From positions 1-49,406 of the forward strand of contig CACPLR010000007.1 of assembly GCA_902634885.1 (NCBI GenBank): 49,406 nt of DNA. Direction: 5' to 3'. Origin of the DNA: an uncultured Pelagibacteraceae bacterium (GTDB lineage: Bacteria; Pseudomonadota; Alphaproteobacteria; Pelagibacterales; Pelagibacteraceae). Position 1 is the stretch's first letter. Each line of letters opens with the position of its first letter. Of this stretch, positions 1 to 49,406 are shown piece by piece. The notes beneath the pieces are model-generated. The model had not been told where the DNA came from. It was given only the letters and a program-made list of their open reading frames with translations, and made no database searches. The position numbers and the translations under genes are program-made.

Positions 1-99
1 AACGATGCTACAAGCGAAACACCAAAAAATGAAGATACCAAAGAAGCTCCTAAGGCTGAAGCTGCTCCAGAAGCTCCAAAGGAAGAAGAAAAAAAATAA
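1..99 (+). CDS. C-terminal tail of a ribosomal-type protein (5' end outside window), probably S16
   Basis: An open frame runs in from the left edge and stops at 97-99, directly before the trmD start. The 32 visible residues are low-complexity and rich in Ala, Pro, Glu and Lys (for example EAPKEEEKK). This closely resembles the tail of ribosomal protein L19 two genes downstream. In many bacteria trmD is preceded by rpsP (S16) and rimM. A charged Ala/Lys/Glu tail fits an extended S16 best, but no conserved domain is inside the window, so S16 is inferred from context and RimM cannot be excluded. Confidence 0.5.
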   Translation, partial: NDATSETPKNEDTKEAPKAEAAPEAPKEEEKK

Positions 100-795
100 A
101 TGTTTAAGTCTCGAGTATTCACTTTGTATCCAGACTATTTTCCAGGCTACCTAGAAAAAGGTTTATTTGGCAAAGCTATGAAGGAAAAAATTTGGAGTTT
201 GGAAATTGTGGATATTAGAAATTATGCTGAGGATAAGCACAAGACAGTTGATGATACACCGTATGGCGGTGGTGATGGTATGATAATGAAAGCAGATGTA
301 TTAGCAAGATCATTGGATAAAAATTTACCACAGGATGAAAAAATAATTTACTTAAGCCCAAAAGGAAAAATTTTTGATCATAATTGTGCAAAAAGATTTT
401 CAGAATTTGAATCAATTAATTTTATATGTGGTCATTTCGAGGGTATTGATCAAAGGATAATTGATAGCAGAAATATAGAGGAAATAAGTATTGGAGACTT
501 TGTTTTGTCTGGAGGTGAAACGGCTGTATTTGTTGTTCTTGATGCGATATTAAGATTTGTTCCTGGTGTTTTAGGCAATGTGAACTCATCTAAAAATGAA
601 AGTTTCGAAAATGGTCTTTTGGAATATCCTCAATATACTAAACCTCAAATTTTCGAGCAAAAAGGTGTGCCAGAAGTGTTATTATCAGGAGATCATGCCA
701 AAATTAAAGACTGGCGTTTATCACAATCTGAGGCTATAACACGCGACCGAAGACCAGATTTGTGGGAAAAATATAAGAAGACTAAAAAAAACTAA
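100..795 (+). CDS. trmD: tRNA (guanine-37-N1)-methyltransferase TrmD
   Basis: Transfers a methyl group from SAM to N1 of G37 in tRNAs that read C-starting codons, preventing +1 frameshifting; cytoplasmic. At 231 residues it has the usual TrmD length. Typical signatures appear in order: GGGDGMIMK near residue 56, YLSPKGK near 84, [11 protein letters not shown] near 109, and the knot region [13 protein letters not shown] near 128, all parts of the SPOUT trefoil-knot SAM site. PQYTKP and the VLLSGDH segment follow. ATG begins at the base after the preceding stop, and rplS follows after one base, so the three genes are probably one transcript, as in many bacteria. Confidence 0.97.
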
Positions 796-796
796 A

Positions 797-1396
797 ATGA
801 AAAATATTGAAGAAATCAATCAATCCATTGTAAAAAAAATTGTTTCCGAGAGAAAACATCCTGATTTTTTTCCAGGAGATATAGTAAAGGTTGGAGTAAG
901 AATTACTGAAGGTAAAAGAGACAGAATTCAGTATTTTGAAGGAGTGTGTATTGCAAAAAAAAATAGAGATATAAACTCATCTTTTACGGTTAGAAAAATT
1001 TCATTTGGTGAAGGTGTTGAGAGAACATTTGCATTGTACAGTCCAATTGTCGATACAATTAAAGTTGTAAGATCTGGAAAGGTAAGAAGAGCAAAACTTT
1101 ATTATCTAAGGGATAGAACAGGTAAATCAGCAAGAATAGCTGAAAAGATTAAAAAGAAAATTGGAATTGATATAGAAACAAAAATTCAACAAGTAACTGA
1201 AGAAAATGTTTTGCCAGCAACAGATGAGAATTCAAAAGAAGTTCCAAAATCTGACGCAAGCTCTGATGCAGCTAAAAAAGAAGCAGTAGTAGAAGCTCCA
1301 AAAGAAGAAGTTAAAAAAGAGGCAGTAGCAGAAGCTCCAAAAGAAGAAATTAAAAAAGAGGAGCAAAAACAAGAAAGTCCCGCAGAGAAAAAATAA
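797..1396 (+). CDS. rplS: 50S ribosomal protein L19 with long charged C-terminal extension
   Basis: Structural protein at the 30S-50S interface of the large ribosomal subunit. Residues 1 to about 115 are a complete L19 core, including [21 protein letters not shown], the [13 protein letters not shown] stretch and [16 protein letters not shown]19 is usually about 115-130 residues; this one is 199 because about 80 extra residues rich in Lys, Glu, Ala, Pro and Val follow, including a 13-residue tandem repeat. The tail resembles that of the partial protein at the left edge. The core is certain; the role of the tail is unknown. Confidence 0.97.
1274..1351 (+). repeat. 39-bp tandem repeat, two copies, inside the rplS tail
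   Basis: Two in-frame 39-base units (1274-1312 and 1313-1351) encode [13 protein letters not shown] and [14 protein letters not shown] partial third unit (KKE) begins at 1352. The two copies differ at only a few bases. The EAPKEE element also occurs in the protein tail at 1-99. Confidence 0.9.
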
Positions 1397-1407
1397 TATT
1401 TTTCTAA

Positions 1408-2811
1408 ATGTCACAAACTATTTATGATAAAATTTGGAAAGAGCATCTTGTTCATGAACAAGATGATGGTACATCTCTACTATTTGTCGATAGACATCTA
1501 ATTCATGAGGTAACCAGTCCCCAAGCATTTGAAGGTCTTAGAAACACAAATAGGAAAGTAAGGCAACCTAGATTAACGCTTGCGGTTGCAGATCATAATG
1601 TTCCAACTACAGATAGATCTAAAGGAATTTCAGACGAGGACTCGAGAATTCAGGTAGAAACTCTTGAGAAAAATTGTAAGGAATTTGGTATCCAATTATT
1701 TGGAATGGATGATAAGAGACAAGGCATTGTTCATATAATTGGTCCTGAACAAGGTTTTACCCAACCAGGAAACATAATTGTCTGTGGTGATAGTCATACT
1801 GCTACACATGGTGCATTTGGTGCTTTAGCTTTTGGAATAGGTACTTCTGAAGTTGAACATGTACTAGCAACACAAACCTTAGTTCAAAAAAAATCTAAAA
1901 ATTTTAGAATAAATGTAAATGGTAGTTTACCTATAGGTGTAACATCAAAAGACGTAATTCTTCAAATAATTGGTAAAATTGGTACCGCAGGTGGAACAGG
2001 ATATGTAATTGAGTACGCAGGAAATTTAATTTCAAGTTTAAGTGTCGAGCAAAGAATGACAATTTGCAATATGACCATAGAGGGAGGAGCAAGAGCTGGC
2101 CTTATCGAACCTGACACAAAAATTTTTAATTATCTGAAGGGAAAACCAATGTCACCGAAGGGTGAAAGTTGGGACAAAGCTATTGAGTATTGGAGTAAAT
2201 TGAAAACTGATAAGAATGCTCACTTTGATAAAGAGATAACATTGGATGGCGCTGAAATAAAACCAATGGTTACATGGGGTACATCACCACAAGACGTTGT
2301 TGAAATAGATGGCAAAGTTCCTAATCCTGATAATGAAAATGATGAGGATAGAAAAAACTCAATTACAAGATCTTTAAATTATATGGGTTTAAAACCTAAT
2401 ACTAACATTAAAGATATTAAAATTGATAAAGTATTTATAGGTAGCTGTACAAATGGAAGAATAGAAGACCTCAGAGATGCTGCTAAAATTTTAAAAGATA
2501 AAAAAATTGCATCACACGTTAATGCCATAATTGTACCTGGCTCTGGGTTAGTAAAAGAACAAGCAGAGCAAGAAGGTTTAGATAAAATTTTCAAGCAATC
2601 TGGTTTTGAGTGGAGAGAACCGGGTTGTTCCATGTGCCTTGCTATGAATGCCGATAAACTTAAGCCTGAAGAAAGGTGTGCCTCGACCTCAAATAGAAAT
2701 TTTGAGGGAAGACAAGGAAGAGGTGGAAGAACTCATTTAGTTAGCCCAGGTATGGCAGCTGCTGCTGCAATATCTGGAAATTTGGATGATGTAAGAAAGT
2801 ACGAAAATTAA
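1408..2811 (+). CDS. leuC: 3-isopropylmalate dehydratase large subunit LeuC
   Basis: With LeuD, isomerises 2-isopropylmalate to 3-isopropylmalate in leucine synthesis, using a [4Fe-4S] cluster. At 467 residues it matches the family length. The three cluster cysteines are visible: Cys347 in GSCTNGR and Cys407 and Cys410 in PGCSMC. The aconitase-type segments [13 protein letters not shown] and the late [12 protein letters not shown] are intact. It begins 11 bases after rplS. Its stop overlaps the leuD start by one base (TAATG), so leuC and leuD are probably translationally coupled. Confidence 0.98.
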
Positions 2812-3416
2812 TGAAAAAATTTGACACTTTAGAGAGTATACCCGCATATCTTCCAATAGTTAATATTGATACAGATATGATAATCCCAAAACAGTTTTTA
2901 AAAACAATTAAAAGGACTGGTTTAGGAAAAAACCTTTTCTTTGAAATGAGATATGATGAAACAGGTAAAGAAATTGAAAATTTTATACTTAATAACGAAC
3001 CTTATACAAATTCTAAAATTTTAATAGCTGGTAAAAATTTTGGCTGCGGTTCATCAAGAGAACATGCACCATGGGCTTTATTAGATTTTGGTATTACTTG
3101 TGTAATAAGCTCAAGCTATGCTGATATATTTTATAATAATTGTTTCAAAAATGGAATTTTACCAATCACCATCAGCGAAGAACAAATAAAACAAATTTCA
3201 GAATATTCAAGTAGAAAAGAAAAAATTTTGATTGATCTTAAAGATCAAAAAATAGTTTTTGGTAACAATGAAATAAAATTTGAGTTAGATGAATTCAAAA
3301 AAAAATGTTTAATTGAGGGTTTAGATGACATTGCTTTATCTCTAGAGAAATCAAACAAAATCGACTCCTTTGAAAAAAAATTAAAGTCTTCAAAACCTTG
3401 GATTTTCAATGATTAA
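2811..3416 (+). CDS. leuD: 3-isopropylmalate dehydratase small subunit LeuD
   Basis: Swivel-domain subunit of isopropylmalate isomerase, partner of LeuC in leucine synthesis. At 201 residues it is full length. The family signatures [13 protein letters not shown] (near residue 18) and [17 protein letters not shown] (near residue 72) are present. It overlaps leuC by one base and leuB by 8 bases, which supports one operon leuC-leuD-leuB. Confidence 0.98.
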
Positions 3417-4518
3417 AATTAAAAAAAGAAAATTTCTGTTGCTTCCAGGTGATGGTATTGGTCCTGAAGTAATTGCTGAAGTCAAAAAAATTATAAATTG
3501 GTTTAACACAAATAAATCTTTAGACTTTGAAATTGATGAAGATTTAGCTGGCGGGGCATCATATGATAAGCATGGTACTCCAATTACAGATGAAGTTTTT
3601 TATAAAGCGTTAGAGTGTGAGGCTGTTATTTTAGGAGCTGTAGGTGGTCCTAAATGGGATAATCTAGAATTTTCAAAAAAACCTGAAAGAGCTTTACTAA
3701 AATTAAGAAAGGAACTTAAACTTTTTGCAAATTTAAGACCTGCAATTTGCTTTAAGCAATTAGTTGGTGCTTCTACTCTAAAGCCAGAAATAGTTTCTGG
3801 TCTAGACATCATGATTGTAAGAGAGCTGACCGGTGGAATTTACTTTGGAGAACCTCGAGGTATTAAACCAATAGATAATGGAGAGAGAAAAGGAATAAAT
3901 ACTCATACATATACAACGAGTGAAATAGAAAGAGTTGCAAAAGTAGCTTTTGATCTTGCTAGAAAACGAAAGAACAAAGTAACATCATGTGAAAAATCAA
4001 ATGTTATGGAGGCAGGATTGCTTTGGAAAGAAGATGTTCAAGCTTTACATGATAGAGAATATAAAGATGTAGAGTTAAGTCATATGTTAGCTGATAACTG
4101 TGCTATGCAATTACTTAGAAATCCTAAACAATTTGATGTTATTGTAACAGATAATTTATTTGGTGATATGCTTTCAGATGAAGCTTCGATGTTAACAGGA
4201 TCTCTTGGATTATTACCTTCAGCATCACTCGGTGCAAAAAATAAAGATGGTGAAATGAGAGCAATGTATGAACCTATTCATGGTTCAGCTCCAGATATCG
4301 CTGGTAAAGGTCTTGCAAATCCTATTGCTACTATATTAAGTTTTGCAATGGCATTAAGATATTCTCTTGATTTAGATAAAGAAGCTGATTTGTTAGAAAA
4401 ATCAGTTCAGGACGTTTTAGACAATGGTTTAAGAACAAAAGATATTATGTCTCAAGGCACTAAGGAAGTATCCACCTCACAAATGGGTGATGCAATCATT
4501 GCCTGTTTGCAAAATTAA
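3409..4518 (+). CDS. leuB: 3-isopropylmalate dehydrogenase LeuB
   Basis: NAD-dependent oxidative decarboxylation of 3-isopropylmalate to 2-ketoisocaproate, the third committed step of leucine synthesis; cytoplasmic dimer. The 369 residues include the N-terminal [11 protein letters not shown], the substrate segment [16 protein letters not shown] (near 137), [15 protein letters not shown] (near 247) with metal-binding aspartates, and the NAD loop [14 protein letters not shown] (near 285). The start overlaps the end of leuD by 8 bases. A start about 20 bases downstream is possible, but no other ATG fits before the LLPGDG motif. Confidence 0.98.
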
Positions 4519-4530
4519 ATATTTTAATTT
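4512..4530. repeat. AT-only inverted repeat at the leuB/dmdC junction
   Basis: Arms AAATTAAA (4512-4519) and TTTAATTT (4523-4530) are perfect complements with a 3-base loop. The repeat covers the leuB stop codon and lies 17 bases before dmdC. It contains no G or C, so it is a weak structure that could arise by chance in this AT-rich DNA. Confidence 0.3.
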
Positions 4531-4547
4531 AATTTGATAAAATAATT

Positions 4548-6305
4548 ATGACAATTTATTCAGCTCCCATAGATGATATGATGTTTCTTTTTGAACATCT
4601 AAAAGACAATAAAGAATATAACGAAATAGAAAAAAATAAAGAAGTTACATCAGATCTTGTAAAAAACATATTAGAAGAGGCTGCAAAAATAAATCAGGAT
4701 TTAATTCTACCATTAGCAAAAGTAGGTGATGAAAAACCATGTATTTATGAAAATGGAGTTGTTAGAACGCCTCCAGGTTATAAAGAAGTATATTCAAAAT
4801 TTATAGAAGACGGATGGGTATCTCTATCTTGTGATCCTGAGTATGGTGGACAAGGAATGCCAAAAACTGTCAGTGCATTTTTCGATGAAATGTTATCTTC
4901 GTCTAGCTTGTCATTTAAACTTTACAGTGAATTAAGTATTGGAGCTTATAATTGTCTTAAAACTCATGGAACAGAAGAAATTAAAAATAAATATCTTCCT
5001 AAAATAGTAGAGGGAAAGTGGAGTGGCACAATGTGTTTGACAGAACCTCAGTGTGGTACAGATCTAGGACTGATAAAAACAAAGGCTGTAAAAAATGGAA
5101 ACGGCTATAAGATAAGTGGGCAAAAAATTTTTATAACCTCAGGTGATCACGATCTAACAGAAAACATAATTCATTTAGTTTTAGCGAGAACCCCAGATGC
5201 ACCAAAAGGCACAAGAGGTATAAGTTTATTTCTAGTTCCTAAGTATGAAATAAATGAAGATGGTTCAGTAGGTTCGAGAAACGGAGTTAATACAGTGTCT
5301 ATTGAGTCTAAAATGGGAATTAAAGGTTCAGCTACTTGTGTACTAAGTTTTGATGAAGCGAATGGTTATATGATTGGTCCTGAAAATAAAGGACTAAATT
5401 CAATGTTTACTATGATGAATTTAGAAAGAATCATTGTTGGAATTCAAGGTTTAGGAATTTCAGAAACAGCTTATCAAACTGCCTTAAGTTATGCAAAAGA
5501 GAGAAAACAAGGTAAGTCAAATGAAAATAAAAATGGGGATACAGACTTAATAATTCAGCACGCTGATATTAGAAGAAGTTTGATGAATATGAAATCAATT
5601 ATCGAGGGAGAAAGAGCCTTATCTTTTTGGATGGCACAACAAATTGATGTGAGTTTAAATCATAACGACCAGAATGTTAAAAAAAAAGCGGGTGAAATGG
5701 TTTCATTAATGACTCCTGTTATTAAGTCTTTTTTTACTGACATGGCGATGGATATTACAAATGAGGCTATTCAAATATTTGGTGGATACGGATATACCAA
5801 AGATCAAGGTATAGAACAATTATTCAGAGATAACAGAATTACCCCTATCTACGAAGGTACAAATTCCGTTCAAGCCATAGATTTTGTATTTAGAAAAGTA
5901 AGCCAAAAAAATATATTTAGTAATTTTTTATCTTTAATTGATGAAGAAATTAAGATTTGTAAATCAATTGATAAAATTAAAGATAAAACACTAATTTTAG
6001 AAAAATTAAAAAATGTCCTAATAGACTTTACCAATTGGATGGATCCAGAAGGCAATACAGAAAAAGATGATATTAGTGCATCATGCAATGATTATTTGAA
6101 ATACTTTGGTTATACATCTTTAGCATTTGTATGGTTAAAAGTTTTAAGAAAAAGTTATGAAAATCATTCAACTAATAAAGAATTTTATGATGATAAAATA
6201 AATACTGGTAATTATTATTTTGATAAAATTTTACCTAGGGTTGATAGTCACTACAAATCAGCAATTTCTGGTAGCAAATACACAATGAGTGCTAAGTTTA
6301 ACTAA
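4548..6305 (+). CDS. dmdC: 3-methylmercaptopropionyl-CoA dehydrogenase DmdC (acyl-CoA dehydrogenase family)
   Basis: FAD-dependent acyl-CoA dehydrogenase. In the DMSP demethylation pathway DmdC oxidises methylmercaptopropionyl-CoA to methylthioacryloyl-CoA. The 585-residue length, with an extra C-terminal domain, fits the large DmdC-like class rather than ordinary enzymes of about 380 residues. Visible signatures are CLTEPQCGTDLG (near 162), KIFITSGDHD (near 193), and IYEGTNSVQAIDF, whose Glu436 is the expected catalytic base. The dmdC call rests mainly on direct linkage to dmdB and dmdA. By sequence alone it could be a medium or long-chain acyl-CoA dehydrogenase. Its stop is immediately followed by the dmdB start. 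Confidence 0.85.
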   Translation: MTIYSAPIDDMMFLFEHLKDNKEYNEIEKNKEVTSDLVKNILEEAAKINQDLILPLAKVGDEKPCIYENGVVRTPPGYKEVYSKFIEDGWVSLSCDPEYGGQGMPKTVSAFFDEMLSSSSLSFKLYSELSIGAYNCLKTHGTEEIKNKYLPKIVEGKWSGTMCLTEPQCGTDLGLIKTKAVKNGNGYKISGQKIFITSGDHDLTENIIHLVLARTPDAPKGTRGISLFLVPKYEINEDGSVGSRNGVNTVSIESKMGIKGSATCVLSFDEANGYMIGPENKGLNSMFTMMNLERIIVGIQGLGISETAYQTALSYAKERKQGKSNENKNGDTDLIIQHADIRRSLMNMKSIIEGERALSFWMAQQIDVSLNHNDQNVKKKAGEMVSLMTPVIKSFFTDMAMDITNEAIQIFGGYGYTKDQGIEQLFRDNRITPIYEGTNSVQAIDFVFRKVSQKNIFSNFLSLIDEEIKICKSIDKIKDKTLILEKLKNVLIDFTNWMDPEGNTEKDDISASCNDYLKYFGYTSLAFVWLKVLRKSYENHSTNKEFYDDKINTGNYYFDKILPRVDSHYKSAISGSKYTMSAKFN

Positions 6306-7928
6306 GTGAATAAATACAACCAAAATCTTGATAAAAACGACGCAAATTTTGTTCCATTAACACCATTAAGTTTTTTAGAAAGAGCAAAGGATATTTATCC
6401 TGGTTATGTTGGGATAGTTTATGAAGACAGATCATACACTTGGTCTGAGATATATAAAAGATGTATAAAATTTGCGAGCGCGCTAGAAAAAATTGGAATT
6501 GCTGAAGGAGACACTGTTTCAGTAATGGCTTGTAACACACCTGAAATTTTTGAGGCTCACTACTCAGTTCCGATGACTGGTGGAATATTAAATACAATAA
6601 ATATTCGTTTAGATGCAAAAACAGTCTCGTATATTTTGGATCATAGCGAAGCAAAAGTATTAATTGTAGACAGGCAGTTTCATGCCGTTGTGAATAAAGC
6701 TTTAGAAACTGTTAAGAATAAACCCCTCATAATTGATATCCAAGATAATTTTGCCGATCAATCACTACTAAAAAAAATTGGAGAAAAAGAATATGAAGAA
6801 TTTTTGAACACTGGTGATGAAAACTTTCAATGGAAAAGACCTAAAGATGAGTGGCAGGCAATTTCATTGAGTTACACTTCGGGTACTACTGGAAATCCTA
6901 AAGGTGTTGTATATCATCATAGAGGCTCATATCTAATGTCTACTGGAAGTGCAGTTGCGTGGAATATGCCTGCTAGACTTAATTTTTTAACGGTTGTCCC
7001 AATGTTTCATTGCAATGGTTGGTGCTATCCATGGACAATACCTATGTTAAATGGAAAAACAGTTTGTCTTAGAAACATTGACATAAAAAAAATTTTTGAA
7101 TTAATCGAAGAGCATAAGATAACCCATTTTGGTGGTGCCCCAATTGTGTTGAATATGATTACGGGAGCATCTGAGGAAGATCAAAAAAAGTTAGGTCATA
7201 AAGTATATGTCCTAACAGCAGGAGCACCTCCTCCAAGTATTATATTTAAAAAAATGCAAGCACTTGGCTTTGAAGTAATGCATGTATATGGACTTACTGA
7301 AACATATGGACATATTTTACAGTGTGCTTGGAATGACCAATGGGATGGTTTAGATGAAGATAAACAAAATGAAATTAAAGCACGTCAAGGTGTTAGATAT
7401 CCTAACACAGAAGATGTCATGGTTATGGATCCAGAAACTTTAAAACCTGTTCCAAAAGACGGAAAAACTATGGGAGAAATAATGATTAAAGGAAATGTTG
7501 TCATGAAAGGATATTTTAAAGATAAAGAGGCAACAGATAAAGCTATGGCAGGAGGCTGGTTTCACTCGGGTGACCTAGCAGTAGCACATCCAGACGGTTA
7601 TATTAAAATTCAAGATAGATCAAAAGATATAATTATTTCTGGAGGTGAAAATATATCTTCAATTGAAATTGAAAATACTTTAGCTAAGCATCCAGCAGTT
7701 TCAATAGCCGCAGTTGTTGCAAAGCCAGATGAAAAATGGGGTGAAGTTCCATGCGCATTTATTGAAAAAGTTCAAGATAAAGAAACAAGTGAGAAGGAGC
7801 TAATTGAATTTTGTAAAGAAACCCTTGCAGGATTTAAGGTACCAAAAAAAATTGAATTTTGTGAACTGCCAAAAACTTCAACTGGAAAAATTCAAAAATT
7901 TGAACTCAGAAAAAAAGCTAAAGAATAA
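6306..7928 (+). CDS. dmdB: 3-methylmercaptopropionate-CoA ligase DmdB (acyl-adenylate-forming)
   Basis: ATP-dependent acyl-CoA synthetase. In this context it would activate methylmercaptopropionate, the product of DmdA, to its CoA thioester. Signatures of the AMP-forming family are the P-loop-like SYTSGTTGNPKG (near 194), the YGLTETYG segment (near 333), HSGDLAVAHPDGY (near 421) and the C-terminal catalytic lysine, Lys528, in TSTGKIQKF. The 540-residue length fits. The start is GTG, directly adjacent to the dmdC stop (TAAGTG). Alternative: a general medium-chain fatty acid CoA ligase; linkage to dmdA favours DmdB. Confidence 0.85.
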   Translation: MNKYNQNLDKNDANFVPLTPLSFLERAKDIYPGYVGIVYEDRSYTWSEIYKRCIKFASALEKIGIAEGDTVSVMACNTPEIFEAHYSVPMTGGILNTINIRLDAKTVSYILDHSEAKVLIVDRQFHAVVNKALETVKNKPLIIDIQDNFADQSLLKKIGEKEYEEFLNTGDENFQWKRPKDEWQAISLSYTSGTTGNPKGVVYHHRGSYLMSTGSAVAWNMPARLNFLTVVPMFHCNGWCYPWTIPMLNGKTVCLRNIDIKKIFELIEEHKITHFGGAPIVLNMITGASEEDQKKLGHKVYVLTAGAPPPSIIFKKMQALGFEVMHVYGLTETYGHILQCAWNDQWDGLDEDKQNEIKARQGVRYPNTEDVMVMDPETLKPVPKDGKTMGEIMIKGNVVMKGYFKDKEATDKAMAGGWFHSGDLAVAHPDGYIKIQDRSKDIIISGGENISSIEIENTLAKHPAVSIAAVVAKPDEKWGEVPCAFIEKVQDKETSEKELIEFCKETLAGFKVPKKIEFCELPKTSTGKIQKFELRKKAKE

Positions 7929-7942
7929 TGTTTGAAAAATCT

Positions 7943-7976
7943 TTTAAAATAAGAGAAAAGATCTCTTAATTTTAAA
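7943..7976 (+). promoter_or_regulatory. Long hairpin in the dmdB-dmdA gap, next to the dmdA start
   Basis: TTTAAAAT (7943-7950) pairs with ATTTTAAA (7969-7976), and AAGAGA (7951-7956) pairs with TCTCTT (7962-7967). Together these form a 14-base-pair stem with a single bulged A at 7968 and a 5-base loop. It ends two bases before the dmdA ATG at 7979. There is no T-run after it, so it is not a standard terminator. It would cover the ribosome landing region of dmdA, so a translational or RNA-stability role is possible but not shown. Confidence 0.5.
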
Positions 7977-7978
7977 AA

Positions 7979-9088
7979 ATGAAAACATTCTCTATAGCTA
8001 AATCAAGAAGATTAAGAAGCACTCCTTACACCTCTAGAATAGAAGAACAAGGAGTTACAGCATATACAACATATAATCATATGTTGCTACCAGCCGCATT
8101 CGGATCACTTGAAGACTCCTATCACCATTTGAAAAAGTCAGTTCAAGTTTGGGACGTAGCAGGGGAAAGACAAGTTGAGATAAATGGAAAAGACTCGGCT
8201 AAGCTTGTCCAGCTTATGACGTGCAGAGATCTATCAAAATCTAAAGACGGCAGATGTTATTATTGCCCAATTATAGATGACAAAGGTGGAATAATAAACG
8301 ATCCAGTAGTATTGAGACTAAGTTCAGATAGATGGTGGCTATCTATAGCAGATTCTGACGTTTTGCTTTTTGCAAAAGGACTGGCTATCGGTAACAATTT
8401 TTCTGTAAATATTTTTGAACCAGATGTGAATATAATAGCTGTTCAAGGACCAAAATCTTTTAAATTATTGGAAAAAATATTTGGTGAAAAAATTACTCAA
8501 CTAAAGTTTTTTGGATTTGATTACTACGACTTTAAAGGAACAAAACATTTAATTGCTCGATCAGGTTGGTCTAAGCAAGGTGGATACGAAATATATGTTG
8601 AACATACTAAATCTGGATTAGATTTATATGATACTTTGTTTGAGAAAGGTAAAGACCTTGATGTAAAACCTGGCTGTCCAAATTTAATAGAAAGAATTGA
8701 GAGTGCACTTTTATCATATGGAAATGATATTGATATAAATGACAATCCTTTGGAGTGTGGATTTGATAAATTTGTTAATGTGGATAGTGATATTAATTTT
8801 TTGGGGAAAGATGAATTGATAAAAATTAAGTCTGAGGGTGTAAGTAAAAAGCTAATGGGAGTAAAATTGGATTTGAAAAAAATAAATATTACAGAGTCGA
8901 TTGATATAATGGACGAAAATAGTAATCCGATTGGTGAATTAAGATCTGGATGTTATTCACCATATTTTGATCAAGTTATTGGAATAGCCATGCTAAATAG
9001 GCCAAATTGGAATGCTAATCAGGCAATAAAAATAAAAATTAACGATCAAGCTTTTGATGGAAAAGTTTGTGATTTACCTTTTATTTAG
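7979..9088 (+). CDS. dmdA: Dimethylsulfoniopropionate demethylase DmdA
   Basis: Transfers a methyl group from DMSP to tetrahydrofolate, giving methylmercaptopropionate and 5-methyl-THF; cytoplasmic. The protein has the aminomethyltransferase (GcvT-like) fold: [12 protein letters not shown] near residue 57, [15 protein letters not shown] near 100, [13 protein letters not shown] near 194, [13 protein letters not shown] near 238. Its 369 residues and N-terminal [13 protein letters not shown] segment fit the SAR11 DmdA type. Linkage to an acyl-CoA ligase and dehydrogenase separates it from a glycine-cleavage T protein. There is no glycine cleavage gene nearby. It starts 50 bases after dmdB, behind a hairpin. 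Confidence 0.93.
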
Positions 9089-9112
9089 TATAAAACTATT
9101 CAAAAAATTACC

Positions 9113-10108
9113 ATGGATATTGCAATTGTAGGGGCAACAGGAAACGTAGGTCGTAAAACTTTAGAAGTTTTACAACAAAAGAATTTAAATATTGAAAATC
9201 TCTATCTGGTTGCATCACCAAACAGTGCTGGAAATCAATTAGAATTCAATGGAAAAAAGTATTCAATAGAAAATCTAGAAACTTATGATTTTTCTAAAGC
9301 AAAAATAACTTTCTTTGCAGCAGGTGGAAAAATTTCTGAACAGTATGCAGAAAAGGCTGCAAAACACACTACAGTAATTGACAATTCCAGTTATTTTAGA
9401 ATGGATCCTGAGGTTCCATTAATAGTTCCCCAAGTAAATGCTAAAGATATTCAGAAAATGAAAAAAAATATTGTTGCTAATCCAAATTGTTCCACAGCAC
9501 AATTAGTTTTAGTACTAAAGCCTTTGCATGATTTATTTAAAATTAAAAGAGTTATAGTATCAACTTACCAATCAGTTTCTGGAGGAGGGAAAGCTCCAAT
9601 GGATGAATTAATTCAACAAACTAAAATGTATTTAGAAAGTAAAGAAATTAAATCAAAAAATTTTACAAAACAAATTGCATTTAACATAATTCCGCACATT
9701 GATGAATTTTCGGATGATGGTTACACAAAAGAGGAATTAAAAATGACTAATGAGACAAAAAAAATTTTGGATACAAGAATTGAACTGACAGCAACATGTG
9801 TAAGAATACCAGTCTTAGTTTCTCATTCAGAATCCGTAAATATTGAATTTGAAAAAGAATTTTCTTTAGATAAAATCAAACAAGTTTTAAATAATTCTCC
9901 CGGTTGTTCTGTCATTGATAAAAAAGAAAATGGTGGATATGCAACACCAATTGAGGCTACAGGAAAAAACGAGACTTTTATTTCGAGGATAAGAGAAGAT
10001 AAAACAAAAAAAAATTCTTTAAATCTTTGGATTGTTTCAGATAATCTTCTTCGTGGGGCCGCATTAAATTCTGTCGAAATTGCAGAAGCTATTATAAATA
10101 ATAATTAA
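9113..10108 (+). CDS. asd: Aspartate-semialdehyde dehydrogenase
   Basis: NADPH-dependent reduction of aspartyl phosphate to aspartate semialdehyde, the branch point to lysine/diaminopimelate, homoserine, methionine and threonine. The 331-residue protein has the Rossmann start AIVGATGNVG, the catalytic Cys126 in NPNCST, the SGGGKAPMDEL segment (near 154) and the RIPV motif (near 229). Alphaproteobacteria often carry asd close to leuB; here the dmd genes lie between them. It begins 24 bases after dmdA and ends one base before sdhC. Confidence 0.97.
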   Translation: MDIAIVGATGNVGRKTLEVLQQKNLNIENLYLVASPNSAGNQLEFNGKKYSIENLETYDFSKAKITFFAAGGKISEQYAEKAAKHTTVIDNSSYFRMDPEVPLIVPQVNAKDIQKMKKNIVANPNCSTAQLVLVLKPLHDLFKIKRVIVSTYQSVSGGGKAPMDELIQQTKMYLESKEIKSKNFTKQIAFNIIPHIDEFSDDGYTKEELKMTNETKKILDTRIELTATCVRIPVLVSHSESVNIEFEKEFSLDKIKQVLNNSPGCSVIDKKENGGYATPIEATGKNETFISRIREDKTKKNSLNLWIVSDNLLRGAALNSVEIAEAIINNN

Positions 10109-10109
10109 A

Positions 10110-10490
10110 ATGCAAAATAATCCTTTATCACCTCATATACAAATTTATAAATGGCACATTTCATCATTAGTATCAATTACAACAAGAATTACGGGAATAA
10201 TAAATACAATTGTTATTTCACTTTTATGTTTATGGATCTCTTCTTTGTTGCTAGGCGAAGAAACTTATAAGTCGGTAAATTACTTTTTAAGCTCTTTTAT
10301 TGGAAAATTTTTTGTTATAGGCATTATTTGGTCTTTTAGCTTCCAAATGTTAAGTGAGATAAGGCACATTATAATGGATTTAGGTTACGGATTTGATTTA
10401 AAAATAACAAAAATTACTGGTTCTATTGTAATCATTGGATCATTTATACTAACAATTTTAATTTATTTAATTGGGAGAAATTTAATCTAA
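10110..10490 (+). CDS. sdhC: Succinate dehydrogenase membrane subunit SdhC, lacking the usual heme-ligand His
   Basis: Membrane anchor of complex II with three predicted transmembrane helices (about residues 28-48, 64-84, 103-122). It carries the family start PLSPHIQIY and the quinone-site segment SITTRITG; Ser22 and Arg26 align with E. coli SdhC Ser27 and Arg31. The segment FQMLSEIRHIIMDLGYG aligns with E. coli YHVVVGIRHMMMDFGY. The position of the heme b ligand (E. coli His84) is Gln79 here, codon CAA at 10344-10346. His86 corresponds to the non-ligand His91. At 126 residues it has normal length. Confidence 0.93.
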   Translation: MQNNPLSPHIQIYKWHISSLVSITTRITGIINTIVISLLCLWISSLLLGEETYKSVNYFLSSFIGKFFVIGIIWSFSFQMLSEIRHIIMDLGYGFDLKITKITGSIVIIGSFILTILIYLIGRNLI

Positions 10491-10816
10491 TGAAATCTGT
10501 TACTAAAAAATGGGTCCTTTTAAAATTAAGCTCGCTGATTTTAATACCATTGATGTTTTGGTTCATTTTAAATTTTGTATCCATTTATGATAATGATTAT
10601 CAATCTGTAATCAGTTTCTTGAATTCTCAACCATCAAAATTTTTAGTTAGTATTTTTTTAATATTTGCCTATTTTTTTTCTGCTCTGAGTATTAGTGAGG
10701 TATTTGAGGATTATATACGTGATGAAAATATCAAAAATGCCGCAAACAAAGCTTTAAATTTATTTGCTATAGTAATTCCATTATTTACAATTATCATATT
10801 ATTTAATTTAGACTAA
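10490..10816 (+). CDS. sdhD: Succinate dehydrogenase membrane subunit SdhD, no histidines
   Basis: Second membrane anchor of complex II, 108 residues with three hydrophobic helices (about 12-32, 51-70, 86-106). Identity rests on its position between sdhC and sdhA, its size and topology, and the conserved EDY motif (residues 73-75) that matches the quinone-site Asp82-Tyr83 of E. coli SdhD. The heme b ligand (E. coli His71, eleven residues before that Asp) is Phe63 here, codon TTT at 10676-10678. The protein contains no histidine anywhere. It overlaps sdhC and sdhA by one base each. Confidence 0.9.
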
Positions 10817-12591
10817 TGACTGCATATAAAATTATAGATCACGAATATGATGTAGTTGTTCTTGGAGCTGGCGGTTCAGGTCTAAGAGCGGCTGTAGGCT
10901 TAAGTGAAGCTGGTCTTAAAACAGCATGTATCTCGAAAGTATTTCCAACTAGAAGTCATACTTCTGCCGCTCAAGGTGGTATTTCAGCTGCACTTGGAAA
11001 TATGGGAGAGGATGACTGGCGTTGGCATATGTATGATACTGTCAAAGGTGCGGATTGGCTAGGTGATCAAGACAGTATCGAGTATCTATGCAAAGAGGCT
11101 CCAAAGGCAGTTATTGAATTAGAAAAGTATGGCGTCCCATTTAGTAGAACAGAAGATGGAAAAATTTATCAAAGACCATTTGGAGGAATGACTAAAAATT
11201 ATGGTAACGGAATAGTTCAAAGGACCTGTGCAGCGGCAGATAGAACAGGTCATGCAATTTTACATACTCTTTATGGGCAAGCACTTAAACATAACACAGA
11301 ATTTTTTATTGAATATTTTGCATTAGACTTATTAATGAAAGATGGTCAGTGCAAAGGACTAATTGCATGGAATTTAAATGATGGAACTATACATAGATTT
11401 AGATCGCATATAACTATAATTGCCACCGGAGGTTACGGCAAAGTATACTATTCAGCTACTTCTGCTCATACTTGCACAGGAGATGGAAACGCCATGGTAT
11501 TAAGAGCTGGATTGCCATTACAAGATATGGAATTTGTTCAGTTTCATCCAACTGGTATTTATGGTCATGGTACTTTGATTTCCGAGGGTGTAAGAGGTGA
11601 AGGTGGATACCTTGTTAATTCCAAAGGTGAAAGATTTATGGAGAGATATGCTCCTAATGCGAAAGACTTAGCATCTAGAGATGTAGTAAGCAGGTCAATG
11701 TCAATTGAAATTAACGAAGGAAGAGGAGTCGGTAATGACAAAGATCACGTTCATTTATATTTAAATCATCTAGATAAAGATGTTATCGAAAATAGGTTGC
11801 CTGGAATTACAGAAGCAGCAAGATTATTTGCAAACGTTGATGTAACCAAAGATCCTATTCCTGTTGTACCAACGGTTCATTATAACATGGGTGGAATACC
11901 CACAAATTATAAAGCTGAAGTTTTAACAGTTAATGGTTCAGAAAAAACTGTGCCTGGACTAATGGCTATAGGTGAAGCTGCATGTGTATCAGTACACGGC
12001 GCAAATAGATTAGGCTCTAACTCTTTAATTGATCTTGTTGTTTTCGGAAGATCAGCAGCAAAAAGAGCAGCCGAAATTGTTAAGCCTGGCACTCCTCATG
12101 AAGAAATTAGTGAGACTGAAACTGAAAAATGTTTATCGCGGTTTGATAAATTAAGAAATGCAGATGGTGAAAATTCTACAGCAGAATTAAGACTTTCAAT
12201 GCAAAAAACAATGCAATCAAAATGTGCAGTTTTTAGAACTGAAAAAAATCTTAAAGAGGGAGTAGATGAAATTAGAAAAACCTATGATGGAATGGACTCT
12301 ATTTCAGTAAAAGATAGATCACTAGTATTTAATACAGACTTAGTCGAAACACTTGAATTTGATAACCTAATTCGTCAGGCGATAACAACTGTAGATTCGG
12401 CTTTTCACAGAAAAGAAAGCAGAGGGGCACATGCAAGAGAAGATTATCCAAAAAGGGATGATCAAAAATTTATGAAACACAGCCTCGCTTGGTGCGATGG
12501 TAAAAATACTAAAATTGAATACAGAGATGTTCATAAATCAACTTTAACAAATGAAGTCCAATATTTTCCACCTCAAGAAAGAGTTTATTGA
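10816..12591 (+). CDS. sdhA: Succinate dehydrogenase flavoprotein subunit SdhA
   Basis: Oxidises succinate to fumarate with covalently bound FAD, on the cytoplasmic face of the inner membrane. The 591-residue protein shows the dinucleotide fold [13 protein letters not shown] (near 14), the covalent-FAD motif [11 protein letters not shown] (His48), [15 protein letters not shown] with active-site residues (near 248), [11 protein letters not shown] (near 353) and [10 protein letters not shown] (near 395). All expected catalytic regions are intact, in contrast to the altered membrane anchors beside it. It overlaps sdhD by one base and sdhB by one base. Confidence 0.98.
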
Positions 12592-13364
12592 TGGTTCAAA
12601 TAAATTTACCTGAGAATTCAAAAATTCAAAAAGGTAAATATTTTAAAGACAAAACTAACTCAAAAAATATTAGAAAAGTTAACATTTATAGGTGGGATCC
12701 CTCTTCAGGCGATAAACCAAGAATAGATACCTACGAAGTAGACATGGACAATTGTCCATCTAAAGTTTTAGATATTTTAAATAAAATAAAAAACGAGATT
12801 GACCCAACAATAACTTACAGAAGATCATGTGCTCATGGAGTGTGTGGTTCGTGTGCAATGAACATGGGAGGTAAAAATGGTCTCGCATGCACTACCCCGC
12901 ATTCTGAAATAAAAGGAGATATTAACATATATCCTTTACCCCATTTAAAAGTAAAAAAAGATTTAATAGGTGATCTTGATGGTCTTTATAAACAATACAA
13001 ATCTATAGAACCTTGGTTGAAAAATAAATCTATATCTGAAAGTAAAGAAATACATCAATCCCAAAAAGATAGATCAAAATTAGATGGAGCTTACGAGTGC
13101 ATTATGTGTGCTTGCTGTTCAACATCTTGTCCAAGTTACTGGTGGAATGGAGATAAATATCTTGGACCAGCAGTATTGTTGCAAGCTTATAGGTGGATAG
13201 TTGATAGTAGAGATGAAGAAAGAAAAAAAAGATTAGAAAAAGTTGCTGATGAATTAAAACTTTATAGATGTCATACTATTATGAACTGTACAAATGCTTG
13301 TCCTAAAGGATTAAATCCAGCAAAAGCTATTGCTGAGATAAAAAAAATGCTTGCAACGACTTAA
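12591..13364 (+). CDS. sdhB: Succinate dehydrogenase iron-sulfur subunit SdhB
   Basis: Carries electrons from FAD to quinone through three Fe-S centres. The [2Fe-2S] cysteines are Cys80, Cys85, Cys88 and Cys100 ([12 protein letters not shown] and LAC). The [4Fe-4S]/[3Fe-4S] cysteines lie in [16 protein letters not shown] and [14 protein letters not shown]. All are present. The start chosen is ATG at 12591, which overlaps the sdhA stop as TGATG; an in-frame TTG one codon earlier is less likely. At 257 residues it is full length. Confidence 0.97.
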
Positions 13365-13388
13365 TTACTTAATTAAACAATTTTATCA

Positions 13389-14882
13389 ATGAATTTAATC
13401 GAACACTATATTGGTGGAAAAATAGTAACTGGATCATCAAGTAGAAAAGGTAAAGTATTTAATCCTGCAACTGGCACCCAAGAATCTGAAGTTTTGTTAG
13501 CATCTAAATCAGATTTAGATTTAGCTGTGCAAAAAGCAAAACAATCATCTGAAAGTTGGTCTAATACACCTCCTCTTCAAAGGGCGAGAATTATTTTTAA
13601 ATATAAAGAATTAATTGAAAAAAATTCTGATCTCTTAACTAAACTTATAGTTTCTGAACATGGAAAAGTTTATGAGGATGCCAAGGGATCACTAACTAGA
13701 GGTTTAGAAGTTGTTGAATTTGCTTGTGGGATTCCTCAGATGTTAAAAGGTGAATTTACAGAAAATGTTGGAACTAACATTGACAGTTGGTCTATAAGAC
13801 AACCTTTAGGAGTTTGCGCAGGTATTACTCCTTTTAATTTCCCCGCTATGGTTCCAATGTGGATGTTCCCAATGGCAATTGCGTGTGGAAATACTTTTAT
13901 TTTAAAACCATCCGAAAAAGACCCATCTTGCTCACTCAAGCTTGCTGAACTATTTTCAGAAGCTGGTCTACCAGATGGAGTTTTAAACGTTGTCAATGGA
14001 GATAAAGAAGTTGTAGACGCAATATTAGAAAATAAAGATATAGCAGCAGTTAGTTTTGTAGGCTCAACACCTATAGCAAAATATATTTATGAAACAGCTG
14101 CAAAGAACGAAAAACGTGTTCAAGCTTTAGGCGGTGCTAAAAATCATTGTGTAGTAATGCCAGATTGTGACCTAGATCAAGCGGTAAATGGTTTAATGGG
14201 AGCAGCCTATGGTTCTGCTGGAGAAAGATGTATGGCACAATCAGTTGCTGTTGCAGTTGGAAATGTTGGAGATAAATTAGTTGAACAATTAGCAAAAAAA
14301 GTTGAGGCATTAAAAGTGGGACCAGGAATGGATAAATCTTCAGAAATGGGTCCATTAGTAACCAAAGAACATCTCGAGAAAGTTAAAGGATATGTTGATT
14401 TGGGAGTACAAGAAGGTGCAAAATTAGTTGTTGATGGCAGGGATATAAAATTACAAGGATATGAGGAAGGTTATTACATTGGTGGCTGTCTGTTTGATAA
14501 TGTAAAAAAGGAAATGAGAATTTACAAAGAAGAAATTTTTGGACCTGTATTGTCAGTAGTAAGAGCAAAAGATTTTGACGAGGCTATAAATCTAATAAAT
14601 GATCATGAGTTTGGAAACGGGACCAGTGTTTATACAAGAGATGGAGACACAGGTAGGACTTTTGCAAATAAAATTAAAGTTGGAATGGTGGGAATTAATA
14701 TTCCAATACCAGTTCCAGTAGCTTTTCACAGTTTTGGAGGGTGGAAACGTTCATTATTTGGAGATCAGCATATGCATGGTCCAGAGGGTGTTAGATTTTA
14801 TACAAAATTAAAAACAATAACATCTAGATGGCCTTCAGGAATAAGAATGAATCCTGAATTTGTTATGCCAACAATGAAATAA
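13389..14882 (+). CDS. mmsA: CoA-acylating methylmalonate-semialdehyde dehydrogenase MmsA
   Basis: Aldehyde dehydrogenase that converts methylmalonate semialdehyde to propionyl-CoA, or malonate semialdehyde to acetyl-CoA, during valine, inositol or beta-alanine catabolism. Features: HYIGGK start, [20 protein letters not shown] (near 138), FVGSTP (near 223), catalytic Cys281 in [11 protein letters not shown], and the MmsA-type ending [19 protein letters not shown]. The [11 protein letters not shown] segment and CoA-acylating family ending separate it from ordinary NAD aldehyde dehydrogenases. It sits between sdhB and mdh, in the same direction with gaps of 24 and 1 bases. Confidence 0.93.
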
Positions 14883-14883
14883 T

Positions 14884-15846
14884 ATGACCAAAATATCATT
14901 AATAGGAGCAGGACAAATTGGTGGAACTTTAGCTCATTTAATTGGTCTTAAAGAATTAGCCAATGAGGTTGTACTATTTGATGTGGCTAGTGGAATTGCA
15001 AAAGGAAAAGCACTTGATATCGCACAATCTTCATCAGTAGATGGATTTAATGTGAAATTTTCAGGAACAGATAATTATGAAGATATTAAAAATTCAGATG
15101 TAATTATTATTACTGCAGGCGTTCCTCGAAAACCAGGGATGAGTAGAGATGATCTTCTAGGAATTAATCTAAAAATAATAAAACAAGTTGCAGAAGGAAT
15201 TAAAAAATATTCACCTAATGCTTTTGTAATATGTATTACTAATCCTTTGGATGTAATGGTTATGGCGTTTCAAAAATACTCGGGATTACCAACAAACAAA
15301 GTTGTTGGTATGGCTGGTATTTTGGATAGTTCAAGATTTAAACTATTTTTGTCTTTAGAACTGAATGTTCCAGTTAAAGAAATTCATGCAATGGTAATGG
15401 GAGGTCACGGAGATACGATGGTCCCTTTACCAAGATTTACAAAAATCTCAGGAAAACCGCTAAATGAATTAGTTAAACAGGGAAAATTATCAGAGGAGAG
15501 ACTAGAAAGTATTAATCAAAGAACTAGAGACGGTGGAGCTGAAATTGTAAAGTACCTAGAAAAGGGTTCTGCCTTTTATGCACCAGCTGCTTCTGGTGTT
15601 GAGATGGCAAAAGCCTACATGAATAATGAGAATAAAGTTTTACCATGTGCTGCATATCTGAATGGAGAATATGGAGTGAACGGTATCTATGCAGGTGTAC
15701 CAGTTGTAATTAATAATAAAGGAATAGACAAAATTGAAGTTATTGAGTTAGATCAAAAAGAAAAAGAACAATTTGATCACTCAATTGAGGCTGTAAAAAA
15801 ACTATGGGATGCTGCATCTGCAATTGATCCAGATTTAAAGAAGTAG
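14884..15846 (+). CDS. mdh: Malate dehydrogenase
   Basis: NAD-dependent oxidation of malate to oxaloacetate in the TCA cycle. The 320-residue protein is of the LDH-like MDH type common in alphaproteobacteria. Features are [13 protein letters not shown] (NAD fold), [16 protein letters not shown] with substrate-binding arginines (near 80), ITNPLDVMV (near 118) and catalytic His in [11 protein letters not shown] (near 174). The Arg in the PRKPGMSR loop indicates malate rather than lactate specificity. It is followed after 3 bases by sucC. Confidence 0.97.
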
Positions 15847-15849
15847 GCC

Positions 15850-17010
15850 ATGAATATACATGAGCATCAGGCTAAAGAAGTTCTAAAGAAATACGGCGCA
15901 AATGTCCCAAACGGTTATTTTGCTCTTAACATAAAAGATCTAGTTGAAAAGGCAAAAAATTTAAATACTGAAAAATATGTTTTAAAAGCACAAATCCATG
16001 CCGGGGGAAGAGGAAAAGGTGGTGGTGTAAAAATTATAGATAATTTACAAGATTTAGAAACAGAAGCATCAAAACTTTTAGGGAAAAATCTAGTCACTCA
16101 TCAAACTGGACCTAGTGGAAGAGAAGTAAAGAGGTTATATGTTGAAGAGTCTTCTAATATTGAAAGAGAATTTTATTTATCATGTTTAGTTGATAGAGCA
16201 AGCTCAAAAATAGCATTTATATCCAGTGATCAAGGCGGAATGGATATAGAAAAAGTTGCTGTAGAAACACCCGAAAAAATTATTACTACTAAAATTGATT
16301 TGATAAATGAAATTTTAGATGATGACTGTGAAAAAATTATAAATATTTTTGGTCTAAAAAACGAAGCTAAGATAGAAGCAATTCACCTAATTAAATCGAT
16401 ATATAAAATGTTTATAGATACGGATGCAAATTTAGTAGAAATAAATCCATTAATACTTACTAAAACTAATTCTGTTGTTTGTTTAGATGCAAAAATGAAC
16501 TTTGATAGTAATGCACTATTTAGACAATCAGAAATTTTAAAGCTCAGAGATCTCAGTGAAGAAAATGAAACAGAAATAGAGGCAAGTAAACACGATCTTG
16601 CTTATATCAAACTAGATGGAAGTATAGGCTGCATGGTAAATGGAGCTGGTCTTGCTATGGCTACTATGGACATAATTAAACTTTATGGGGAAGAACCAGC
16701 AAATTTCTTAGATGTCGGAGGAGGAGCTTCTAAAGAAAAAGTCTCAGCTGCGTTTAAGTTAATATTGTCTGATGCAAATGTTAAAGGAATATTGATTAAT
16801 ATCTTTGGAGGCATAATGAGATGTGATGTTCTTGCTCAAGGGGTAGTTGATGCTGCTAAAGAAATAAATATTTCAGTTCCATTAGTTGTAAGATTAGCAG
16901 GCACAAATTTCAAAGAGGGAAAAGAAATTTTAAAGAAGTCAGGTTTAAAAATAATTCCAGCTGAAAATTTAGATGATGCTGCAAAAAAAATAGTAGAGGC
17001 GATAAGATAA
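15850..17010 (+). CDS. sucC: Succinyl-CoA synthetase beta subunit SucC
   Basis: With SucD makes succinate and ATP (or GTP) from succinyl-CoA. The ATP-grasp domain is recognisable from MNIHEHQAKEVLKKYG, AQIHAGGRGKGGGVK (near 47), LVEINPL (near 195) and FLDVGGGASKEKV near 280, with the C-terminal ligase part NIFGGIMRCDVLA near 317. The 386 residues match family length. The preceding mdh stop is 3 bases away and sucD follows after 3 bases. Confidence 0.98.
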   Translation: MNIHEHQAKEVLKKYGANVPNGYFALNIKDLVEKAKNLNTEKYVLKAQIHAGGRGKGGGVKIIDNLQDLETEASKLLGKNLVTHQTGPSGREVKRLYVEESSNIEREFYLSCLVDRASSKIAFISSDQGGMDIEKVAVETPEKIITTKIDLINEILDDDCEKIINIFGLKNEAKIEAIHLIKSIYKMFIDTDANLVEINPLILTKTNSVVCLDAKMNFDSNALFRQSEILKLRDLSEENETEIEASKHDLAYIKLDGSIGCMVNGAGLAMATMDIIKLYGEEPANFLDVGGGASKEKVSAAFKLILSDANVKGILINIFGGIMRCDVLAQGVVDAAKEINISVPLVVRLAGTNFKEGKEILKKSGLKIIPAENLDDAAKKIVEAIR

Positions 17011-17013
17011 TTT

Positions 17014-17889
17014 GTGTCTATTTTAATTAACAAAAATACAAAAGTTATTTGTCAAGGTTTTACTGGTGCAAATGGAACCTTTCACTCCGAACAAGCAATA
17101 AAATATGGAACAAATATAGTTGGAGGTGTTACTCCAAAAAAAGGAGGTCAAACTCATCTTGAAAGACCTGTTTTCAATACTGTTAAAGAGGCAAAAGATA
17201 AAACAGGCGCTAATGCATCAATGATTTATGTGCCAGCAAAATTTGCTTCATCAGCAATTATAGAGGCAATTGATGCATCTATAGAATTAATTGTTTGTGT
17301 GACAGAGGGTATACCTGTTCTTGATATGTTAAGAGTAAAACAGCATTTAAAAAAATCTAAATCAAGATTAATTGGACCTAACTGCCCAGGCATCATAACG
17401 CCAGATGAATGCAAAATAGGAATTATGCCTGGAAATATTCATAAAAAAGGATCAGTTGGAATTGTTTCGCGATCAGGAACATTAACTTATGAAGCTGTTG
17501 CTCAAACAACTGAAAATGGGTTAGGGCAAACTACTTGTATAGGTATTGGTGGGGACCCTATAAATGGAACAAATTTTATTGATTGTTTAGATCTTTTTTT
17601 GAAAGATGAGGATACAAAATCAATCTTAATGATAGGCGAAATAGGAGGAACAGCAGAAGAAGAAGCTGCTGAGTTTGTAAAAAATCATAATATAAAAAAA
17701 CCAATTGTCGGATTTGTAGCGGGATTAACGGCACCCCCTGGTAGAAGGATGGGGCATGCTGGTGCAATCATTTCAGGTGGCAAAGGTGGCGCAGAAGATA
17801 AAATAAAAAAAATGGAAGAATGTGGGATTACAATTGCAAAATCCCCTTCTGAGATAGGGAAAACTCTTTTTAATAAATTGTCTAGTTGA
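17014..17889 (+). CDS. sucD: Succinyl-CoA synthetase alpha subunit SucD
   Basis: CoA-binding subunit of succinyl-CoA synthetase. It contains [17 protein letters not shown] at the start, the CoA-site segment and [19 protein letters not shown] (near 128), and the phosphohistidine His248 in [10 protein letters not shown]. The start is GTG at 17014, just after sucC; the protein begins at the normal family position with it. Length is 291 residues. A 39-base AT-rich gap separates it from sucA. Confidence 0.97.
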
Positions 17890-17928
17890 TAATATTTTTT
17901 TAGTAATATAGCTTGACGATATAGACAA

Positions 17929-20832
17929 ATGTCATCTTCAAAAAACTTAGAGTATAAAAAAACTTCATTTCTGAATAAGACAAATAGTGCATTTATAGAG
18001 GAGATGTATGTAAGATTTTTGAACCAAGATCCAAATCTTGCAGATAGTTGGAAAGATTATTTTGAAGGTATTCAGGACGAAGCAGAAGTTATTTTAAATG
18101 ATATTAATGGACCATCATGGAAACCTAAAGGGGTAAGAATAAATTCCAGTAGTATAGAAAAAATAATAGAAAAAAATGGCAATGAATCCAAAGATGTATC
18201 TGATAAATTTAATTTTCAAGTAGTTGCAAATTCCAACAAAGAATCCATAAGTGCTGTAGCACTTATAAGAGCTTATAGGCTAAGAGGACATCTACTTGCA
18301 AAGTTAGATCCTCTAGAAATGATGATGACAGAATATTTAGATGAGTTACATCCTGAATATTATGGTTTTGATAAGAAAAACTACGATAAAAAAATTGAAC
18401 TTAATGGTGTAATAAACAGGGAGAAAGCAAGCGTACGAGAGATACTTCAATTCTTAAAGAAAACTTATTGTGGCCCAGTCGGTTATGAGTACATGCATAT
18501 CTCCAATCCAACTGAAAGAAAATGGTTTAGAGATAGAGTTGAAAAAGACGAGAATGCACTAAAATTTACTGACAATGGAAAAGATGCAATTTTAAATAAG
18601 CTTATTCAAGCTGAAGGTTTTGAAAAGTTTTTACATACAAAATACGTTGGAACCAAAAGATTTGGCTTAGATGGTGGGGAAAGTTTGATACCTGCATTAG
18701 AGCAGATCATAAAAATTGGGGGACAGTTTAAAATTAAAGAAGTTAAAATAGGCATGTCTCATAGAGGACGATTAAACGTATTAGCAAACGTTTTACAAAA
18801 ATCTTACAAAAGAATTTTTAATGAGTTTGCTGGAGAAATGAGTGGTAACACTAAAGACAGTGCTGGAGATGTGAAGTATCATTTGGGAGCTTCCTCAAAC
18901 AGAGAATTTGATGGAAATTCGGTACATGTCAGTCTTACAGATAATCCATCTCATCTAGAGGCTGTAAATCCAGTTGTTTTAGGACAAACACGAGCAAAGC
19001 AATTTTTTCATGGCGATAAAGAAAGAAATAAAGTTATACCTATTCTTATCCATGGTGATGCTGCGTTTGCTGGCCAAGGAGTTGTATCTGAGTGTTTTGC
19101 AATGTCAGGGCTCCCCGGTCACAACACTGGAGGAACAATTCATATAATTGTAAATAACCAAATAGGATTTACTACAAGCCCAAGATTTGCACGTTCATCA
19201 CCATATCCATCTGATGTTGGGAAAATGGTAGATGCACCAATAATTCATGTCAATGGAGATAATCCTGAAGCTGTAGTTTACGCGACAAGAGTAGCAACAG
19301 AGTTTAGATTAAAATTTAACAGAGATGTGGTTATTGATCTAATTTGTTATAGAAGATTTGGTCATAACGAAGGAGATGAGCCATCTTTTACCCAGCCTTT
19401 AATGTATAAGAAAATAAGATCACACCCGTCTACGGTAAATATTTATGGAGAAAAACTAGTGAATGAAAATCTTTTCTCTAAAGATCAACTCAATTTAAAA
19501 ATTCAAAAGTTTAAGAATTTATTAGATGATCAATTTAAAACTGCGAAAGACTATAAACCGAAAATAGAATGGTTTGAGGGAACATGGTCTAGATACAAAC
19601 CAGAAAAAGGAAAAGATAGACGAGGTGTTACAGGAGCTGATATTAAAATTTTAAAAGAAATTTCAAATAAAATTAATATTGTTCCACAAGAAAAAAATAT
19701 TCATAAAACAATTATTAAAATTCTTGATTCAAGAAGACAAACAGTTGAGCAAGGTGTTGGAATTGATTGGGCTACAGCAGAGGCTTTAGCTTTTGGTTCT
19801 TTATTGGAGGAGGGATACCCAGTTAGATTGGTTGGCCAAGATTCAGGAAGAGGGACGTTTAGTCAAAGACATTCCGTTCTAAGAAATCAAATTGATAATT
19901 CAAGATATATTCCTCTGAACAATATATCAAAATATCAAAAAAATTTTGAAGTTGTTGATAGTTTTTTATCAGAACTCGCAGTCCTAGGATTTGAGTATGG
20001 ATATAGTTTAGTTGAACCAAATACTCTTACTTTGTGGGAAGCACAGTTTGGAGATTTTGCAAATGGTGCTCAAGTAATTATTGACCAGTTTATTGCATCT
20101 GGGGAAAGGAAATGGAATAGAGCCTCAGGATTAGTAATGTTACTTCCTCATGGATATGAAGGTCAAGGCCCAGAGCATTCCTCTGCAAGATTGGAGAGAT
20201 ATCTACAACTATGTGCAAATGATAATCTTCAAATTATGAACTGTACTACTCCAGCTAACTATTTTCATGCATTGAGAAGACAAATGCACAGAGACTTTAG
20301 AAAACCTTTAATTATGATGACGCCAAAGTCTTTACTAAGAAATAAACTATGCGTATCAAATATAGAGGATTTTAGTAAAGAAAATACTTTTCACAGAGTA
20401 CTCTGGGATCACGCTTTAGATCCGAAAGCCAAGGGTTTTTTAAAATTAAAAGATAAATCAAAGATAAGAAAAGTTATTATGTGTTCCGGTAAAGTTTACT
20501 TTGATTTATTGGCAGCAAGAGAAAAACTTAAAGTTGATGACGTTGCATTGTATAGAATTGAACAATTATACCCATTTCCTGCAAAAGCACTTGTAAAAGA
20601 GCTTAGACCGTTCACTAAAAATTCAAATTTTTTTTGGTGTCAAGAGGAGCCAAAAAATATGGGCGCATGGTTCTCAGTAAGAGATTATATACAATGGACA
20701 TTAGAAACTATTAAGGCTAAAAATAGTCAAATTTCTTATATAGGAAGAAATCCTGATGCTTCACCTGCAACAGGTTACGCAAAAAGACATCTTTCAGAAC
20801 AACAAGAAATTATTAATAAGGTATTTGAATAA
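17929..20832 (+). CDS. sucA: 2-oxoglutarate dehydrogenase E1 component SucA
   Basis: Thiamine diphosphate-dependent decarboxylase of the 2-oxoglutarate dehydrogenase complex, forming the succinyl group passed to SucB. The 967-residue length is normal. The N-terminal FLNQDPNLADSWKDYFE motif is typical of OGDH E1. The TPP region includes GMSHRGRLNVLANV, HGDAAFAGQGVV and NNQIGFTTSP, and the later part has GQDSGRGTFSQRHSVL and EAQFGDFANGAQ. It abuts sucB without a gap, consistent with a sucA-sucB-lpd unit. Confidence 0.98.
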   Translation: MSSSKNLEYKKTSFLNKTNSAFIEEMYVRFLNQDPNLADSWKDYFEGIQDEAEVILNDINGPSWKPKGVRINSSSIEKIIEKNGNESKDVSDKFNFQVVANSNKESISAVALIRAYRLRGHLLAKLDPLEMMMTEYLDELHPEYYGFDKKNYDKKIELNGVINREKASVREILQFLKKTYCGPVGYEYMHISNPTERKWFRDRVEKDENALKFTDNGKDAILNKLIQAEGFEKFLHTKYVGTKRFGLDGGESLIPALEQIIKIGGQFKIKEVKIGMSHRGRLNVLANVLQKSYKRIFNEFAGEMSGNTKDSAGDVKYHLGASSNREFDGNSVHVSLTDNPSHLEAVNPVVLGQTRAKQFFHGDKERNKVIPILIHGDAAFAGQGVVSECFAMSGLPGHNTGGTIHIIVNNQIGFTTSPRFARSSPYPSDVGKMVDAPIIHVNGDNPEAVVYATRVATEFRLKFNRDVVIDLICYRRFGHNEGDEPSFTQPLMYKKIRSHPSTVNIYGEKLVNENLFSKDQLNLKIQKFKNLLDDQFKTAKDYKPKIEWFEGTWSRYKPEKGKDRRGVTGADIKILKEISNKINIVPQEKNIHKTIIKILDSRRQTVEQGVGIDWATAEALAFGSLLEEGYPVRLVGQDSGRGTFSQRHSVLRNQIDNSRYIPLNNISKYQKNFEVVDSFLSELAVLGFEYGYSLVEPNTLTLWEAQFGDFANGAQVIIDQFIASGERKWNRASGLVMLLPHGYEGQGPEHSSARLERYLQLCANDNLQIMNCTTPANYFHALRRQMHRDFRKPLIMMTPKSLLRNKLCVSNIEDFSKENTFHRVLWDHALDPKAKGFLKLKDKSKIRKVIMCSGKVYFDLLAAREKLKVDDVALYRIEQLYPFPAKALVKELRPFTKNSNFFWCQEEPKNMGAWFSVRDYIQWTLETIKAKNSQISYIGRNPDASPATGYAKRHLSEQQEIINKVFE

Positions 20833-22167
20833 ATGAGTGAAAAAATTCTAGTCCCTGTGCTTGGAGAGAGTATTACTGAGGCAACAGTATCAAAGTGGTT
20901 AAAGAAACAGGGCGATAGTGTTATTGCAGATGAAGCTGTAGTTGAACTTGAGACTGATAAAGTAAATTTAGAGGTCCCAGCATCAACGCATGGTGTTATT
21001 GCAGAGATTAATGCAAACGAAGGAGATACAGTTGAAGTAGGAGCAGTTTTAGGAGTGATTTCAGAGACTGCAAATAGAGCAGATAATAAACCTTCGAATC
21101 AAGTTCAAGGGGATCAAAAAAACAAAGTAGAGGAGAACCCCAAAGTATTTGAGACTAAAGTCGAACCAGCTTTAAAAAATGAAGAAAAGGATAATGTAAT
21201 TAGCTTAGATGTAGAAAAAAAACAAAAAGTATTAGAAACTTCAGATCAAGAACAGCCATTTGTTTTAACAGATGAAGTATTAGAGCCAAATGTAGAAGAA
21301 ACAAAAATAAATCCAATATTATCCCCTGCTGTAAGAAAAATGGTTGCAGAAAAAAAAATTGATTTGGAACAAGTAAAACCTACAGGAAAAGATGGCAGAA
21401 TATTAAAAGGCGACTTAATTAGTATGATGGGTGCCAATCCTCAACCAAACCAAAGAAAAATTAAATTTGGTGAGGAGGAAAGAATTAAAATGTCTAGGTT
21501 AAGACAGACTATTGCAAAAAGACTAAAGGAAGCCCAAGAAAACGCAGCAATGTTAACCACTTTTAATGAGGTTGATATGTCAGGCATAATGTCGATGCGA
21601 AAAGAAAATCAAGAAGATTTTCAGGCAAGATATGGGATTAAACTTGGATTTATGTCCTTTTTTGTCAAAGCTTGCGTAGTTGGGTTAAAATTATTCCCAG
21701 CAATAAATGCAGAAATCGAGGGACAGGAAATAATATACAAAAATTACTATAATATTAGCTTTGCTGTTGGAACTGAAAAAGGTTTAGTAGTACCTGTCTT
21801 AAAAAATGCTGATGAAATGTCTTTTGCTGACATAGAGAAAGAAATTAAAAATCTGTCAGAAAAAGCAAAAAATAATTCTTTAGTTATTGAGGATTTACAA
21901 GGTGGTACATTTACAATCAGCAATGGGGGAGTGTATGGTTCAATGTTGTCTACCCCGATTTTAAATCCTCCTCAGTCAGGCGTATTAGGAATGCACAATA
22001 TTGTTGAAAGGCCTGTTGTTCAAGATAATGAAATTAAAGTAAAACCAATAATGTATCTTGCACTTTCATATGACCATAGAATTATAGATGGAAAAGACTC
22101 AGTTTCTTTTTTAAAAACAGTTAAAGAAAACCTTGAAGATCCAAGGAGATTATTTTTAAATATTTAG
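20833..22167 (+). CDS. sucB: Dihydrolipoyl succinyltransferase SucB (OGDH E2)
   Basis: Core acyltransferase of the 2-oxoglutarate dehydrogenase complex. Domains in order: an N-terminal lipoyl domain (about 2-76) with lipoylated Lys43 in ETDKVNLEVP, a flexible linker rich in charged residues (about 77-158), an E1/E3-binding domain (ILSPAVRKMVAEKKIDL, near 161), and the catalytic domain (about 215-444) with YDHRIIDGKDSV near the C terminus. The 444-residue length is normal. It starts directly after sucA and lpd starts directly after it. Confidence 0.97.
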   Translation: MSEKILVPVLGESITEATVSKWLKKQGDSVIADEAVVELETDKVNLEVPASTHGVIAEINANEGDTVEVGAVLGVISETANRADNKPSNQVQGDQKNKVEENPKVFETKVEPALKNEEKDNVISLDVEKKQKVLETSDQEQPFVLTDEVLEPNVEETKINPILSPAVRKMVAEKKIDLEQVKPTGKDGRILKGDLISMMGANPQPNQRKIKFGEEERIKMSRLRQTIAKRLKEAQENAAMLTTFNEVDMSGIMSMRKENQEDFQARYGIKLGFMSFFVKACVVGLKLFPAINAEIEGQEIIYKNYYNISFAVGTEKGLVVPVLKNADEMSFADIEKEIKNLSEKAKNNSLVIEDLQGGTFTISNGGVYGSMLSTPILNPPQSGVLGMHNIVERPVVQDNEIKVKPIMYLALSYDHRIIDGKDSVSFLKTVKENLEDPRRLFLNI

Positions 22168-23565
22168 ATGTCAGAAAAATTTGATGTAACAGTAATTGGT
22201 GGTGGCCCTGGTGGATATGTCTGCGCAATAAGATTATCACAACTAGGTCTAAAAACTGCATGCATTGAATCCAGAGGATCGCTTGGTGGAACCTGCTTAA
22301 ATGTAGGGTGTATTCCATCAAAAAGCTTATTGAACTTATCTGAAAATTTTCACAAGGCAAAAAACTTTGAAAAGATTGGTATCGAAATTGGTGAAATTAA
22401 ATTGAACCTTGGAAAGATGATGAAAAATAAAGAAAAGGCTGTAACTGTTTTAACAAAGGGAATAGAATTTTTGTTCAAAAAAAATAAGGTTTCTTATTTC
22501 AAAGGCAAAGGGTCATTTAGGAGCTCAAGTGAAATAGTAGTTTCTGGGGATGGAGAAGAAACAGTTATTGAGACTGAAAAAGTAATAATTAGTACTGGTT
22601 CAGAGCCTGTATCAATACCTGGAATGGAATTTGATGAGGAAAAAATAATCTCGTCCACTGGAGCATTATCCTTGGAAAAATTACCAAAAAAAATGGTTGT
22701 AGTTGGTGGAGGATATATTGGTTTGGAAATGGGTTCAGTTTGGTCAAGACTTGGAACAGAAGTAGAAGTTGTTGAATTTCTAGATCATATTACACCTGGT
22801 ATGGATCGTGAGATATCAAGTGAATTCATGAAGATACTAAAAAAACAAGGAATAAAGTTTAAATTAAATACCAAGGTTGAAAAAATTACAAAAAATGAAA
22901 ATGGAGTTATCCTAGAAATAATTGATAAAGAAAATAAGAAAAATAATATAGAAGCTGATGTTGTCCTTATTTCAGTTGGAAGACGACCATACACAACTGG
23001 TTTAAAATTAGAAAATGTAGGAGTTAAAACTGATGAAAAAGGAAAGGTAAAAGTAGACAAAAATTTTAAAACAAATATTAAAAACATATTTGCTATTGGA
23101 GATGTTATTGATGGTCCCATGTTAGCTCACAAAGCAGAGGAAGAAGGAATAGCAGTTGCAGAATTTATTGCTGGCCAATCAGGACATGTTAATTACGATA
23201 TTATACCTGGTGTAATTTATACCTCTCCAGAAGTTGCTTCAGTAGGAAAAACTGAGGAACAATTAAATGATAAAAAAATTAATTTCAAAGTTGGAAAGTT
23301 TCCTTTTATGGCAAATTCAAGAGCAAAAGCAATAGATGAGCCTGAAGGTTTTGTAAAAATACTTGCTGATGCAACTTCTGATAAAGTTTTAGGAGTACAT
23401 ATTATAGGCCCACACGCTGGAGAAATGATTGCTGAAATGGCTATCGCAATGGAGTTTGGTGCAAGTTCAGAGGACATAGCGAGAACTTGCCATGCGCACC
23501 CAACATTTTCAGAGGCAATAAAAGAAGCGGCTTTATCTGTAGAAAAAAGACAGATTCACTCTTAA
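22168..23565 (+). CDS. lpdA: Dihydrolipoyl dehydrogenase (E3)
   Basis: FAD/NAD flavoprotein that reoxidises the lipoyl groups of 2-oxoacid dehydrogenase complexes. The redox-active cysteines Cys43 and Cys48 are in GGTCLNVGCIPSK, following an FAD motif (GGGPGGYVCA). The NAD motif VVGGGYIGLEMG and the FAD segment FAIGDVIDGPMLAHKA are present, as is the C-terminal catalytic HAHPTFSEA. At 465 residues it is full length. Placed after sucB it serves 2-oxoglutarate dehydrogenase and could also serve other complexes encoded elsewhere. Confidence 0.97.
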   Translation: MSEKFDVTVIGGGPGGYVCAIRLSQLGLKTACIESRGSLGGTCLNVGCIPSKSLLNLSENFHKAKNFEKIGIEIGEIKLNLGKMMKNKEKAVTVLTKGIEFLFKKNKVSYFKGKGSFRSSSEIVVSGDGEETVIETEKVIISTGSEPVSIPGMEFDEEKIISSTGALSLEKLPKKMVVVGGGYIGLEMGSVWSRLGTEVEVVEFLDHITPGMDREISSEFMKILKKQGIKFKLNTKVEKITKNENGVILEIIDKENKKNNIEADVVLISVGRRPYTTGLKLENVGVKTDEKGKVKVDKNFKTNIKNIFAIGDVIDGPMLAHKAEEEGIAVAEFIAGQSGHVNYDIIPGVIYTSPEVASVGKTEEQLNDKKINFKVGKFPFMANSRAKAIDEPEGFVKILADATSDKVLGVHIIGPHAGEMIAEMAIAMEFGASSEDIARTCHAHPTFSEAIKEAALSVEKRQIHS

Positions 23566-23585
23566 TATATTTCATAATATCAATT

Positions 23586-25541
23586 ATGAAATATCCGATT
23601 TTATTACCCAATATTTTTGATCATCCATTTACTTATGAAAGTGAAAGTAAATTAAATATAGGTGACTATGTAAATGTACCTTTTGGCTCAAAAACAATAA
23701 CAGGCGTTGTATGGGATAAATTTGAGGAAAATAATAATAAAAACTTTAAAATTAAATCAATTAAAGAAAGATTAAATATTCTATCTTTAAAAAAACAAAC
23801 CATAAATTTTTTAAATTGGTTTTCGTATTATAATCTTATTCCACTCGGTATGACACTCAGGCTTCACTTTCTAAGTGGAAAAGCTATAGAAATGCAAAAA
23901 AAAGAAGAGTATCAAAAATATTCTAAAAAGTTCGGCAAACACCAATTTAATTTATCTAATGAGCAAATAAAAGCCTATAAAGAAATAATAAAAAAAGATG
24001 ACAAATTTAGAGTACACTTACTACAAGGCACAACTGGCTCAGGGAAGACAATTGTTTACTTTAATTCAATAAAAAAAATTCTTGATCAGGGAAAACAATG
24101 TTTAATTTTATTACCAGAAATTGGTCTCACGGGAGAATTTGAAAAGAAATTTAAGAATTTTTTTGGTTTTGAGGCAGCTATTTGGCACTCAAAAATAACT
24201 CCAAAAATGAAAAAAATTATTTGGAGTGGATTAGCGTTGGGTGAAATTAAAGTGGTTATTGGTGCAAGATCATCTTTATTTTTACCTTTTAAAAACTTGG
24301 GATTGATTACCGTGGATGAAGAACATGATCAATCTTATAAACAAGATGAGGGTGTTATTTATAATGCAAGAGATATGGCCATAGCTCGTGCTAGTAGTGA
24401 AAATATACCGATTAATCTTGTGACAGCTGTTCCATCTATTGAAACTTATGCAAATGTAAAAAATGAAAAATATTATCATTCAAGGTTGATAAAAAGATAT
24501 AACGATGCAAAATTACCCAATCATCATATTATAGATCTCAACAAATACAAACTTGCAAAAAAGTCATTTATTTCATCGAAAACTTTAGAGAAAGTAAATG
24601 AACATCTTCTAAAAGGTGATCAAATACTTTTTTTTATTAATAGGAGAGGTTTTGCTCCGTACGTTTTATGTAAAAAATGTTTGAATGTATTTTCATGCCC
24701 AAATTGTTCAATCAATCTTGTTTATCATAAAAATAATAAAAAACTTCTCTGTCATTATTGTGGTCACACTTCTAACTTGAATAGAAAATGTAAAAAACAA
24801 GATAATTGTGAATTTATTTTTAGTGGGCCAGGTGTTGAAAAAATTGCTGAGGAGGTAGAAATATTATTTCCAAACAAAAAAATAAATATTTTTTCAAGTG
24901 ATACAATGAATAAAGCCTCAGGAAAAAAAATTTTAGATAAAATTATTTCTGGAGAAATTAATATACTTATCGGAACCCAATTAATTTCAAAAGGTTTTCA
25001 TTTTCCTAATTTAAATTGTATTGTAGTATTAGATATTGATTTAACTTCACATGGACATGATCTAAGAAGTGCAGAAAAGAATTTACAACTATATCATCAA
25101 CTTTCTGGTCGAGCAGGTCGAGCAGGCAAGGCTGCAAATATTTATTTTCAAACCTTAAATTTAAAAACTGAAGTAATTGATCAAATAACTCATCAAGATC
25201 CATTTAAGTTTTTAGATCATGAATTAGAACATCGTAAACAAAACAACCTTCCACCTTTTGAGAGATTTGTCTCATTAATTTTAACCTCACAAGATGAAAA
25301 ATTATTATATGATGAAGCTTTAAAATTTAAGAATAAACTTGTCAGTAAAATTAGTGAAAAAATTCTTGGTCCTGTTAATGCGCCTGTGTTTAGAATTAAG
25401 AGAAAGTTTAGAAGCAGGCTTTTAATAAGAGCGAAGAAAAACAGCAACATTCAAAAAAAACTCAAAATGATCTTTAAAGAAATTAAATTTTCTAAAGGAA
25501 TGAAACTAACAGTTGATGTTGACCCGGTAAGCTTCAATTAG
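23586..25541 (+). CDS. priA: Primosomal protein N' (replication restart helicase PriA)
   Basis: 3'-to-5' DNA helicase that reloads the replisome at stalled forks. The N-terminal DNA-binding domain is followed by a helicase core with Walker A GTTGSGKT (near 150), DEEHD Walker B (near 245), a zinc-binding block with paired cysteines (CKKC, CPNC, CHYC; about residues 365-405), and QLSGRAGRAGK (near 508). The start ATG at 23586 is chosen because an upstream in-frame ATG at 23487 would add 33 unrelated residues read from lpdA. At 651 residues it is shorter than E. coli PriA (about 730). priA beside atpH is common in alphaproteobacteria. Confidence 0.95.
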   Translation: MKYPILLPNIFDHPFTYESESKLNIGDYVNVPFGSKTITGVVWDKFEENNNKNFKIKSIKERLNILSLKKQTINFLNWFSYYNLIPLGMTLRLHFLSGKAIEMQKKEEYQKYSKKFGKHQFNLSNEQIKAYKEIIKKDDKFRVHLLQGTTGSGKTIVYFNSIKKILDQGKQCLILLPEIGLTGEFEKKFKNFFGFEAAIWHSKITPKMKKIIWSGLALGEIKVVIGARSSLFLPFKNLGLITVDEEHDQSYKQDEGVIYNARDMAIARASSENIPINLVTAVPSIETYANVKNEKYYHSRLIKRYNDAKLPNHHIIDLNKYKLAKKSFISSKTLEKVNEHLLKGDQILFFINRRGFAPYVLCKKCLNVFSCPNCSINLVYHKNNKKLLCHYCGHTSNLNRKCKKQDNCEFIFSGPGVEKIAEEVEILFPNKKINIFSSDTMNKASGKKILDKIISGEINILIGTQLISKGFHFPNLNCIVVLDIDLTSHGHDLRSAEKNLQLYHQLSGRAGRAGKAANIYFQTLNLKTEVIDQITHQDPFKFLDHELEHRKQNNLPPFERFVSLILTSQDEKLLYDEALKFKNKLVSKISEKILGPVNAPVFRIKRKFRSRLLIRAKKNSNIQKKLKMIFKEIKFSKGMKLTVDVDPVSFN

Positions 25542-25616
25542 TCCACTAAATACATACATTTTTTAAAATCTGAGTCTTGAAGACTGATAATTGGTGTGTT
25601 AATTAAGCGAAATTTT

Positions 25617-25622
25617 TATAAA
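25617..25622 (+). promoter_or_regulatory. Possible -10 element for the atp operon
   Basis: TATAAA lies in the 126-base gap between priA and the favoured atpH start, 46 bases before GTG 25668. No good -35 box is found 16-18 bases upstream (TTGGTG at 25591 is 20 bases away). Only the -10 is suggestive. If real, it would exclude the earlier possible atpH start at 25596. Confidence 0.25.
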
Positions 25623-25667
25623 ACATCTTCATATTTGAGAACTAAATTGACTAAAATTAATACTTCA

Positions 25668-26201
25668 GTGACGTCAAATAATAGCTACTCTCAAGCTTTG
25701 TTTGAGTTAGCATCCGAAAACAATATTCTTTTAGAGGTAGAAGAGCAAACCTCAGCTTTATTGAAATTAATAAAAACAAGTTCAGATTTTAGAGATTTGA
25801 TTAAAAATCCAACAATAAAAAGTGATGATCTAATTAAGATAATGGATGAGATTGCAAATCAAAATAAATTTAATGGATTGTTAAAAAGATTTATAAGTTT
25901 TTTAATTAAAAAGAGAAGATTCTTTTACATTGAAAAAATATTTAATGATTATTTAGATGTATGTTCAATATCTAGAGGAGAAATTAAAGCAGAACTTTTA
26001 GCTGCTAAAGAGTTAAATAAAAATGATATAGATAAAGTTAAAAACGAGTTAGCTGAAAATTTTGGCTCAAATATAAAATTAAACTATAAACATGATCCAA
26101 GTTTAATTGGTGGGTTGGTTATTAAAGTAGGTAGTACTATGGTTGATACCTCCATTAAAAATAAATTACATCAAATACAAAAGCAAATGATAGAGGCATA
26201 A
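25668..26201 (+). CDS. atpH: ATP synthase F1 delta subunit AtpH
   Basis: Stator-stalk subunit joining F1 to the membrane part of ATP synthase. The N-terminal helix SYSQALFELASENN and the C-terminal segment DPSLIGGLVIKVGSTMVDTS are typical. The start is uncertain: GTG at 25668 gives 177 residues with the conserved Tyr-X-X-Ala motif a few residues from the N terminus, as in other AtpH proteins. A GTG at 25596 would add 24 basic residues with no family match, so the shorter form is preferred. It ends next to atpA with no gap. Confidence 0.93.
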   Translation: MTSNNSYSQALFELASENNILLEVEEQTSALLKLIKTSSDFRDLIKNPTIKSDDLIKIMDEIANQNKFNGLLKRFISFLIKKRRFFYIEKIFNDYLDVCSISRGEIKAELLAAKELNKNDIDKVKNELAENFGSNIKLNYKHDPSLIGGLVIKVGSTMVDTSIKNKLHQIQKQMIEA

Positions 26202-27737
26202 ATGGAAATAAATCCTTCAGAAGTAACTAAGATTTTAAAAGAACAAATTAAACAATTTGGAGACAAAGCTGAAGTTTCGGAAGTTGGACAAGTATTATCT
26301 GTAGGGGATGGTATTGCAAGAATTTACGGTCTAGATAATGTTCAAGCTGGAGAAATGGTTGAGTTTTCAGATGGATCAAAAGGTATGGCACTAAACCTTG
26401 AAAGCGAAAATGTGGGTGTTGTAATTTTTGGTGATGATAGAGCAGTTAAAGAAGGCGATACAGTTAAAAGAACAGGAGCTATTGTTGATACTCCAGTTGG
26501 AAAAGAACTTCTAGGAAGAGTCGTTGATGGTTTAGGAAACCCGATAGATGGCAAAGGTGCTCTAGATAAAGGTATTAAGAAAAGTAGGGTTGAAGTAAAG
26601 GCGCCGGGAATTATTCCAAGAAAATCTGTTAGTGAACCAATGCAAACAGGTTTAAAATCAATTGACAGTTTGGTTCCAATTGGAAGAGGTCAAAGAGAAT
26701 TAATAATTGGGGACAGACAAACTGGAAAAACCGCGGTCGCAATTGATGCAATCATCAACCAAAAAAAAATCAATGAATCTGGTGATGAAAAACAAAAACT
26801 TTATTGTATTTACGTTGCTATTGGTCAAAAAAGATCAACTGTAAGACAAATTGAAAAGACTTTGGAGGAAGCCGGAGCAATGGAGTATACAACTATTGTT
26901 GCTGCAACCGCTTCTGATGCTGCCCCTCTTCAATTTTTGGCACCATATACAGGATGCGCAATGGGAGAATACTTTAGAGATAATGGAATGCATGCATTAA
27001 TAATTTATGATGACTTATCAAAACAAGCAGTTGCATATAGACAAATGTCTCTGTTGTTAAGAAGACCTCCAGGAAGAGAAGCTTACCCAGGCGATGTATT
27101 TTATTTACATAGTAGATTATTAGAGAGAGCCGCAAAACTAGGAGATGATCATGGTGGTGGATCATTGACAGCACTGCCAATAATTGAAACTCAGGGTGGA
27201 GACGTATCTGCTTTTATTCCAACAAATGTAATATCAATTACAGATGGGCAAATTTTTCTTGAAACAGAGCTATTCAATCAAGGAATTAGACCCGCAATAA
27301 ACGTTGGTCTGTCGGTTTCAAGAGTAGGGTCTTCTGCTCAAACTAAAGCAATGAAAAAGGTTTCTGGATCAATGAAACTAGAGCTGGCTCAATACAGGGA
27401 GATGGCAGCTTTTGCACAGTTTGGTTCTGATTTAGATGCCGCCACTCAAAAACTTTTGAATAGAGGTTCAAAACTAACCGAACTTTTAAAACAGAAGCAG
27501 TATTCACCCATGACAGTTGCTGAACAGGTTATATCAGTATTTTGTGGTGTAAAAGGACATTTAGATGAAATTGAACAAAAAGATATTGCAACATTTGAGA
27601 CTAAAATTATTGAAAAATTTAGATCTGAAAAACCTGAAATAATTGATTCTATTAATTCATCAGGAAAACTTGATGAAGATAATGAAAAAATATTAACAGA
27701 ATTAATCTCGGATTTAAAAAAAACTTTTAACTCATAA
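26202..27737 (+). CDS. atpA: ATP synthase F1 alpha subunit AtpA
   Basis: Regulatory nucleotide-binding subunit of the F1 hexamer. The 511-residue protein begins [16 protein letters not shown] and contains the P-loop GDRQTGKT (residues 170-177), [36 protein letters not shown] and the arginine-finger region [14 protein letters not shown]. It follows atpH directly and precedes atpG by 3 bases. Confidence 0.98.
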
Positions 27738-27740
27738 AAA

Positions 27741-30036
<2,296 letters not shown>

Positions 30037-30037
<1 letters not shown>

Positions 30038-30435
30038 TGAGTGAAGGTTTTAATATAGATATTGTTAATCCTGAAAAATCTTTTCTTTCAAAAGAAAATG
30101 TTTCAGAAGTAGTTGTTCCTGCTTATGAGGGTGAAATGGGAATTTTAAAGGACCATATACCAATTATCTCATTTTTAAAACCTGGTATCATAAAAGTTCT
30201 TTCTGGCTCTGAGGAACATAATTTTTATGTTGAAGACGGTATTGTTGAATTTAAAGATAATACTTTATCTATTTTAACAAGCTCAATTTTTGACATTAAA
30301 AATGTGAATAAAAAACATGTTTCAGATGAAATCCAAGAAGCCGAAAACGAGTTAAATAAAGATGATTTAAATGATCAAAAAAGATTTTTGTTAAATCATA
30401 AAGTCGAAATTTTAAAATCTATAAGTATTAATTAA
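30037..30435 (+). CDS. atpC: ATP synthase F1 epsilon subunit AtpC
   Basis: Small subunit of the F1 rotor that couples gamma to the c-ring and can inhibit ATP hydrolysis. The N-terminal beta domain shows IVNPEKSFLSKENVSEVVVPAYEGEMGILKDHIPIIS, partly quoted here as the VPAYEGEMGILKDH motif typical of AtpC. A helical C-terminal tail follows (about 88-132). Its last 8 bases overlap the end of the opposite-strand gene rppH, so the operon has no room for an intergenic terminator. Confidence 0.95.
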
Positions 30436-30904
30436 TAACCTTTTCAACTTCTTTCTTTATTTCTTGATAAACGTGAAGTTTAAAATCCACAACTGTATCA
30501 GTAATTTTACTTAATTCTTCCCATTTCCAATCTAAAAATTCAGGATATTTTGTGTTAATATTTATTTCTTCATCATTTCCAATAAATTTTACAATAAACC
30601 ATTTTTGTCTTTGACCTTTATATTTGCCCTTCCAAATTATTCCGAGCAAATTCTCAGGTAAATAATAGGTTGTAAAACCATCTATTTCTTTAATTAATTT
30701 CACAGATTTAATACTTGTCTCTTCTTCTAGTTCTCTTAAAGCTGCTTTTAGATTGTCTTCACCTTTGTCGATACCTCCCTGAGGCATTTGCCAAAAATTT
30801 TTTGGATTATCAATTCTTTTTGCTAAAAAAACTTTATTTTCTTTATTTAATACTACTATTCCCACTCCACTTCTAAGTGGCAACTTTTTAAATTTTTCTT
30901 GCAT
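30428..30904 (-). CDS. rppH: RNA pyrophosphohydrolase RppH (Nudix hydrolase)
   Basis: Removes pyrophosphate from the 5' end of triphosphorylated RNAs, starting their decay. The Nudix box runs GGIDKGEDNLKAALRELEEE (near residues 42-61). The segments VGIVVLNKENKVFLAKR and FWQMPQGG before it, and the WKWEEL near the C terminus, match RppH. The 158-residue size fits. Neighbours ctpA and nadD on the same strand match the usual alphaproteobacterial order, which supports RppH over another Nudix enzyme. It ends convergently inside the last bases of atpC. Confidence 0.92.
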   Translation of the reverse strand: MQEKFKKLPLRSGVGIVVLNKENKVFLAKRIDNPKNFWQMPQGGIDKGEDNLKAALRELEEETSIKSVKLIKEIDGFTTYYLPENLLGIIWKGKYKGQRQKWFIVKFIGNDEEININTKYPEFLDWKWEELSKITDTVVDFKLHVYQEIKKEVEKVIN

Positions 30905-30905
30905 T

Positions 30906-32048
30906 TTAACCGTTAAGTAATTTTAACGCGTAATCAAGTTGATTGTCAGTGTCAGTATTTATTCTAAAATCATCTGACCCTTCAGCGATTTCTATATCAG
31001 GTGTAACGCCTACTTGAGAAATTGATTTTCCAGATGGTAAATAATATTTTGAAACAGTAAGTCTTATAGCTCCATCATTTTTCAATGGAATAATAGATTG
31101 AACAGAGCCTTTGCCATACGTGCTTTCGCCTACTAATACCGCTCTCTTGTGATCTTGAAGAGCACCTGCAACTATTTCAGATGCGGATGCAGAGCCATAG
31201 TTGATAAGTACAATCATAGTTTCTCCATTTAAAACGTCCCCTCTCTTTGCAAACCATTTTCTATTTTCGAATTTTCTTTTACTTTTGGTTGAAACTATTT
31301 CCCCGTTTTCAAGAAAGAAATCAGAGATTTTTATAGCTTGAGAAAGTAATCCACCCGGATTATTTCTTAGGTCTAAAATATAATTTTTAACTTTTCCACT
31401 TTTTTTAAACTCTTTTATTTTATCCTCAATCTGATCACTACTATTTTCATTGAAGGATGTAAGCCTAATATATCCCGTTCTATCGTCAATGATTTCAGAT
31501 TTAACAGAGGCTACTTTTATAATGTCTCTTGTAATAATAAATGTTAATGCCTTTTTTTCACCAACTCTTCTAACTGTTATTTCTATATCAGTTCCAACGG
31601 GACCTCTCATTAAATCTACAGCCTCCGTTAAAGATTTGCCTTGAACTTGTATATCATTGATTTTTACAATGTAATCGCCTGCTTTAATTCCAACTTTAGA
31701 AGCTGGGGAATTGTCTATTGGTGAAATCACTTTTACTACACCTGCTTCCATACCTACTTCGATACCCAAACCTCCAAATTCTCCACTTGTTTCGGTTTGC
31801 ATATTTTCAAATGAGTCTGGAGACATATATGCCGAATAAGGATCTAGAGATTGTAATACACCATTTATAGCTGCATCCATTGCATCACTTTGATTTACAT
31901 CCTCAACATACTCTTTATTAATTTTATCTAGTACTTCACTGAATAGATCTATTTTTTTATAAATATCATCTTCATTTGCAGATTTTGAAATTGTTGAAAA
32001 ATTACAAATTAAAATAATTATTAGTAAATTTTTAATTTTAAATCTCAT
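30906..32048 (-). CDS. ctpA: Carboxyl-terminal processing protease CtpA (S41 family)
   Basis: Periplasmic serine protease. The first 22 residues (MRFKIKNLLIIILIC onward) look like a signal peptide. A PDZ domain spans about 85-165 (FGGLGIEVGM...), and the catalytic core has NYGSASASE (residues 283-291) with the nucleophile serine and Lys313 in STYGKGS. The start at 32048 is chosen because ATG there overlaps the rsfS stop by four bases (ATGA) and gives a clean signal peptide; a start at 32084 would add 12 residues that spoil it. 380 residues. Confidence 0.93.
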   Translation of the reverse strand: MRFKIKNLLIIILICNFSTISKSANEDDIYKKIDLFSEVLDKINKEYVEDVNQSDAMDAAINGVLQSLDPYSAYMSPDSFENMQTETSGEFGGLGIEVGMEAGVVKVISPIDNSPASKVGIKAGDYIVKINDIQVQGKSLTEAVDLMRGPVGTDIEITVRRVGEKKALTFIITRDIIKVASVKSEIIDDRTGYIRLTSFNENSSDQIEDKIKEFKKSGKVKNYILDLRNNPGGLLSQAIKISDFFLENGEIVSTKSKRKFENRKWFAKRGDVLNGETMIVLINYGSASASEIVAGALQDHKRAVLVGESTYGKGSVQSIIPLKNDGAIRLTVSKYYLPSGKSISQVGVTPDIEIAEGSDDFRINTDTDNQLDYALKLLNG

Positions 32049-32395
32049 ATAATTAATTTCTCTTTGGGTATTAATTCTGACCACATTTTTTCTAATTCAT
32101 AAAATTTTCTTTTTTCAGGATTAAAAATATGAACAATTAAATCAATTCCATCAACTAACTTCCAATCATTACTTTCTTTACCTTCAATTTTACAATTTTG
32201 AATTCCACTTTTCTTAAATTTTTCAAAAACCTGCTCTGATAAAGCTTGAATATGTCTCGATGAAGTTCCACTAGCTATAATCATATAATCAGCCATTGAT
32301 GATTTACCCTCAAGATCAATGGAAACTATATCTGTTGCTTTATTAAAATCTAATGTATCGATTATTTCTTTTTTTAAACTGGAGATTTTATCCAT
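32045..32395 (-). CDS. rsfS: Ribosomal silencing factor RsfS
   Basis: Binds ribosomal protein L14 and blocks joining of the subunits when nutrients are scarce. The 116-residue protein has IVSIDLEGKSSMADYMIIASGTSSRHIQAL as a core, seen in MADYMIIASGTSSRH, and the C-terminal WKLVDGIDLIVHIFNPEKRKFYELEKMW region, seen in DLIVHIFNPEKRKFYELEK. These are characteristic. It lies downstream of nadD by 17 bases and overlaps ctpA by 4. The usual neighbour rlmH is absent between rsfS and ctpA. Confidence 0.95.
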   Translation of the reverse strand: MDKISSLKKEIIDTLDFNKATDIVSIDLEGKSSMADYMIIASGTSSRHIQALSEQVFEKFKKSGIQNCKIEGKESNDWKLVDGIDLIVHIFNPEKRKFYELEKMWSELIPKEKLII

Positions 32396-32412
32396 TAATT
32401 AAATTTAGAGTA

Positions 32413-32943
32413 TCAAATTTTTCTTAATTGAGAAGATGAAATTTTGACTTTATTAAATTTAATAAATTCAACACTTTTCCTATTATATTTTTTATAAACG
32501 GGGGATTTAATGGCTTTGGTTTTATAACCATCTCTATCAAAAACTATTATTTTACATATCTTTAAAATTTCTTTGTAACCTTTCCACTTATGAAAATTAA
32601 TCAAGTTATCTGCACCAATAATAAAATATAATTCATTGGATTTTTTTTTTAAAAATTTAATTAAATGAATGGTTTTATTAGATTTTATTTTTTTTTCATA
32701 AAACTTAACCTCTATAAATTTATTCTTTAAATTTATTTTTCTAGCAAATGCTATTCTTTTATTTATATTAATTAAACTTTCATTTTTGAAAGGATTCTTG
32801 CTTGTTATTGCCCATATAATTTTATCAAGTTTTAAAATTTTTTTTGCAACTTTACTAATTTTAATATGACCGATGTGCGCGGGATCAAATGTTCCACCAA
32901 GAATGCCAATTCTTTTTTTACTTTCTAATTTGGCCTGAACCAT
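32413..32943 (-). CDS. nadD: Nicotinate-nucleotide adenylyltransferase NadD
   Basis: Adenylates nicotinate mononucleotide in NAD synthesis. The nucleotidyltransferase motif GGTFDPAHIGH (near 15) and the GADNLINFHKWK segment (near 117) are intact. The terminal substrate motif appears as ISSSQLRK, and the protein stops right after it, whereas typical NadD proteins continue for about 20-25 more residues. Length is 176 residues. The start ATG at 32943 lies inside proA, overlapping it by 26 bases; no other start precedes the GGTFDP motif. Confidence 0.92.
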   Translation of the reverse strand: MVQAKLESKKRIGILGGTFDPAHIGHIKISKVAKKILKLDKIIWAITSKNPFKNESLININKRIAFARKINLKNKFIEVKFYEKKIKSNKTIHLIKFLKKKSNELYFIIGADNLINFHKWKGYKEILKICKIIVFDRDGYKTKAIKSPVYKKYNRKSVEFIKFNKVKISSSQLRKI

Positions 32944-34162
32944 ATATTTCGTATTTATAACTTACAAGTTGGTTTAGACCAACAGGCCCTCTTGGAGGCA
33001 ATTTGTTTGTTGAAATTCCAACTTCTCCACCAAATCCAAATTCACCCCCGTCTGCAAATTGTGTAGAAGAATTTTGAATTGCTATAGAGCTATTAACGTT
33101 TTTAATAAAATATTTTGCTGTCCTGTTATTATTCGTAATAATAGCATCTGTATGCATAGTTCCATATTTGTTTATATGTCCAATAGCTTCTAAAATATTT
33201 TGAACAACTTTGACCGATATTTTTGATGATAAATGTTCAGTAGACCAAGTTTTATTATTTGCTATTAACGTTTTTCCAGAAAAATTTTTTTTTATAGTTT
33301 TATCACCATAAATCTTACAACCACTTTTTGTTAACTCTTCTAATATTTCGTTGATATTTTTTAATTTATTTTTGTGTATCAAGAGGGTTTCTGTGGCGCC
33401 ACAAATACTCGTGTTTCTCATTTTTGCATTTTTAACAATTTTTTTTGCCATATTTAAATTTGCATCTTTATGTATGTAAGTATGACAAATACCTTCCAAA
33501 TGACCTATTACTGCAACATTTGATAATTCTTGAACTTTCTTGACTAAATTTTTACCTCCCCTGGGTATTACTACATCGATATATCGACTCATTTTTGAGA
33601 GCATAAAATCCACAAGTTTCCTATCTTTCTTTTCGATAAATTGAACAAAATTTTTATCTATTTTGTGTTTAGCTAGACAAGTTCGGAAATAGTTAGCTAA
33701 AATTTTATTGGTAAAATAAGCTTCTGATCCCCCCTTTAAAATGACACAATTTCCAGATTTGAAACATAAAGTCGATACATCTGCAGTAACATTTGGTCTG
33801 CTCTCATAAATCACACCAATAACTCCAATTGGTATGCTTACTTTTTTAATTTTTAACCCATTAGGTCTTGTCCACTTGCTCAATTCGTAATTGACTGGAT
33901 CTTTTAGTTTTATAACAGTTTTAATTGCTTCTATTATTGAATTAAGTTTCTCATTGTTAAGCTGTAATCTATTAACTAAATTTTTTTTAAGACCTTTTTT
34001 CTTTGCGAATCTTATATCTTTTAAATTTTCTAGTAGAATTTTATTTTTATTTTTAAAAATTAATTTTACAAAACTTTTAAGGACATTATTTTTAATTTTA
34101 GTATCTATAATTTTATGTGCTTTTTTTGAATTTTGTCCTAATTTTATTAAATATTTACTCAT
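32918..34162 (-). CDS. proA: Gamma-glutamyl phosphate reductase ProA
   Basis: NADPH-dependent reduction of glutamyl-5-phosphate to glutamate semialdehyde, the second step of proline synthesis. Aldehyde-dehydrogenase-fold signatures: PIGVIGVIYESRPNVTADVS (near 111), VILKGGSEA (near 137), VIPRGGKNLV (near 196), the catalytic cysteine in ICGATETLL (near 253), and the C-terminal FGGEVGISTNKLPPRGPVGL. Length 414 residues is normal. Its start overlaps the proB stop by one base (TAATG). Confidence 0.97.
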   Translation of the reverse strand: MSKYLIKLGQNSKKAHKIIDTKIKNNVLKSFVKLIFKNKNKILLENLKDIRFAKKKGLKKNLVNRLQLNNEKLNSIIEAIKTVIKLKDPVNYELSKWTRPNGLKIKKVSIPIGVIGVIYESRPNVTADVSTLCFKSGNCVILKGGSEAYFTNKILANYFRTCLAKHKIDKNFVQFIEKKDRKLVDFMLSKMSRYIDVVIPRGGKNLVKKVQELSNVAVIGHLEGICHTYIHKDANLNMAKKIVKNAKMRNTSICGATETLLIHKNKLKNINEILEELTKSGCKIYGDKTIKKNFSGKTLIANNKTWSTEHLSSKISVKVVQNILEAIGHINKYGTMHTDAIITNNNRTAKYFIKNVNSSIAIQNSSTQFADGGEFGFGGEVGISTNKLPPRGPVGLNQLVSYKYEIYGSGQIRK

Positions 34163-35268
34163 TATATTCTTACCATATCATCTTTATGAATAACTTCCGA
34201 TTTTGAAACATATCCCAATAAACTTGAAATTGTGTTTGAATGTTGCCCCTTAATTTTACTTATTTCAGCCGATGAGAAGCTACTCAAGCCGCGAGCAAAT
34301 TCATTCATGTTTTTATCTAAAATTTTAATATGATCTCCTTTATTAAAATTTCCTCTAACGGTTTTAATACCAGCGGCCAACAAACTCTTGCCTTTTCTTA
34401 GGGCGTTTAAAGCACCGTCATCAATTATTACATCTCCTTTTGGAGAAATAGAACTTATAATCCATTTTTTTCTAGCATCTAATTTTGATATATTTGGCAA
34501 AAACCAAGTACAATTATTATCTGATAAAATTTTTTGAATAGGTCTAAGAACTAAACCATTTGCTATTGCCATATGACATCCTGAAAGCTGGCAAACCTTT
34601 GCTGCATCAATCTTAGTCTTCATGCCACCAGTTCCGTGCTCACTTATACTTTTCGTTGCGATTTTTTCAATCTTATCATCAATAGTGCTTATTTCTTTTA
34701 TTAATATTGCTTCTTTATTTATTTTTGGATTTTTTGTGTATAATCCTTCAACATCAGATAATAAGATTAAACAATCAGCACCTGAAATTTGTGCAACTCT
34801 TGAAGCTAATCTGTCATTGTCACCATATTTAATCTCAGATGTTGCGATGCTATCATTCTCATTAACTATTGGGACAAAACCTAAACTAAATAGATTCTCA
34901 AATGTTCTTTTAGCATTAATTGCTCTTCTTCTTTTCTCAGTATCCTCAAGAGTTAATAATATTTGTGAAAGATTAATTTTTTTTGGACTGAAAAATTCTT
35001 TAAACAAATTCATTAATTCAATTTGTCCAATTGATGCTACAGCCTGACTTTTATCTAATTTTAGATTTTTTTTGTTTAATTTAAGTTTTTTACAGCCAAG
35101 TGCTATAGCGCCTGAGCTAACAATAATTATGTTTTTTTTTAAATTTTTTAAATTTTTGATATCTTTTACAAATTCATTTAACCATTTTCCCCTTATTTTT
35201 TTATCTTTATCAATAAGAAGAGAAGAGCCAATTTTTATAACAACAGTCTTTGAGTCTTTAAGATACAT
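34162..35268 (-). CDS. proB: Glutamate 5-kinase ProB with PUA domain
   Basis: Phosphorylates glutamate as the first and feedback-regulated step of proline synthesis. The kinase domain contains VVIKIGSSLL (near 9), IVSSGAIALGC (near 49), NENDSIAT (near 137) and GTGGMKTKIDAAK (near 213). A C-terminal PUA domain (about 280-365) is visible from GDVIIDDGALNALRKGKSLLAAGI and RGLSSFSSAEI. The 368 residues match the two-domain form. It overlaps obgE by 11 bases and proA by one. Confidence 0.97.
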   Translation of the reverse strand: MYLKDSKTVVIKIGSSLLIDKDKKIRGKWLNEFVKDIKNLKNLKKNIIIVSSGAIALGCKKLKLNKKNLKLDKSQAVASIGQIELMNLFKEFFSPKKINLSQILLTLEDTEKRRRAINAKRTFENLFSLGFVPIVNENDSIATSEIKYGDNDRLASRVAQISGADCLILLSDVEGLYTKNPKINKEAILIKEISTIDDKIEKIATKSISEHGTGGMKTKIDAAKVCQLSGCHMAIANGLVLRPIQKILSDNNCTWFLPNISKLDARKKWIISSISPKGDVIIDDGALNALRKGKSLLAAGIKTVRGNFNKGDHIKILDKNMNEFARGLSSFSSAEISKIKGQHSNTISSLLGYVSKSEVIHKDDMVRI

Positions 35269-36241
35269 AACTTATTAATTTAGCTTTGACTTTCATTAAT
35301 GCGTCTTTTCTAAGTGTAGATAATAGTAATACATTTTTTTTTGTTTTTTTTTTAAAGTTTTTTACTTTTTCATTTACTTCAATTTCATTCAATAAATCTA
35401 TCTTGTTTAAAACTATTAATTCATCTTTTTTCAAGAGATCACTACTATACTCGCCCAATTCATTTCTTACTTGATTATAGGATTCCTCAAGATTGTTTTC
35501 TGTAATGTCTATTAAATGTAAGAGAGATTTACATCTTTCTATATGTTTTAAAAACTTAATACCTAAGCCAGTTCCTGTATGTGCTCCTTCTATTAGACCA
35601 GGTATATCTGCTAGTGTTATTTCTTTATCATCATAAATTGTGACACCTAAATTTGGATTTAAAGTGGTAAATTTGTAATTTGCTATTTTTGGGTTGGCAC
35701 TTGTTATAGATGCAAGTAAACTAGATTTACCGGCATTAGGAAGTCCTATAATTCCAATATCAGCAATAGTTTTGAGTTGAAGCCATATCCAAAATTCCTC
35801 TCCTTTAGATCCCTTAGTAAATTTTTTTGGAGCACGATTAGTTGAAGATTTGAATCTTGTATTCCCAAATCCTCCCTTTCCTCCTATAGCAACAACAAAT
35901 TCTTCATTTTCATTTTTAAAATCATAGATTAAAGTTTTGTTATCTTCCTCAAAAACTTGTGTACCGACAGGAACTTTTAGAAAAAGAACTTCACCACCTT
36001 TCCCTGTTTTATTTTTTCCACTACCATCACCACCTCTTTGTGCTTTAAAGTGTTGTTGATATCGAAAGTCTATAAGTGTGTTTAAGTTTCTTTCTGATGT
36101 AAGTACCACAGAACCACCTTTACCACCGTCTCCACCATCAGGACCTCCAAACTCAACAAATTTTTCTCTTCTGAAACTAGGTGATCCCGATCCGCCATCA
36201 CCAGCTTTTACATATATCTTTACTTGATCTAAAAATTTCAT
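35258..36241 (-). CDS. obgE: GTPase ObgE/CgtA
   Basis: Ribosome-associated essential GTPase involved in 50S assembly and stress response. The N-terminal glycine-rich Obg fold (about 1-158) shows KAGDGGSGSPSFRREK and GPDGGDGGKGGSVV. The G domain has GLPNAGKSSLL (G1, near 167), DIPGLIEGAHTG (G3, near 214), and NKIDL (G4, near 284). At 327 residues it lacks the C-terminal OCT domain of some Obg proteins, which is common. It follows rpmA. Confidence 0.97.
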   Translation of the reverse strand: MKFLDQVKIYVKAGDGGSGSPSFRREKFVEFGGPDGGDGGKGGSVVLTSERNLNTLIDFRYQQHFKAQRGGDGSGKNKTGKGGEVLFLKVPVGTQVFEEDNKTLIYDFKNENEEFVVAIGGKGGFGNTRFKSSTNRAPKKFTKGSKGEEFWIWLQLKTIADIGIIGLPNAGKSSLLASITSANPKIANYKFTTLNPNLGVTIYDDKEITLADIPGLIEGAHTGTGLGIKFLKHIERCKSLLHLIDITENNLEESYNQVRNELGEYSSDLLKKDELIVLNKIDLLNEIEVNEKVKNFKKKTKKNVLLLSTLRKDALMKVKAKLISYVS

Positions 36242-36269
36242 GATACAACTATGTTAGGAGTTGTGAGAT

Positions 36270-36524
36270 TTAATTGGGTTTTACAGATACGTAAGTTCTA
36301 TCTGACTTACTTTTTTTAAATTCTACTTTACCTTTGACTACAGAAAAAATTGAGTGATCTTTTCCCATCCCTACGTTTTCTCCAGGGAAAATTTTTGTTC
36401 CTCTTTGTCTAACTATTATATTTCCAGGAACAACAAACTGGCCACCATATTTTTTTACTCCTAGCCTACGTCCAGCACTATCTCTACCATTCCTTGACGA
36501 TCCACCAGCTTTTTTTGTTGCCAT
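36270..36524 (-). CDS. rpmA: 50S ribosomal protein L27
   Basis: Large-subunit protein whose N terminus reaches the peptidyl transferase centre. The 84-residue sequence begins [20 protein letters not shown], then [11 protein letters not shown] and [19 protein letters not shown], all diagnostic. No N-terminal cleavable extension is present. It follows rplU after 11 bases, the standard rplU-rpmA-obgE order. Confidence 0.98.
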
Positions 36525-36535
36525 AGTTTACCTAT

Positions 36536-36937
36536 TTATTTTGAAACTTCCTTAGTTTGAGCTTTTATTTCTTTTGAAGCTTCTTTTATAATTTTCGCCT
36601 CTGAAATTATCTTTCCATCTTTAGCAAAAATTTTATTGATTCTAATTAAAGAAAACTGCTGCCTATGTCCATTTTTTCTTCTAGAGTTTTTTCTTCTTCT
36701 TTTTTTAAAAATTAATACCGTTCTATTTTTGCCATTTTTTATTAAGTCAGCTTCAACTTTAGCTCCTGAAATAGTTGGTTCTCCTAATTCAAGGTTTTTA
36801 TCGTCTCCGTAAGCTAAAACTTCGTTAAATTCTAATTTAGTTTCAGGTTTCGAATCTTCTAATCTTTCAATCTTAATTATTTCTCCAGCTTGTACTTTAT
36901 ACTGTTTTCCACCTGTTTTTATTACTGCGAATGACAT
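36536..36937 (-). CDS. rplU: 50S ribosomal protein L21
   Basis: Large-subunit protein binding 23S rRNA. Residues 1 to about 103 form the L21 core, with MSFAVIKTGGKQYKVQ at the start and KRRRKNSRRKNGHRQQ plus I-R-I segments near 80-100. A Lys/Glu-rich tail of about 30 residues follows, making 133 in total versus about 103 usually. It is the first gene of the long leftward operon and lies directly behind a promoter with almost no leader. An AGGA box lies about 6 bases before ATG. Confidence 0.97.
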   Translation of the reverse strand: MSFAVIKTGGKQYKVQAGEIIKIERLEDSKPETKLEFNEVLAYGDDKNLELGEPTISGAKVEADLIKNGKNRTVLIFKKRRRKNSRRKNGHRQQFSLIRINKIFAKDGKIISEAKIIKEASKEIKAQTKEVSK

Positions 36938-36951
36938 AGTTGATCCTAATT

Positions 36952-36980
36952 TTTATAAACAGCAATATAGTCAGGGTCAA
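36952..36980 (-). promoter_or_regulatory. Sigma-70-type promoter for rplU operon
   Basis: On the minus strand TTGACC (36980-36975) and TATAAA (36957-36952) are separated by exactly 17 bases, both close to consensus. The predicted start of transcription is near 36945, only about 8 bases before the rplU ATG at 36937. The whole element lies in the 64-base gap after gloB. Confidence 0.7.
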
Positions 36981-37001
36981 ATTATAGTCAAGCTGAATAA
37001 C

Positions 37002-37718
37002 TTAGAAATTATCCTTTAAATCTCTCAATTTTGAAAATGTTTCCAAATCTTCAGATTTTAAAAAAATGTTGCAATTTAGCTCGTCCTCAATTGTGGTTGG
37101 CATAGTTGGCATTCCTTTATCTAATAAATTTTTTATTTTTTCAAATTTCTTTTTTAACTTCTCATTTTGTTGATCTTGCATTTTACAAAACTCTGCATTT
37201 TTCATTGTGTATTCATGTCCACAGAATATTTTTGTATCTTTAGGGAAATTTTTAAATATTTGAAGCGAGGAAAACATTTGTTCGTATGTACCTTCAAATA
37301 TTCTCCCACATCCTAAAGAGAATAATGTATCTCCAGTGAATAACAATTTTTCTTTTTTAAAATAGAAACATATGTGTCCAGAGGTATGTCCTGGTATATG
37401 GAATACTTGAAAACTAAATTCATTTTTGCTCCAAATCTCTTTATCCTTCAACTCTATATCAATGCCAGGTATTCTATGTTTATCTTCTACATATCCTATT
37501 ACTTTGGCATTATATTTCTTTTTTAAATTTAAATTTCCTCCAATGTGATCAAAATGATGATGCGTATTTAATATATACTTTAAATTAGCTTGATTACTTT
37601 CTACAGAAGCAATTACTGGTCCTTCTTCACTTGGGTCTACAACACATGCATTTTTATTACTGTCTATAATTAAATAAGAATAATTATCTTCTAGACATTT
37701 TATAATTTCAACATTCAT
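37002..37718 (-). CDS. gloB: Hydroxyacylglutathione hydrolase (glyoxalase II) GloB
   Basis: Metallo-beta-lactamase-fold thioesterase that hydrolyses S-lactoylglutathione to lactate and glutathione. The zinc/iron ligands appear in THHHFDHIGGN (near 52), HIPGHTSGH (near 108), FTGDTLFSLGCGR (near 131) and CGHEYTMKNAEF (near 165), all in GloB order. At 238 residues it is near normal length. It begins at the base after the metW stop, so it is probably in the metX-metW transcript and might be controlled by SAM through the riboswitch. A partner glyoxalase I is not in the window. Confidence 0.9.
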   Translation of the reverse strand: MNVEIIKCLEDNYSYLIIDSNKNACVVDPSEEGPVIASVESNQANLKYILNTHHHFDHIGGNLNLKKKYNAKVIGYVEDKHRIPGIDIELKDKEIWSKNEFSFQVFHIPGHTSGHICFYFKKEKLLFTGDTLFSLGCGRIFEGTYEQMFSSLQIFKNFPKDTKIFCGHEYTMKNAEFCKMQDQQNEKLKKKFEKIKNLLDKGMPTMPTTIEDELNCNIFLKSEDLETFSKLRDLKDNF

Positions 37719-38315
37719 TTATTTCTCTATTAAAAAAATACCTAATTGCGATTCTAAATTTCTCCATGCTAAATTTTTAGCACTTAAATTTAGAGTTTTA
37801 TCATTTTTTAACGCTAAAGATTTAAAAATTTTTATTTCTCTTTTTGAACAAAAATTGAAAAAATCCCTTAAAGTGCACATATGCAAATTAGGTGTATTAT
37901 ACCATTCATTAGGAAGGTTTTCTGTAACTGGCATTGTGCCTTTAATTAATAAATTAAGACGAACTTTCCAGTAACCAAAGTTTGGTATAGTAACAATTGC
38001 TTTTTTACCAACTCGCAAAAGCTCAGAGATAACTTTTTCAGGATCTAAGAAAGCTTGAAGCGTTTGACTTAATATAACAAAATCGAATGAATTATTTGGG
38101 AATTGTTGTAGGTCATTTTCTGCATTTCCCTCTACGACAGTCAAACCTTTTGATAGGCAATTTTGAACCCTATTTTTTGAAATTTCTAAACCACGTATTT
38201 TAGAAGTTTTATTATCCTTAAGAAACTTCATTAATTCTCCATCGCCACATCCAACATCTAAAACTTTGGAATTTTGTAATATAAGCTCAGAAATTACTTT
38301 AAATTCTTTTTTCAT
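37719..38315 (-). CDS. metW: Methionine biosynthesis protein MetW
   Basis: SAM-dependent-methyltransferase-fold protein that pairs with MetX. The SAM-binding motif VLDVGCGDGELMKFL is near residue 18, then RGLEISKNRVQ near 38, SFDFVILSQTLQ near 77 and VTIPNFGYWKVR near 109. Those last two segments are typical of MetW. It overlaps metX by 17 bases, consistent with tight metX-metW coupling known in proteobacteria. Its role in assisting MetX is established for some relatives; its activity here is inferred. Length 198. Confidence 0.93.
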   Translation of the reverse strand: MKKEFKVISELILQNSKVLDVGCGDGELMKFLKDNKTSKIRGLEISKNRVQNCLSKGLTVVEGNAENDLQQFPNNSFDFVILSQTLQAFLDPEKVISELLRVGKKAIVTIPNFGYWKVRLNLLIKGTMPVTENLPNEWYNTPNLHMCTLRDFFNFCSKREIKIFKSLALKNDKTLNLSAKNLAWRNLESQLGIFLIEK

Positions 38316-39432
38316 TTACAGTTTTATAGTTTGTTTTTAAATAGTTCCCTAAAGTATCTAAAAAATCTGGTACATCTAAAAGAAATGAATCGTGTCCTTT
38401 GTCAGACTCTATCTCTACAAAACCAACATCTGTACCAATTGCGTTAAGCGCTATAACTATCTCTCTATTTTCAGCAGTTGGATATAGCCAATCTGAAGTG
38501 AATGAAATTACAAAAAATTTGGAAGTCGTCTTACTGAAAGCAGCTGATAGATTACCATTAAATTGTTTTGATAAATCGAAGTAATCCATTGCTCTAGTTA
38601 TATACAAGTAACTATTTGCATCAAACCTATCTACAAATACTGATCCTTGGTATCTGAGATAACTTTCAATTTGAAAATCAGCATCAAAACTAAATTTTAA
38701 ATCATCTCTCTCTTGTAACTTTCTACCAAATTTTTCCTGGAGACCTTTTTTCGACAAGTAAGTAATATGTGCCGCCATTCTAGCAACAGCCAAACCTTTA
38801 TCAGGACTTGTTTTATTTTGTTCATACAAACCATTTTTCCAATTAGTATCCGCAAGTATTGCTTGTCTCCCAAGTTCATTGAATGCAATATTTTGTGCGG
38901 AATGACTTGATGTACAGGCAATCGGTATTGCAATATGTGCTTTATCTGGAAAATTCGAAACAAATTGTAATACCTGCATACCACCCATTGACCCACCGAT
39001 AACTGCAAATAATTTATCTATTTTAAAGTGCTCTAGTAGATTGTATTGAGCATTAACCATATCATTAATTGTTATGACTGGAAAATTTGTCCCTATGGGT
39101 TTGCCTGTTTCCTCATTTATTGTACTTGGACCATATGAACCCATACATCCCCCAATTACGTTAGCGCATATGACAAAAAATTGCTCTGTATCAATAGCTT
39201 TACCTGATCCAAGCGCGTAACTCCACCAGCCATCTTTATTTGTAATAGGATTTTTTCCGGCAGCAAATTGATCACCTGTCAATGCATGAAATACTAAAAT
39301 AGCATTATCTTTTTTTTCGTTTAGAGTCCCATATGTCTCATATGAAATTGGAAAATTATAAATTTCTTTTCCACAATCTAATTTCTGTGGCTTTGTTATT
39401 ATAATATTTTTTACCTGTTTTAACTTATTCAT
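38299..39432 (-). CDS. metX: Homoserine O-acyltransferase MetX
   Basis: Acylates homoserine (usually with acetyl-CoA) to give the substrate for sulfur addition in methionine synthesis. It has the alpha/beta-hydrolase fold with nucleophile Ser148 in GGSMGGMQVLQF, an Asp in TSDWLYP near 313 and a His in KGHDSFLLD near 348. ALTGDQFAAG near 50 and NVIGGCMGSYGP near 91 are characteristic of MetX. 377 residues. It is the first gene after a SAM-II riboswitch. Some MetX proteins use succinyl-CoA; that cannot be decided here. Confidence 0.95.
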   Translation of the reverse strand: MNKLKQVKNIIITKPQKLDCGKEIYNFPISYETYGTLNEKKDNAILVFHALTGDQFAAGKNPITNKDGWWSYALGSGKAIDTEQFFVICANVIGGCMGSYGPSTINEETGKPIGTNFPVITINDMVNAQYNLLEHFKIDKLFAVIGGSMGGMQVLQFVSNFPDKAHIAIPIACTSSHSAQNIAFNELGRQAILADTNWKNGLYEQNKTSPDKGLAVARMAAHITYLSKKGLQEKFGRKLQERDDLKFSFDADFQIESYLRYQGSVFVDRFDANSYLYITRAMDYFDLSKQFNGNLSAAFSKTTSKFFVISFTSDWLYPTAENREIVIALNAIGTDVGFVEIESDKGHDSFLLDVPDFLDTLGNYLKTNYKTVNEKRI

Positions 39433-39468
39433 AATTAATTGCAGATTTAACGAATTGAGAGGTAAAAA

Positions 39469-39520
39469 ACTTGTTTAGCAGTTTTTTTATAGCGCTCGCA
39501 ATTCAGTTTAAATCAGCGCA
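39469..39520 (-). ncRNA. SAM-II riboswitch upstream of metX
   Basis: On the minus strand the segment GCGCTGATTTAAACTG (from 39518) continues with AATTGCGAGCGC (to 39491) and then CTGCTAAACAAG (39482-39471). This matches the well-known SAM-II pattern GCGCUGAUUUAA...UUGCAAGCGC followed by a GCUAAA-type 3' strand of the pseudoknot. GCGCT and AGCGC can form stem P1. SAM-II commonly precedes metX or metA in alphaproteobacteria and blocks translation when SAM binds. It ends about 37 bases before the metX ATG, where no clear terminator is seen, so translational control or another mechanism is likely. Boundaries are approximate. Confidence 0.88.
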
Positions 39521-39525
39521 GAAAA

Positions 39526-39554
39526 CTTTTACAAGATAGGTATTTACATGTCAA
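39526..39554 (-). promoter_or_regulatory. Promoter for the metX operon
   Basis: On the minus strand TTGACA (39554-39549), a perfect -35 box, is followed by 17 bases and TAAAAG (39531-39526), a 4/6 match to a -10 box. Predicted transcription starts near 39519, at the 5' edge of the SAM-II aptamer. Confidence 0.65.
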
Positions 39555-39618
39555 TTTTTTTGGAATTAATTGCTTCTTTTGTTTAAATATATAAATATTC
39601 ACTCTAATAATTATTGAT

Positions 39619-40704
39619 ATGAATGTGCCAAATTTTAGAAAAATAGATCTTGTAACCTACAAGCCAGGTAGGTCGTTGTTAAGCTCTAAAAAAAAAGTAA
39701 TTAAACTATCAGCAAATGAGTCGGCTTTTGGTGCAGGAGAAAGAGTTAGACATGTCTTAAGGAATAGAAAGAACAATATTTCAAAATATCCTGACAGTAA
39801 GTTTAAAAAATTAATAGACACTATTTCAAAGAAATTTAATTTAAATAAAGAAAAAATTATATGCGGAGCAGGATCAGATGAAATAATACAAATGATATGC
39901 ACACTCTTTTTAAATAAAGATGATGAGGTCGTCGTTCCACAGTACAGTTTTTTAATGTATAGAATCTATTCAAAAATTGTTGGTGCTAAGGTTAAGTTTG
40001 CAAAAGAAGTAAATTTTAAAGTTTCTGTGGATGAAATCTTGAAAAAAGTAGGTAGAAATACAAAAATAGTTTTTATAGCTAATCCAAATAATCCTACAGG
40101 TACTTATTTAACAAAAAAAGAATTATTAAAATTAAGAAAAAAATTAAATAAGAAAATATTATTGGTTGTGGACGATGCGTACTTTGAATATATGATGAAC
40201 AAAGATTACTCACCAGCTTTAAATATTTTTAAAAATTTAAGCAATGTTTTTATTTTAAGGACGTTCTCAAAAATTCATGGCCTTGCATCATTAAGAGTTG
40301 GCTGGGGTTATGGTGACAAAAAAATAATTAAAGAACTTTATAAAATTAAACCACCATTTAATGTAAATAAATTTGCACAAGATTGTGCTGTAGAGGCTTT
40401 ATATGACAACAAACATATAAAAAATTCTATAAAGCACAATACTTATTGGTGTAAAAAAATTAAGAGTGAGTTACAAAAATATAACATCACCACAAATGAA
40501 GTTACAGCAAATTTCTTTTTATTAAACTTTAAAAACTGTAAATTCTCATCAAACTTTATCTCAAGAAAACTTGAGAATAGGGGAATCATATTAAGAGAGA
40601 TGTATGCTTATGGAATAAAAAATTGTTTAAGATTAACAATAGGTAATGTTAAAGAGAATAAATTATTTTTAAAACAGATGTCGCTGATATTTAAAAATGT
40701 TTAA
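39619..40704 (+). CDS. hisC: Histidinol-phosphate aminotransferase family HisC (possibly aromatic)
   Basis: PLP-dependent aminotransferase. The cofactor lysine is Lys218 in TFSKIHGLASLRVGWG; other signatures are LSANESAFG (near 30), GAGSDEIIQM (near 85), NPNNPTGTY (near 154) and DDAYFEY (near 183). Length 361. It is 8 bases overlapping with tyrA. In alphaproteobacteria a HisC-like enzyme next to tyrA often serves tyrosine or phenylalanine formation as well as histidine. Which reaction dominates cannot be told from sequence alone. Confidence 0.9.
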   Translation: MNVPNFRKIDLVTYKPGRSLLSSKKKVIKLSANESAFGAGERVRHVLRNRKNNISKYPDSKFKKLIDTISKKFNLNKEKIICGAGSDEIIQMICTLFLNKDDEVVVPQYSFLMYRIYSKIVGAKVKFAKEVNFKVSVDEILKKVGRNTKIVFIANPNNPTGTYLTKKELLKLRKKLNKKILLVVDDAYFEYMMNKDYSPALNIFKNLSNVFILRTFSKIHGLASLRVGWGYGDKKIIKELYKIKPPFNVNKFAQDCAVEALYDNKHIKNSIKHNTYWCKKIKSELQKYNITTNEVTANFFLLNFKNCKFSSNFISRKLENRGIILREMYAYGIKNCLRLTIGNVKENKLFLKQMSLIFKNV

Positions 40705-41596
40705 AAAATTACTGATTATAGGATGTGGATTAATTGGATCATCTCTTTTGAGAGCATCTATAAATAAAAAAATTTCAAGACAAATACTAATTTTCGATAA
40801 ATCAAAAAAATATAAGAAGCAAATCAAGAGTATTAATTCAAAAATAATTGTTCTTGATAGACTTGATCAAAATATATCAAGTGTTGATTTCGTAATATTA
40901 AGCACTCCTATGAGTGAATATAAAAAAATAATTCCTATGCTTAATAAATATATTAAATCAGATTGTATAATTACTGATATAGGATCAACTAAATTAAATG
41001 TTTTAAAAATCAAAAATAAAGAATTAAATAATTCATTAACATGGATTATGAGTCATCCAATTGCAGGTTCAGAGGTTAGTGGACCAATTCATGGTACAAA
41101 AAACTTATTTCTAAATAAATGGTGCATTGTTATTGCGGATAAAAATAAAACAAAGCAAAAAAAACTATTAAAATTTTGGAAAATAATTGGCTCAAAGACA
41201 ATTATAATGAAGGCCGATGAGCATGATAGAATTTTTTCTATTACCAGCCATTTGCCACACTTAATTTCCTATAATTTAATCAAAACAGCATTAGATTTTC
41301 AAAAGAAATACAGAAAAAATATTATTAAGTATAGCGCTGGTGGATTAAGAGATTTTTCAAGAACTGCAGCATCCAATGAAATCATGTGGAGAGATATATT
41401 CTTTAGTAATAAAAAGAATATGTTAAATGCAATTAATTTATTTATCAAAAATTTAAATGAGTTTAAAAAGAATATAATTAGTTCTGAAAATACAAAAATA
41501 TTAAAAAAATTAAAAAACTCTAAAAAAGTTAGACGTCAAATAATTGAACTTAAACAAGATGTTTCCAAGCCGGATTTTGGAAGAGAGGATAATTAA
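40697..41596 (+). CDS. tyrA: Prephenate/arogenate dehydrogenase TyrA
   Basis: NAD(P)-dependent oxidation of prephenate or arogenate in tyrosine synthesis. The Rossmann start IIGCGLIGSSLLRASI is followed by VILSTPMSEY (near 67), ITDIGSTKLNVL (near 92), the substrate motif SHPIAGSEVSGP (near 116), and HDRIFSITSHLPHLISYNL (near 176) with the expected catalytic His. At 299 residues it is a single-domain TyrA without chorismate mutase. Its last 4 bases overlap the convergent NlpC/P60 gene. Confidence 0.95.
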   Translation: MFKKLLIIGCGLIGSSLLRASINKKISRQILIFDKSKKYKKQIKSINSKIIVLDRLDQNISSVDFVILSTPMSEYKKIIPMLNKYIKSDCIITDIGSTKLNVLKIKNKELNNSLTWIMSHPIAGSEVSGPIHGTKNLFLNKWCIVIADKNKTKQKKLLKFWKIIGSKTIIMKADEHDRIFSITSHLPHLISYNLIKTALDFQKKYRKNIIKYSAGGLRDFSRTAASNEIMWRDIFFSNKKNMLNAINLFIKNLNEFKKNIISSENTKILKKLKNSKKVRRQIIELKQDVSKPDFGREDN

Positions 41597-42345
41597 ATTG
41601 AAAAAATTTTTTTAACTTTTAAACCAGCAGTTTTTTCAATAAGCTTAATCGTTTTATTTATTGGCATTATCAAAACTCTTTTTCTTGGTCCATAAGCGTG
41701 TACAAATTTTGTTGAATTTAAACAAATTCCAACATGTCCCTTCCAAAAAACAATGTCACCTTTTTTAAATTTTTTTTTAAATTTAAGTCCTTTCTTAAAC
41801 TTTATCTGATCAACAGTATCTCTAGGAAAAAATTTATTATTATAATTATAAATTATTTGCACTAAACCAGAGCAATCAATACCTTTAAAAGTTTTACCTC
41901 CCCATTTATATTTTACATTTTTAAAAAGATTTACAATTTTTATAAAATTTTTAATCTTATGATTTATTGGTTTAACATCATCTTTTCTAATCCAAAAATT
42001 TTTCTTAAACATTAAATATGATTTGTATTTGTTTAAAATTTTAACTTTACTGGCAAATGGTAAATCTTTTCCTGTATACGTAAATTTATTCTCTTTAGAC
42101 AATCTGTATATTTTTGATTTTAGTACGTAAATTTTATGTGAGGTTTGGTATTTATAAAAAAGTTTAAACTTTTTGATAAATCCGACATAATTATCTGTAT
42201 TAATTTTTATTTTATAAAAGTTTTTAGATTTTTTTATAATACTGAAACTTTCGCCAAATAAAATTTGTGTACTGACATTTGAATTATCATTTGGTCTCTC
42301 ATATATATTAGAAAATTCAGAATTGTAGATAAAATTATTTTTCAC
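41593..42345 (-). CDS. NlpC/P60 family cysteine peptidase with SH3-like N-terminus, cytoplasmic
   Basis: Predicted murein-peptide endopeptidase. The C-terminal NlpC/P60 domain (about 132-250) carries the catalytic Cys158 in KGIDCSGLVQIIY, His204 in GHVGICL and a further His216 in KFVHAYGPRK. The N-terminal half (about 8-125) looks like two SH3b-type modules. No signal peptide or membrane segment is visible, so it probably acts in the cytoplasm, similar to YkfC-type gamma-D-glutamyl endopeptidases in murein peptide recycling. It overlaps the upstream AmpG-like permease gene by 11 bases, implying coupled production. Substrate is inferred. Confidence 0.85.
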   Translation of the reverse strand: MKNNFIYNSEFSNIYERPNDNSNVSTQILFGESFSIIKKSKNFYKIKINTDNYVGFIKKFKLFYKYQTSHKIYVLKSKIYRLSKENKFTYTGKDLPFASKVKILNKYKSYLMFKKNFWIRKDDVKPINHKIKNFIKIVNLFKNVKYKWGGKTFKGIDCSGLVQIIYNYNNKFFPRDTVDQIKFKKGLKFKKKFKKGDIVFWKGHVGICLNSTKFVHAYGPRKRVLIMPINKTIKLIEKTAGLKVKKIFSI

Positions 42346-43708
42346 TGAGTTTTAACTTTTTTCTTATAAACCATAGGCAAATTAGTGATGGAACAACCAT
42401 CAATGCAGTTAGAATGAAAAAAATTCCCCAATCACCGTTTAACCAATCGACTAAAGACCCCGATGATGATGCTAGCAAGGTTCTACCTGCTGTCCCTATA
42501 GATGCAAGAAGTGCATATTGTGTAGCTGTATAAGTTCTGTCTACAAGTAAAGATATGAATGCAACAAATGCTACAGTTGCGAATGCAGCTGCAATATCAT
42601 CTAATATCACAGCTGTAGCAAATAATAATTCAGATTTTCCGCTCCAAGCAAGAAGTGTAAACATTAAATTTGTTATAGCCATCAAACCTCCAGCTATAAA
42701 CATTGTCTTTACTGTTCCAGATCTTATCGCAAACAGTCCACCCAATAATGTAAATACAACTGTTGTAATCCATCCAAGTGTTTTTGAATATATTGCTATA
42801 TCTGATTTTGAAAAACCAAGCTCTTTATAAAAAACGATAGACATTCTACCTAAAAAAGCTTCCCCAATTTTAAATAAAAAAACAAATCCTAAAATTCCAA
42901 TAGCAATAGAAAATCCGTTTTTCTTAAAAAAGCTTATTACTGGACCTCCTATAGTGCCTGATAACCAAGATAAAATATTTGTTAAAAAATTATTATTTCC
43001 AAGTTTATTTTTTATTATTTCGTCTGTCTTTTTTTGACATAAAACTCTTTCTGTAAAACTATTTTCATGAACAAACATAAGTGCAATATTCATTAAAATT
43101 ACTACAACACTCATAACTATAAAAGTTGCTTGCCAGTAATTATTAACACCTATTTTTTCAAAATATTCTGCAGTGAACAAAGCTACAACGCCACCAAGTT
43201 TATAACCAGTCCACCAACCAACTACAGCCATGGCTGCACCTGCTGCCATAGACTTAGTTTCATATTCTTCAACTTGCTCAATTCTTAAGGCGTCGACAGT
43301 TATATCTTGTGTAGATGAGGCAATAGCTATCACTAACCCAATAGATATTAGTAAAGCTAAGTTTTCAGATGGATTTATGAAACTCCAAAGGATTAAAGAA
43401 ATTAAAATTAACAACTGCATTAAAACTATCCAGCCACGCCTGTGACCAATTTTTTTTGTTAGATAAGGGATTTGTATTCTGTCAATTAAAGGTGCCCATA
43501 AATAGTTGAATGCATATACTCCAAATATCAGACCCGCCCATCCAATTGTTGATCTACTCAATCCCTCTTCTTTTAACCATAGGGATAAACTGCTTCCTAT
43601 TAAAACCCATGGAAAGCCACTTATTGCACCAAGATGTAAAATTCTTAACATTCGAATATCAAAATAATATTTGAATAAATTTGAAATTTTTTCTTCTTTT
43701 TTCATCAT
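42335..43708 (-). CDS. ampG: AmpG-like major facilitator permease (muropeptide importer)
   Basis: Integral membrane transporter of the AmpG branch of the major facilitator superfamily, with about 12 to 14 hydrophobic helices in 457 residues. The segments GFPWVLIGSSLSLWLKEEGL and IGHRRGWIVLMQ, plus SSTQDITVDALRIEQ, are characteristic of AmpG permeases that bring anhydromuropeptides into the cytoplasm. The start ATG at 43708 overlaps the trkH stop by one base (TGATG); a start at 43798 would add 30 residues overlapping trkH. The next gene encodes an NlpC/P60 peptidase. Confidence 0.87.
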   Translation of the reverse strand: MMKKEEKISNLFKYYFDIRMLRILHLGAISGFPWVLIGSSLSLWLKEEGLSRSTIGWAGLIFGVYAFNYLWAPLIDRIQIPYLTKKIGHRRGWIVLMQLLILISLILWSFINPSENLALLISIGLVIAIASSTQDITVDALRIEQVEEYETKSMAAGAAMAVVGWWTGYKLGGVVALFTAEYFEKIGVNNYWQATFIVMSVVVILMNIALMFVHENSFTERVLCQKKTDEIIKNKLGNNNFLTNILSWLSGTIGGPVISFFKKNGFSIAIGILGFVFLFKIGEAFLGRMSIVFYKELGFSKSDIAIYSKTLGWITTVVFTLLGGLFAIRSGTVKTMFIAGGLMAITNLMFTLLAWSGKSELLFATAVILDDIAAAFATVAFVAFISLLVDRTYTATQYALLASIGTAGRTLLASSSGSLVDWLNGDWGIFFILTALMVVPSLICLWFIRKKLKLSEK

Positions 43709-45156
43709 CAGTATTTTCTCCAAAAGGAAGGAATAAAGAGCACAAGCACTGCAAATAGTTCTAACCTTCCTAATATCATTGCTATACTCAAGATCCATTT
43801 TGAAAAATTAGATAGGTAAGAAAAATTTCCATTTGGACCTATTACATCACCTAAACCAGGTCCAACATTTGATATAGATGTAGCAGCAGCAGATATTGCT
43901 GTAGTGAAATCTAAACCATCTACAGATAGCAAAGCAGTAATAACAAAGAAAATCAATATATATAAGAATATGAAAGAAATAATTGATGCCATAAATTTTT
44001 CATCAACATTATTTTTATCGTACTTAATATTAAATATTCCTCTTGGATAAATAATTCTCATTAACTGATTAGATATAAATTGATAAAGTATTTGAACTCT
44101 AAATATTTTAATACCACATGCGGTAGATCCAGCACAACCACCTATAAACATTAATATTAAGAAATAAATAAGTGGAAACTGTCCCCATTTACTAAAATCA
44201 TTTGTTACATATCCAGTTCCAGTTAAAATTGAAACAACATTGAAAGATACTTCTCTGAAATTTATCTCAAATATGCTTTGATTTTTTAAAGATAAGTAAA
44301 AAAAAATTATAAAAATTGAAAAAATTAAGATTTTTATAAAAGTTTTTATTTGAGCATCGCTAATAAATATTTTTTTATCACCACCCAAATATTTAATGTA
44401 AGCAATAAATGGAACACTTCCAAGAATTATAAAGACAATAGCTGTTATCTCAATTAATCCACTGTCAAAATAACCTATAGATTCGTTGTAATTAGAAAAT
44501 CCTCCAGTTGCTATAGTTGTCATTGAATGAACAATGCTATCAAAAAAACTCATTCCAAAAATTTTATAGAAGAAAGCGCAGACCAAAGTTAATGATGAGT
44601 ATATTACAATTAATCTTATAGAAATTTCTTTAGACTTTGGTAATATTTTTTCTGGTGTATGAGTATTTGATATAACAAATAATTGCATACCTCCAATATT
44701 CATTATTGGCATTAAAGTAATTGCCATTACAATAATTCCAATTCCTCCCAACCATTGAAGCATTGCTCTCCACAATAAGATTGCTTTTGGTGTTTCATCG
44801 AGATTTGTGAGAATAGTTGAGCCAGTAGTTGTAATTCCTGACATACTTTCGAAAAAAGCATTTGTGAATGAAAGACTTAAATCTGAGAAAATAAATGGTA
44901 AAGAGCCAAATATTGCAATACTTAACCATGATAGAGCTGTTAAAAGAAATGCTTGAGGTAAATTTAATTTTTTTTCATAATCTAAATTAGATAAAAAAAA
45001 TAGAACTCCAAAAATAATTGATACTAAGCTAGATCCAATAAAACCTGAGTCTACTTGATTGTAATAAAATTGCGCCATAATAGGCACAATCATAGATAAT
45101 CCTAAAATAATTTGTAAAACACCGAGTATAAAAAAAACGGTTTTATAATTGGACAT
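43708..45156 (-). CDS. trkH: Potassium uptake protein TrkH
   Basis: Membrane channel subunit of the Trk potassium uptake system, normally gated by TrkA, which is not in this window. The four pore loops with selectivity-filter glycines are visible: SGITTTGSTIL (near 109), TTIATGGFSNY (near 221), LTGTGYVTNDF (near 313) and SISNVGPGLGD (near 436). These lie among about ten hydrophobic helices. Length 482 is normal. It begins the leftward unit trkH-ampG-NlpC/P60. Confidence 0.95.
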   Translation of the reverse strand: MSNYKTVFFILGVLQIILGLSMIVPIMAQFYYNQVDSGFIGSSLVSIIFGVLFFLSNLDYEKKLNLPQAFLLTALSWLSIAIFGSLPFIFSDLSLSFTNAFFESMSGITTTGSTILTNLDETPKAILLWRAMLQWLGGIGIIVMAITLMPIMNIGGMQLFVISNTHTPEKILPKSKEISIRLIVIYSSLTLVCAFFYKIFGMSFFDSIVHSMTTIATGGFSNYNESIGYFDSGLIEITAIVFIILGSVPFIAYIKYLGGDKKIFISDAQIKTFIKILIFSIFIIFFYLSLKNQSIFEINFREVSFNVVSILTGTGYVTNDFSKWGQFPLIYFLILMFIGGCAGSTACGIKIFRVQILYQFISNQLMRIIYPRGIFNIKYDKNNVDEKFMASIISFIFLYILIFFVITALLSVDGLDFTTAISAAATSISNVGPGLGDVIGPNGNFSYLSNFSKWILSIAMILGRLELFAVLVLFIPSFWRKY

Positions 45157-45165
45157 TTTGATTGG

Positions 45166-45193
45166 ACATTATTTTATGGTAAATAAATTTCAA
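45166..45193 (-). promoter_or_regulatory. Possible promoter for trkH
   Basis: On the minus strand TTGAAA (45193-45188) is followed, after 16 bases, by TAATGT (45171-45166). The predicted start lies a few bases before the trkH ATG at 45156. Matches are moderate and chance occurrence in AT-rich DNA is possible. Confidence 0.35.
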
Positions 45194-45206
45194 CTCTATA
45201 AGAGTT
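45192..45206. repeat. Inverted repeat between divergent trkH and lysS
   Basis: AACTCT (45192-45197) and AGAGTT (45201-45206) form perfect 6-base arms around ATA. It overlaps the possible trkH -35 box and lies in the shared 85-base region before the class I lysS gene, so it could be an operator. Function is unproven. Confidence 0.35.
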
Positions 45207-45241
45207 ATTAAATACGTTATTTTTAAGTATTTTGCATTTTT

Positions 45242-46810
45242 ATGATTGATAAAATAAATATTGATAAAACAAATGCATGGCCATTTGTAGAAGCAAAAAA
45301 AATCATAAGAGAGAGAAAGAAAAATATAGAAAGTAAGGGAAAAATAACTCTACAAACGGGTTATGGCCCAAGCGGTTTACCTCATATTGGAACATTCGGT
45401 GAAGTTGCAAGGACATCAATGATAGTCAATGCCCTTAATCATTTAACTGACCTTCCTAAAGAGATAATTACTTTTTCAGATGACATGGATGGTTTGAGAA
45501 AAGTCCCAGAGAATGTACCAAACCAAGAAATTTTAAATGCTAACCTACATAAACCCTTAACAGTTGTTCCAGATCCTTTCGGTAAATTTAATAGTTTTGG
45601 AGAACATAATAATGAAATGTTAAAAGATTTTTTAAATAAGTTTGGGTTTAAATATTCTTTTAAAAGTTCAACTGAGCTTTATAAATCTGGAAAGTTTAAT
45701 GAAACTCTCAAATTAATATTAAGTAATTATAAAGGCATAATGAATATTATTTTACCAACCTTAGGTAAAGAGAGGCAGCAAACTTATTCACCCTTTTTGC
45801 CTATTTGCCCAACATCAGGCGCTGTCTTAGAAATACCGATCAAGGAAATCGACGAGAACAATTCCAAAGTTTTGTTTGATAACAATGGAACAGATTTAGA
45901 AAAGAGTATTTTAAATGGTGATTGTAAATTACAATGGAAGGTAGACTGGGCTATGAGATGGTATGCACTTGATGTTGATTTTGAGATGTATGGAAAAGAT
46001 CTCATTGAGAGTGCAATCTTATCAACAAAAATTATAAGATTACTTGGTAAACCTAATCCCTCAGGTTTTGCATATGAATTATTTTTAGATGAAAAAGGAG
46101 AGAAAATTTCAAAATCAAAAGGAAATGGAGTAACTATAGACCAATGGCTAGAGTATGCTTCTCCTCAAAGCTTATCGCTTTATATGTATCAAAACCCTAA
46201 AAGAGCAAAAAAACTTTATAGAGAAGTTGTTCCTAAAGCTGTGGATGAATATTTAGATTTTATTGAAAAAGGCAAAAATCAAAACGATCTTGAAAAATTA
46301 ATGAACCCAGTTTGGCATGTTCATAATGGAAGAATTCCTAATGAAAATACTATTATGTCATTTTCCATGTTGCTAAATTTGGTTGAAACAAGCAATGCAG
46401 ATAGCAAAAAACTACTTTGGAAATTTGTAAAAAAATACAAGCAAGATATAAAAGAGGATGAGCATCCAATTTTTGATAATTTAATCGAGTATGCAATTAA
46501 ATATTTTAATGATGTTATAAAAACTAAAAAAGTTTATAAAACACCTAATGAAAATGAAAAAATTGCGTTAAATGCATTAATAAAGTCCCTTGATAACTGT
46601 AACGATGACATGGCTCCAGAAGAACTTCAGACAAATATATTTACAGTTGGAAAAGATAATGGTTATAAAGAAAACCTAAGGGATTGGTTTAAACTTATTT
46701 ATGAAGTTGTTTTCGGTGATGAGAATGGACCTAGAATGGGTTTCTTTATTAGTTTTTTTGGAGTGCAAGAAACTAAACAACTTATCAAAAATAAATTAAA
46801 TAATGTTTAA
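45242..46810 (+). CDS. lysS: Lysyl-tRNA synthetase, class I (archaeal type)
   Basis: Charges tRNA-Lys with lysine. It has the class I Rossmann signatures: the HIGH-like GPSGLPHIGTFGE (near 43-55) and the KMSKS-like KISKSKGNG (near 288). Class II LysRS, common in most bacteria, has none of these. WAMRWYALDVDFEMYGKDL (near 237) is another class I LysRS element. At 522 residues it is full length. Class I LysRS is known in alphaproteobacteria and archaea. The gene overlaps pyrD by 8 bases. The symbol lysK is also used. Confidence 0.95.
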   Translation: MIDKINIDKTNAWPFVEAKKIIRERKKNIESKGKITLQTGYGPSGLPHIGTFGEVARTSMIVNALNHLTDLPKEIITFSDDMDGLRKVPENVPNQEILNANLHKPLTVVPDPFGKFNSFGEHNNEMLKDFLNKFGFKYSFKSSTELYKSGKFNETLKLILSNYKGIMNIILPTLGKERQQTYSPFLPICPTSGAVLEIPIKEIDENNSKVLFDNNGTDLEKSILNGDCKLQWKVDWAMRWYALDVDFEMYGKDLIESAILSTKIIRLLGKPNPSGFAYELFLDEKGEKISKSKGNGVTIDQWLEYASPQSLSLYMYQNPKRAKKLYREVVPKAVDEYLDFIEKGKNQNDLEKLMNPVWHVHNGRIPNENTIMSFSMLLNLVETSNADSKKLLWKFVKKYKQDIKEDEHPIFDNLIEYAIKYFNDVIKTKKVYKTPNENEKIALNALIKSLDNCNDDMAPEELQTNIFTVGKDNGYKENLRDWFKLIYEVVFGDENGPRMGFFISFFGVQETKQLIKNKLNNV

Positions 46811-47843
46811 TAAAATAAGACCTTTAATTTTCAAATTTAGTCCTGAAGTAGCACATTCTTTAGCAATTAAAACACTTAAGCTAAACGCTCTGCCAAAAAA
46901 GAAAATTAAAAATAAAACTGTTTTAGAGACATCAATATTTAACAAAATTCTTGAAAACCCAATAGGAGTTGCAGCAGGTTTTGATAAAAATGCGGAGGTA
47001 TATAATCCACTATTTAACTTGGGTTTTGGTTTTGTTGAGGTTGGTACTATTACACCTGAACCACAGTATGGAAATCCAAAACCGAGAATATTTAGACTGG
47101 AGGAGGATGGGGCTCTAATCAATAGACTAGGATTTAATAATTCAGGTTCAGAGGAAATTTATAAAAGAATTGAAAGTAATAAACCATACGGTTTGTTGGG
47201 AGTTAATATAGGCCCAAATAAAACAAGTGATAATAGAATTCAGGATTATGTAAAATGTTTTAGAAAATTTATTTCGGTTGCAGATTATATCACAATAAAT
47301 ATTTCTTCTCCTAATACAGAAAATTTGAGAAATTTTCATAATCAAGAGGAAATGAACAATTTATTATCTGAAATTCAAAAAGAAAAAAAGAAATTACAAT
47401 CCAATTTACCTATAGCTGTAAAAATTTCACCAGATATAAATTTTAACTCAATTGATGAAATTTGTGAGTCATTGTTTAAACACTCTATAGAAATTGTAAT
47501 CGTATCAAATACCTCCGAAAAAAACAGGGATAATCTTACAAATATAAATAAACTCGAAAAGGGTGGTCTTTCTGGAACTCCAATCGAAAATAAATCAAAT
47601 GAATTGATAGAACTATTTTATAAAAATCTTAAAAACAAAATTAAAATAATAGGTGTTGGAGGAGTAAGTTCTGGTAAGGGTGCCTATGAAAAAATAATTC
47701 GTGGAGCATCTTTAATTCAACTTTATACTGGTATGGTATACAGAGGACCAGATATAGCCAATAAAATAAATCAGGAACTAATCGAAATACTGACAAAAGA
47801 TGGTATTAAAAATATTTCAGAGATAGTGGGATCAAAAAATTGA
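46803..47843 (+). CDS. pyrD: Dihydroorotate dehydrogenase, class 2 PyrD
   Basis: FMN enzyme oxidising dihydroorotate to orotate with quinone as acceptor in pyrimidine synthesis. Class 2 signs are an N-terminal membrane-contact helix region (RPLIFKFSPEVAHSLAIKTL), NPIGVAAGFDKNAEV (near 57), GTITPEPQYGNPKPRIFR (near 80), NISSPNT (near 164) with the catalytic Ser in this region, and IIGVGGVSSGKGAYEKI (near 280). 346 residues. The start overlaps the lysS end by 8 bases. Confidence 0.96.
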   Translation: MFNKIRPLIFKFSPEVAHSLAIKTLKLNALPKKKIKNKTVLETSIFNKILENPIGVAAGFDKNAEVYNPLFNLGFGFVEVGTITPEPQYGNPKPRIFRLEEDGALINRLGFNNSGSEEIYKRIESNKPYGLLGVNIGPNKTSDNRIQDYVKCFRKFISVADYITINISSPNTENLRNFHNQEEMNNLLSEIQKEKKKLQSNLPIAVKISPDINFNSIDEICESLFKHSIEIVIVSNTSEKNRDNLTNINKLEKGGLSGTPIENKSNELIELFYKNLKNKIKIIGVGGVSSGKGAYEKIIRGASLIQLYTGMVYRGPDIANKINQELIEILTKDGIKNISEIVGSKN

Positions 47844-47845
47844 TA

Positions 47846-47874
47846 TTGACGGATTAGCTCATTAATCTTATATA
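47846..47874 (+). promoter_or_regulatory. Sigma-70-type promoter for rpmB
   Basis: TTGACG (47846-47851) and TATATA (47869-47874) are separated by exactly 17 bases. The predicted start of transcription is near 47881, about 5 bases before the rpmB ATG at 47886. The element lies in the 42-base gap after pyrD. Confidence 0.68.
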
Positions 47875-47885
47875 AGCGTAATTTT

Positions 47886-48167
47886 ATGACTAAAAAATGT
47901 GAACTAACAGGAAAAATACCTCTTAAAGGTCATAACGTTAGCCATGCTAACAACAAAACCAAAAGAAGATTTTTACCAAATTTAAAAAAAGTAAAATTTA
48001 AAAGTGAATTGTTAAAAAAGTCTATGAAGCTCACTGTTTCTAATGCAGGCGTAAGATCGGTTGATAAGAAAGGTGGCTTTGATAACTTCTTAAAATCAGC
48101 AAAAGCAAGAGATTTATCTATAAGGCTAAAAAAACTTAAAAAATCTTTATTATCTAAGTCAGCTTAA
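47886..48167 (+). CDS. rpmB: 50S ribosomal protein L28
   Basis: Large-subunit ribosomal protein. The 93-residue sequence has the L28 start [25 protein letters not shown], partly quoted here as [19 protein letters not shown], then [19 protein letters not shown]. Basic Lys-rich C-terminus follows. Its own promoter is predicted immediately upstream. The stop overlaps the next gene's start by one base (TAATG). Confidence 0.97.
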
Positions 48168-48715
48168 TGAATAAAGTTTTTTTATCACTCTCATTTTTAA
48201 TGGGATTAATTGTTTTAGCATCTAATTATCTAGTTCAGTTTCCTATCAAATTTTATGGCCTTCAAGACATACTGACATATGGTGCTTTTAGTTACCCAAT
48301 TGCATTTTTAATAACTGATTTAGCAAACAGATCTTTTGGCAAAATAGTTGCTAGAAAAATTGTTTATATAGGATTTACAATTGGCATTTTATTTACTTTA
48401 TTATTTTCGACAAATTTTGCAGATTTAATTTCAGTAAGAATTGCAATAGGTTCAGGTACAGCTTTTATTATTGCCCAATTACTTGATGTACAAATTTTTG
48501 ATCAATTAAGACAAAAAAAATGGTTTGTTGCTCCACTTATATCCTCATTAATAGGATCAACAGTTGATACATTTTTATTCTTCTCAATTTCATTTTATGG
48601 AACTGGAATTCCTTGGGTTACACTTTCTTTAGGAGATTTAGCAGTAAAAATTTTTGTAGCTTTAGTGATGTTAATACCTTTTAGATTATTATTAGGCACT
48701 CTAAAAGCTGCGTAA
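48167..48715 (+). CDS. Queuosine precursor transporter YhhQ-like (VUT family)
   Basis: Small integral membrane protein of 182 residues with about six hydrophobic helices. The segment DILTYGAFSYPIAFLITDLANRSFG with its Asp-Leu-X-Asn-Arg pattern and the WVAPLISSLIGSTVDTFLFF-type stretch (seen as APLISSLIGSTVDTFLFF) are typical of the VUT/YhhQ family. Members import queuosine precursors such as preQ0/preQ1. It is coupled to rpmB by a one-base overlap. Substrate is inferred from the family. Confidence 0.85.
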   Translation: MNKVFLSLSFLMGLIVLASNYLVQFPIKFYGLQDILTYGAFSYPIAFLITDLANRSFGKIVARKIVYIGFTIGILFTLLFSTNFADLISVRIAIGSGTAFIIAQLLDVQIFDQLRQKKWFVAPLISSLIGSTVDTFLFFSISFYGTGIPWVTLSLGDLAVKIFVALVMLIPFRLLLGTLKAA

Positions 48716-48716
48716 T

Positions 48717-49406
48717 TTAAATTATTGGCTCTTGTTGAGTCATACAATGAATTGCTCCAAAACCCCAAATTAAATCACTACAATCGACAGCAATAACTTT
48801 TCTTTTTGTAAAAAATTTTCTAAATATCTTCAATACCTTTTTATCTTCTTTTACATTAAATATTGGTACTAAGACAGTTTTGTTGCTTATGAAGAAATTT
48901 AAATAACTTGCGGGCACACGAATTTTTTGAATAAAGATTGGACTTGGCATAGGGATCTTAATGATTTTAAATTTTTTTCCATTTTCATCGTAACTTTTTC
49001 TAAGTATTTTTATATTTTCTTTAAGAGACTTATAGTTTTTGTCTGATTTGTTGTTTTCATCAGCTATCATAATTGTCGTTTTGGAGACAAATCTTGCAAT
49101 ATCATCTATATGACCATGGGTATCATCTCCAACAATTCCTTTATTTAACCAAATGAAGTTTTTAGTATTTAAATACTTTGAAAATAAACTTTCATAGTCA
49201 CTTTTTTTGAAACCCTTATTTCTCTCTTGTTTACTACTTAATAAGCATTCTTTTGTTAGCAATATGGAACCTGATCCATTGGTATCAAAAGCACCTCCCT
49301 CCATCACTACTTTTTCAAACTTTTTTGAATTTATTCTTATAGGCAAAATACTTTTAATATTTAAATATTTACTAATTTGATAATTGATTTTGTTATCATT
49401 TCTGAA
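48717..49406 (-). CDS. aguA: Agmatine deiminase family protein, N-terminal part outside window
   Basis: Hydrolyses agmatine to N-carbamoylputrescine and ammonia in putrescine formation or arginine/agmatine use. The visible 229 residues read from the window edge without a stop. Family signatures: MEGGAFDTNGSGSILLTKECLL, then the substrate-loop motif GDDTHGHIDDIARFV with the catalytic His-Asp, and the terminal catalytic Cys in AIHCMTQQEP. About 110-140 N-terminal residues are missing because the gene runs off the right edge. It ends convergently one base after the preceding gene. A related peptidylarginine deiminase is the main alternative. Confidence 0.85.
   Translation of the reverse strand, partial: FRNDNKINYQISKYLNIKSILPIRINSKKFEKVVMEGGAFDTNGSGSILLTKECLLSSKQERNKGFKKSDYESLFSKYLNTKNFIWLNKGIVGDDTHGHIDDIARFVSKTTIMIADENNKSDKNYKSLKENIKILRKSYDENGKKFKIIKIPMPSPIFIQKIRVPASYLNFFISNKTVLVPIFNVKEDKKVLKIFRKFFTKRKVIAVDCSDLIWGFGAIHCMTQQEPII

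Follow-up and report, generated by a model that had tools for sequence, protein, structure and literature searches.

The DNA analysed here, referred to as the window, is a stretch of 49,406 nucleotides that carries metX, encoding homoserine O-acetyltransferase, on the minus strand (38299–39432, with the ATG at 39432–39430; NCBIfam NF001209, 505.8 bits against a cutoff of 331). metW lies downstream of metX, and hisC is divergent. The source is a SAR11 genome, and the closest named relatives of its MetX come from uncultured Pelagibacteraceae (96–97% identity). Upstream of metX–metW, in a methionine/SAM gene context, the minus strand carries a SAM-II-type aptamer. Read 5′ to 3′ along this strand, the leader consists of TTGACA (39554–39549), 17 nt, TAAAAG (39531–39526), 6 nt, GCGCTGATTTAAACTGAATTGCGAGCGC, an A-run, GCTAAACAAG and TTTTTT, with 37 nt separating the pseudoknot strand from the metX AUG.

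The P1 helix of the aptamer is formed by GCGCT (39515–39519, minus strand, as are all parts listed below) and AGCGC (39492–39496), as indicated by the sequence, the Rfam alignment and a comparison of P1 among relatives. Across 57 distinct SAR11 aptamers, chosen to keep at least four of the five P1 pairs, the last pair is T-A (43), T-G (5) or C-G (9), and the first and second pairs are each broken in three. L1 together with the P2 5′ strand (GATTTAAACTGAATTGC, 39498–39514) is assigned from the RF00521 alignment. The L3 A-run comprises seven A residues (39482–39488), with runs of 5–8 in the 117 leaders described below. The P2 3′ strand GCTAAACAAG (39470–39479) is assigned from the Rfam alignment and relatives; the leader search pattern itself contains GCTAAA, so conservation of this motif in relatives is preselected.

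The initial annotation had recognized a SAM-II core in this leader, and Rfam searches agree. In E-value mode, SAM_alpha (RF00521) matched 39529–39454 with 28.7 bits (E = 1.3e-4) and SAM-II (RF01726) matched 39525–39465 with 27.0 bits (E = 0.0045). The alignments cover both models in full (RF00521 1–79, RF01726 1–60), and P1 and the pseudoknot core with conserved L1 and the GCTAAA strand are present. The covariance search that the annotation had proposed as a check therefore returned the expected models, yet at scores below their gathering cutoffs of 36 (RF00521) and 44 bits (RF01726), and a gathering-mode scan of the window listed nothing. The gathering cutoff is a curator’s threshold rather than a structural feature; for RF00521 it was exceeded in 30 of 101 genomes, every one from the sister family. 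Genome-wide, the metX site is the top RF00521 match (E = 8e-5) but comes only second for RF01726, where a match inside a coding sequence scores 0.1 bit higher. An RF01726 match at C1:51194 and an RF00521 match at C18:10998, both within open reading frames, were taken as chance.

No RF00521 match at E ≤ 0.01 occurred in 14 control genomes. At looser thresholds the controls do match (RF00521 at E ≤ 10 in 14/14, RF01726 at E ≤ 1 in 8/14), so the weight rests on position and recurrence. Comparing positions by eye among the 101 relatives, we found an RF00521 match (E ≤ 0.01) adjoining metX in 51/51 same-genus and 34/35 sister-family genomes that have metX (85/86 in total), the single exception being a sister-family genome whose metX sits at the edge of its contig. 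Among genera of the family that are further removed from the window’s, a metX leader of the SAM-II kind is absent at 4 of 27 metX loci. SAM-V, or a SAM-II/SAM-V tandem, was also considered at metX and rejected, as RF01826 gave no match at the locus at E values up to 10 and its best match in the genome (E = 0.94) lies elsewhere. The metX leader is almost certainly a genuine SAM-II aptamer, predicted from its sequence to bind SAM. A SAM-II element upstream of SAR11 metX, in strain HTCC1062, was reported in 2009 (PMC2704228).

Upstream of the aptamer, the initial annotation had placed a TTGACA-N17-TAAAAG promoter and an RNA start near 39519, at the very edge of the aptamer; both promoter elements are there in the sequence and recur in relatives. 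The −35 element TTGACA (39549–39554, minus strand) is found in 117/117 distinct leaders, and the −10-like hexamer TAAAAG (39526–39531, minus strand), 17 nt after the −35 element, reads TAnnnn in the same 117. Position 39519 (minus strand) is the first P1 base and is the start predicted from the position of the promoter. The distance from TTGACA to P1 is identical in 114 of the 117 leaders and off by one base in three, a constancy that supports an RNA start at the first P1 base. A consensus promoter scan, which demands a final T in the −10 element, did not list the site; support for this predicted promoter is comparative and comes from leader conservation. Transcription of metX very probably begins at P1 or no more than one or two bases from it. 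A start at the aptamer edge is usual for the SAM-II class: Corbino and colleagues (2005, PMC1273637) noted that candidate start sites are mostly found a few nucleotides upstream of P1. Both the SAM-II aptamer before SAR11 metX (2009) and the promoter just before P1 (2005) are thus already published.

To describe what follows the aptamer, leaders were collected with a core pattern allowing up to two substitutions, which recovered 129 of 130 loci of the window’s genus type; the leader L101 starts at metX, and L230 was dropped (32% identity, not metX). Merging identical leaders, including those of the window, its relatives and named genomes, reduced the 129 to 117, of which L058 was not parsed. 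Between the aptamer and metX, a GC-rich hairpin with a U-run behind it was found in 0/117 of these leaders, in a test with a longer loop and a looser core that was applied identically to the sister family. The earlier statement that no obvious terminator separates aptamer and metX therefore extends to the genus. What does follow GCTAAA is a U-run of 5–9 T in the 116 parsed leaders, mostly 7–8, with six in the window (39464–39469, minus strand), directly after the pseudoknot strand. Behind it lies a conserved CTCnCAATTC that complements the aptamer strand GAATTGCGAG (39495–39504, minus strand), nearly always with one defect. The window’s version, CTCTCAATTC (39452–39461, minus strand), is complementary to 39504–39495 at nine of ten positions. 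The two strands are supported by folding and genome patterns, the first also by its sequence and the second by the leaders. In all, 116/117 leaders fit a pattern that itself asks for the complementary strand with at most two substitutions, and L058 likewise has CTCACAATTC.

The defect itself is maintained. Among 116 leaders, the variable base is A in 92 (CTCACAATTC), T in 13 (CTCTCAATTC), deleted in six (CTCCAATTC) and C in two (CTCCCAATTC); three further variants occur once each with other defects, and a perfect complement was found in 0/116. Where the variable base is G, as in L025 (CTAGCAATTC) and L151 (CTCGCATAATTC), another defect is present instead. Whole-genome patterns gave the same picture: of 397 family genomes, 135 carry the imperfect version, every one of them in a single genus, and 0/397 the perfect version. 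A metX tree built from 116 rows requires at least 13 changes of the variable base, never to a clean G; this tree is weakly resolved, with strong support for 26 of its 113 inner branches.

Folding with RNAfold, a model in which pseudoknot and SAM are ignored, was applied singly to nine leaders of the window’s type and one other. The minimum-energy fold is the anti-aptamer in eight of the nine, and L029 keeps P1. In the 107 leaders whose variable base is A, the inner helix has a mean probability of 0.94, rising to 1.00 when this base is set to G; in the window it is 0.998 either way. The mismatch thus matters little in a model without pseudoknot or SAM, and a tuning role for it is something we infer. 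As GAATTGCGAG hardly varies, the anti-aptamer helix is not demonstrable by covariation. In these folds the L3 A-run and the U-run pair with each other. This pairing within the anti-aptamer hairpin is possibly the only reason why the U-run is kept, and conservation of the U-run is therefore no proof of termination by itself; tabulating the lengths of the two runs against each other did not separate the two roles. An outer helix between the 5′ strand of P1 and the spacer near the AUG was attractive in RNAfold, but reached p ≤ 0.05 in only 5/117 leaders. Since it did not outperform shuffled spacers in most leaders, it is regarded as optional; in the window it would pair TTAAATC (39444–39450, minus strand) with GATTTAA of the aptamer (p = 0.15). 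Extra pairing closer to the AUG occurs in some clades. On balance, the CTCnCAATTC strand is probably an anti-aptamer.

Leaders from other lineages carry different platforms. Searching 34 genomes from other genera of the family gave 28 matches, one of which was dropped as not metX. At 13 of the remaining 27 metX loci the aptamer is followed by a canonical terminator, GCCCAGTTTAGCTGGGC or a variant and then 8–9 T, whose TTTAGCT (or variant) complements AGCTAAA of the P2 strand. At another 10 of the 27 the P2 strand contains GAGG or AAGG, and the ATG is preceded by a short hairpin whose sequence varies, recognized by a stem test in five and by eye in the rest. In the metX SAM-II leaders L216, L218–L220 and L224–L229, whose P2 strand has one of these two motifs, this varying hairpin looks as if it bridged the Shine-Dalgarno (SD) motif to the start codon. 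A terminator was also present in 11/11 additional leaders that a core pattern had picked out in a single genus (it matched 11 of 151 genomes, one of the 11 being already among the 27), and in 20/20 sister-family leaders, fetched from 20 of 35 metX genomes. Terminators predominate among the sister lineages examined, though in some of these the aptamer contains an SD. The genera nearest by MetX identity (71–73%) are of the terminator type, and the five nearest other-genus leaders have 5–7 T behind the aptamer. Most simply, these sequences suggest that the terminator was lost in the window’s genus, in which the anti-aptamer arose and the U-run became somewhat longer.

The terminator type includes a well-known RNA. 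Wild-type SAM-II RNA is given as a 52-mer in PMC8494917. The exact 52-mer occurs in two sister-genus genomes (L234 and L236), where it is followed by GAT, GCCCAGTTTAGCTGGGC, nine T, GG and the metX ATG, leaving 3 nt between the 52-mer and an intrinsic terminator. We take this 52-mer to be the crystallized metX RNA. The crystallized metX riboswitch is called a rare translational SAM-II in PMC6061858; the surroundings of the 52-mer suggest transcription attenuation, and perhaps control of translation too.

SAM-II-like elements were also seen before other genes. The window’s own genome has a second one on the plus strand (C8:22275–22358; L002:1501–1584), with an AGTCC/GGACT P1, ACTTGCT, CGCTAAAGGAGG and then ATG. 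The gene downstream of it, for a 55-aa protein without a Pfam match above cutoff, is itself followed by a tRNA-like gene and genes resembling apt and mtaP by eye. The 55-aa protein occurs in 14 of 101 genomes and the element at 13 of 15 loci, with changes of P1 pairs (for example GTCT/AGAC in L174). In L243, L244 and L245, a SAM-II element and terminator are followed by a SAM-V-like stretch, as judged by eye; such second stretches were seen in relatives only before a gene other than metX. In L243 and L244 the tandem precedes a gene for a protein containing GPVICAEGFLFEIE, presumably BhmT, and we take the arrangement to be the tandem known from HTCC1062. No GPVICAEGFLFEIE-type gene was read downstream in L245, and L242 has a SAM-II core before the GPVICAEGFLFEIE-protein gene without a terminator of the L243/L244 type. 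Finally, L186, L188 and L190, from other SAR11 genera, carry SAM-II with a terminator in which GCTAAAGCG faces CGCTTTAGC or a variant; the gene behind it seems to us to resemble metF.

We propose the following mechanism for the window’s genus. Without SAM, GAAUUGcGAG of the aptamer in the finished leader would pair in the cell with the downstream CUCnCAAUUC, forming an anti-aptamer hairpin that encloses the A-run/U-run helix and blocks the pseudoknot, so that metX would be expressed. With SAM, the P2 pseudoknot would form during transcription and abut the run of six U (usually 7–8 in relatives). Transcription would then stop at the U-run, with the ligand-stabilized pseudoknot replacing the lost terminator hairpin. 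This is the OFF step we favour, with some hesitation and at distinctly less than an even chance; the A/U-rich pseudoknot stem beside the U-run, unlike a classical GC terminator stem, counts against it. Because the downstream strand is not transcribed until the polymerase is past the U-run, it would serve as a latch committing read-through RNA to ON, and the kept mismatch may leave this latch weak enough for SAM to compete. Taken as a whole, from a start at or near P1 through the SAM-free hairpin and the SAM-dependent OFF step at the U-run to the latch, the explanation falls just short of an even chance in our judgement. The evolutionary statement that one SAR11 genus replaced the metX SAM-II terminator by a SAM-bound pseudoknot and U-run acting as terminator, with a selectively imperfect anti-aptamer locking read-through RNA ON, is more ambitious, and we regard it as rather unlikely in that full form.

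Control of translation, in which the SAM-bound aptamer would reduce ribosome loading on metX and a terminator would be unneeded, had been suggested by the initial annotation from the lack of a terminator. The absence holds in 117/117 leaders and suits such control; the translational step itself fares less well. An SD (AGGA, GGAG or GAGG) 4–20 nt before the start codon, assigned by rule as the first ATG after CAATTC (one of the 117 leaders has no ATG in the stretch), was found in 0/117 leaders, and none was found in the P2 3′ strand of the 80 parsed metX leaders (of 81) of the window’s genus. The 37 nt between pseudoknot strand and AUG in the window also count against it. Opening energies were calculated for 113 of the 117 leaders, the bound-like state being represented by folding from the U-run onward only. 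Opening AUG−15 to +12 costs on average 6.3 kcal/mol in the free fold against 4.8 in the bound-like state, and the free fold is costlier by more than 0.5 kcal/mol in 71/113 leaders (109/113 for AUG−35 to +12). For occlusion of the start site by SAM these energies have the wrong sign on average; with no SD and an AUG region predicted to be more open in the bound-like state, such occlusion is not indicated. In favour of translational control, 42/113 leaders show no clear excess in the cost of opening the AUG region in the free fold, and in genera g10, g12 and g15 the P2 strand of the metX aptamer contains GAGG or AAGG. The second SAM-II-like element of the genome moreover has GGAGG in its P2 strand, three bases before the ATG, so translational use probably exists in the window’s genus. 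For metX we consider it doubtful.

SAM could instead control decay. Binding would free the U-rich CUCnCAAUUC stretch for RNase E, whereas the SAM-free hairpin would hide it and the paired 5′ end would protect the mRNA. Such RNase E cleavage logic is known from other riboswitches, the sign is right for switching metX off, the freed stretch is A/U-rich and P1 at the 5′ end fits. The sequence nevertheless holds nothing specific for RNase E, and we judge this reading improbable. A conserved CTCnCAATTC kept for some other reason (a protein or DNA site, or another RNA contact), with the anti-aptamer never forming and the aptamer acting alone, would account for the lack of covariation and for the defect always being kept, and a protein could bind the U-run and the strand; this reading is similarly improbable given the 9/10 complementarity to the aptamer core, the dominance of the predicted helix and the persistence of a defect even with G at the variable base in L025 and L151.

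Overall, the original SAM-II observation at metX was right and largely known, its translational inference is doubtful, and the platform is a new variant. Within the open-licence literature, we found no report joining SAM-II with an anti-aptamer, nor one joining the SAM-II pseudoknot, an intrinsic terminator and a U-tract; the expression platform of the window’s genus, with the terminator gone and a U-run and anti-aptamer strand instead, looks new. Across the SAR11 family, one aptamer and promoter have been kept with three platforms (a terminator; an SD with a hairpin before the AUG; an anti-aptamer with a U-run), a natural series for the study of riboswitch platform evolution. The comparison is relevant, too, to the RNA that serves as the standard SAM-II model, as the “translational” 52-mer (PMC6061858 and PMC8494917) stands directly before an intrinsic terminator in two sister-genus genomes.

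Among known systems, SAM-V (RF01826) has a similar pseudoknot and SAM pocket (PMC6061858) and also occurs in SAR11; it differs in giving no match at the window’s metX. In Sinorhizobium meliloti (S. meliloti), the SAM-II platform differs between genes (PMC9373788): metZ is controlled transcriptionally and has a terminator, and metA is controlled translationally at a distance and has an SD in the riboswitch, whereas the window’s metX has neither. Candidatus Pelagibacter ubique HTCC1062 metX (SAR11_0217) shares gene, aptamer class and bacterial group with the window, and the excerpts of PMC2704228 and PMC5069961 at hand describe neither its platform nor a downstream complementary strand. The metX SAM-II of Sargasso Sea metagenomes, the crystallized RNA, has a homologous leader in a sister SAR11 genus with the same promoter and core; that type runs from the 52-mer through 3 nt into an intrinsic terminator, in contrast to the window’s version, which lacks one. 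With the SAM-II/SAM_alpha class in general (RF00521, RF01726), the window’s leader shares P1, the H-type pseudoknot core GATTT..TTGC..GCTAAA, the methionine gene downstream and the promoter just before P1 (PMC1273637). It differs from the class in scoring below both gathering cutoffs at metX and in belonging to a genus that, without terminator or SD, has a conserved anti-aptamer strand.
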